Shown: positions 1-44,849, counted from the first letter of the stretch. The stretch is DNA of 44,849 nucleotides from Bacillota bacterium (GCA_012837925.1 DUQE01000131.1:1-44849), one strand, 5' to 3'. Notes: generated from the sequence alone by a model not told the origin. A program made the numbers and translations.

Positions 1-45
1 GGGCGGATGGGAATCATCCCATCCGCCAAGCTTATAACCGTCGTT

Positions 46-1113
46 CTAGAGACCTAGTTGTTCAGGAGTGTAATAGCCGCTTTCAATGAGTAGTTCGTAG
101 TAGTTGTTGATGTCTGCAAAAACGGGTGCGCTGAGGTATGTTGGAACAATCTTCACACCATTGTGATAGGTCTCAGTGTCGTTAATTGGGGGCTCCTCGC
201 CCTTAACGATGGCCTGCACCATTTTAACAACGTTACTGGCCAATGTACGAGTGTCTTTGAAGATGGACATGGACTGACGACCAGCCAGGATGTTCTTCAT
301 GTTGGCGATGTCGCAGTCTTGACCTGTGATGATTGGAAACTCTTCGAAGCCGGCGTTCACCAAGGAGTTGGTTACACCAAGAGCTGTCGAGTCGTTGGAA
401 CAAAGCACTGCGTCAAGTCTTGTTCCATCGGAATAGTGGGCTGCAATGAGGTTATCCATACGAGCCTGGGCTCTTTCGGAAGACCATTCCATGGTAGCCA
501 CTGATTCAAAGGCAATCTGTCCGGAAGGAACAACAACGATACCGCTCTCAATGTAAGGAGCAATGGCATCATAGGCGCCTTGATAGAAGTAACGTGCATT
601 GTTATCGTCGGCGGAGCCGCCCGTAATCTCGATATTGACGGGGTCTTTACGTGTAGCCAATTCGAGTTTTTCTACAAGGTATTCACCTTGAATGGTTCCA
701 ACCATGTAGTTGTCAAAAGTTGCGTAGTAAGAAACAGCGTCGGTAGCCATGATCAAACGGTCATAGGCAATTACAGGAATGCCTTCGTCCTTGGCTACAG
801 CCAAAACAGTACCTAACGACGCTCCGTCGATAGAGGCAATCACGAGAATGTCAGCACCGTTAAGAATCATGTTCTCAATCTGGGACACCTGAAGTGCCAC
901 GTTGTTGTTCGCATATTGCAGATCGACAACATAGCCAGCAGCTTCAAGCTGAGCTTTCATGTTTGCACCATCTTGGTTCCAGCGCTGCAGACTCTGGGTC
1001 GGCATAGCTACGCCAACTCTAACAGCTGCAGAAGCCATCGAGGGAAATACCAAAACAGCAACTAGCAGAACAACCAACAAAAGTCTTCTCATGTCTTCGT
1101 TAACCCCTTCCAA
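46..1113 (-). CDS. Sugar ABC transporter substrate-binding protein, ChvE-like (periplasmic binding protein, RbsB/XylF type)
   Basis: Signal peptide, then VRVGVAMPTQSLQRWNQDGANMKAQLEAAGY and NGADILVIASIDG, typical of ChvE/multiple-sugar-binding proteins. The start may be the internal Met of MRRLLLVV. Confidence 0.88.
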   Translation of the reverse strand: MEGVNEDMRRLLLVVLLVAVLVFPSMASAAVRVGVAMPTQSLQRWNQDGANMKAQLEAAGYVVDLQYANNNVALQVSQIENMILNGADILVIASIDGASLGTVLAVAKDEGIPVIAYDRLIMATDAVSYYATFDNYMVGTIQGEYLVEKLELATRKDPVNIEITGGSADDNNARYFYQGAYDAIAPYIESGIVVVPSGQIAFESVATMEWSSERAQARMDNLIAAHYSDGTRLDAVLCSNDSTALGVTNSLVNAGFEEFPIITGQDCDIANMKNILAGRQSMSIFKDTRTLASNVVKMVQAIVKGEEPPINDTETYHNGVKIVPTYLSAPVFADINNYYELLIESGYYTPEQLGL

Positions 1114-1198
1114 ATATCTGTAATTGGTTAAAAACAGAACGACACAACACCCTTACTACTCACTTATGTTTTGAGCTCTACCCCCTTTCCTCCCTTAC

Positions 1199-2455
1199 TC
1201 AATTTGCTCGGACATAGTCCGTGTTCAACCTTCCTTCAGGTTGCTCAAGCAATGTATCGAGAAGTAAAGCGATACATCCCATTAAAGCGACTTCCTCACC
1301 GAGTCCCGTAGGAGCCAGGCATACTCGCTCTGCCGGTATTTTCAGACTTCGTTCCTGGACCACTCTGGTCATCTCGCCAAATACGATGGGCGATGCAGCG
1401 ATTCGACCACCCACGATGACCATGTCGGGATTCAGTCCGTTCACAATATTCGCAATGCCAACGCCCAAGTACCAACCAGTCTCCTTCACAATCTGCACTG
1501 CTGTCGCATCTCCGGTGCTGGCGGCATAAACGATATCGTCCACCGTCAGCCGGCGTTTCTCAGCCATACGGGAGTGCAGCAGGGGTGATTCTTTGGAGGT
1601 ATTGAGTGCTCGAAAGGCTCTATCCAAAATGGCTTGTTCATCTGCGTAAGCTTCCCAACAGCCTCTGCTGCCGCAGGAACACTCGGGACCGTTAGGATCG
1701 ATGGACATATGCCCCAACTCCCCAGCACTTCCACTTACTCCAAGGAACAGGCTTCGATCATTCACAATTCCACAGCCCAGTCCACCTTTGACCGAGACAT
1801 AGACTAGTACTCCCGCCTCTTTGCCCCGTCCAAACCATTTCTCTGCCATGGCGGCCACCATGGCCTCATTGGACACTAAGACCGGCAGGCTCAGTTGACG
1901 TTCCAAATCATTGGCTAAGGATACATCTTTCCAATCAAGATTTGGTGCAAAGTTCACGACCCTGCGGTTCAAGTTCACTTGCCCCGGAACCGCGACCCCG
2001 ATTCCTAAGACGTCGTCTCGGCGAACACCTTGCTCCTCAAGCAAGTGGGCAACGGTATTCACACACAAATTCAGCACAAAGTCATAATCGTACGTCCGAA
2101 ACTCCACCCGATGTTTGACCAGAATCTCTCCCACCAGGGTCGTTAGTGCCACAACAATCCAGCCCACATCAATCTCAACAGCCACCAAGTAAAATCGTAA
2201 TGGATTGACCTCCAGCTGAACGGGGGGTCGTCCCCGAGATGTGATTTCCGACCCCACTTCTCGGACAAACTCCCTTTCCAATAACTCCCGGACTGTCTCC
2301 GATACAGTGGCTCGGCTTAGACCCGTCTTGACGGCGAGTTCCGAACGAGATATGCGACCATATTCACGAATGGTGCAAAAGGTTTTCACACAGTTCACCC
2401 GTCTAAGATATGCGCTGTCGAACTTGCTCGTACTTGTCACCAAACAATCTCCCAT
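1199..2455 (-). CDS. ROK family transcriptional regulator (XylR/NagC-like repressor with N-terminal winged HTH)
   Basis: N-terminal HTH (GRISRSELAVKTGLSRATVSETVRELLE) followed by a ROK fold with the ECSCGSRGCWEAYA zinc motif. Confidence 0.9.
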   Translation of the reverse strand: MGDCLVTSTSKFDSAYLRRVNCVKTFCTIREYGRISRSELAVKTGLSRATVSETVRELLEREFVREVGSEITSRGRPPVQLEVNPLRFYLVAVEIDVGWIVVALTTLVGEILVKHRVEFRTYDYDFVLNLCVNTVAHLLEEQGVRRDDVLGIGVAVPGQVNLNRRVVNFAPNLDWKDVSLANDLERQLSLPVLVSNEAMVAAMAEKWFGRGKEAGVLVYVSVKGGLGCGIVNDRSLFLGVSGSAGELGHMSIDPNGPECSCGSRGCWEAYADEQAILDRAFRALNTSKESPLLHSRMAEKRRLTVDDIVYAASTGDATAVQIVKETGWYLGVGIANIVNGLNPDMVIVGGRIAASPIVFGEMTRVVQERSLKIPAERVCLAPTGLGEEVALMGCIALLLDTLLEQPEGRLNTDYVRAN

Positions 2456-2495
2456 CTTCTAGATGCAATCGCCCTCACCGTACGAGGCGACCACT

Positions 2496-2516
2496 TTAAT
2501 TCGAGTCTCAAATTAA
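2496..2516. promoter_or_regulatory. Near-perfect palindrome upstream of the ROK gene; probable operator
   Basis: TTAATTCGAGTCTCAAATTAA: 10-bp arms with one mismatch around a central base, about 40 bp upstream of the ROK start. Confidence 0.5.
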
Positions 2517-2684
2517 CTTTTTGACGTATAAGACAATATTCCTTCCTTAAATTTGATCTTTTGCCAAAAAACATCAATGTTAACCGTCTTGTCGGTTACA
2601 TCTTCATTATAAGGATGGCATACCCGTGAATCCATTTAATATATTTCCATTTGTTTTAATATTTTTCTTCATCAGACTCCCAAA

Positions 2685-3842
2685 TTATCCCTTAATTGAC
2701 AATTCTTCCCTGTACTCCGTTGGAGTGCAACCCACCGTCCGTTTGAACCATGAGCTAAAGTAGTAAGCGTCGGAAAATCCTAGATAATCTGCGATTTCGT
2801 AAATGCGATTATCGGTCCCCTTCAGCATTTCCTTGGCTTTTTGGACTTTTAGCCCCGTCACGTAATCAGAAAAATGTTCCCCTGCATATTCGCGAAAGAG
2901 CTTACTCATCTGCGATGGACTCATATTCATTCGCGCAGCCATGGTATTGAGGGTGATCCCGCTCCGATAGTTCTCCTCCACATACGCCTTGATCGTATTG
3001 ATCATCTGCTCAACACTCTCGCCCTGTCCCGACTCTACAAGGTCATTGATGTCCAGGAGAAAGTCCTGAACCCACTGCTTCAGATCAGAAAACTTGGTTT
3101 CTTCGTCAGAGGGCAGGTGTTTGTTCATAAGACTGATGCCTTCTTCCACGTCAAAACCCAAGTCTCCCAAGGCACTAAGCGTCGTAATGACGATTTCATT
3201 TAGGATAATAATAATGCGATCCGGATCATCGCGCGATTCATCCATGGACGCATGAAGTACGGCGATCTCCTCGGAAAGTTCCTGCAAAGTGCCGGACTTG
3301 AGAATGTCTCCCAGGCGATTACGGATGGGAACCTGCGGCTGGCTCAAAAACGAGTTTGGATTGACCAGCCAGTTAAATACTCTGCCAAAACGCTCTTCCA
3401 GGCTCTGCCGAGCCAGTTCCTCCTGCTGCGTGGCCTGTTCCCGCTTCTTCTGTTCGGCTTCTAGTTTTTCCCTCGTCTTCTCCACCACTTCAAGCAGGCG
3501 TTCTGTACGAAATGGCTTAAGTAGATAGTCTTCTACACCTAATCGAATGGAAGCCTGGGCGAGTTCAAACTCCGCATGGCCCGATATGACAATAATCTTC
3601 AAGTCTGGATTAATGGCCTTGGCTTCACCGGTCAACTCCAGACCATCCATGCCCGGCATACGAATATCGGTAACCAGAATGTCGATGGATTCACTGCGAA
3701 TAACCTCCAGCGCCTCTTCTCCATCGGAGGCCACAAAGACCTTGTAGCCTCGACCTTCCCAATCTACGTTTTTCGTCACCTTTTCTCTAAGATACTTTTC
3801 ATCTTCGGCGATCAACAAATTACACATTGGGATCCTCCTCAA
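2685..3842 (-). CDS. Response regulator with C-terminal AraC-type HTH (YesN-like)
   Basis: REC domain (DILVTDIRMPGMDGLE, KIIVISGH) plus AraC HTH (SQMSKLFREYAGEHFSDYVTGLKVQKAKEMLK...DAYYFSSWFKRTVGCTPTEYRE). The real start may be MCNLLIAEDE. Confidence 0.92.
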   Translation of the reverse strand: MRRIPMCNLLIAEDEKYLREKVTKNVDWEGRGYKVFVASDGEEALEVIRSESIDILVTDIRMPGMDGLELTGEAKAINPDLKIIVISGHAEFELAQASIRLGVEDYLLKPFRTERLLEVVEKTREKLEAEQKKREQATQQEELARQSLEERFGRVFNWLVNPNSFLSQPQVPIRNRLGDILKSGTLQELSEEIAVLHASMDESRDDPDRIIIILNEIVITTLSALGDLGFDVEEGISLMNKHLPSDEETKFSDLKQWVQDFLLDINDLVESGQGESVEQMINTIKAYVEENYRSGITLNTMAARMNMSPSQMSKLFREYAGEHFSDYVTGLKVQKAKEMLKGTDNRIYEIADYLGFSDAYYFSSWFKRTVGCTPTEYREELSIKG

Positions 3843-5607
3843 TGGGTTTGATGCTCAGGATGGCCTTGGTACCCTGCCCTAGTTCGCTCTCCAAGACCAC
3901 TCCATACTCCTCGCCAAACATGAGCTGAGCACGCTTATTGACATTACGTAGTCCAAAATACTCCTTGTCGTTCTGCAAACTGCGCACTCCCCGCAATACC
4001 TCATTGATGTCGCGAAGTGCATCGGGTTCAATGCCCGCACCATCATCGGAGATCTCAAAGACGATGGTGCCATCAGAAGCCCTTTGGTAACCAGAAATGA
4101 AAATCCGTCCTTTTCTCTCGGCCTGCAAAATCCCGTGATAGATAGCGTTTTCTACTAAAGGTTGCAGTAAGAGCCTGGGAATGTACTTATCCAGGATGTC
4201 TTGGTCAATGTCCAACTCATACTGGTATTCTTCACCATGACGCATTTGCTGGATGAACAAGTAGTTCCGTACATGCTCGACTTCACTGGCAATAGGCACA
4301 ACTTCCCTTCCTTTGCTGAGGCTTAAACGAAAGAAGCTCCCCAAAGCCTCAATCAAGCAACTCGCTTGCTCATTCTGGTTGCTTTCTAACTGGCCTATGA
4401 TCAAATCAAGCGTGTTGTAGATAAAGTGCGGCTTGATTTGATTATCCAGGCTCTCCATCTCTAACTTCCGTAAGAGTTTCTGTTCGCGCACGTTCTCGTC
4501 CATCAACTCTTGAATTCGCCGGATCATCTTGTTAAAACTATGTCCAAGCATGGCGATCTCATCATTGCCCTGGGGTTCGATGTGTACGGTCAGTTCATGG
4601 TTGGCCGCTCGTTTGGTCAGATCCTGCAGATCCTTGATGGGGCGGCTCAATGCGTGCGACAGGTAAACGGCCAACAAAACTACACCGACTAAGATCAGGG
4701 CTATCACAACCAGTGTTATCCGTTGAATAGGTGCTATCTGTGCCCCAATTTCATCGGCATAAGCCACGCTCACTACCGTCCATCCCGTCACGGGAGAATG
4801 AGCCGTTGCAAAGAAGAAACGCTCACTTTCATGATCCCCAAATCCGTCGACAAATCCGTAGGGTATATCATCGCGGAAAAAGCGGCTGATTGTTCCAATT
4901 TCTTCGTCACTCGGATGATAAATGACCCGGCCGAGCTCATCAGCGACAAAAACGTAGCCACTGGTTCCAAGTCTGACGTCGGTGATGGTAGCCAGACGAT
5001 TGAGATTAACGTCTGCCGTCATAAAAACGGCGTTTCCAGCCGTGGCTAAAGTATAGGGCTTCACCATCGTGACTACAGTCCGATCCATGAATTTTCGATG
5101 GGGACCTAAAATGGCAATACCCCGTTCTTGCCTGTTGAGCTGGAACTGGGTTCTAAAGGATGGGAAGTCGAGGGTATACAGTCCATAGTTGCTGAGACGA
5201 TTTCCATTGGAAAACACCAAGGAAATCTCTTCGAGGCCCGGCTTCACCCGGTGTAGATTGTTCAAATCCTCCCAGATGCGAAAGACGTACTTACGATTGT
5301 TGAAGTCATTGCCATCCACGAGCTTGATCAGCTGATCCATATAAAAGTCCTGATCCCTGGTTAAAAGCACCTCAAGGTCGGAAAAGTAGTCATCGAGATC
5401 GCGGGCCATCCGGTTTACCACCTCATGGGAGTATTCCGTCACGCTCCGTGTAAGGCTTCCGTAGTAGGTCTGATAGGCAAACACAGCCATGATGCCCAGA
5501 GGTAGCAGGGCAATGACCAAAAAGGAAAGAATCAACTTTGTACGAATAGTATGAATTTCGGCTTTTTTGGCCAGCTTGGACCAGAACCGTTCAAAGCGTC
5601 GCACCAC
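3820..5607 (-). CDS. Membrane sensor histidine kinase (YesM-like: extracytoplasmic Cache-like domain, HAMP, His_kinase, HATPase_c)
   Basis: Two TM segments, HAMP region, QIKPHFIYNTLD motif and ATPase motifs NAIYHG and DDGAGI. Overlaps the start of the response regulator ORF. Confidence 0.92.
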   Translation of the reverse strand: MVRRFERFWSKLAKKAEIHTIRTKLILSFLVIALLPLGIMAVFAYQTYYGSLTRSVTEYSHEVVNRMARDLDDYFSDLEVLLTRDQDFYMDQLIKLVDGNDFNNRKYVFRIWEDLNNLHRVKPGLEEISLVFSNGNRLSNYGLYTLDFPSFRTQFQLNRQERGIAILGPHRKFMDRTVVTMVKPYTLATAGNAVFMTADVNLNRLATITDVRLGTSGYVFVADELGRVIYHPSDEEIGTISRFFRDDIPYGFVDGFGDHESERFFFATAHSPVTGWTVVSVAYADEIGAQIAPIQRITLVVIALILVGVVLLAVYLSHALSRPIKDLQDLTKRAANHELTVHIEPQGNDEIAMLGHSFNKMIRRIQELMDENVREQKLLRKLEMESLDNQIKPHFIYNTLDLIIGQLESNQNEQASCLIEALGSFFRLSLSKGREVVPIASEVEHVRNYLFIQQMRHGEEYQYELDIDQDILDKYIPRLLLQPLVENAIYHGILQAERKGRIFISGYQRASDGTIVFEISDDGAGIEPDALRDINEVLRGVRSLQNDKEYFGLRNVNKRAQLMFGEEYGVVLESELGQGTKAILSIKPIEEDPNV

Positions 5608-5614
5608 AATCCCC

Positions 5615-6616
5615 CTATTTTACCAGCCACGGCTTATGCGTTTCCAAGAGTCGATCCAAATTCGACTCGTTGGCGTGTTCCAGACCTGTTTCCACAACTT
5701 TGGGTGGAACTTCCCCGTAACGGATATAGTTGACCATAAGCTCCAGCCCTAAGGAGCCCATGGACGTCATATCTTGACCAATGAGGTATTGGATAAGGCC
5801 TTCCTTCTGCAGGAGCAGGGCATCATAGAACAAGTCGATTCCCACCGCGATTCCACCTTCTTGAGCCCATTGGCGGAAGTTCGGCAGGGCATCACTGGTT
5901 ACGTAAAAAGGCCAGCCACCAACGAAATAAATCACATCAACCTCTGGGTTCGTCTTAAGATAGTCCTCCAGGAGGATGATCGATTTTTCTACTGTATCTT
6001 CATTCTCTAAGACATCAGCAACATGGAGTTTGATTTCATGGCTGGTTGCATCCAAAAAGCCTCGAATACGCTCTTCGAGGTTCACAGCTTCTCTGTAGCC
6101 GGTCATGATCATGGTGTTGAGCACCTGATCTTCAAGTTGCTTGTTTTTGATGACATCCACCAGTGCTCTGCCAATTTCGACTCCAGCATTATAATTGTTG
6201 ATCCCAATATAAAAGAGACGGCCACTGCCTGGACTATCGGCATCAAACGTTGCGACGGGGATCCCCTGATCCATAGCCTTTTGGAATACACGGTGAATCT
6301 GTTCCTCATCGTTGACACTAGCCACAATACCATCCACTTTGCGCCGGATGAGGTTTTCAATCATTTCCACCTGGAGATCGCTATCGAAATCAAAGGGAGC
6401 GACCCATTCGAGTCGGACCCCTAGTTCATAGGCCTTCTTTTGCGCAGCTTCAAAGGCGTCCAAGAAAATGGGATTTCCCAGGGAACGCGGCAGAAAGGCG
6501 ATGGTGAGCTCGTCATTCTGATAACCGTCTGCTTGAACAGATGCTGTACTCAAACAGAGACCAATGACGATGCCAAGCGCTACTATGGTCAGTCCTTTCG
6601 CCCAAATCTTCGACAT
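5615..6616 (-). CDS. Periplasmic sugar-binding protein (RbsB/MglB-like), probably the sensory partner of the adjacent kinase
   Basis: Signal peptide MSKIWAKGLTIVALGIVIGLCLSTASVQA, then LTIAFLPRSLGNPIFLDAFEAAQKKAYELG. Start moved from 6700 to 6616 because GGGAGG precedes this ATG and the upstream extension runs through a terminator hairpin. Confidence 0.85.
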   Translation of the reverse strand: MSKIWAKGLTIVALGIVIGLCLSTASVQADGYQNDELTIAFLPRSLGNPIFLDAFEAAQKKAYELGVRLEWVAPFDFDSDLQVEMIENLIRRKVDGIVASVNDEEQIHRVFQKAMDQGIPVATFDADSPGSGRLFYIGINNYNAGVEIGRALVDVIKNKQLEDQVLNTMIMTGYREAVNLEERIRGFLDATSHEIKLHVADVLENEDTVEKSIILLEDYLKTNPEVDVIYFVGGWPFYVTSDALPNFRQWAQEGGIAVGIDLFYDALLLQKEGLIQYLIGQDMTSMGSLGLELMVNYIRYGEVPPKVVETGLEHANESNLDRLLETHKPWLVK

Positions 6617-6690
6617 GGCTCCACCTCCCGTCCCTTCTCTCAAACTTCGCCGAAGAGCCTCGTATCTCCTGCGAAATACGCCGAAACCAA

Positions 6691-6722
6691 AAAAACACAA
6701 CGCGTCAAGACGGTTGTGTTTT
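6691..6722 (-). terminator. Rho-independent terminator downstream of the EAL-HDOD gene
   Basis: Plus strand AACACAACGCGTCAAGACGGTTGTGTT, a long stem. On the minus strand it is followed by a T tract. Confidence 0.8.
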
Positions 6723-6739
6723 ATCGCCTTACATGCATA

Positions 6740-7948
6740 CTACGACGAGACCCTGGGGCACCACTCCACAGCTTCCAGGTAGGCTTGGGCTACCGTAGCT
6801 GGTTCTAAGCCCAGTCTTGCAGCCCTGATCTCAACGACATCCCACTGTCCACGCTCATAGGCTAAGACGAGGCGACCCAAGTCTTCGAGAGGGCCACGCC
6901 CATGGATCAGCAGTTCTACCGTTTCGAGAGGGGCCTGTACTTCCTCTAGAATGTCAGCTAAGGGACGCTGCAAAAGGACATCGAGCAGTGAAAAAAGTCC
7001 GCACAAAAACACCGTTCCCTTCGACCCACGCCATTCCGTGTGCTCGGCCAGCAGTTCAGCAAAGCGACCGCGCAACAAAGAAGTGACAACGGGGGCTTCC
7101 AATTCTGTACTACACATGCGCTGTAGAGCAATAAGCGAAACCCACTTTTTGATTTCTCTTTGCCCCAGGAACACCAAAGCCTGTTTCACTGTCTTTGTGG
7201 GGTGCCTCTTGGCGAAGGCTGCAGAGTTTGCCAAACGAAGCAGACTGTAGGTAAGGGACAAATCCCGCGAGACAATCTGTGTCAAACGGTCAATCTCGAG
7301 CTCATCTTTGTTCGCTTCGGCTATGAGCTCAAAGCAAGTGAGATGCAGAGGAGCCAGGGCACGAGCCGAAACCATTTCGGGGTAACTAAAAAAGTACCCT
7401 TGGAACAGCTTGAAACCTAGATCGAAGGCTGTTCTAAAGGCTTCATGGGTTTCTACTTTTTCGGCTAGGAGCGTAACACCGCGTTCTTCCAGCCGTCGGA
7501 CGATATCCGCGATTTCATCGCTTTCTGTCACCAATAAATCGACCTTGACGATATCGGCTAATTCCAGAAAGGCCTCACTATCTTCATTGAAAGTAAAATC
7601 GTCCAGGGCAATCGTATATCCGGCCGCCTTCAACTCTCGACACCTCTCCAGTACCTCTTCGCTACCGCGAACCGACTCCAACACTTCGACAACGAGTTGG
7701 TCGCGGGGAAACAGTGTCGCTACTTCGCTTTGCAGCAGAGCGGTAGAAAAGTTGATAAACGCCGGTTTACCAGAAGTTAGGGATTCAATGCCCAAGTTAT
7801 GAAATGTGTCAATGATTACCTTCGAGGTTGCCTCATCATGATCGTGGCCTGTGTACACGTTAACAAAACCACTCCGATAGAAAATCTCGTAGGCTTTAAT
7901 TCTCTGCTTATCATCCAAAATGGGTTGTCTCGCCAGAAATACGTGCAT
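6740..7948 (-). CDS. EAL and HDOD domain-containing signalling protein (YuxH-like)
   Basis: N-terminal VFLARQPILDDKQRIKAYEIFYRSG, ALDDF, AEKVET and FQGYFFS (EAL-like), then HDOD-type VSRDLSLTYSLLRLANSAAF...VFLGQREIKKWVSLIAL. Confidence 0.9.
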   Translation of the reverse strand: MHVFLARQPILDDKQRIKAYEIFYRSGFVNVYTGHDHDEATSKVIIDTFHNLGIESLTSGKPAFINFSTALLQSEVATLFPRDQLVVEVLESVRGSEEVLERCRELKAAGYTIALDDFTFNEDSEAFLELADIVKVDLLVTESDEIADIVRRLEERGVTLLAEKVETHEAFRTAFDLGFKLFQGYFFSYPEMVSARALAPLHLTCFELIAEANKDELEIDRLTQIVSRDLSLTYSLLRLANSAAFAKRHPTKTVKQALVFLGQREIKKWVSLIALQRMCSTELEAPVVTSLLRGRFAELLAEHTEWRGSKGTVFLCGLFSLLDVLLQRPLADILEEVQAPLETVELLIHGRGPLEDLGRLVLAYERGQWDVVEIRAARLGLEPATVAQAYLEAVEWCPRVSS

Positions 7949-8091
7949 ACTTCCACCACCATGTCACATCACATGTCATCATACTTCCACTGTCATAATG
8001 GTATTCCCTGCCATTTTTAGAAAACTTGACCAAAAAAGGAGCTCCCCACGCCGTGTGGTAGCCCCCTTTTAACTCATGATGTGCAGACTTG

Positions 8092-9288
8092 TTAGAAATG
8101 GAAACTAACGCCCAAACCAAATCTTGTATTGTCGTTCGCATGCGTTACACGTGCAAAGATTTCTGCGTTCTTAGCAACTTCCACGCCCACCTGTGCCGTA
8201 AGCACACTCTTCTCGGCCCCTGATTGATAGCGAATGGATCCGCGCAGGGCCTTGTGTTCTCCCTGAACCTGCACCCACCAATGAGGATCCTGCAAGTCTC
8301 CGTCCGCTAGATCAAAGACGAGAGGAGAAAAGCCCGCCTCAAGATACAAGCCTGGGTAGGCCTCTACCCGATCCGAAACACCGAGCGCCACGAGGTGCTG
8401 ATCCTCCACATAGACCCAGCGAGCATCAATATTCGGACCACCATCCATTATGGCCACACCTACCGCGAGGTAGGAATAGGATGTCGTTCTTTGGTACTCC
8501 CCATCCACATAGAATTTGGGATCAAGGCGAAGTACAAGTCCTCCTTCAGGCAATTCGATCGGATTAAGGGGGAGAACGACCCAAACTCTACCTTCCCACT
8601 CCAAGACAGGATCAGGACGCTCCCAGATCAAATCACCAAGTCCACCTATATTCCCCACGGCCCGAGTCGGCCCCTCCAGATTTCCGGCCAGTGACGCCTC
8701 TACAAAGACCGCAAACAGTCTTTCGCCTTCTACCTCAACAATCGCGAGGGGAAGTTGTTCACCGGTTCTGCTCCATACTTCTGTATGCAAGATGTTGTCG
8801 GAATCAAAGGTCTTAATGTCATAGGCGGAGTAGATGGAGCCTTCTCTTGTAATCTGAATGGGTGACGCACTAATCTCCATGCCGGATAGCTGAAAAGGTG
8901 TTTCTTCTGTGTACAATTCGGAAACAAGTCGCTCTTCGACAACCCTCAGCGTGGATGTGCGTCCCTGAAGCACCACCAATCCTGGAGTGGCCATACGGAT
9001 CTTCTCTTCCCGACTGTCCATACCAACAAGTTGCGCCGGGGTGGGACTAAACACATCTAAAGTGCCTTCTTCCCACGAAAACGCAAAGCCAAGCTCTCTG
9101 CTCTCATTTCTGCGTATGGTAATCGCTTCTAAGAGTAGCCCATATTCCTCCGTGCTTTCAAACTCATAGACTTCAAACTGGTACACAACCTGCGGTAAGA
9201 GACTATCGGCTGCAAATGCAGGACTGACACCGGCGAAGAAGACAAAGAGCATGACTGCTAGACTAATACCCGTCATACGCCTGGACAT
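8092..9288 (-). CDS. Secreted protein with a diverged secretin-like core and beta-barrel-like C-terminus
   Basis: Signal peptide. PQVVYQFEVYEFESTEEYG and IRMATPGLVVLQGRTSTLRV resemble the secretin segments QILIQALVTEISRAELEEWG and IKANPRVVVSSGETVDLF in the upstream gene. The C-terminus ends in FGLGVSFHF, an outer-membrane barrel-like terminal strand. Confidence 0.6.
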   Translation of the reverse strand: MSRRMTGISLAVMLFVFFAGVSPAFAADSLLPQVVYQFEVYEFESTEEYGLLLEAITIRRNESRELGFAFSWEEGTLDVFSPTPAQLVGMDSREEKIRMATPGLVVLQGRTSTLRVVEERLVSELYTEETPFQLSGMEISASPIQITREGSIYSAYDIKTFDSDNILHTEVWSRTGEQLPLAIVEVEGERLFAVFVEASLAGNLEGPTRAVGNIGGLGDLIWERPDPVLEWEGRVWVVLPLNPIELPEGGLVLRLDPKFYVDGEYQRTTSYSYLAVGVAIMDGGPNIDARWVYVEDQHLVALGVSDRVEAYPGLYLEAGFSPLVFDLADGDLQDPHWWVQVQGEHKALRGSIRYQSGAEKSVLTAQVGVEVAKNAEIFARVTHANDNTRFGLGVSFHF

Positions 9289-9300
9289 GCTCTACCCCCC

Positions 9301-10515
9301 TTACTCAAGAATCTCTGCCGTGACGAAAATGAGGAGCTCCCGTTCTTCATCGGACTCCGATCGTTCGGAGAAAAACCAGCGGATGATGGGCAGTTTACCT
9401 AGCAAAGGCACCTGGCTCTTCTGGTCCGCAGTCTGTTGCAGCGTCATGCCGGCCAATAACAGGGTCTGTTCATTTTCGGTGAGCACGTTTGTGGTCACAC
9501 TGCTACGACGCACAGAGAAGCCCTCAGAGTTTCGATTGGTCAACTGTCCTGCCATGTGGCTGACCTCAGGTGTGATGGCCAGCTGAACTGTATCATCGTT
9601 GACAATACGGGGCGTCACGTTCAACGAGACTCCAACATTGATCTCTTCTAGTCTTCCAGAGGTGGAAACACCGGATAACACCAGGAAATGCGTTTCACCG
9701 GAGAACAGGTCTACCGTTTCCCCGCTGCTGACAACAACACGGGGGTTGGCCTTGATCTCGGCCTTGTTTTCGGCTTCTAACGCTCGAATCGACGAGAGAA
9801 CTTTTCCGAAGAAGCCGAAGTTGAACACGGTGTTCTCATAGATGATGTGATCCAACCAGGAGAGCTTTGAGGTGCTGGACGTCCCTGCCTCCTGCTGGTT
9901 CCGATTGTAGCTAAGAAGGTTCGATCCCCACTCTTCGAGTTCCGCTCGGGAGATCTCCGTAACCAACGCTTGAATCAGAATCTGCGGAACTGGTTTGTCA
10001 ATTGTCTCCAGCATCTCCAGGATTTGCTCAATGGTGGCTGGCGGTGCAGTGATGGTAACCAAATTACTGTATGCACCAGTCTTAATGTATTCCCTGTAGA
10101 TTTCGGGCATCAAATCCGTAACGTCCTGCGAGGTGATATACTGCAGCTCGTAGGTTGCCGTCTTGGCGAAGTTCTTATAGGACAGGCTCGTGGGATTCGA
10201 TGATCCAATGAAGTAGAAATCTTCAATCTTATGGACCTGATACCCTCCAGCCATCGTCATGAGGCGCAGTGCCCGCTCTAGAGGCACGTCCACCAAGTCC
10301 AGGGTAACTAAGCCCATCACAGAATCATCCACAATAATGTTGACCCCGGTCTGCAAGACCAACTCGGTGATGGCATCACGCAAGTCATCTTGAACAAAAA
10401 TCATGGAGACGAGTGGCTCCGAGACAGGTTCTTCCGATGCCGCAACCACTCCAACCTGTGCGCCAAGCAGAAGCAAGGCTAGTACAGCAACAAGTAAATA
10501 CCTAGTTCCTTTCAT
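9301..10515 (-). CDS. Secretin family protein (GspD/PilQ-like; STN/N0, N1 and secretin core)
   Basis: Signal peptide. STN-like FVQDDLRDAITELVLQTGVNIIVDDSVMGLVTLDLVDVPLERALRLM, N1 domain, and core IKANPRVVVSSGE...VGVSLNVTPRIVNDDTVQLAITPEVS...TLLLAGM...VPLLGKLPIIRWFFSER. Start likely at 10515 or 10524. Confidence 0.9.
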   Translation of the reverse strand: MKGTRYLLVAVLALLLLGAQVGVVAASEEPVSEPLVSMIFVQDDLRDAITELVLQTGVNIIVDDSVMGLVTLDLVDVPLERALRLMTMAGGYQVHKIEDFYFIGSSNPTSLSYKNFAKTATYELQYITSQDVTDLMPEIYREYIKTGAYSNLVTITAPPATIEQILEMLETIDKPVPQILIQALVTEISRAELEEWGSNLLSYNRNQQEAGTSSTSKLSWLDHIIYENTVFNFGFFGKVLSSIRALEAENKAEIKANPRVVVSSGETVDLFSGETHFLVLSGVSTSGRLEEINVGVSLNVTPRIVNDDTVQLAITPEVSHMAGQLTNRNSEGFSVRRSSVTTNVLTENEQTLLLAGMTLQQTADQKSQVPLLGKLPIIRWFFSERSESDEERELLIFVTAEILE

Positions 10516-10537
10516 AAATTCCATCCCTCTCTTATTT

Positions 10538-12061
10538 TCATGGTACAAGCAGACTTTGTTCTGCAGATGCAATTTCCACATCTTCGTTTAACACCCTGAT
10601 TTCCACCGTGTACGCTCCGGAGTCGACCAACCATCCATCACCCACCAGGTAGCCTGAATGGGAAGGCAATATTTGATCCATACCTTCCTGCAGCGATAGA
10701 GGAATCGTCTTGATGACCTCGCCGGTCGCATCTTTGAGGTAAGCGACCCCCAATGGAATGAGGTGCACATTGCCCAGATTCTCCACAACAACACTCAGTG
10801 ACAGGTCTTCCTCATTGGGGATGACTATGGCGCTGTTAACCCTGGCCTCCGTAGTCACGTTCTCGGGTACAACCGTTCGCAAGAGGATATCCTGTTGTCC
10901 AAGAACCCCTCCATCCTCAGCAGAACGGGCTGTAACTTCGATGTAACCATAGTAACCGCCACCTATGCCTTCATCCCGCGGTGCACGAATGACCAGCACA
11001 GCCCTCCCTGTGCGGCGGGGAGCGATCTCCATCACCTCTGGAGAACGCAGCTCAACCGTACAGTGTTCAAAAACCGATCTGGAGTAGTCGGGCTCAATCT
11101 CTGTAGCTGCAACTTCTACAAGAATGGCTTCAGACGAGTTGTTGGTCAGCTGCACAATTTGGCTGTCCGCCCCTCCTGGCCGCATTTCCACATCCAGGAG
11201 TGTTGGCTCGACTTGCAGGAACATATGATCCTCTGCACTGGCAAAGCGCATGTCCTCCACTACCAGCTTCTCCGAATGCACTTTTTGTCGGCCATTGTCG
11301 TAGTTGACAAAGAGGCGCAGGTCATACGTCCCCGGGAAAAGGGGCTTTTTCATGGGACCATCCAGCCATAGTTCTGCTCCTGGATAAATATCAAAGGCCG
11401 GTTTTTCTGCCAGCTCCACATCCTGCCGCCCGAACACCACCCGCTCCACGAGGGACCTGTTCTCATCCCTGATGGTCATCTCTGCAGTCATGGGATACAG
11501 CAGGTTGGACTGGTTTTTTACGATGGTTCTAGCCGTTAGCGATCCGTCTTCAGCGAGTTCTATGCCCAACTCTTCGACTGAGAGGTCCGCACGGAGTCCT
11601 GGGCGTTCAACATGGATGATGAAGCGAACTGCGTACCGTACTCGAAAGGTCACTTGTTCTGTTGTGTAAACCGTTTGGGGCTCTACCATCAAGGCGATAA
11701 CGTGCGTTCCACCGGCACTGTGGGGAATCCTGACCTCACCCCGAATCGCCCGTTCTTCTTCGGGTGGAATAATCAGAACATTGTTTTCGAGAACAACCCA
11801 ATCCAGAACAGGGTTGTCCACTGCGTCAAGATACTGGAGATTACCGTCAGTGTTTTGAAGAATACTATAAAGGTTGACGTGAATTGTCTCTTGCGTCTCT
11901 TCTGCTGTGAGAAAGACCTCAAAAGGATACCGTCCTCCAGGGCTTGCTTCGAGCTCTACGACAAGTGGTTGGACCGCTACAGCTTGTACCTTTTCTCCTG
12001 AGCAAAATGTGATAAGAACGACCATGAGTACAAACAAGATGCTGCGATTTACTGTCTTCAA
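10538..12061 (-). CDS. Large secreted protein with repeated Ig-like/DUF916-like domains
   Basis: Signal peptide from a TTG start with an upstream GGAGGG. Two modules of the form 'P...v...pGg....v.lt......v.v....' (N-terminal ASPGGRYPFEVFLTAE; internal VEPTLLDVEMRPGGADSQIVQLTNNSSEAILVEV), then further beta-rich domains. Confidence 0.65.
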   Translation of the reverse strand: MKTVNRSILFVLMVVLITFCSGEKVQAVAVQPLVVELEASPGGRYPFEVFLTAEETQETIHVNLYSILQNTDGNLQYLDAVDNPVLDWVVLENNVLIIPPEEERAIRGEVRIPHSAGGTHVIALMVEPQTVYTTEQVTFRVRYAVRFIIHVERPGLRADLSVEELGIELAEDGSLTARTIVKNQSNLLYPMTAEMTIRDENRSLVERVVFGRQDVELAEKPAFDIYPGAELWLDGPMKKPLFPGTYDLRLFVNYDNGRQKVHSEKLVVEDMRFASAEDHMFLQVEPTLLDVEMRPGGADSQIVQLTNNSSEAILVEVAATEIEPDYSRSVFEHCTVELRSPEVMEIAPRRTGRAVLVIRAPRDEGIGGGYYGYIEVTARSAEDGGVLGQQDILLRTVVPENVTTEARVNSAIVIPNEEDLSLSVVVENLGNVHLIPLGVAYLKDATGEVIKTIPLSLQEGMDQILPSHSGYLVGDGWLVDSGAYTVEIRVLNEDVEIASAEQSLLVP

Positions 12062-12137
12062 ACCTGTGTCCCTCCTTACGTCTGGAATGAATTTAAGAGA
12101 ACTGGGGGCGAGAAGCCCCGCCCCCGAGCATCGTGTT

Positions 12138-12698
12138 CTAGCTGGCCTTGGAAACCGTAAAGATTACATCCGTCTTGTACTCACCTGCCGCTTGCTCGTG
12201 AATGTCACCTAATTGTCCACTTACTACGACATCGTAGCTCCTGTGCTCAACACCCTGCAGTCCTGTGAAAAGGAATCCAGCGGTGAATGTCGCTTCATTG
12301 TTTTTCGTTGTAGCCGACCACGTGCGTGTAAAAATTCCCATTTCCTTGGTTAGTGCAACCGTGGTTTCGATCTTGTCGTTCATGAACCAATCTGCGTGAG
12401 TCAATGGCTTAAACGACACGTCCAGCTTGATCTTGGTGTTGGACTTGATCTCAAGACCCGTGGTTGCCGCACTGGTTTGATACCCTTGACCGGTCCACTC
12501 CAGTTCTAGATCGTTGGGGCAGATTTTGATGGCGGCGTATGGGCCAACTGTTCCGACTACGCTTAAGGTTCCCTTAACATTGCCCAAGCGACCCTCAATC
12601 CATGGGCACTCATCCTGTGGTGGACAATAAGCATACCCCACACTACCAAAGGCCAGCACTGCTACTAACACAACAAACAATACGGTGTACTTTTTCAT
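12138..12698 (-). CDS. Small secreted beta-rich protein (pilin-/spore-coat-U-/WxL-like)
   Basis: Clear signal peptide and good RBS (aaggagg). C-terminal motif AAGEYKTDVIFTVSKAS resembles the terminal strand of SCPU, DUF4402 or WxL-type domains. Confidence 0.6.
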   Translation of the reverse strand: MKKYTVLFVVLVAVLAFGSVGYAYCPPQDECPWIEGRLGNVKGTLSVVGTVGPYAAIKICPNDLELEWTGQGYQTSAATTGLEIKSNTKIKLDVSFKPLTHADWFMNDKIETTVALTKEMGIFTRTWSATTKNNEATFTAGFLFTGLQGVEHRSYDVVVSGQLGDIHEQAAGEYKTDVIFTVSKAS

Positions 12699-12892
12699 TG
12701 GTTAATCCTCCTTAATTGTGTACTTGCTCTGTGATATGCGACTGTCATGAAAACCTACGTTTGCTCTCCACCCCCCCTTCAGGCAGCAATCGGTCAACGG
12801 TATTTTATCCATATTGTGGTATCTTATGCATCACGAGCCATCCCCTGGATCTAGCTGGGCAAGCACCTTTGGCCTGTCCTCTTCGCCTGCAT

Positions 12893-13390
12893 CTAGTGTC
12901 CAAGTGCGCTGACAGTCACCCATATTGTTCCTTGATAGGGTCCAGCCGGCTGTTTTTCGATGCCCGTGATCTCCACTACTCCAGACACCACAAACTGATG
13001 ATCCCCGCTTTCTTCTTTCCTAATGGTGTAATTGTTGCCGGGTTTGAAATGGTGTACTGCAGACCTGTCTTCCACTAAGTAGGTCACGTCGAGTGCGTAC
13101 CGCTCTCGGCCAGGGCCTCGATAGCTCAGGGGATCGGCATAGAAGTTGACCTGAACTCCACTTTGAGAGGCGATGTTTAGTGTGGCGGAGCGTTCCGAAG
13201 GGTACAACCCCTCCGCACCTGGAATCGAAAACGATAAAAAGCCCGAAGACCAAACGGTGATATCTGAACCGTGTCCATGTGCTGATTCCTCAAAGACAAC
13301 ACCGATCATGAAGACAACCAAGACAATAAGCAAAACCGAGACTGACTTTCTCGCAACGGCCACCATGTATGCCCTCCCATCGATATCCAT
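12893..13390 (-). CDS. Small secreted beta-rich protein (pilin-/WxL-like)
   Basis: Signal anchor/peptide and C-terminal motif PAGPYQGTIWVTVSALGH, as in the neighbouring gene. Confidence 0.55.
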   Translation of the reverse strand: MDIDGRAYMVAVARKSVSVLLIVLVVFMIGVVFEESAHGHGSDITVWSSGFLSFSIPGAEGLYPSERSATLNIASQSGVQVNFYADPLSYRGPGRERYALDVTYLVEDRSAVHHFKPGNNYTIRKEESGDHQFVVSGVVEITGIEKQPAGPYQGTIWVTVSALGH

Positions 13391-13565
13391 AAATTGCTAC
13401 CGCGTGTAGTGTATGCACATGAAGGTCGATTATGCACAGTAAAGCAGAAAATATTACTCCGATAAAAATTTAAATGCTGCGAGTCTACGCGAGCTGGTCA
13501 AACATGTCATTACTGTGGGAAATGAAAACGCGGCGAGGTGGGGCGGTAAATCAAACACAACAAAA

Positions 13566-13607
13566 GGGCAGCTATCATCACCTCTCCAAGCGAGGTAACA
13601 GCTGCCC
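13566..13607 (-). terminator. Long hairpin with a downstream T-rich tract on the minus strand; possible attenuator or small-RNA terminator in the pilin-like operon leader
   Basis: GGGCAGCT...ACCTC...GAGGT...AGCTGCCC. On the minus strand TTTTGTTGTGTTTG follows. It lies 175 bp upstream of the 13390 start. Confidence 0.5.
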
Positions 13608-13895
13608 ATGCAAGTAAAGTCGCTACACGCATCACTACCTAAAGTTAATCGGAATGTTCATATAATTAAAGAAAGAATTCCTAAATGCCCTCTATCCAAC
13701 CAACATTCGAATAACGATTAACGCCTTTGTAGGTTTTTCTGTTCTTTAGAACCGAACGAGTTTATGAAGGCTGCAGAATTTGGTGTAATGTTCTTCTTGA
13801 AGTCGACACTACGATGCTTGGATTGATATAATAACAAAGAGGGTTGCACCCACTCGTGGATTTTCCAACACTAGAGAGCGTGAGGGCGGCTATCT

Positions 13896-14723
13896 ATGAA
13901 AAGAATCTTGATTTTTATCACCATAATCTACGTATTATTCTTAGCCTTGACCGGATCGGCTTGGGCAAAAATGGGAAGGGTAAGAGAGTATAGCATTCAA
14001 CCTAGGGTTACGACAATTGAACTTTCCTCTTTTCTTGGTTCGATCAAATGGATTCCGATAACAAGCCCAGAACAAGCTCGGATTATCGTAGAAGTTGTAG
14101 CGGATGGAGTCTCCCAGACGGGTGTTAGAAATGCCCTTCTTCAGGTGCGTATCGTAGAGAATATTCGCCCAGCTTCTATTCTCTTAGAAGCCCGCAGGCC
14201 AGCACTACCTTCTGGTGTGGACTATGTAGAGGTCAACTACACAGTCTATGCCCCACCTGGGCAGTTTCGCCAGTTCAAAGCACAAACTGCCCATAGACCC
14301 ATCGAAATAGTCAGCAAGTTTAATGCTGAACTTACCTTGATTAATCACAATGGCCCGATCACTTTGCACTCTGGTCGCGGATCAGTCAACTTGCAGACAG
14401 ATCATGCCCCCATCATGCTGGGAGAACTGGATCTGGCCTTTTCTAGTCAAGTGCAAACCGATCATGGCGCCATCTCTGGCGTGGTTTCTTTTCCCCCGCA
14501 GGGTTCGTTTCTATTTAAGACAACCAACGCCCCAATTGAGCTAAAGGTGCCGCAAAATACACTCGGCACCTTTTACTTAAGCAATACCCTAGGAGCGATA
14601 GATTTTCAGCTCGGCGATGACATCTACAATGGTTCAAACGGCACAAGCGTCGAGAGAAGCGCAGAGCCGGTTGTTCATATCACTACATCCAATAGCACAA
14701 TTACAGTCAATGAAATCGATTAA
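13896..14723 (+). CDS. Secreted DUF4097-like beta-repeat protein
   Basis: Signal peptide and repeated LTINHNGPITLHSGRGSVNLQTDHAPIMLGEL / VQTDHGAISGVVSF / KTTNAPIELKV short beta repeats. TCGACA-18-TATAAT promoter at about 13803-13832. Confidence 0.65.
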   Translation: MKRILIFITIIYVLFLALTGSAWAKMGRVREYSIQPRVTTIELSSFLGSIKWIPITSPEQARIIVEVVADGVSQTGVRNALLQVRIVENIRPASILLEARRPALPSGVDYVEVNYTVYAPPGQFRQFKAQTAHRPIEIVSKFNAELTLINHNGPITLHSGRGSVNLQTDHAPIMLGELDLAFSSQVQTDHGAISGVVSFPPQGSFLFKTTNAPIELKVPQNTLGTFYLSNTLGAIDFQLGDDIYNGSNGTSVERSAEPVVHITTSNSTITVNEID

Positions 14724-14937
14724 TGCCCCTTCGACCAGTTCCTCCAAGAATCTGCCTATGCACGACTGTACACCTTTTCGAACTCCTGTTTTTGGGCATA
14801 AGAGTCCCCAGCAGATAAACTCCACTGGGACGAAATTGTCTATGCTCCAGAACGGACCACAATTAGGCTTCAAACAGCCTTCAAAGTACCATGGTCAAAG
14901 TAATAAGAAATCCTTGAAACTCTCTTGGATTAATTGA

Positions 14938-15684
14938 TTAATTACCCAACTGCCCAATGTCTGAAGTCAGATACGCATAATCAGAGTTTACGACAGTGTC
15001 AAAATTCTGAATCAGCCTATCTAAGTGATGACTAAACTCTGCCCCTCCCATGGGCTCACCATGACTGGGAACAGCCAAGGAAGGATGAAGATCCCTCAAG
15101 AGTTTAATCGAGCCCTCTAAAGCATCCCAATCGGCGGTCTGGTACTCCTCGTCAAGAGTGAGAGCATCTCCGATCAGTAATGTGCGATCCGTTTGCCTAA
15201 AGAGGGAGATATGACCGTCAGTATGACCGGGAGTATGGATCCACTTCCATCCGGACAGACCGGGAACTCGACCATCCTTAGGAGGAGGCAGAACCCAGAA
15301 GCTTATGTCAACACGTGACGGTAGAGAGGACTGGGACGAACGAGACTCAACCATCGGATACTCTCTCTGTCCTGTTATATAAGGCATTTCCAGGTCATGG
15401 GCATAGACAGGAACGTCCCAGTACTCCGAGAGTCGCATGACCGATCCAATGTGATCAAGGTGTCCATGGGTGAGTATGATGGCCTGCGGATTGTTCCGAC
15501 ACCCAAACCTCTCCCCAGCACATTCTAGAATGCAATCCGAGGAATCCTCTGGACCTGTGTCCACCAAGACCCACTCACTATCCGTGCCGGCATGTCCCAC
15601 GAAAAATGCATTGACGGATGGGAATGTGATCAGAAGAAGATCCGGGCGTAGCTCTCGGTGCGTAGTCAACAAGGTGTTCTCCAT
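14938..15684 (-). CDS. MBL-fold metallo-hydrolase
   Basis: THGHLDHIGS motif, HTPGHTDGHISLF and SHGEPMGG. Start refined to the ATG after GGGAGG. Confidence 0.88.
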   Translation of the reverse strand: MENTLLTTHRELRPDLLLITFPSVNAFFVGHAGTDSEWVLVDTGPEDSSDCILECAGERFGCRNNPQAIILTHGHLDHIGSVMRLSEYWDVPVYAHDLEMPYITGQREYPMVESRSSQSSLPSRVDISFWVLPPPKDGRVPGLSGWKWIHTPGHTDGHISLFRQTDRTLLIGDALTLDEEYQTADWDALEGSIKLLRDLHPSLAVPSHGEPMGGAEFSHHLDRLIQNFDTVVNSDYAYLTSDIGQLGN

Positions 15685-15755
15685 AACCATTTCCTCCCTT
15701 CGACTACCTACAGATTGCCCAAGAACCCTCGATTCCATCCTCCCAAAGCACGGAA

Positions 15756-15790
15756 CAAAAAAAGCGACTGACTCAGCCAGTCGCTTCGAA
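15756..15790 (-). terminator. Rho-independent terminator downstream of the 15801-16442 gene
   Basis: AAGCGACTG-ACTCAGC-CAGTCGCTT, with an A-run on the plus strand (U-run on the minus-strand transcript). Confidence 0.8.
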
Positions 15791-15800
15791 CAGAATACTC

Positions 15801-16442
15801 TTACCTGCTAGCGTATTCCACCAACTCCATAATATATCTCACTTGATCGTCCTTGTAGACTCGAACCAGCAACGGCCAGCCCACATCGGGGGCAATGACC
15901 AATTCGGTTGTCAAGATATCTACCCGATTACCGGAACCGTCATCCTCTCGACGGCTCTTGGTACAGAAGTAGCCTTCTACACCGGCCACTGTCTGCTTTT
16001 CAACGACTCGAATCCTTGATCCGTCAAAGGTCTGCATCGAACTACCTACTTCGAGTTCCAACTCTGTCCCGAAGAGACCCAGGATCATGAACTCCCCAAC
16101 CCATTCTGCCGCGCCCATGGCCCAACCTAGGCCCATACCCATGACACTCAACTCATCGCTGAGTCTGTTCGTAGGAACATCATACGTGTTGGCTATCGTC
16201 ACTTCGGTTGTCTCGTCATCCACCTGTCGCAGCTCAACAGTCTGTAGTTGGCGAGTCTCCTTCAAAACATCTTCTCCTACCTCATAGTCCCACGAAGAAG
16301 TATACTGTGTGATCTGGTACTTGAACAGTTCATACGGCTTTGTGAACTGGTTCCAAGCCCAAACATCCTGCGCACAAGCAAGCGAGCTAAGGGACAAAAC
16401 GACAAGCAAACCTATAACAATAATTAGTGACTTGCGGACCAT
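15801..16442 (-). CDS. Hypothetical secreted protein
   Basis: Signal peptide MVRKSLIIVIGLLVVLSLSSLACA; ORF bounded by a terminator and a plausible RBS (ggaggcggaac). Confidence 0.6.
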   Translation of the reverse strand: MVRKSLIIVIGLLVVLSLSSLACAQDVWAWNQFTKPYELFKYQITQYTSSWDYEVGEDVLKETRQLQTVELRQVDDETTEVTIANTYDVPTNRLSDELSVMGMGLGWAMGAAEWVGEFMILGLFGTELELEVGSSMQTFDGSRIRVVEKQTVAGVEGYFCTKSRREDDGSGNRVDILTTELVIAPDVGWPLLVRVYKDDQVRYIMELVEYASR

Positions 16443-16516
16443 CAGTTCCGCCTCCTTATCTGGAAGTTACTGCAATAATTTGCCATAATTGGGAGAAATC
16501 CTTCCAGTTTAAGGGC

Positions 16517-17281
16517 CTATAACTCCTTTTTCTGAAACACCAGGACCGAAAGGAATAGTAGTCCGCAAATCGCTAGTGTACTGACGACCATTGCTGCGTA
16601 AAGTGAAGAGGGATCAACTGTTCCGGAGACTAGACTCATGTTCTTGGCACCTAAGGACAGCGGGTTGTAAGTATGGGCCTCAGGAAAGATATTTACGACC
16701 ATCAGGATAACCAGAGCGAGACCCGTTAGAAGAAGACCTCCGTAGTTTCCTCTAACCATCGTTGCCGATGCCAAGAGGAGGGCCAGTAAGAACACTCCAA
16801 AGAGCCACATGCAAAAAATCGCAACAAACAGGTAACCCATCGGACCATCGGGGAACAGGTACACGGTGTAAATCCAAGTCAACATGGCCGACACCACGAC
16901 GCTCAACGTCCATACCAACACCATGGCAGTATACTTAGCCAACACCACCGCCTGGCGCGACAATCCCTTTGTTAAGAGGTTGATCAAAGTACCCTTGGTC
17001 AATTCTGTGCCTAACACGCCACTGAAGACAAGCAGAAGGACAATCAGACCCATCTGCTGCGTGTTCTTGAAAAACTGCGCCCAAGAGTCCAATGCTGTGG
17101 GTTCAGGGATAGTTACAAACATCCCCTCCGGCATGAAGCTGGTGAGCAGTTCTGGTGTGAGCTTGGCCACCAGGGGATTCATGATGCCAAAAATGATAAA
17201 GACAACCAACAGAATGAGCAGCTTATAGGTACGCGCATATTCCACAAGTTCCTTTTTCACGAAAACCAAGAAGTGACTCAT
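16517..17281 (-). CDS. ABC-2 type transporter permease
   Basis: Six hydrophobic segments, N-terminal FVKKELVEYARTYKLLILLVVF, LGTELTKGTLINLLTKGLSRQAVVLAKY. Confidence 0.88.
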   Translation of the reverse strand: MSHFLVFVKKELVEYARTYKLLILLVVFIIFGIMNPLVAKLTPELLTSFMPEGMFVTIPEPTALDSWAQFFKNTQQMGLIVLLLVFSGVLGTELTKGTLINLLTKGLSRQAVVLAKYTAMVLVWTLSVVVSAMLTWIYTVYLFPDGPMGYLFVAIFCMWLFGVFLLALLLASATMVRGNYGGLLLTGLALVILMVVNIFPEAHTYNPLSLGAKNMSLVSGTVDPSSLYAAMVVSTLAICGLLFLSVLVFQKKEL

Positions 17282-18195
17282 TGAACCACCTCCGTAAAGA
17301 GGCTCTCCAGTGTTGGTTCCAAGACCTCGAACCGCTCTGGAGCCATGCTTTTCCTGGACAAAAGATCAATAAGCTCTTGAGCACCGACCGATACATCACT
17401 GACGGAGATCGTCAGAGAGCACCCCTCTCTCTCGAGTTCAACGCCCTCTCGTTTCAGTTCTTCCGTTTGGGAGAACTCCTCCGCTTCACCATCAGAGGCA
17501 AAGCGAATGTGATAACTGTTGCGGCGATGTTGCTTCTGAATCTCAGCCAACGTGCCAGACAAGACAAGTTCGCCTTGCTCCAGCACAGCAATGCGGTCGC
17601 AAATGCTCTCCACATCCGATAGTATGTGGGTTGAAAACACCACCGTCGTTTTACCCCGCATGGCAGACAGAATATCGAGTATTTGCCTGCGCCCAATCGG
17701 GTCCAGGGCCGATGTGGGCTCATCGCAGATCAAAAGACGCGGTTCATTGAGTAAAGCTTGGGCGATACCGAGCCTCTGTTTCATACCACGTGAGAAACCG
17801 CTGATTTTCCGATTTACACCGTCAAGCCCCACAAGCTCCAGGAGCTCCCTGCTCCTATCCTTAATTAGTGCAGATGATAAGCCCGTTATCTCACCACAAA
17901 GTCTCAAATACTCCATGGGCTTCATGTAACCATAGAATTCGGGCACGTCGGGCAGGTACCCGATGTGGCGATTCGTCCGAGTCGCTCCGTACCGAACCTC
18001 TTCACCGCAGACCTTAACAAACCCACATTGGGCCTTCAAGAGCCCCAGCACAATTTTCATCGTAGTGGTCTTACCAGCACCGTTACGACCAACGAAGCCG
18101 AAGACCGAGTTCTCAGGAATCTCCATGTTAAGCCCCCGGAGCACCTTATTGTTGCCAAAGCTCATGTGCAAATCGGCGATCTCGAGGACGTTCAT
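17278..18195 (-). CDS. ABC transporter ATP-binding protein
   Basis: Walker A GRNGAGKTT, signature FSRGMKQRLGIAQALLNEP, Walker B LLICDEPTSALDP. Confidence 0.95.
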   Translation of the reverse strand: MNVLEIADLHMSFGNNKVLRGLNMEIPENSVFGFVGRNGAGKTTTMKIVLGLLKAQCGFVKVCGEEVRYGATRTNRHIGYLPDVPEFYGYMKPMEYLRLCGEITGLSSALIKDRSRELLELVGLDGVNRKISGFSRGMKQRLGIAQALLNEPRLLICDEPTSALDPIGRRQILDILSAMRGKTTVVFSTHILSDVESICDRIAVLEQGELVLSGTLAEIQKQHRRNSYHIRFASDGEAEEFSQTEELKREGVELEREGCSLTISVSDVSVGAQELIDLLSRKSMAPERFEVLEPTLESLFTEVVQ

Positions 18196-18404
18196 GCATC
18201 ATCACCCCGGCCAAAGACAAAATAGACGATGGGGCCAAGGATCTGAACGAACAGAACAACGGGAATCCATAGTGCCCGCGATCCAAACTTGTAGTTTGGG
18301 TGCCTTAACACATGAACCAAAGCAGTCACCATCAGAACAAACTCCGCAAGGATCAGAGGAACCAAAAACGGCCAATACTCTTTCATGATTTCCATCTCAA
18401 TCAC
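18192..18404 (-). CDS. PLDc_N (cardiolipin synthase N-terminal-like) small membrane protein
   Basis: Two TM helices and RALWIPVVLFVQILGPIVYFVFGRG, the PLDc_N pattern. Overlaps both neighbours as an operon. Confidence 0.85.
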   Translation of the reverse strand: MIEMEIMKEYWPFLVPLILAEFVLMVTALVHVLRHPNYKFGSRALWIPVVLFVQILGPIVYFVFGRGDDA

Positions 18405-19515
18405 CTCTCGTCTTTAATTGCTCTAGCTTTCTCACCATCTTCTTGAAACGTTCGTTGTCTGTCAAGGCGGCAAAAGCCGGGTTCTGCGTCAACGCATCGA
18501 CCATGCCCGCCCGAATCGCCGCGTCGCTTCTTGGTGGCTTGGCGCCCAAGTCAAAATCGGCAAACCAAGTTTCCACCTTATCGAAAAAGGCATCACCAGA
18601 GAAAGTTATCGGGTAGATGTCTCTCGTAGCCAGATCCACATAGTGTTCCAGTACATCCAGTGCCTTGTCAACATCACCGAGCATCACATAACCTTGTGCT
18701 CCCGAGAGGTAAAAGGCAAAGAGAATAGCCGGGTGAAGATTTTGTACGTCGAACAGTTCGATCAAGCCCAAACCCCGAGCCACAATCTGTCCGTATTTCT
18801 GCACATCATCTGTGTTAAGCGGAAGATAGCTGGGCAGAATCCCAAAGATGGCCATTAGATGACGGAAGATCGCCACCTGCGTCGTCTCCTTGGCCTTGGA
18901 TGGTTCACCGAGAGCATGGTAAGCTGTGGCGACAAGCACTTCGTCTCCCGCGAATGGATCATTGACCGGCTCCAGTAAATCAATGACCGCTGCTGGGTTT
19001 CCCAGACTCAGTTCACAGATTGCTTCAATTAAGTTGGCCTGCTTGGCAAGGTCCAAATCTCCACTCTCTGCCTTGACGCGTCTGCACAGATCTCGGGTTT
19101 CCAGCGTTATGTCGCTTCGTGCTTCTTCCGTAGGTGCGAAGTTTAGATGGTTAAGCAACAAGATCGCCATTTGCAGAAGCAAAGGAAAACAGGAATAGTA
19201 CTTTCTGATCGTCTGGTGACACTCATCCAGCACGTCTTCAAAGGGAAGGTTCACAAACTTTTCGGCGAGCTGGTGATACTGTCTTCGGATCTCCTCCTTG
19301 GTCATCTGGGGTTCATACCCCATCAGCTCATCAATACTCATGTTAAAATAGGTGGCAAGTTGCGGCAGGAACGTGATGTCCGGGTAACTTTGCCCTGTTT
19401 CCCACTTCGATACGGACGCTTTTGAAACTCCCATGTGCTGGGCCAGCGTTTCCTGAGTGATTCCTCGAGCCTTACGACCTTCCACAATCGCTCGTGCAAT
19501 ATTGATGCCCTGCAT
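18397..19515 (-). CDS. XRE-family HTH transcriptional regulator with helical C-terminal domain
   Basis: IVEGRKARGITQETLAQHMGVSKASVSKWETGQSYPDITFLPQLATYFNMSIDELMGY. Confidence 0.92.
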   Translation of the reverse strand: MQGINIARAIVEGRKARGITQETLAQHMGVSKASVSKWETGQSYPDITFLPQLATYFNMSIDELMGYEPQMTKEEIRRQYHQLAEKFVNLPFEDVLDECHQTIRKYYSCFPLLLQMAILLLNHLNFAPTEEARSDITLETRDLCRRVKAESGDLDLAKQANLIEAICELSLGNPAAVIDLLEPVNDPFAGDEVLVATAYHALGEPSKAKETTQVAIFRHLMAIFGILPSYLPLNTDDVQKYGQIVARGLGLIELFDVQNLHPAILFAFYLSGAQGYVMLGDVDKALDVLEHYVDLATRDIYPITFSGDAFFDKVETWFADFDLGAKPPRSDAAIRAGMVDALTQNPAFAALTDNERFKKMVRKLEQLKTRGD

Positions 19516-19646
19516 TACATCACCTCATCTAAGTATAAAACCAGATTCGGGCCGAACACAATGGATTTGCAGTTGACTTCGGTTGACAAAATCAACCTAT
19601 GCGCAACAAAGATCCTGCAAACAATCAGGACCTTAAGGAGATTATT

Positions 19647-20615
19647 TTACTGAATGAAACGCGCGAGAAAATCCCTTACTCTTTGCACATACATCGCTCT
19701 GTCTGTTCCATAAGCATTGCCATGACCGGCCCCTTTGACGACATAGATTTCCTTTTCACTTGGGCAGGCCTCATACAGCTCCCACACCATCTCAAAAGGA
19801 ACAAAACGGTCCTCTTCGCCATGAATAAAGAGTATGGGAAGGCGGGTCTTCTTTACTTGCTTCAAAGCGGAAGCCTCGTAGAGACTATACCCGGCTTTCC
19901 ACCGCGTTATCACGCTTGTAGCAGGCATGATCGGAAAAGGCGACAAGTTATACATCTTCTTGAGCTGGTAAGCCAACTCGTCATAGGCCGACGTGTATCC
20001 GCAGTCTTCCACAATGACTTTCACCTGGCTCGGCAAATCTTCGCCGCTTACCATCATCACGGTGGCGCCTCCCATGGAAATGCCGTGCAGGACAAGTTGG
20101 GCGTCTCCCCCCACTCGATCGATCACAGTCTGGATCCAGAGTAGGTAATCCTTTCGTTCCGGCCAGCCAAAACCTATGTAGTCCCCTTCGCTCTGCCCAT
20201 GTCCTCTGGCATCGGGCATGAGCACATTGTAGCCAAACAGTTCATGGTAGAACCAGGCAAAGCTCTCCATGTGCCGTCCCTGTGATGTATAGCCATGTGC
20301 TAGAATAGCTGTCTTTGTAGTGGGTTTGGAGGCAGGAAGGTAATAGCCCACGAGATTGAGACCATCCTCTGAGGTTATGTACCAGGTCTCCAGCTCTTGA
20401 CGATTCAGCCAATCCGGGTCCTTCGTCGCAAAGGATGTAGCTCCGGTATCGCCCGCGGAACCACTCTCGGGGTCCCTGAGTTCCTCATTATCGCGCAAGA
20501 ATTCTTTTGTGCTTCGCCTGATGGCAAAGTCATAGAAGTACAAACCAGCTGCAATGAGCCCACCTATCAAAGCCACAAGCAGTACGAAAAGGAAAAGAAA
20601 TAACGCTCGCATCAA
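19647..20615 (-). CDS. Alpha/beta hydrolase
   Basis: GISMGGATVMM nucleophile elbow, ILFIHGEEDRFVP and GAGHGNAY. N-terminal membrane anchor. Confidence 0.9.
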   Translation of the reverse strand: MMRALFLFLFVLLVALIGGLIAAGLYFYDFAIRRSTKEFLRDNEELRDPESGSAGDTGATSFATKDPDWLNRQELETWYITSEDGLNLVGYYLPASKPTTKTAILAHGYTSQGRHMESFAWFYHELFGYNVLMPDARGHGQSEGDYIGFGWPERKDYLLWIQTVIDRVGGDAQLVLHGISMGGATVMMVSGEDLPSQVKVIVEDCGYTSAYDELAYQLKKMYNLSPFPIMPATSVITRWKAGYSLYEASALKQVKKTRLPILFIHGEEDRFVPFEMVWELYEACPSEKEIYVVKGAGHGNAYGTDRAMYVQRVRDFLARFIQ

Positions 20616-20810
20616 ACCAAACCCCTTTCCACTTCATACAGGCTGTTTATGGATCAAAACGCATAATTCCTGCCTTTTTCAGGGATTGGCATCTGGTTTT
20701 TGATGGACAAGAAAAGAGGAGTCGGGGGTTCTTCCTAGAAATTGTACTTGATTACCATTTTTTCGAATTATCCAAGCATGATATTCACTAATAAAGGAGG
20801 CACTTCATCA

Positions 20811-22796
20811 ATGCGCATCAATCTGAGCTGGAAAGTCAGCCTGGTCGTCTCGATCGTTGTCCTTATTGCCATGGCGGTGGTAGGAGCCTTTGTTTACCAA
20901 TCGACAGGTGATATTGTCCGAGACCAGGTCAACGACCAGATCACGCTAATGAGCAACTATCAATGGGAAAGCATTACTGACATCTTTGCAACAACGGAAA
21001 GAGAGTTGCAGAGAATTGCACAAGATCAGAACATGCGCAGTCTCGCAGATCTAGCACGCAGTGCGACGGATATGAACGAGTTCTTGGGACGAAACGTCGT
21101 GCAGGCCACCGGTAGCCGCCTCGAGCGCGAAGTAACCGGGTGGGACCTCCTTCACATCTTGTCCATCGCTACCGTAGACGGAACTGTCGTGAGCGACTCG
21201 CGATTCAAAGAGGCCAGCATTCTCGACATCATGGCCGGAAATACGGAAGTCCAGGGCCGAGAGCATTTAGGTACAAAGCTGAGTAGCGAAGAGTACCGCG
21301 ATGTTCCGCTGGGCAATACGAAAGAGTTTGATGGACAAAACTACGTTTTACATAGTGTGCCCATCACCAGACAGGGTAGTGACGAGATCATCGGTTACCT
21401 CGTTGGAGTCATCGATATCGGCCAACTGTTCGCGTCGCTCTCGACGGAGCTTGGGGAGTACGGAAACACTGTACTCATGAACAAAAAAGGCGTGATCCTC
21501 AACCACTCCGACAAGTCGCTTATCGGTACCGTCACTAACGACGAATGGTACTTAGAGAACATCTCCGCAGCCGGAGAGATGGCTGAGCAAATGGGTGATG
21601 TCGAGTATCTCACTCTTCTGTCTCTAGCTGACGGCGACATGTTCTTGGGTTCGAGCGTTTCTGTTGAACGCATGACTGCACCCGTGACAGATATCGCAGA
21701 ATCCCTCATCACCATGTTCACGATCGCCCTCGCCGTGATTTTCCTCTGTGTCGTCTTCTTTGTAAACTGGCAGCTTAGGCCATTACGTGTCTTCGTTAAG
21801 GCCTTCGAGCACATGGAGTCGGGCGATTTGAACAGCCGTAGACTCTTTAATCAAAGAATGGAACGGCGTAGAGATGAAATTGGCACTCTGGTGAAAGCGT
21901 TTATCTCCATGGAGGGCAATCTCAAGTCCATGGTGGAAGTAGTAACTCGCTCCACTCACGAGACCGCAGCTTCAACAGAGCAGCTGTCGGCCTCATCGCA
22001 GGAGACGTCGGCTTCCATTGAAGAAGTAGCAGCTAAGGCAAGCAACCTGTCACAGTCCGCTGCCATCATTGATTCTTCCATGACGAAGTTCTCCCATGCA
22101 GTAGAGAACTTAGACGAAAACTCCCGGGTGATGAACCAGGTGTCTGACAAGGTCAACACCTTGGCCCAAGATGGCCTGCGCTTGATGGAGACCACAGAAG
22201 GCAGCATGTCGGCCTTACTTGATCCTTCCGAAGATGCTAAGGGCAGTGTCATTAACCTGAATAGAGCTACCAAAGAAATCGAGAGCATTGTCGCTGTAAT
22301 TAGCGATATTGCCGAACAGACAAACCTGTTATCCCTGAACGCTTCGATCGAAGCCGCAAGGGCGGGCGAACATGGTCGAGGATTCGCAGTCGTTGCCGAT
22401 GAGGTCCGCAAACTCGCCGATGACACACGCGACTCCACCGCTAATATCATACGGATTATTCAACAGCTAGCAGCCCAGACCAGCGAAACAACCTCCCAGA
22501 TCAATGTGGGAGCCAAGAATGTTCAAGACACCAAAGCGACCTTTAATGAGATCGTCAACCTGATCGCGGATTTGACGAGAGGCGTACAAGATATGTCCGA
22601 GTCCATCGCAGAACTATCCGCTTCCACTGGCAGCATTGTGGCCGAAGCCAAACAACAGGCTGTGGATGGCGAAGAAATTCTGGCAGCTACCGAAGAGCAA
22701 GCGGCCATGACGGCAGAGAATGCAAACATGATGGAGAAACTGGCATCGATGGCTAACGAGCTGCAACAAGTCGTTAGTCGCTTTAAGACAGAATAG
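20811..22796 (+). CDS. Methyl-accepting chemotaxis protein
   Basis: Extracytoplasmic sensor between two TM segments, HAMP, signalling domain [49 protein letters not shown] before the ATG at 20811. Confidence 0.93.
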
Positions 22797-22826
22797 CGCT
22801 GGGTTACACGTTTCATAACTATCAAG

Positions 22827-22854
22827 AGACCTCACCTTCCGGTGGGGTCTTTTT
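22827..22854 (+). terminator. Rho-independent terminator
   Basis: AGACCTCACC-ttcc-GGTGGGGTCTTTTT directly after the chemotaxis receptor gene. Confidence 0.85.
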
Positions 22855-22922
22855 GTCGAATCAACATATGTCGCTGACATTGGTAAACACTAGAGATGTT
22901 AACTTCAAAATGGAGGCTTGTC

Positions 22923-23876
22923 ATGTTAATTACCAAAACGAAAGCAACAATCAACATCCGCGAAGCACACAATCTCTGGGATCTCCTCACTTCCAAATAT
23001 CACATGATGGAGAAGATGCTTATCTACGAGAGCTTAGTCCACGATCCCGATCTGGAAGCAGTCTTCAAACTGATTCGCAGACCTGTTCAGAAGAACATCA
23101 ATATTCTGGAGAAGGAGTTGATGACCCACTCGGTTCCGTCCCCTGATCGTAATCGTGCTTCCGTGCAGCTTCAGGGCGAGTCCGACGCGATTACCGACGA
23201 ATATATAGCAATGGACATCTTTTTGTACTTTCAAGAGCATGTAGAAAACCTGCTCGGTGCCTTTTACTCGTCCTTCACGAACGATCATGTACGAAAGATG
23301 GTCATGGACATGGTGGCACGGACGATCGCTGAAACCAATGCGCTTGTCCATTATCTGAGGGCCAAGGGTTGGATGGAGAAACCCCCCATGGTAAGACAAA
23401 CCCCCAGAGAGAATGCAACTCTGCTCTCCTTGGTTGAAGCGGCTAGCCTGCATGACCACCTTACGTACAGATATGATACCATGTACCTCACCAACACCTT
23501 CGTGGCCATTGTCCATGATCTGGACTTTAAGGCGATCTTAGAACTGGGGTTAAACCGTCTGAACAAACAGATCATTGCACTGGAAAGACAGCTCGATAAC
23601 TACTCCATTCCCTTTCCCAAACGCCCCGGCAAGTTCACACTCTCCCTTCACGACATTCGCTTTCTTGATGATGACACGATCTTCCGTACACTCAACAGCT
23701 TCATGCAAAGTGCCGGCTCCAAGCATGCCCAAGCATTCAAACAGGCTACCTATAACGATGACATCCGCAAGTTCTTCAAGGATCTCCTCCTTGAAGAGAT
23801 GAAGGTGTTTGACGATTTCATCAAGTTCGGTAAACTCAAGGGCTGGTTGAACCCTGTTCCGAGCTACGTTCCCTAG
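22923..23876 (+). CDS. DUF3231 family protein (two tandem helical modules)
   Basis: Two internally similar halves (LWDLLTSKYHMMEKMLIYESLVHDPDLEAVFKL / LHDHLTYRYDTMYLTNTFVAIVHDLDFKAILEL), the DUF3231 layout. Confidence 0.75.
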   Translation: MLITKTKATINIREAHNLWDLLTSKYHMMEKMLIYESLVHDPDLEAVFKLIRRPVQKNINILEKELMTHSVPSPDRNRASVQLQGESDAITDEYIAMDIFLYFQEHVENLLGAFYSSFTNDHVRKMVMDMVARTIAETNALVHYLRAKGWMEKPPMVRQTPRENATLLSLVEAASLHDHLTYRYDTMYLTNTFVAIVHDLDFKAILELGLNRLNKQIIALERQLDNYSIPFPKRPGKFTLSLHDIRFLDDDTIFRTLNSFMQSAGSKHAQAFKQATYNDDIRKFFKDLLLEEMKVFDDFIKFGKLKGWLNPVPSYVP

Positions 23877-23902
23877 GCCTCCTTACATCCCCAAACTTCC
23901 CC

Positions 23903-23952
23903 TTGACCACTCTGGTCAACTATGGTACCCTTGAATTGACCACGGTGGTCAA
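23903..23952. promoter_or_regulatory. Twin palindromic operator (TTGACCANNNTGGTCAA x2) in the TetR promoter region
   Basis: TTGACCACTCTGGTCAA (23903-23919) and TTGACCACGGTGGTCAA (23936-23952), both with perfect 7-bp arms and 33 bp apart centre to centre, immediately upstream of the TetR gene. Confidence 0.8.
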
Positions 23953-23967
23953 TCAGGAGGGATACAC

Positions 23968-24606
23968 ATGACAGAAGCCTTTTCCAAACTCGAACCCTCA
24001 AAGCAAAAACAGATCTTGCGGGCTGCTCTAAAAGAGTTTGCCCAGCATGGTTATGCCCAGGCATCCACCAATACTATAGTAAAGGAGGCTGGTATTTCAA
24101 AGGGAATGCTCTTTTACTACTTCACGAGCAAACAAGACTTATTCAATTACTTAGTGGAGTATGTTCTAGACCATGTAGAAAAAGGCTATCTCGTCCACCT
24201 TGATCACCACGAACCAGATTTTTTAGCCCGCTATAGTCGTTCTGCACGGATCAAAATGGAGAGCTACATTAAAGATGGAGAAATCTTCGAGTTTTTGGGC
24301 GCCCTCTACCTAAGACAAGGCGACGAACCCGTCGAGGAACTCCTGCGTGCACGCCTTGATGCCATGTATCAAGCCGCGATGGAGAAAATGCTCGACAATG
24401 TTGACTCCTCCCTCTTCCGCGACGATATCCCCCCTGAATATGTCATGAAACTGACAGCATGGGCCATGGAGGGTTATCAAAAAGAGTTAACCGATAAGCT
24501 TAGGGGGGCAAACCTTTCGGATTTAGACATGAGGAAACATTGGGATGATTTTTATGACTTCTTAGCAGTCTTGCGAACCATCCTGTATCGACAAAAGGAG
24601 GTCTAA
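23968..24606 (+). CDS. TetR/AcrR family transcriptional regulator
   Basis: KQKQILRAALKEFAQHGYAQASTNTIVKEAGISKGMLFYYFTSKQDLF. Confidence 0.93.
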   Translation: MTEAFSKLEPSKQKQILRAALKEFAQHGYAQASTNTIVKEAGISKGMLFYYFTSKQDLFNYLVEYVLDHVEKGYLVHLDHHEPDFLARYSRSARIKMESYIKDGEIFEFLGALYLRQGDEPVEELLRARLDAMYQAAMEKMLDNVDSSLFRDDIPPEYVMKLTAWAMEGYQKELTDKLRGANLSDLDMRKHWDDFYDFLAVLRTILYRQKEV

Positions 24607-24607
24607 A

Positions 24608-25501
24608 ATGGCAATTCTTAGAGTGAATCAGGTAACAAAGAAGTATGGCAGTTTCACAGCTCTAAACGGCATCGACATGGAGGTCCAACAGGGTGAAGTG
24701 TACGGTTTCATAGGTCCTAATGGAGCCGGGAAGACCACCACGATTCGCATATTGCTGGGAATCCTCCAAGCTACGTCGGGAACAGCCCAGATCTTCGGGA
24801 AGGACGCTTGGCGCGATGCGGTGGAGATTCACAGACAAATCGCCTATGTTCCAGGAGACGTGAATCTATGGTCCAACTTAACAGGGGGCGAAGTCATCGA
24901 CTTGTTTGTAAAGCTTCGAGGTACAAACAACAAGAGTCGCAGAAATGAGTTAGTGGAGCGCTTTGACCTTGATCCCACCAAGAGGTGCGGCACGTACTCC
25001 AAAGGAAATCGCCAGAAGGTTGCCTTAATCGCTGCCTTTGCGGCCGATGCTGACCTTTACATCCTCGATGAGCCAACCTCCGGGCTTGATCCGCTAATGG
25101 AACAAGTTTTCCAGGAGTGTATTAGAGAAGTAAAGTCTGCGGGAAAAAGCGTCTTCCTCTCCAGTCACATTCTGTCTGAGGTAGAAAAGCTCTGTGACAA
25201 AGTGAGCATTATTCGTCAGGGGCAGATTATTGAGAGCGGAACCCTACAAGAGTTACGCCATCTGACTCGTACACGGGTCCAGGTAGAGACGGCAGAGCCG
25301 ATCGAGAATCTCGCTCAGGTAGATGGAGTTCATGATCTAAAGCAACTTGACCGAGGTGTTGTCTTTCACGTGGACACAAGCAAGATCGGTTCAGTAATTA
25401 AACACATTAGCGAATTCGGAATCCTCGATCTGCAAAGCACTCCTCCCACTCTCGAAGACCTCTTCATCCACCACTATAGGGATGAGCGAGGTGACCGGTA
25501 G
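24608..25501 (+). CDS. ABC transporter ATP-binding protein
   Basis: GPNGAGKTTTIRILLG, YSKGNRQKVALIAAF, LYILDEPTSGLDP. Confidence 0.95.
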   Translation: MAILRVNQVTKKYGSFTALNGIDMEVQQGEVYGFIGPNGAGKTTTIRILLGILQATSGTAQIFGKDAWRDAVEIHRQIAYVPGDVNLWSNLTGGEVIDLFVKLRGTNNKSRRNELVERFDLDPTKRCGTYSKGNRQKVALIAAFAADADLYILDEPTSGLDPLMEQVFQECIREVKSAGKSVFLSSHILSEVEKLCDKVSIIRQGQIIESGTLQELRHLTRTRVQVETAEPIENLAQVDGVHDLKQLDRGVVFHVDTSKIGSVIKHISEFGILDLQSTPPTLEDLFIHHYRDERGDR

Positions 25502-27102
25502 TGCGTAATCACTTCGCGAACACGAAAACTCTTGCACGTTTCATCCTGCGTCGCGATCGAGTGAGGGCTCCTATTTGGATACTAACCCTGGTCGGCATCT
25601 CCGTAATACTGGCGCTCTCTTTCCCGGGGCTGTATCCTGCCGGACCCGAACGAGATATTCTGGCAGAAACAATGAAAAACCCGGCCATGACATCGATGCT
25701 GGGACCGGGATATGGTTTGGATGATTATCACATGGGAGCGGTTATGGCGCACCAGATGATGCTGTTCTCGGCCGTTGCCGTCGCCATAATGAACATCCTG
25801 TTAGCCATTAGGCACACCAGGGCCGATGAAGAAGCTGGCCGTATCGAAGTAATTCGCTCGCTTCCCGTAGGCAAACTGGCCAACGCCGCGGCGACCTTCT
25901 TTGTTTTGGTGCTGGTGAATCTTATCTTGGCGCTCAATATGGGCATGGCCTTGGCGGTACTGGGCATCGAAGGAATGGATCTAGCAGGCTCCCTCCTTTA
26001 TGGTGCTGTGCTCGGGATAACAGGCGTGATCTTTGCCTCTGTGACAATACTGATTGCGCAACTGACCGAAACCTCGCGAGGGGCCATGGGGCTCTCCTTC
26101 GCCTTCATGGGACTAAGTTACCTTCTCAGGGCCATAGGCGATCTAAGTAGCGAAGTCTTATCTCTTCTATCTCCTCTGGGATTGGTTCTAAGGACACAAG
26201 TCTATGTAAACAACTACTGGTGGCCAATTCTCGTCCTTGCAGCTGCGTCAGGTCTTGTAGTCCTCGTCGCTTTTCGCATCAACCTTAACCGAGACCTCGA
26301 AGCAGGAGTGATCGCGGCCAGACCAGGGCCAAGTCGAGCCTCGCGCTTTCTGCTCAGCCCCTTGGGACTGACCCTGCGTTTGCAGAAGACGGCCATCATT
26401 AGCTGGATGATCGGGATGTTCGTCCTTGGTGTTTCTTATGGTTCGGTTTTTGGTGACATTGATGCCTTCTTCCAAACGAGCGACCTGTTCGAACTGCTCT
26501 TGCCTACTACGGAGGGTTTTTCCCTCATCGATAAGTTTACGTCCACGCTCCTTGCTGTTCTGACCATGATTGGAATGGTCCCGGTCCTCTTGACCATTCT
26601 CAAACTCCGGTCAGAAGAAAAGGCGAATCGACTCGAGCATCTCCTGGCTAGGGCCATGCCGCGTAAGACGATCATGGGGAGCTACATGTTGGTTGCAGTA
26701 CTGTTGGCCATTGTAGTCCAGGTGCTGTCTGTACTCGGCTTGTGGTCGGCTGCCGCCGCTGTCCTCGAGGATCCCTTCAGCCTAGGAACAACCCTTCTCG
26801 GAGGTCTATCCTACCTGCCCGTGATGTGGATCATGGTTGGTTTAGCAGCGTGCCTGATCGCCTTTGCACCTAAACGCACCAGCTTGATCTGGCTCTATCT
26901 TGGCTACACGTTCTTCGTCATCTATTTTGGAGGCCTGCTGCAGGTGCCAGAGTGGATCGTCAAATTGACCCCCTTCGGGTTTGTGCCCGATGTGCCACTA
27001 GAGACGATGAGTCTTCCGCTCACTTCCTCGCTGCTCGTTGTAGCCATCGGCTTGGCTCTGCTCGGCCTCAAGGGCTATCAAAAGCGAGATATTCAAGGCT
27101 AA
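25501..27102 (+). CDS. ABC transporter permease (large multidrug-exporter type)
   Basis: About 12 hydrophobic segments; overlaps the ATPase stop codon; GTG start. Confidence 0.88.
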   Translation: MRNHFANTKTLARFILRRDRVRAPIWILTLVGISVILALSFPGLYPAGPERDILAETMKNPAMTSMLGPGYGLDDYHMGAVMAHQMMLFSAVAVAIMNILLAIRHTRADEEAGRIEVIRSLPVGKLANAAATFFVLVLVNLILALNMGMALAVLGIEGMDLAGSLLYGAVLGITGVIFASVTILIAQLTETSRGAMGLSFAFMGLSYLLRAIGDLSSEVLSLLSPLGLVLRTQVYVNNYWWPILVLAAASGLVVLVAFRINLNRDLEAGVIAARPGPSRASRFLLSPLGLTLRLQKTAIISWMIGMFVLGVSYGSVFGDIDAFFQTSDLFELLLPTTEGFSLIDKFTSTLLAVLTMIGMVPVLLTILKLRSEEKANRLEHLLARAMPRKTIMGSYMLVAVLLAIVVQVLSVLGLWSAAAAVLEDPFSLGTTLLGGLSYLPVMWIMVGLAACLIAFAPKRTSLIWLYLGYTFFVIYFGGLLQVPEWIVKLTPFGFVPDVPLETMSLPLTSSLLVVAIGLALLGLKGYQKRDIQG

Positions 27103-27116
27103 AGGAGGCACACGCA

Positions 27117-27152
27117 TCAAAAAAGTCCAGAGAGCATCCTCTGGACTTTTCG
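27117..27152. terminator. Bidirectional rho-independent terminator between convergent genes
   Basis: AAAAAAGTCCAGAG-agcat-CCTCTGGACTTTT. Confidence 0.85.
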
Positions 27153-28223
27153 TCATTTTTGGCCGAGTGTGGTGGCTATACCCACGGCCATGCTTGTGTC
27201 CGTTTGAAAGACATGCCTCACGCTGAAAAAGTAGTTGCGGGCTACCTCTGTCTTGGCTGTCAGATACGGCTTTCTATGCCCGAAGTGATGCCCAATACCT
27301 ACAACGAGTTGCACAAAGGGAACATCGTCCCGCAAGCGATAATTGGCTTCTAGCACCAGACTGTCGTTCTTGTACTCGAACAAGCCCCCTAGACTCAACC
27401 GTTCCCCAATTCCCAAGGACATACCCAAGTCCCTGGTAGATAACGTCAACCCGAGCTTGGTCTTTGCCCTTGTGTGCACCCTCTTATCCGTTTCACTTTC
27501 TACATATTCATAAGGACTAATACGTGCCGCCTCCAAGAGGTCAGGCGTCGACTGACTAGCGATTGCATAGCGCCCCTCTTCCGGGTTCCAGAGGAAGAAC
27601 GCAGCAAGCGCGTGTTCCTTGACGTCTCCGTACTCCACCTTTCTCTTCTCTACGTCCTCGGGGATGCTCATAAGGCGAGAAGAGTAAACGAGATAGTACT
27701 CGGGATGCAGATCCAACTCGGGGTCTGCTGCAACGGACGCAAGGGCACGGGCCAGTGTCTGGTGATCTTCATGGGGATCAAGCGCGCTCACTGTGCGATG
27801 TATGCTACCAGGGTAGAGCTGGGCAAAGAAACGCATGGTCTGCTCCACAGGTTCCCGGGGTATACTACCATCAACAAAATCCAGAAATAGAACCGTGCTA
27901 AGGTCAACACCTAAGGCCTGAAGGGCTGCCTCTGTCTCCCGAATTCTGGCCTGGCAGAAATCTTCCTCACTAAGCCTATGTATCTCTCCACTTGGTCCAC
28001 GCAGATTGTGACGGACCAGCGAGCCACCGCCCCTCGAGAAGTAGATAAAGTAATTCTTGTTCCCCGCCCTGACGGATTGATGGATACTGTCGGCCATCGC
28101 AATCGTCTCATCATCAGGGTGAGGTAGATACCAAATGACTGTGTCACTGGCCGAAGCAAGACGGGTCAACACGAGAACGGCAAAGAGCACAGCAATTGCC
28201 ATGTACTGCGTTTTTTTCCTCAT
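27153..28223 (-). CDS. PIG-L family deacetylase domain with barrel-like C-terminal region
   Basis: WYLPHPDDETIAMADSI (PHPDDE motif), ALDPHEDHQTLARAL, then a C-terminal stretch of alternating strands (KLGLTLSTRDLGMSLGIGERLSLGGLFEYKNDSLVLEANYRLR...GIATTLGQK). Start refined to MRKKTQY by RBS spacing. Confidence 0.8.
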   Translation of the reverse strand: MRKKTQYMAIAVLFAVLVLTRLASASDTVIWYLPHPDDETIAMADSIHQSVRAGNKNYFIYFSRGGGSLVRHNLRGPSGEIHRLSEEDFCQARIRETEAALQALGVDLSTVLFLDFVDGSIPREPVEQTMRFFAQLYPGSIHRTVSALDPHEDHQTLARALASVAADPELDLHPEYYLVYSSRLMSIPEDVEKRKVEYGDVKEHALAAFFLWNPEEGRYAIASQSTPDLLEAARISPYEYVESETDKRVHTRAKTKLGLTLSTRDLGMSLGIGERLSLGGLFEYKNDSLVLEANYRLRDDVPFVQLVVGIGHHFGHRKPYLTAKTEVARNYFFSVRHVFQTDTSMAVGIATTLGQK

Positions 28224-28310
28224 TTGAATCATCCTCCTACTTCCCGGAAGAGTACTTCTGCGACCGACATACCCGTTCCTTCCCAAACTGGAAACGTCAT
28301 GAACTACCCT

Positions 28311-28359
28311 TTGACATAGTTCTGTATTTCATATATTATATATGATAGATATATCATAT
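28311..28359 (+). promoter_or_regulatory. Sigma-A-like promoter plus adjacent inverted repeat (probable MarR autoregulatory site)
   Basis: TTGACA (28311) - 17 bp - TATTAT (28334), immediately followed by ATATGATA-GATA-TATCATAT (28340-28359). Confidence 0.75.
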
Positions 28360-28373
28360 CGAAGGAGGACATT

Positions 28374-28820
28374 ATGGATATAATTGAGTTTAATCACCGT
28401 ATATGGGACCTCTTGCGTACCATCTCTCACGGAATCGACAGCACCCTGCGCGTAATCGTCGATGGATTTGGCATCACCATGGTGCAAATGAGAATTCTGG
28501 TCGAGTTAAAACACCACGAACAGTCCACCATAGGAGAACTGGGGGACGCCATGGGATCAGCGCCGGGCAACGCATCGGCCATGTGCAAAGTCCTGGAAAG
28601 CAAGGGCCTTGTAACTCGCACACGCAACCCTGAAGACGAACGCATTGTCTTGGTCTCTCTCACCGATCAAGGAAAAGACCTTCTTCAAGAGATCGAAAAA
28701 AAACTGAGCGCCAAATGCGATCACCTACTTGCGGAGTATTCGGACGCAGACTTCCAACAAATCATTGACGGAATGAGTAAGCTCAATGAAGTTGTTACGT
28801 CTTTATATCGTGCATTCTAA
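28374..28820 (+). CDS. MarR family transcriptional regulator
   Basis: Winged HTH MVQMRILVELKHHEQSTIGELGDAMGSAPGNASAMCKVLESKGLVTRTRNPEDERIVLVSLTDQG. Confidence 0.93.
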   Translation: MDIIEFNHRIWDLLRTISHGIDSTLRVIVDGFGITMVQMRILVELKHHEQSTIGELGDAMGSAPGNASAMCKVLESKGLVTRTRNPEDERIVLVSLTDQGKDLLQEIEKKLSAKCDHLLAEYSDADFQQIIDGMSKLNEVVTSLYRAF

Positions 28821-28852
28821 TCCACAGCAACAAAGGAGGTAGAACCAACCCT

Positions 28853-30679
28853 ATGGCAGAACCAAAAAAGCCTACCAAGAAGCCCTTAGTATTTTATTAT
28901 TTAGTCACGCTCGCCATTTTGTTTATCATTAACGCTGTTGTCCTACCGATGTTTTTCAGCAAGTCCATCACCGAAGTGGACTACAGTGTTTTCTTACAAG
29001 CCGTCGAAGAGAACCGTGTAACCCAGGTGGAGCTCAGCGGCGACCACGAAGAAATCGTCTATGTCGCCACCGACCAAAATGGCCAGCCTCAAACCTATAT
29101 AACGGTGGCCATGCCCGATCCTAATCTCCTGGAGCGCCTTCGGGCGAGCTCGCCCGACATCAAGTTCTCGAGGATTCGGCCTCGACAGGCATCACCCCTT
29201 CTAACCTATCTGTTTAGCCTGTTTGTACCGATTCTGCTCATTTTGGGTCTGGGCCGACTATTCTCGAAACAATTGCAGCAACGCATGGGTAACACCATGT
29301 CCTTCGGAAAAAGTGACGCCCGCGTCTATGTAGAAGCCCAGACAGGAAAGACCTTTGCTGATGTGGCCGGCCAGGAGGAAGCCAAAGAAGCTCTTATGGA
29401 AATCGTGGACTTTCTGCATCATCCCGAGAAATACGCGAGCATTGGTGCCAAGCTACCTAAGGGAGCCCTCCTTGTCGGTCCTCCCGGAACAGGTAAGACG
29501 CTCCTCGCCCAAGCAGTGGCCGGTGAAGCAGACGTACCCTTTTTCTCTATCTCCGGTTCGGAGTTTGTGGAGATGTTTGTGGGCATGGGTGCTGCGAAGG
29601 TTCGGGATCTGTTTAAGGAGGCCGACAAAAAAGCACCCTGCATTGTCTTCATTGATGAAATCGATACTGTTGGCAAGAAGCGTGGAGACGGAGGCTTTTC
29701 TGGAAACGACGAACGGGAACAAACACTGAACCAGTTGTTAACCGAGATGGACGGGTTTGATAGCCGCAAAGGCGTGGTTATTCTAGCAGCAACAAACCGG
29801 CCCGAATCCCTCGACCCTGCCCTACTGCGTCCTGGACGCTTTGATAGACGTATTCCAGTAGAACTGCCAGATATTAACGGAAGAACGGCGATCCTGAAGG
29901 TCCATGCGGCCAAGATCGCTATGGAACGTGATGTGGACTTTGAAGCCATCGCCCGCGCTACGGCGGGAACCTCAGGTGCCGATCTAGCCAATATTATCAA
30001 CGAAGCAGCACTGAGGGCTGTACGCATGGGCAGAAATCGCGTGCGACAAGAAGACCTTCAAGAGAGCGTCGAAGTCGTCATCGCCGGATACGAGCGCAAG
30101 AACGCAACGATTTCACCCAAAGAAAAGGAAGTCATCGCGTACCATGAAATCGGACACGCTCTGGTTGCCGCGAAACAGACAAATTCTGCACCCGTGACCA
30201 AAATCACGATTATTCCCCGCACCTCAGGAGCACTGGGCTACACCATGCAGGTCGAAGAGGGCGAGCGCCATCTCATGAGTAAAGAAGACGCCATGAATCG
30301 CATTGCCACTCTGACAGGCGGACGCGCGGCCGAGGAACTCATCTTCAATATGGCCACTACAGGTGCAGCTAATGACATCGAGCAAGCAACAAAACTTGCC
30401 CGTGCCATGGTAACCCGTTATGGCATGAGTGATCAGTTCGGAATGGTGGCCTTTGAAACGCTCGCAAACCCGTATCTTGGAGGAGACAGTGCCATGAACT
30501 GCTCCAGCGAGACGTCGGCACAAATCGACAAGGAAGTCATCAAACTGGTGAAACAAGGACACGAAAAGGCCATCAATATTCTCAAAGACAATCTGGACAA
30601 ACTCCATGAACTGTCTCGAGAACTGCTCAAGAAAGAAACCCTTACGGGACAGGAGTTTATGGCCATACTAGAGAGCTAA
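28853..30679 (+). CDS. ftsH: ATP-dependent zinc metalloprotease FtsH
   Basis: FtsH N-terminal TM/extracytoplasmic domain, [28 protein letters not shown], zinc site [31 protein letters not shown]. Confidence 0.95.
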
Positions 30680-30734
30680 AGAGGAGATATTCGAGCTTTC
30701 TGGAATAGATTCTCAATAAGAAAGGAGGCTTCCC

Positions 30735-31586
30735 ATGACGTACCACAGCAAGACTGCAACTTTTGTTCGAAGCCTACAACTTAGAGTTGACAGTCTTCAC
30801 CGCGCTTTGCAGTTTTATCAGAATGCATTAGGTTTTCGGATCTTAGAGCAGGATGAGAGCCGCGCCAGGCTCACAGCGGATGGAGAAACGAGCATTCTGT
30901 CTCTAGTCCAGCCCCAGAACGTTGTTCCCAAAGTACCAAGGCGAGCGGGACTCTACCACTTCGCCATTCTCCTGCCGACTCGAGACGATTTAGCACACTT
31001 AGTCCGGCATTTAGCCAAACAGGGCGTGCGCTTTGGATCAGCAGACCACCTGGTAAGCGAGGCTATTTACTTCGAAGATCCAAGCGGCAACGGTATCGAG
31101 GTCTACGCGGACACAGATCCGTCCACCTGGGCGTGGGACCAAGATGGTGTAGGAATGGACACAAAGCCCCTGGACTTTGATGATCTCCTGGGAGCGGGCG
31201 TAACACGAGACGAAGCATTTGAACTTCCCGAACAGACCATCATCGGTCACATCCATTTGCATGTATCCCATCTGCAAGAGGCTGAGACATTTTACGTTGA
31301 GGGGCTCGGGTTTGATGTCGCCACGCGATTTCGAGATAGCGCAATTTTCCTCTCCACACGCAGATACCATCACCATGTTGCCCTGAACGTCTGGAATGGT
31401 GTTGGTGCACCGCCAACGCCAAAAGAAAGTGTTGGACTCGACTACTTTACACTTGTCTACCCTGATGAAGCAGCACGAAAAGAGGCAATAGAGAGACTTA
31501 CGAGCCTCGGCGTGACGGTTACCGGAGATGATGGAAAACTCTTCGTGACCGATCCCGCAGGTAACGATATCGAACTCGCAATCTAG
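30735..31586 (+). CDS. VOC family (glyoxalase/dioxygenase-like) protein, CatE-type two-module
   Basis: LQLRVDSLHRALQFYQNALGFRILEQDESRARL and IHLHVSHLQEAETFYVEGLGFDVATRF modules, YFEDPSGNGIEVYAD, VTDPAGNDIELAI. Confidence 0.9.
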   Translation: MTYHSKTATFVRSLQLRVDSLHRALQFYQNALGFRILEQDESRARLTADGETSILSLVQPQNVVPKVPRRAGLYHFAILLPTRDDLAHLVRHLAKQGVRFGSADHLVSEAIYFEDPSGNGIEVYADTDPSTWAWDQDGVGMDTKPLDFDDLLGAGVTRDEAFELPEQTIIGHIHLHVSHLQEAETFYVEGLGFDVATRFRDSAIFLSTRRYHHHVALNVWNGVGAPPTPKESVGLDYFTLVYPDEAARKEAIERLTSLGVTVTGDDGKLFVTDPAGNDIELAI

Positions 31587-31601
31587 ACGCCGAAAAGAAA
31601 A

Positions 31602-31640
31602 AGACTCTTGCAGTGCATAAACTGCAAGAGTCTCTTGTTT
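31602..31640. terminator. Bidirectional terminator
   Basis: AGACTCTTGCAGT-gcataa-ACTGCAAGAGTCT with flanking A/T runs. Confidence 0.85.
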
Positions 31641-31648
31641 TGTCGTAT

Positions 31649-32272
31649 TTAGTACGTCAGGCCAAGCCCCACTACAACTCCAGAGCCTGTATGACTGTTA
31701 TAAACATAGCCTACATGGGCTGTACCAATACCATAGACATTGTACTTGAGGCGCGCATTGAGTAGAACCCCTTCTGGGAGTTTAGCTACGGTACCCAAGA
31801 CTCCAAAGGGCCCACTCCAATACTCCGCTGTGACACCGAGAGCAACTCCCCTCACAGGTTCGGTAATATCCGTTGTTACGGTGGTTGGTTCGGTGGCGTC
31901 TTCCAAGAGTACCCGTTCATCCTTGCGGGTCTTCACCGTCTGTCCGGCCATACCTACCCAAGGAGTAATGAAACCGACCTCATAGCCTACACCAACGATC
32001 ACGGTACTTCTTCTTCCCTCAAAAATCTGGTAGTCACCCACGGTCTCCATATCACCTTTGCTTCTTTTGGTGATGAGCTCCATGTCCTTATTCTGCACAC
32101 CATAATCAAGCAGGAATACGATACCGCTGTTTTCCGGGGCCGCATCCAGGCTCACTGTATACAAGCCGCTCATGGACGCGCTAACATCAATATTGTCGGC
32201 TGAGGCCAACGAACCCAGGGTCAAGACAAACACAAGTGCAAGAAACAAAGCCTTCGTTCTCAATGGATACAC
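31649..32272 (-). CDS. Secreted protein, putative small outer-membrane beta-barrel
   Basis: Signal peptide; amphipathic strand-like segments; C-terminus TGSGVVVGLGLTY ends in an aromatic residue. Confidence 0.5.
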   Translation of the reverse strand: MYPLRTKALFLALVFVLTLGSLASADNIDVSASMSGLYTVSLDAAPENSGIVFLLDYGVQNKDMELITKRSKGDMETVGDYQIFEGRRSTVIVGVGYEVGFITPWVGMAGQTVKTRKDERVLLEDATEPTTVTTDITEPVRGVALGVTAEYWSGPFGVLGTVAKLPEGVLLNARLKYNVYGIGTAHVGYVYNSHTGSGVVVGLGLTY

Positions 32273-32409
32273 CTCTTTAGTATAGTAATTTCCTCATCAA
32301 TCCTTGCTCTTCTTCGTTTCATTGACTCCAAAATCCTCCATCTGTAGAGAAGGTTTCCAAGGCGGCGCGCAGAACTGGCTTAGAGATCGAAAATGAGGAG
32401 GGTACAAGC

Positions 32410-32979
32410 ATGAAGCCAACCAGAGAACAAGCATGGCAGGTTCTTACGGAGTATACAAAGTCAGAAGCCTTACTCCAACACGCCTTAGCCGTTGAGGCCG
32501 TAATGCGACACTTTGCAGAGCTTGAAGGCGAGGATGCTGACCACTGGGGAGTGATCGGATTGCTCCACGATCTAGACTACGAACAGTATCCGGAGGAACA
32601 CTGCCAGAAGACCGCAGAAATCCTCCAAGCCCGAGGAGTGCATCCATCCTACATTCGAGCCATCTGCAGTCACGGTTTTGGCATCTGCACCGACATCGAA
32701 CCCCAGAGCAAACTAGAGAAGACACTCTATACCATTGATGAACTGACGGGGCTGATTAACGCGGTGAGCCTAATGCGACCATCCCGAAGTGTACTTGATC
32801 TTGAAGTTAAGTCCGTCCGCAAGAAGTTCAAGCAGCCCAGCTTTGCTGCCGGGGTCAACCGGGAGGTCATCAACAAAGGGTGTGCAATGCTGGGGCAAGA
32901 ACTCGATGATGTCATCGCCGAAACCATTTCAGGTATGCGTAAAGTAGCAGAGGAAATCGGTTTAAAGGGCACCATCTAA
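32410..32979 (+). CDS. HD domain (HDIG-type) protein
   Basis: HWGVIGLLHDLDYEQYPEEHCQKTAEIL, YIRAICSHG. Confidence 0.85.
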   Translation: MKPTREQAWQVLTEYTKSEALLQHALAVEAVMRHFAELEGEDADHWGVIGLLHDLDYEQYPEEHCQKTAEILQARGVHPSYIRAICSHGFGICTDIEPQSKLEKTLYTIDELTGLINAVSLMRPSRSVLDLEVKSVRKKFKQPSFAAGVNREVINKGCAMLGQELDDVIAETISGMRKVAEEIGLKGTI

Positions 32980-32989
32980 GCGATGAAAA

Positions 32990-33018
32990 AGGACCTTCTG
33001 GATGAACCAGGAGGTCCT
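32990..33018. terminator. Terminator hairpin between convergent genes
   Basis: AGGACCTTCTGG-atgaa-CCAGGAGGTCCT. Confidence 0.7.
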
Positions 33019-33046
33019 CTCTATTCAAGAAAAAACGAAGGTAAGG

Positions 33047-34906
33047 CTAGATTAAAAATCCTTCTGTAAGTTTCATAAGTAGGCTTGCCTGTTCCGCAAG
33101 GTCATTGGCTGAGGTAGTGATGCCCTGTAGCGTCGCTGCTTGTTCTTCTGTAGCAGCCGCCATTTCTTCAGATCCGCTACTGAGCTCCAATGCATACGTA
33201 GCCACTTCCTGAATACGGGCACTGATCTTGTTAATGGCCTGACCAATCTCTCTGAAGGTCTCACCCGCTACCTGGACACGGTGTGACCCAGCTTTCACTT
33301 CTTCAATGCTCTCATTGGTCTCTTTCATTACCTCGGCAACTTGCGTGTTGATCTCTCTGAGTAGTCCTGCGATCTGCTCTGTCGCATCACCCGATTGCTC
33401 TGCTAAACTGCGCACTTCATCAGCGACCACAGCAAAACCTCGGCCCTGCTCCCCTGCTCTTGCAGCTTCAATGGCAGCGTTCAAGGCGAGAAGGTTGGTC
33501 TGATCGGCAATGCCACGAATGATGTTGGTGATCTGCCCAATCTCTCTAGACTGCACCCCAAGTTTCTCAACACTTTCCTGCAGTTCACCAAAACTCTTCT
33601 CAATAGTCCCCATCTGACTTACGGCATCAGCCACTAGTCCTTCGCCGTTTTGGGCAATTTCACGGATAGCATGACCATCTGTGTCGATGGCCTGTACACG
33701 GTCACTCATCTGCTGCACAGATCCGGCAAACTCATTGGTCGTAGCAGCCATTTCTTCCGTAGATGAACTTATCTCCTGGCTGGATCCAAACACATTGTGA
33801 CTCAACTGGGCCGTTGTGTCACTGGCTACTTTGACTTCGCCGATCAAACGGCCAAGATCTCGTTGCAGTGAAAGAAAGGCTTCGGCTAAGAGACCTAGTT
33901 CGTCGCCACTGCGAACCCTCAGTTCGGTCCGGAAATTCCCCTTGGCGATCTCCTCGGCACCCTTAACCAATCGCGAGACAGGGCTAATTAAAAGCCGGTT
34001 CGAGAAAATGACACCGATGCCCATGGCGATCGCCGAAAAAAGTGCGCCAAGGCTAAGTGTTCTGAGGAGCTGTGCTCGTGCATGAACGCGGGCCTCGTCA
34101 TACGAAATGAGGGCAGCCAACTTCCACCCCGTTCTAGGAACGGTCGTAAAGGCAGCAAATCGTTCATCCCCTGCTTCGGTGTAATCGAGCTCACCCGATG
34201 GACTGGCCGCAAAGGACTGTAGCAATTCTGGCAAGTCGAACATGGCACCCATCTTCGTCGGGTCCGGGTGGGCTAGTATTTGCCCCGTGTCATCCAACAA
34301 AACAAGATAACCTTCTTGACCCACCGATTTAGCAGCAATCGATCGTGCCAGACTCTCCAAAGACACGTCTACTCCCGCTACTCCCTCCTCCTCCGTAGCA
34401 CCTGGTTTGTATACGGGCATGGCTGCCGAAACCTTCAGAAGTCCGGTACCCATATCTACATATGGAGCAGTCCAAATCAGACCGTTTTTCTCGATGGCCG
34501 CAGGGTACCACGGTTGTTCCGTCGGGTCAAAACCTAGGGGCAACTCTATTCGAGGTTCGACGAAAAATGCTTTAAACTTCGTCCCCATAAACACATTCAA
34601 AATGTCTTCGTGCGATGATTCATACGTCGCAAAGAGTTCAAGCATTCTGTTCGACGCTCCAAAGGTGGAGGTGCTGTTTTGAACATTTGAGTTGTTGACT
34701 ACCATGGTGACGGCTTCTTCTACAGACTTGAGAAACAGGTCGGCTACGTCCGCTGAACCTGCAAGCGTACTTCGCGCTGCTTCTCGCACGTTGTCACCCA
34801 AACGGTCGACTGACGCACGGTAGTCATTGATTCCCAAAGCAAAGATGGGAACGGCAGTCAAGAGAAAGATGAGAAGAAGCATTTTCCACCGCAGTGATAG
34901 TTTCAT
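33047..34906 (-). CDS. Methyl-accepting chemotaxis protein (dCache-type sensor)
   Basis: Sensor [22 protein letters not shown]...[13 protein letters not shown], signalling core [44 protein letters not shown]. Start probably [11 protein letters not shown]. Confidence 0.93.
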
Positions 34907-35060
34907 AAGACCACTCCTCAACCATAGTTATTGATCTAATTCTTTCCCGTTTTGCCACCTCCTCCCAACAAGGGCTTTTTTCCTTAAAGCTTATTTGCCA
35001 TTCGTTAAATGTTGTTAGTGAGAAAAAAAGCAGCCTTTGCATACACAGACTGCTCTTCCC

Positions 35061-36926
35061 CTAAATCTTGAATCCCTTTGTCAACTCCATAAGTACACCC
35101 GCTTGCTCCGCTAAGTCATTTGCAGCTGTTGTGATCCCCTGGAGCGTTGCTGCTTGTTCTTCTGTAGCTGCCGCCATTTCTTCGGATCCGCTACTGAGTT
35201 CTAGTGCATACGACGCTACTTCTTGAATGCGAGCACTGATGTTGTTGATGGCTTGACCAATTTCCCTGAAGGTCTCACCGGCTACCTGCACGCTGTGCGA
35301 ACCGGCCTTCACTTCTTCAATGCTCTCGTTGGTCTCACTCATGACCTGAGCGACTTGGGCATTGATTTCCCTCAAGAGCCCTGCAATCTGCTCTGTAGCA
35401 GCACCGGACTGTTCTGCCAAACTGCGCACTTCTTCGGCTACAACGGCGAAGCCTCTACCCTGTTCTCCGGCCCGGGCCGCTTCAATAGCAGCATTTAAGG
35501 CCAACAGATTGGTTTGATCTGAGATGCCTCGAATGATATCGGTGATTTGTCCGATCTCTCTGGACTGCACTCCGAGTTTTTCCACACTCTGGTGTAATCC
35601 GCCAAAGCTGGTTTCGATGGTCTGCATCTGATTCACCGCTCGAGCCACAATGTCCTCACCGTTCTCGGCGATTTCCCGGATGGCATGGCCATCTCTGTCG
35701 ATGTTCTGTACATGATCGCTCATCTGTTGAACAGACCCGGCAAACTCATTGGTCGTAGCCGCCATTTCTTCTGTGGATGCACTGATCTCCTGGCTCGATC
35801 GAAACACGTTCTGGCTCAACAGAGCGGTGGTGTCACTCGCCGCCTTCACTTCACCAATCAGTGTACCCAAGTCTTTTTGCAGAGTGATGAAGGTTTGAGC
35901 CAAGAGACCTATTTCGTCACCACTTCCGGCTTCCATCTCCGTTCGGAAGTTGCCTTTACTAATCTCCTCAGCGCCTTTCACAAGGTGTCCCACGGGTTTG
36001 ATCAAGAACCGGTTGGAAAAGACAACACCAACGACCAAAGCGATCAAAAGGAAGAGCGTTCCGATGCTCAAGGTCCTGTACAGTTGCTGCCTGGCCAGAA
36101 CCCGTGCCTCGTCGTAGGAGATGAGAGCCGCGAGCTTCCAGCCTGTTCTTCCCACGGTCGTAAAGACGGCAAATCTGTCGTCGCCGTTTTCCGTGTAGTC
36201 GAGTTCACCTGTTTTACCGGTTAGAAACGCCTTGACGAGGTCAGAAGAAAACACCTCTCCAATGAGCGCTTGGTTTGGATGGGCGAGAACCTGTCCCTTT
36301 TCATCCAACAACACCAAATACCCTTCTTGGCCCACAGGCCTGGTGGAGATTAACTCCACAAGCCTACCGAGGGCCACGTCAATTCCTGCTACGCCCACAG
36401 CCTGTGCGTCTCCAGCACGATATACCGGAATCGACACCGACACCACCAGCTGGCCGCTGCCGGTATCAACATAGGGTTCTGTCCAGACAACTCCTCGGGC
36501 CGCTATGGCTCCAGGATACCAGGGCCGTGCTGTGGGATCAAATCCGGGAGGCAACTCCGCGAGGGGGTAGACCAGAAAGTCTTTATTTCTTGTACCCATA
36601 AACACGTTCAATGCATCTTCGTGTGCCTCAAGGTAGGCTGCAAAGAGTTCAACCGTCTTCTCCGCGGCACCATCATCATCAATACTGTTCTGGACGCTAA
36701 CATTTTTGCTTACCATGGTAACCGCTTCTTCAATGGACTTCAGGAACAAGTCGGTTACGTCCTCTGTACCAGCAAGCGTACTTCGTGCTGCCTCACGAAC
36801 ATTGTCAGCAAGGCGATCGACGGAATTGCTATAATCATTGATGCTCAACGACAGGATCGGGATGACAATCAGCAACAAAACCAAAAAGAGCATCTTCCAA
36901 CGTAGTGATAACCTCACAACGAACAC
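35061..36926 (-). CDS. Methyl-accepting chemotaxis protein (dCache-type sensor), paralogue of the 33047-34906 gene
   Basis: Same architecture; very similar cytoplasmic domain [41 protein letters not shown]. Confidence 0.93.
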
Positions 36927-37049
36927 CCCCTTATTAGTTGGGAACTAAGTACTTCTTATTTCTACTATCTGGGAAAAACCCCTTCCGTGAGGAGCCCCAC
37001 ATCCGACCATTTCTTGTGAAACACCATGCGCTCTGAAAGACAAAAAAGA

Positions 37050-37079
37050 ACAGCCTGTGACCTTATGATCACAGGCTGT
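37050..37079 (-). terminator. Rho-independent terminator after the M16 operon
   Basis: ACAGCCTGTGA-ccttatga-TCACAGGCTGT, A-rich on the plus side. Confidence 0.8.
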
Positions 37080-37094
37080 CCCCTCTTCCACTAT

Positions 37095-38420
37095 CTAGGG
37101 GATGATTAGAACCTCTGTGTAATGTTGGAAATACTTCTGTGCCGTTTCTTTGATGTCTTCAGGTGTCACGTTGTCAAAAAAGCTCATGTAGTCATCTACC
37201 CACTGGTACCCGCGCCCGGTTAACTCGGTCATGGCGAGCATCAGAGCTTGATTCAAGTTGGTCTCGTTTTGGATGATATACAGCCCACGCTTCTGCGTCG
37301 CGATATGGGCGATTTCGGCTTCGGTGAGCCCTTCGTCAGCAAACCGCTTCATCTCAGCTAACACCTGATTCCTTGCCTGATCAACATTCTGGGGATGCGT
37401 TGCCAAGAAAATCAGTAGATTGGACGGTCCTAGACGCTCATCATACTGTGACATGGCCGTATAGGCTAAGCCTCGTTTGTCTCTGATTTCGGTGAAAAGT
37501 CGGGATGACATCCCTTCACCCAGTATGCTGTTGATGACAGCCATAGATGCGCTGTCTTGATCAAACGACGCGGGCGCGGGATAACCCATGATTAAAAACG
37601 CTGCTTCAGTAGGTATGTTGATCACGAGTTCCCTATCTTCCGCGGGATACACAAAGTCTACCTCTTCCCTCGGCATGGGCTGTTTGTCATACCCATTTTG
37701 CCAATCGCCAAAACTGGTTTTGAGCAAGGGCAGAAGTTCTGCAGTATCGAAGTTACCAACAACGGCGACCACAATATGTTCTGGCTGATACATATACGTA
37801 TGCCAGTTTTCTGTATCCTCACGGCGAATGTTTGTTAAGCCGATAGGAGACCCGTAGGGAGAGAGTTTATAGGGGTGTTCTCCGTAAAACAGCTCAAGAT
37901 AGCCCAGCACTATGGCATTCATCGGATCATCGGTAAGACTGCCTAAGGTGGACTGGCTCAAACTGCGTTCCCTTTCAAACTCCCGTTCAGGAAAGGTGGA
38001 GTTGTTTATTAAATCCATCAAGACTGCAAAACTCGCTTCAAACGACGCCGGAGTTGATTGTAGCATGATGGCAGAGTAATCATAGGAAGCAGCCGTCTGC
38101 AATTGCGATCCAAGGGATTCGAGTTCAATCACAAGCTCTTGCGCGGTTCGGTTCGTTGTACCAGACAGTAAATTGCGCTGCGTCAAATACGTAAGTCCCT
38201 CTAGTCCTTCGGGATCATGTACTGATCCAATGCCACTCAAAAGGCCCACTGCAATAATATCAAAGGCGGGATTCTCCTTCAGAAGCAAGGTCAGTCCGCT
38301 CTCGAGAACCACTTTTTGCACATCATCCGTATAGCTAAACTGGACAGAAGCCAGAGCAGAGCCACAGGCCAGAACTAAGACTAGTAGTGCTGCAATCGCC
38401 AATCGAAATCTCATTCTCAC
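37095..38420 (-). CDS. M16 peptidase family protein lacking HXXEH (putative non-catalytic partner)
   Basis: M16 fold motifs, but GLEGLTYLTQRNLLSGT replaces HXXEH. Retains the C-terminal-domain motif LFTEIRDKRGLAYTAMSQY. Confidence 0.88.
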   Translation of the reverse strand: MRMRFRLAIAALLVLVLACGSALASVQFSYTDDVQKVVLESGLTLLLKENPAFDIIAVGLLSGIGSVHDPEGLEGLTYLTQRNLLSGTTNRTAQELVIELESLGSQLQTAASYDYSAIMLQSTPASFEASFAVLMDLINNSTFPEREFERERSLSQSTLGSLTDDPMNAIVLGYLELFYGEHPYKLSPYGSPIGLTNIRREDTENWHTYMYQPEHIVVAVVGNFDTAELLPLLKTSFGDWQNGYDKQPMPREEVDFVYPAEDRELVINIPTEAAFLIMGYPAPASFDQDSASMAVINSILGEGMSSRLFTEIRDKRGLAYTAMSQYDERLGPSNLLIFLATHPQNVDQARNQVLAEMKRFADEGLTEAEIAHIATQKRGLYIIQNETNLNQALMLAMTELTGRGYQWVDDYMSFFDNVTPEDIKETAQKYFQHYTEVLIIP

Positions 38421-38425
38421 TTTGA

Positions 38426-39760
38426 CTACCTCCCTACCGGTGAAATTTCACTATGGATATAGGCGTCTGGCTGTAAGTAGGTCTGCACAACGCGCTGGAT
38501 GTCTTCTGCCGTAATTTGCTCCAATAGTGCTCCTTGGTTTACGGCGCTCATGACACCACCGTAGATCTCCATCTGCCCAAGGTACATAGCGACATTGGTG
38601 CTTGATTCTGTGGAAAAGGCCAGACTGCTACGTGCCATAGCACGAGCGCGCTCTAGTTCAGCCGCAGTGACAGGTTCGTCCTGTAACCGCGCAAGCTCTT
38701 CCCCAACAACTTGCGTTAGACGATCTAGGTTTTCGGGATCAAGCTGTACCGAAATACCGAAGACCCCGATGTCTGCAAATCCGTTGTACGTTGCCGAAAC
38801 ATTGGTTACGATCTGTTCTTCTTCGATCAAACGCTGGTAGAGACGAGATGAGCGTCCTCCGCCCAAGATTACTCCAGCCATCGTCAATGCTGCCGCTTCT
38901 GGTGTTGTGGAACCCGGTGCCGGGTGACCAATGAACACGTAGCTCTGCTGAATGGGACGTTCTTCTTTCAAATGAACGATGGAGTCAAGTTGAGGAATCA
39001 CGATGTGTTCGTGATATGCGATGGGTTTAGGGGCCATGGCACCATACAGTTCTTCGGCCTGGGCAAAGATATCCTCAGCCTTTACATTACCCGTCACAAC
39101 CAACACCATGTTGTTGGGTACATAGTACTTGGTATGGAAGTCTACTACTTGTTCCCGATTGACAAAAGCCAGCTCTTCCTCGGATCCGATCACATTCTTG
39201 GAATAGACGGTTCCAGCAAAGAGATGCTCTATGGCCATATCCACCAAATGCGTTTGGGGCGAGTCGATTCTGAGCCGGATCTCTTCATGAATCACCGTTC
39301 GCTCCCTGTCAATCTCGTCTTGTTCATACAGTGAGTTGAGCAGAGCATCGGCCTGTATCTCCATGGCTTGATGCACATGATTGGACGGGACAACGATGTA
39401 ATATGAGGTAAAGTCAAGACTGGTCATGGCATTTAGGTATCCGCCTAAGGATTCTACTTCATAGGCGATCTGGCCTCTAGGCCGGGTCTCTGTGCCTTTG
39501 AAGGTGAGGTGCTCGAAGAAATGGGCTAATCCAGAATGGCCAACAGGATCATCCTTTGCTCCGGTGTCGACCCAGACGTTGACCGTAGCAATGGGATACG
39601 ACGGTATTTCCTTGACAATCACCCGCATTCCGTTTTCTAGAACTCGCATTTGCAGGGGGATTAGAGGCGACGCCGGATCAACGGGCGCGGCCACCGTTAC
39701 AACGCTGGCCAAGAGTAAAATAACCACAAGCGCGAAACACACAACTCTAATTCGACTCAT
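38426..39760 (-). CDS. M16 family zinc peptidase (catalytic, HXXEH)
   Basis: GHSGLAHFFEHLTFKGT with downstream ERTVIHEEIRLR. Signal peptide. Confidence 0.92.
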   Translation of the reverse strand: MSRIRVVCFALVVILLLASVVTVAAPVDPASPLIPLQMRVLENGMRVIVKEIPSYPIATVNVWVDTGAKDDPVGHSGLAHFFEHLTFKGTETRPRGQIAYEVESLGGYLNAMTSLDFTSYYIVVPSNHVHQAMEIQADALLNSLYEQDEIDRERTVIHEEIRLRIDSPQTHLVDMAIEHLFAGTVYSKNVIGSEEELAFVNREQVVDFHTKYYVPNNMVLVVTGNVKAEDIFAQAEELYGAMAPKPIAYHEHIVIPQLDSIVHLKEERPIQQSYVFIGHPAPGSTTPEAAALTMAGVILGGGRSSRLYQRLIEEEQIVTNVSATYNGFADIGVFGISVQLDPENLDRLTQVVGEELARLQDEPVTAAELERARAMARSSLAFSTESSTNVAMYLGQMEIYGGVMSAVNQGALLEQITAEDIQRVVQTYLQPDAYIHSEISPVGR

Positions 39761-39826
39761 GTTCGACCTCCTTATTTGTGTATCAATTCACAATTCTAAC
39801 AACAATCATAGACCACGAAAACTCGA

Positions 39827-39856
39827 TTGTCAATGAAGGATCTCCCGTGATACAAT
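39827..39856 (+). promoter_or_regulatory. Sigma-A-like promoter for the MATE gene
   Basis: TTGTCA (39827) - 18 bp - TACAAT (39851). Confidence 0.6.
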
Positions 39857-39886
39857 GAGGGGTAAATCGCTCCGGGAGGCACAAAC

Positions 39887-41269
39887 ATGAAAGTGCTAGA
39901 TTTCAGAGATCGAAGGTATTGGCGACTGGTTCTTACAACAGGTTTGCCTATCATGGTACAAAACCTCATTTTCAACAGCTTCAGTCTTGTGGACAATATC
40001 CTAGTGGGCGGTCTTGGCGAAGTCAACATTGCCTCGGTAGGTGTAGCGAACAAACTCTCTTTCATCTATATGCTGTTTCTGTTCGGGATTAATAGCGGAA
40101 CCAACATCTTTAGTGCCCAGTATTGGGGAAAGCGTGATCTTAAGGGTGTCCGCAGGGTCCTGGGTTTGAGTCTGGGCCTTGGCCTTACAATCTCTCTCCC
40201 CTTCACACTGATTGGCATTTTTGCTCCCCATCACATCATTGATATCTTTTCGAATGATCCTGAAGTAATCAGGCTCGGTGCAAGCTATCTGGCCATTGTT
40301 GCACTTGCATTCCCGATTAACGCCATCTCCTCTTCCTATGGCATGCAGTCCCGAGGAGTGGGACGAGCCAATGTGCCTTTGATTGCCAGCACAATAGGTT
40401 TTCTGCTCAATGCTTTCTTGGATTACGCACTTATTTATGGTAAGTTTGGGTTCCCCAATATGGGTATAGAAGGGGCAGCCCTAGCTACATTGCTCTCTAA
40501 GATTGTGGAATGTTCTGTGTTGCTTGGCATTACGTACTACAACAAGTATGAGCTGGCGGCAAAGTTTAGCGAGTTCACAGGTTATAGCCGCGAGTTTTTG
40601 AAGCGCTTCTTTCGCCCCGTCCTTCCTGTCATCTTCAATGAGATGTTTTGGGCGGTAGGTGTATCGTCTTATACGTACTTTTACGGGGTCCTGGGAACCG
40701 AGGCCTTGGCCACGGTTCAGATTCTGGATGTGGTTAACAGCATCTTCATCTCGGCATTCATGGGCTTAGGACATGCGGTGGGGGCCGTGATCGGTAATCT
40801 TATCGGTGCAGGAGAAGAAGATGTTGCTAGAATCTATGCAAAGCGCTCTGCACTGGTAAGTGCGAGTTTTGGCTTTTTTATGAGCTTCGTGTTGATCCTT
40901 GTTGGACCTTCGTTCTTAGGCTTCTTTAGCATCAACGAAGCCACGAGACGACTCTGCGAGCTCACGATCATTGTTTACGCCATTTACATGATTCCTAAAG
41001 TTACGAACCACTTGATGATTGTAGGCGTGCTTCGCGGCGGAGGCGACACGATCTTTTCAGCCCTGATTGACGTAGGAGCTCCCTGGCTCATTGGGATTCC
41101 CATGGCCTATCTGGGTGTTCGAGTCCTGGAATGGCCCGTCTATCTGGTCATGGCCTTGATCAATCTTGAGGAGTTAACAAAAGCCTGCGTTGGAATCGGA
41201 CGTCTTCTGTCTGGAAAATGGCTGCACAATTTGGTTAAAGATAGCGACTCCGCGGTGGATGTAGCGTAG
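39887..41269 (+). CDS. MATE family efflux transporter
   Basis: GLPIMVQNLIFNSFSLVDNILVGGLGE, SYGMQSRGVGRANVPLIAS; 12 TM pattern. Confidence 0.93.
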   Translation: MKVLDFRDRRYWRLVLTTGLPIMVQNLIFNSFSLVDNILVGGLGEVNIASVGVANKLSFIYMLFLFGINSGTNIFSAQYWGKRDLKGVRRVLGLSLGLGLTISLPFTLIGIFAPHHIIDIFSNDPEVIRLGASYLAIVALAFPINAISSSYGMQSRGVGRANVPLIASTIGFLLNAFLDYALIYGKFGFPNMGIEGAALATLLSKIVECSVLLGITYYNKYELAAKFSEFTGYSREFLKRFFRPVLPVIFNEMFWAVGVSSYTYFYGVLGTEALATVQILDVVNSIFISAFMGLGHAVGAVIGNLIGAGEEDVARIYAKRSALVSASFGFFMSFVLILVGPSFLGFFSINEATRRLCELTIIVYAIYMIPKVTNHLMIVGVLRGGGDTIFSALIDVGAPWLIGIPMAYLGVRVLEWPVYLVMALINLEELTKACVGIGRLLSGKWLHNLVKDSDSAVDVA

Positions 41270-41284
41270 GAGGCAGGTGATAGT

Positions 41285-41857
41285 ATGCGACTTGTGAGGC
41301 AGATTCTTGATTACGAGCCCTGGAATGATCAAGAAGCCATGGATCGATCCATGATCTTGGATGCTTTGAAAAGCCAGGCGAACATCTTCAGACGTGAAAA
41401 CAAGCAGGCCCATATGACCGCTTCGGCCTGGGTAGCAAATCCTGAGCGTAGCAAGGTCCTTATGGTCTACCACAACATCTATGACTCATGGTCTTGGATG
41501 GGGGGACATGCGGATGGCGAGGAAGACCTTCTGGCGGTTGCTGTGCGTGAGGTGCAGGAGGAAAGTGGTTTGCAGCATGTTCGTACGGTGACCGATGCCA
41601 TCTTTTCGCTAGAAGCCCTGACCGTTGATGGGCATTGGAAAGATGGCGAGTATGTTTCATCGCACTTGCATCTGAACCTAACCTACCTCTTAGAGGCCAA
41701 CGAGAACGATCCGTTGTCTGTAAAAGCAGATGAAAACAGCGGCGTGGCCTGGTTCGACCTGGACGAAGCCGTGCGAGCTTCCTCTGAACCCTGGATCCGG
41801 GAACACGTTTATAGGAAGCTAAACGAAAAGTTGAGGAGCTTTTCAGCGGATCTGTAA
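41285..41857 (+). CDS. NUDIX hydrolase
   Basis: GGHADGEEDLLAVAVREVQEESGL (NUDIX box). Confidence 0.93.
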   Translation: MRLVRQILDYEPWNDQEAMDRSMILDALKSQANIFRRENKQAHMTASAWVANPERSKVLMVYHNIYDSWSWMGGHADGEEDLLAVAVREVQEESGLQHVRTVTDAIFSLEALTVDGHWKDGEYVSSHLHLNLTYLLEANENDPLSVKADENSGVAWFDLDEAVRASSEPWIREHVYRKLNEKLRSFSADL

Positions 41858-41864
41858 CATGGGT

Positions 41865-41893
41865 AAGGGGTTCCATAAGAATGGAGCCCCTTT
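41865..41893. terminator. Bidirectional terminator hairpin
   Basis: AAGGGGTTCCAT-aaga-ATGGAGCCCCTT. Confidence 0.75.
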
Positions 41894-41907
41894 AGTCTTA
41901 AAATTAA

Positions 41908-42402
41908 CTACTGTGCAGCTACCGTTATCACCAGAGATGTCTTGTATTCTCCCGCGCTTAGTTCATACCAGGCCTTGTCTTTGTGAGGCCGAACACTGAG
42001 TTCGATCTGCACATCGTTGACTCCCTGCTTACGTTTGTAGGTGGCTCCAGCCCCTGGATTCCCGCCGAACATCCTTGTTCCTCCGATAAAGCACTCGTAC
42101 CAGAACCAGTTGTTTGTTTCTCCACCATCATTCTCAGCTACGCGGGTAGTCGAGATTTGTGCTTTCCAAGGAAAATTCGTTTCAATCGTACCGTTTACGA
42201 CAACTTTCCCGGTTGCAGTTCCATCATCAATGTTCAAGACAGCAGTATCCTGGAGCGTAAACTTTGCTGTTGGTGCGACATTGACAATGAAATCAACTTT
42301 TCCCGAAGAAGCGCCCTCTGCGGCCATCCCCGCATTGCTTAAGCCAATAACGAGTAGCAACGCCAAGACTAAACTCCATTTCTTCATGATACTTCCCTCC
42401 AA
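41908..42402 (-). CDS. Small secreted beta-rich protein, C-terminal motif shared with the 12138-12698 and 12893-13390 genes
   Basis: Signal peptide MKKWSLVLALLLVIGLSNAGMAAEG and C-terminal LSAGEYKTSLVITVAAQ. Confidence 0.6.
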   Translation of the reverse strand: MEGSIMKKWSLVLALLLVIGLSNAGMAAEGASSGKVDFIVNVAPTAKFTLQDTAVLNIDDGTATGKVVVNGTIETNFPWKAQISTTRVAENDGGETNNWFWYECFIGGTRMFGGNPGAGATYKRKQGVNDVQIELSVRPHKDKAWYELSAGEYKTSLVITVAAQ

Positions 42403-42499
42403 ATCTACTTTATTTCTGCGTCGCGACTGATCTTAGTATTAGCTTTTAACTAGATAAATATTCCATCTAAAGAACATATTGCTCGTATTTTGCTACTTA

Positions 42500-42532
42500 A
42501 AAAGCCCTTTCCATCAATGTGGAAGGGGCTTG
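42500..42532 (-). terminator. Terminator downstream of the MscS gene
   Basis: AAGCCCTTTCCA-tcaatg-TGGAAGGGGCTT (one bulge), A-run on the plus strand. Confidence 0.7.
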
Positions 42533-42565
42533 TCTATATAATTCCATCCGTTATGCTTCGTTTGC

Positions 42566-43363
42566 CTAGTTGTTGGACCTTACATGTACATCGAGCTGTT
42601 GATAAGGAATTTCGATGCCTGCTTCGTTAAAGGCATCTACGATGTCCTCTAGGAAGTTAAAGCGCATCGTCCAGTAGTCGCTATTCTTTGCCCACAAACG
42701 TACATAGACAATATAGCCGTGGTCTCCATGGGCCCCTACTGCCACCACAGGCGCGGGGTCTTGCAGCACTAGGGGATTGTTGTCAGCTACCTGACGAATT
42801 ACTTCCTTGGCACGCTTAATATCGGAGTTGAACGAAACGCCAATTTGCAGGTTCGCACGCCTTGTGTCAAAGGCCGAGTAGTTGATGGCGCTTGCGTTGG
42901 ACAATTGCGCATTGGGAATGATCACTTTCTGATTGTCAGGCGTTGTAAGAATGGTATGAAACACCTGAATCTCTCTTACAGTACCAGAGAACCCTGAAGC
43001 CTCGATAAAGTCACCGACCTTAAATGGCCGAAAGAGCAGAATCAAGACGCCGCCTGCAAAGTTCGACAGACTACCTTGAAACGCTAAGCCTATGGCCAAA
43101 CTAGCTGCACCAAGAATGGCCGCGAAGGTTGTTATCTCAATGCCTACCGTAGCAGCTACTGTTAAGACAAGCAAGATCTTAAGAACCATGGACACCAAAG
43201 GCCCAATAAAGGAGCGTAGTGATTCGTCGATTTGAACCTTACCGAGTCTACGATCAATGAGGTCCAGAACCAGACTAATCAGCTTCCTACCAACAAACCA
43301 AACTAATATAGCAATAGCAACCCGTCCGACATAGGACGTAAGAACAGCAATGACTGTTTCCAT
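42566..43363 (-). CDS. Small-conductance mechanosensitive channel (MscS family)
   Basis: ASLAIGLAFQGSLSNFAGGVLILLFRPFKVGDFIEASGFSGTVREI; PDNQKVIIPNAQL. Confidence 0.95.
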   Translation of the reverse strand: METVIAVLTSYVGRVAIAILVWFVGRKLISLVLDLIDRRLGKVQIDESLRSFIGPLVSMVLKILLVLTVAATVGIEITTFAAILGAASLAIGLAFQGSLSNFAGGVLILLFRPFKVGDFIEASGFSGTVREIQVFHTILTTPDNQKVIIPNAQLSNASAINYSAFDTRRANLQIGVSFNSDIKRAKEVIRQVADNNPLVLQDPAPVVAVGAHGDHGYIVYVRLWAKNSDYWTMRFNFLEDIVDAFNEAGIEIPYQQLDVHVRSNN

Positions 43364-43439
43364 TATGAATCCTCTCCTTTGAACGATCCTTCTATAAAGT
43401 AAGCAAAAAAACCTCCATTACCCAACCCGGGTAAGATCT

Positions 43440-43943
43440 CTATCTTGGGGGAAGGGTTCCCCGCTCCTGAACATAGATTTGCTTGTAGCCCTCCTCAACA
43501 AAGCTCGTACAGACTTCAAGAAGAACGAGTTCGTCTGTGGCAAACATGACAAGCCTGCCATCTGAAGCTCTAAAGCTTAGGGTTTGCCCTTCGTTACTTC
43601 CTTTTAGTGTTGTAAAGATCCTGGCTAGGTCCGCTGGGTCATCCGCTACAAATGTCGCGATTGTCCCATCGGCGAAGTATAAAGATGTATCAGGACGATC
43701 ATCATCGCAATCTGTTTCCTCTTCGCCGGTGCACTCCCCGGACTGGGCCAACTGGACAGAGCCTAGATCCAAGATAAAACTCCGCCCATCACGGGTGGCG
43801 AAAATGAAAAAGCCCGATTTCTTCTCCTGAAAGGCTCGCTTGAAGCGTCCCCAGGCGGCCTCGGCTATTTGAAACATGAGCGGTTCCTGGAAGTTCTTTA
43901 ACCATAATTTGATGAAATACTGCTGGGTTGGGGCAATTGACAT
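43440..43943 (-). CDS. Hypothetical protein
   Basis: 167-aa ORF with RBS (aaggaggg) and no antisense competitor of better quality; no recognised family. Confidence 0.6.
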   Translation of the reverse strand: MSIAPTQQYFIKLWLKNFQEPLMFQIAEAAWGRFKRAFQEKKSGFFIFATRDGRSFILDLGSVQLAQSGECTGEEETDCDDDRPDTSLYFADGTIATFVADDPADLARIFTTLKGSNEGQTLSFRASDGRLVMFATDELVLLEVCTSFVEEGYKQIYVQERGTLPPR

Positions 43944-43982
43944 GCTGTCCCTCCTTGGTACACACCCAAACGCATGTGGGAG

Positions 43983-44621
43983 CTATTCAGAGTCATCGGA
44001 AGCTGCATCGATTGCCCGGATAATCCGGGCCAATGGTAAGGCTCCCCTTACATGATGTTTCCCGTTAATGACGAGGTGCGGAACACTTGTTACTCCATAC
44101 CGTTCAACCAAGAGCAGGTCACCCTCGACCGCCTCTTTGGTCTTGGGGTCTCCATAGTGCTTTTGCCAAGCAGCAAAGTCGATGCCAGATTGTCTGACGA
44201 GATCGTCGATCACGCCCTGATCTCCAATATTGCGGGTGCGCACAAATAGAGCATCTTGCAGTGCATCAAAGAGATCCCAATAAGCAGAATTGCCACCTGC
44301 AAAATAGGCGGCCTTACAGGCCAATAGCCCTTTCACAGACGTTGGGAACGGAAAATCACTCTCCTTCATGCCTGCAATATTGAATCTATGCAGATCATCG
44401 ATGCGGTTGGCATGTTCCCAGTGCGTCACTATCTCCATTTTTGCCTCTTCCCTTGACCCGAACATTTTGTCGAAGTCGCTATCCTCCCAAATCAAAGCAA
44501 AAGATCGATGGACGATCTCCAGGTCAGGCCTCATCTCTTCGAGCTGGCGCATTCTGTAGGACATGGGAAAACAGAAGCTGCAGATTACATCATGGAAGAA
44601 CTCTATGCTTATTTTGGACAT
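43983..44621 (-). CDS. DsbA family (FrnE-like) thioredoxin-fold oxidoreductase
   Basis: ISIEFFHDVICSFCFPMSYRM (CXXC), YGVTSVPHLVINGKHHVRGA. Start uncertain: MSKISIEFF or the upstream Met at 44654. Confidence 0.88.
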   Translation of the reverse strand: MSKISIEFFHDVICSFCFPMSYRMRQLEEMRPDLEIVHRSFALIWEDSDFDKMFGSREEAKMEIVTHWEHANRIDDLHRFNIAGMKESDFPFPTSVKGLLACKAAYFAGGNSAYWDLFDALQDALFVRTRNIGDQGVIDDLVRQSGIDFAAWQKHYGDPKTKEAVEGDLLLVERYGVTSVPHLVINGKHHVRGALPLARIIRAIDAASDDSE

Positions 44622-44721
44622 TGGTAGTGACACCACCTTCTGTATTTTGGCCACATCATCGTACTATTTGACGCCCACCTCCTTTTCTCCTTGATGTAAG
44701 AACAGACTCTCCCCGATGGCC

Positions 44722-44753
44722 GTTTCAATCCACGCTCCCGCACGGGGAGCGAC
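44722..44753. repeat. Single CRISPR-like repeat unit (type I-C-like consensus), no second copy in the window
   Basis: GTTTCAATCCACGCTCCCGCACGGGGAGCGAC, 32 bp, with internal CGCTCCC/GGGAGCG inverted repeat. No second copy in the 96 bp to the window end or in the left flank. Confidence 0.65.
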
Positions 44754-44849
44754 GGTCTGCTCACTCTATGGGTCATTGGTAGTTACTAGCACGATATAGT
44801 CAGTATTGCGAACGGCCCAGGGAAACCATGTGCACTTGGGGTTCGCACA

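Follow-up and report, generated by a model that had tools for sequence, protein, structure and literature searches.

Organization of the locus

Five consecutive ORFs lie on the minus strand of the window, i.e. the whole analysed stretch of 44,849 nt, and an earlier note on this DNA was confirmed as to all five positions (Table 1). Inspection of their N-termini supports its assignment of signal peptides as well: each protein begins with a basic n-region, which is followed by a hydrophobic segment and then by a plausible cleavage site. The full ORF of S165 spans 12893-13390 (165 aa), and translation probably starts at 13366, where GGGAGGG is found upstream. Similarly, the secretin ORF covers 9301-10581 (426 aa), with a plausible ribosome site at the start that gives the shorter protein listed in the table. 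ORF507, the secretin and BAR were expected to be about 10-25 bp apart; inspection of the sequence gives gaps of 22 bp (ORF507-secretin) and 12 bp (secretin-BAR), and sequences resembling ribosome sites precede the likely starts in this stretch. The spacer between S186 and ORF507 is longer (76 bp) and contains a GC-rich hairpin with 8 G-C pairs in its stem. The z-score for the surrounding 79 nt is only -1.6, and the hairpin is a possible, weak candidate for an attenuator.

Table 1. Features of the five-gene cassette, listed in the direction of transcription
Feature	Position	Strand	Length	Description
S165	12893..13366	-	157 aa from likely start	Small secreted beta-sandwich-like subunit
S186	12138..12698	-	186 aa	Small secreted beta-sandwich-like subunit, S165 family
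Hairpin	12104..12125	-		GC-rich, 9-bp stem, S186-ORF507 spacer; weak attenuator candidate
ORF507	10538..12061	-	507 aa	Soluble tandem double WxLIP-like protein, (DUF916-like + DUF3324-like) x2; candidate periplasmic chaperone
Cassette secretin	9301..10515	-	about 404 aa	Signal peptide, N0/STN-like domain, one Secretin_N, Secretin domain
BAR	8092..9288	-	398 aa	Degenerate secretin domain (residues about 24-204) and barrel-like C-terminal region ending in F

Scans of single sequences against Pfam and NCBIfam gave no matches for S165, S186, ORF507 and BAR. A divergent gene (13896-14723, plus strand) encodes a secreted protein of 275 aa with no Pfam match, and a promoter-like site (11/12 matches) is located by this gene at 13803-13832.

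ORF507 is related to WxLIP proteins

The DUF916-like character proposed for ORF507 was corroborated by profile comparisons. The family profile matches the solved EfmWxLIP1 structures (9i1y, E 9e-8; 9i25, E 6e-7) and finds genuine WxLIPs of the phylum member G060 (E 6e-9 and 3e-7), while the Pfam model PF06030 matches 10 of 39 family members (best E 1.6e-4). NCBIfam matches in the ORF507 and small-protein families are weak and scattered, the commonest for ORF507 being choice-of-anchor T (4/39). The two modules noted previously represent a genuine tandem duplication, as the halves are homologous (hhalign E 6e-27). Each half is composed of an A and a B domain, similar between halves (A-A 1.9e-15, B-B 2.3e-18), with no such similarity of A to B. 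In agreement, a profile of single-unit relatives aligns with each half at about 1e-32 and matches the ORF507 of the window and most of its relatives twice. AlphaFold models built on two-sequence alignments reached pLDDT values of 38 for ORF507 and 32 for S186, too low for use.

A C-terminal membrane or hydrophobic helix is absent in all 39 family members. WxLIP-type proteins of secretin-free phylum members do have a C-terminal membrane helix, and the ORF507 family thus departs from the organization of one unit followed by such a helix. Genuine clusters of WxL and WxLIP genes are present in G060 (two loci), a genome without any secretin match. G024, which also gave no secretin match, encodes a single WxLIP-like unit that ends in a hydrophobic helix; its gene directly follows that of a small protein, which was found with the profile of cassette small proteins (E 9e-6). 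Anchored, secretin-free single units and soluble, secretin-linked double units can therefore be compared within one phylum. On profile evidence, ORF507 consists of a WxLIP-homologous two-Ig unit that was duplicated in tandem and is devoid of the membrane anchor, and it is a candidate periplasmic chaperone. The cluster had been put forward as undescribed; ORF507 does match a described family, yet the WxL clusters from which that family is known lack a secretin.

Conservation and layouts of the cassette

Conservation was assessed mainly in a sample of 199 genomes across the phylum, within which nearly all searches were made. With ORF507 as a single-protein query, related proteins were detected in 25 of the 199 genomes and in 30 of 41 relatives, and the profile search extended this to 38 of the 199, single-unit relatives included. 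A secretin lies within 5 kb of 23 of the 24 full-length ORF507 relatives in the sample, and the remaining one is located on a contig of 7.3 kb. Full-length relatives were not found in any of the 147 sampled genomes that have no secretin. Scanning of the genome collection with ORF507 alone disclosed one relative (68% identical), and a plasmid tblastn search disclosed none. Absences are weak evidence, because many of these genomes probably stem from metagenomes and are split over numerous contigs.

Three layouts can be distinguished. Subtype A1, represented by the window, has the order S-S-ORF507-secretin-BAR, where S denotes a small secreted protein. This exact order occurs in eight genera of five families, and gene-neighbourhood comparison therefore shows that it is not confined to one genome. 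Subtype A2 is comprised of S, secretin and BAR, sometimes a regulator, and then often a two-domain S, ORF507 and more S genes. Type B, found in distant cassettes, contains a large S, a small S, an ORF507 relative, a secretin and often an extra protein of about 300 aa, for which the best PDB match of the profile is PorV (E 0.01, weak). The regulator, with BTAD and a GGDEF-like C-terminus, recurs in the vicinity of ten A1 and A2 cassettes (L034, L037, L039, L041, L043, L077, L081, L082, L083 and L085).

Since relatives hold these genes together across the phylum, their linkage is beyond chance. Identity matrices of secretin and ORF507 are correlated (r 0.91), with none of 2000 permutations reaching as high a value, and where paralogous cassettes exist within one genome, each keeps its own secretin-ORF507 pairing. 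Judged from these comparisons, secretin and ORF507 diverge together.

The cassette secretin and BAR

The presence of a secretin is evident from the PF00263 match (E 6e-39; 133.7 bits against a cut-off of 27.5), and Secretin_N scores just under its cut-off (28.1 against 28.2 bits). The best NCBIfam match is PilQ, at 148.7 bits far under the cut-off of 284, and the gene is located apart from PilMNO. A tree built from 64 sequences sets the 25 pilus and Tad-like secretins apart from every cassette secretin (99/98). Outside the pilus and Tad-like group sit five rows labelled "other"; three of them are cassette secretins from a second search or from a neighbouring species with a cassette of the same type, and the remaining two, of type B, adjoin ORF507 relatives. 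The complete secretin domain is retained in cassettes wherever the contig extends that far, one shortened type B copy excepted.

BAR, described previously as a secretin-like barrel protein, aligns with the secretin domain over residues 24-204 (profile comparison, prob 97, E 1e-10), and its longer relatives retain an STN/N0 domain. Outer-membrane barrels typically end in an aromatic residue (F). BAR itself ends in this manner, a beta-signal that concerns sequence ends and not the fold, and F is the C-terminal residue in 17 of 27 relatives, with W in one more. In line with the earlier description, the label that suits BAR best is that of a degenerate secretin whose C-terminal region is barrel-like.

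The 44,849-nt window contains no gene for a pilus ATPase or platform protein, as had been claimed, and no phage-like ATPase was noticed among genes beside the cassette. The type IV pilus cluster of the same genome is located on contig C161 and includes PilB-, PilT-, PilC-, PilM-, PilN-, PilO- and PilQ-like genes, with PilM, PilN and PilO named from gene order and reading of sequences. The genome therefore has a PilQ of its own, and together with the separate tree group this bears out that the cassette secretin differs from the usual component of the pilus. Directly 3' of PilQ in this cluster (locus L052, 19298-19651, plus strand) lies a gene for a 117-aa protein with a barrel-like C-terminal end, a position that recalls that of BAR after the cassette secretin.

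Type IV pilus ATPases were found in most cassette genomes. Five have neither a PilB-type ATPase nor PilC, two of these being 97-98% complete; about 2.3 such cases are expected from incompleteness alone, and pilus loss was not accepted as proof of cassette independence. Genome G192, in which pilus genes are accompanied by the cassette secretin alone, was likewise set aside as support for a pilus-linked role, as its pilus contig carries PilM, PilN, PilO and a PilP-like gene and then breaks off near the expected position of PilQ. The window genome also encodes Omp85 (E 3e-55), and it is therefore most likely diderm.

Small secreted proteins

The two small proteins share a C-terminal motif (PAGPYQGTIWVTVS in S165, AAGEYKTDVIFTVS in S186), and this claim holds for the family as a whole. 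Depending on the strictness of the pattern, the Y...T-V strand motif is found in 38-41 of 41 main-family members, in all of which it ends 1-8 residues from the C-terminus. The C-terminal Tyr and Thr are kept in at least 90% of 46 small proteins. For S165, 11 relatives were identified in the loci analysed, most of them adjoining an ORF507 relative, and profile comparisons, some strong and some weak, link S165, S186 and other S families of the cassettes. In type B, the small and the large subunit share a C-terminal domain (8/8 pairs tested, E 4e-5 to 2e-28).

Neither a pilin nature of these proteins nor their assignment to WxL or DUF4402 domains was established. The WxL model (PF13731) matches none of the 46 small proteins, and in comparison with genuine WxL proteins the last strand alone is aligned (20 residues, prob 58%). 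DUF4402 matches 3 of the 46 (best E 4e-5), below the cut-off in the phylum sample. The similarity to CsuE has an E of 0.1, and no convincing match to any solved fold was obtained. The DUF4402, CsuE and WxL last-strand matches fit a beta-sandwich without proving one.

The window encodes another member of the S186 family at 41908-42402 (minus strand), a secreted protein of 164 aa (iterated-profile E 1e-24); its gene stands alone, adjoining an MscS-type channel gene and 29 kb from the cassette.

Proposed role and alternatives

The cassette can be interpreted, at a probability of about one half (0.52), as a module devoted to surface assembly in a lineage of diderm Bacillota. S165 and S186, and the larger two-domain subunits in other cassettes, would enter the periplasm by Sec, in line with the signal peptides seen, and would there be held by the soluble double ORF507, a function suggested by its homology. 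Lending of a strand by a chaperone to a subunit is established for pilus chaperones. ORF507 probably lends a strand to an incomplete beta-sandwich in the same way, and for WxLIP-WxL pairs completion of the WxL sandwich by a strand from WxLIP is predicted (PMC10599100). The secretin, together with its secretin-derived barrel partner BAR, may form the outer-membrane gate, as their family suggests; the subunits would then exit and be displayed or polymerised at the surface. Because no ATPase is encoded beside the cassette, the drive might come from subunit folding, strand exchange or borrowed pilus motors. Against this mechanism speak the small proteins, with no convincing solved-fold match, BAR, whose barrel character comes from sequence ends and resemblance, and the cassette itself, with no motor.

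In monoderms, WxLIP-type proteins hold WxL proteins at the wall. Somewhat more tentatively, such proteins, doubled, freed from the membrane and coupled to a dedicated secretin and a secretin-derived barrel in diderm Bacillota, may constitute a "chaperone-secretin" pathway, i.e. ATPase-free export and assembly of beta-sandwich fibres, distinct from chaperone-usher systems and parallel to them.

If ORF507 and the small proteins were a layer bound to peptidoglycan or to the surface, with secretin and BAR as anchors at the outer membrane, the cassette would be a scaffold with no transport, either S-layer-like or tethering the outer membrane to the wall. Peptidoglycan binding is proposed for the first domain of WxLIP (PMC10599100), LysM domains occur on the secretin-like and the barrel-like protein of one related operon, and BAR, as a degenerate secretin, may have lost transport. 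However, Pfam and NCBIfam indicate no established peptidoglycan-binding domain in the five proteins of the window, and the secretin domain itself remains complete in cassettes whose contigs reach it, except for the shortened type B copy; the scaffold is regarded as unlikely. Slightly less likely still is that the secretin serves as an alternative gate for motors of type IV pilus or Tad systems whose genes lie elsewhere, as in T2SS, with the small proteins as substrates. The pilus ATPases of most cassette genomes and the PilQ match, though far under cut-off, are in its favour; it is opposed by the PilQ within the genome's own pilus cluster, by the separate tree group and by the five genomes with neither a PilB-type ATPase nor PilC, the last with the reservation about incompleteness given above.

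The small proteins might also be secreted in soluble form and have no functional relation to the secretin, their genes being placed beside it for co-regulation only, but this is improbable. While the BTAD-GGDEF regulator and the differing gene order among subtypes would agree with this, adjacency held across families and the co-divergence of ORF507 and secretin sequences argue against it.

Comparison with known systems

Among known systems, the WxL/WxLIP (DUF916-DUF3324) clusters of Lactobacillales and Bacillales have the same WxLIP-homologous two-Ig unit, and all their proteins are secreted. Their small and large proteins share a C-terminal domain (PMC10599100), as in type B cassettes, and the WxL proteins compared here carry an AGxY...T strand motif near the C-terminal end, as do the cassette small proteins. 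Differences are the doubled unit of ORF507 with no anchor, small proteins that do not match the WxL domain model, and, in a diderm, the link to both a secretin and a barrel-like protein derived from one. The cassette is thus a secretin-linked variant of the WxL/WxLIP kind. The proposal of a diderm WxL analogue is largely supported by homology, in ORF507 and in the small and large subunits; passage of subunits through the secretin, together with how the small proteins fold and polymerise, is inferred.

Chaperone-usher systems (PapD/FimC, archaic Csu) also combine a two-Ig chaperone-like unit, small beta-sandwich-like subunits and an outer-membrane protein with no ATPase, but the cassette has secretin and BAR in place of an usher. 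Sequence links are weak: EcpB at E 0.014 and PapD_N at E 0.03-0.07 for single-unit relatives, and the CsuE match of the small proteins. Secretins of type IV pilus, T2SS and Tad systems share PF00263 with N0-like and Secretin_N domains, while the cassette secretin is short, groups separately and has no motor, platform or pilin genes beside the cassette in the window. TasA-TapA filaments of Bacillus, a Bacillota surface fibre, are built of secreted beta-sandwich subunits by strand complementation (PMC10151520). This is the mechanism proposed for the cassette; TasA-TapA is, however, a monoderm system with neither secretin nor WxLIP, and no sequence similarity to the cassette was noticed.

Secretins are viewed as gates working with a type II, type III, type IV-pilus or phage machine, linked elsewhere to a motor. 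A widespread secretin with a WxLIP-type chaperone-like protein as constant neighbour would represent a new use of secretins. No description of the pairing was found in the open PubMed Central literature, and the pairing suggests an undescribed route for placing small beta-sandwich-like proteins on the cell surface. It also touches on the monoderm-diderm question in Bacillota: the same family is membrane-anchored in secretin-free members of the phylum and soluble, doubled and secretin-linked in others, and adaptation of surface systems to gain or loss of the outer membrane is therefore testable.

Single-unit operons

In operons designated type C, a single-unit WxLIP-like relative is accompanied by a small beta protein and, in many cases, by a barrel-like protein of 650-1050 aa. 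Similar operons were observed at L053 (G137:C58), L127, L128, L131, L133, L134 and L135, and at L124, a type C operon on contig C86 of the window's own genome. Several of them encode proteins with SdrD_B/CarboxypepD_reg C-termini, and L053 additionally encodes a LysM secretin-like protein. The 650-1050-aa proteins were considered as ushers, which was supported neither by Pfam (no Usher match) nor by PDB searches. Because they are not recognised as ushers, the idea that a chaperone-subunit pair was combined with different outer-membrane partners is suggestive only. In the control genome of Thermotoga maritima, PF06030 scores above the cut-off and a secretin is also present.
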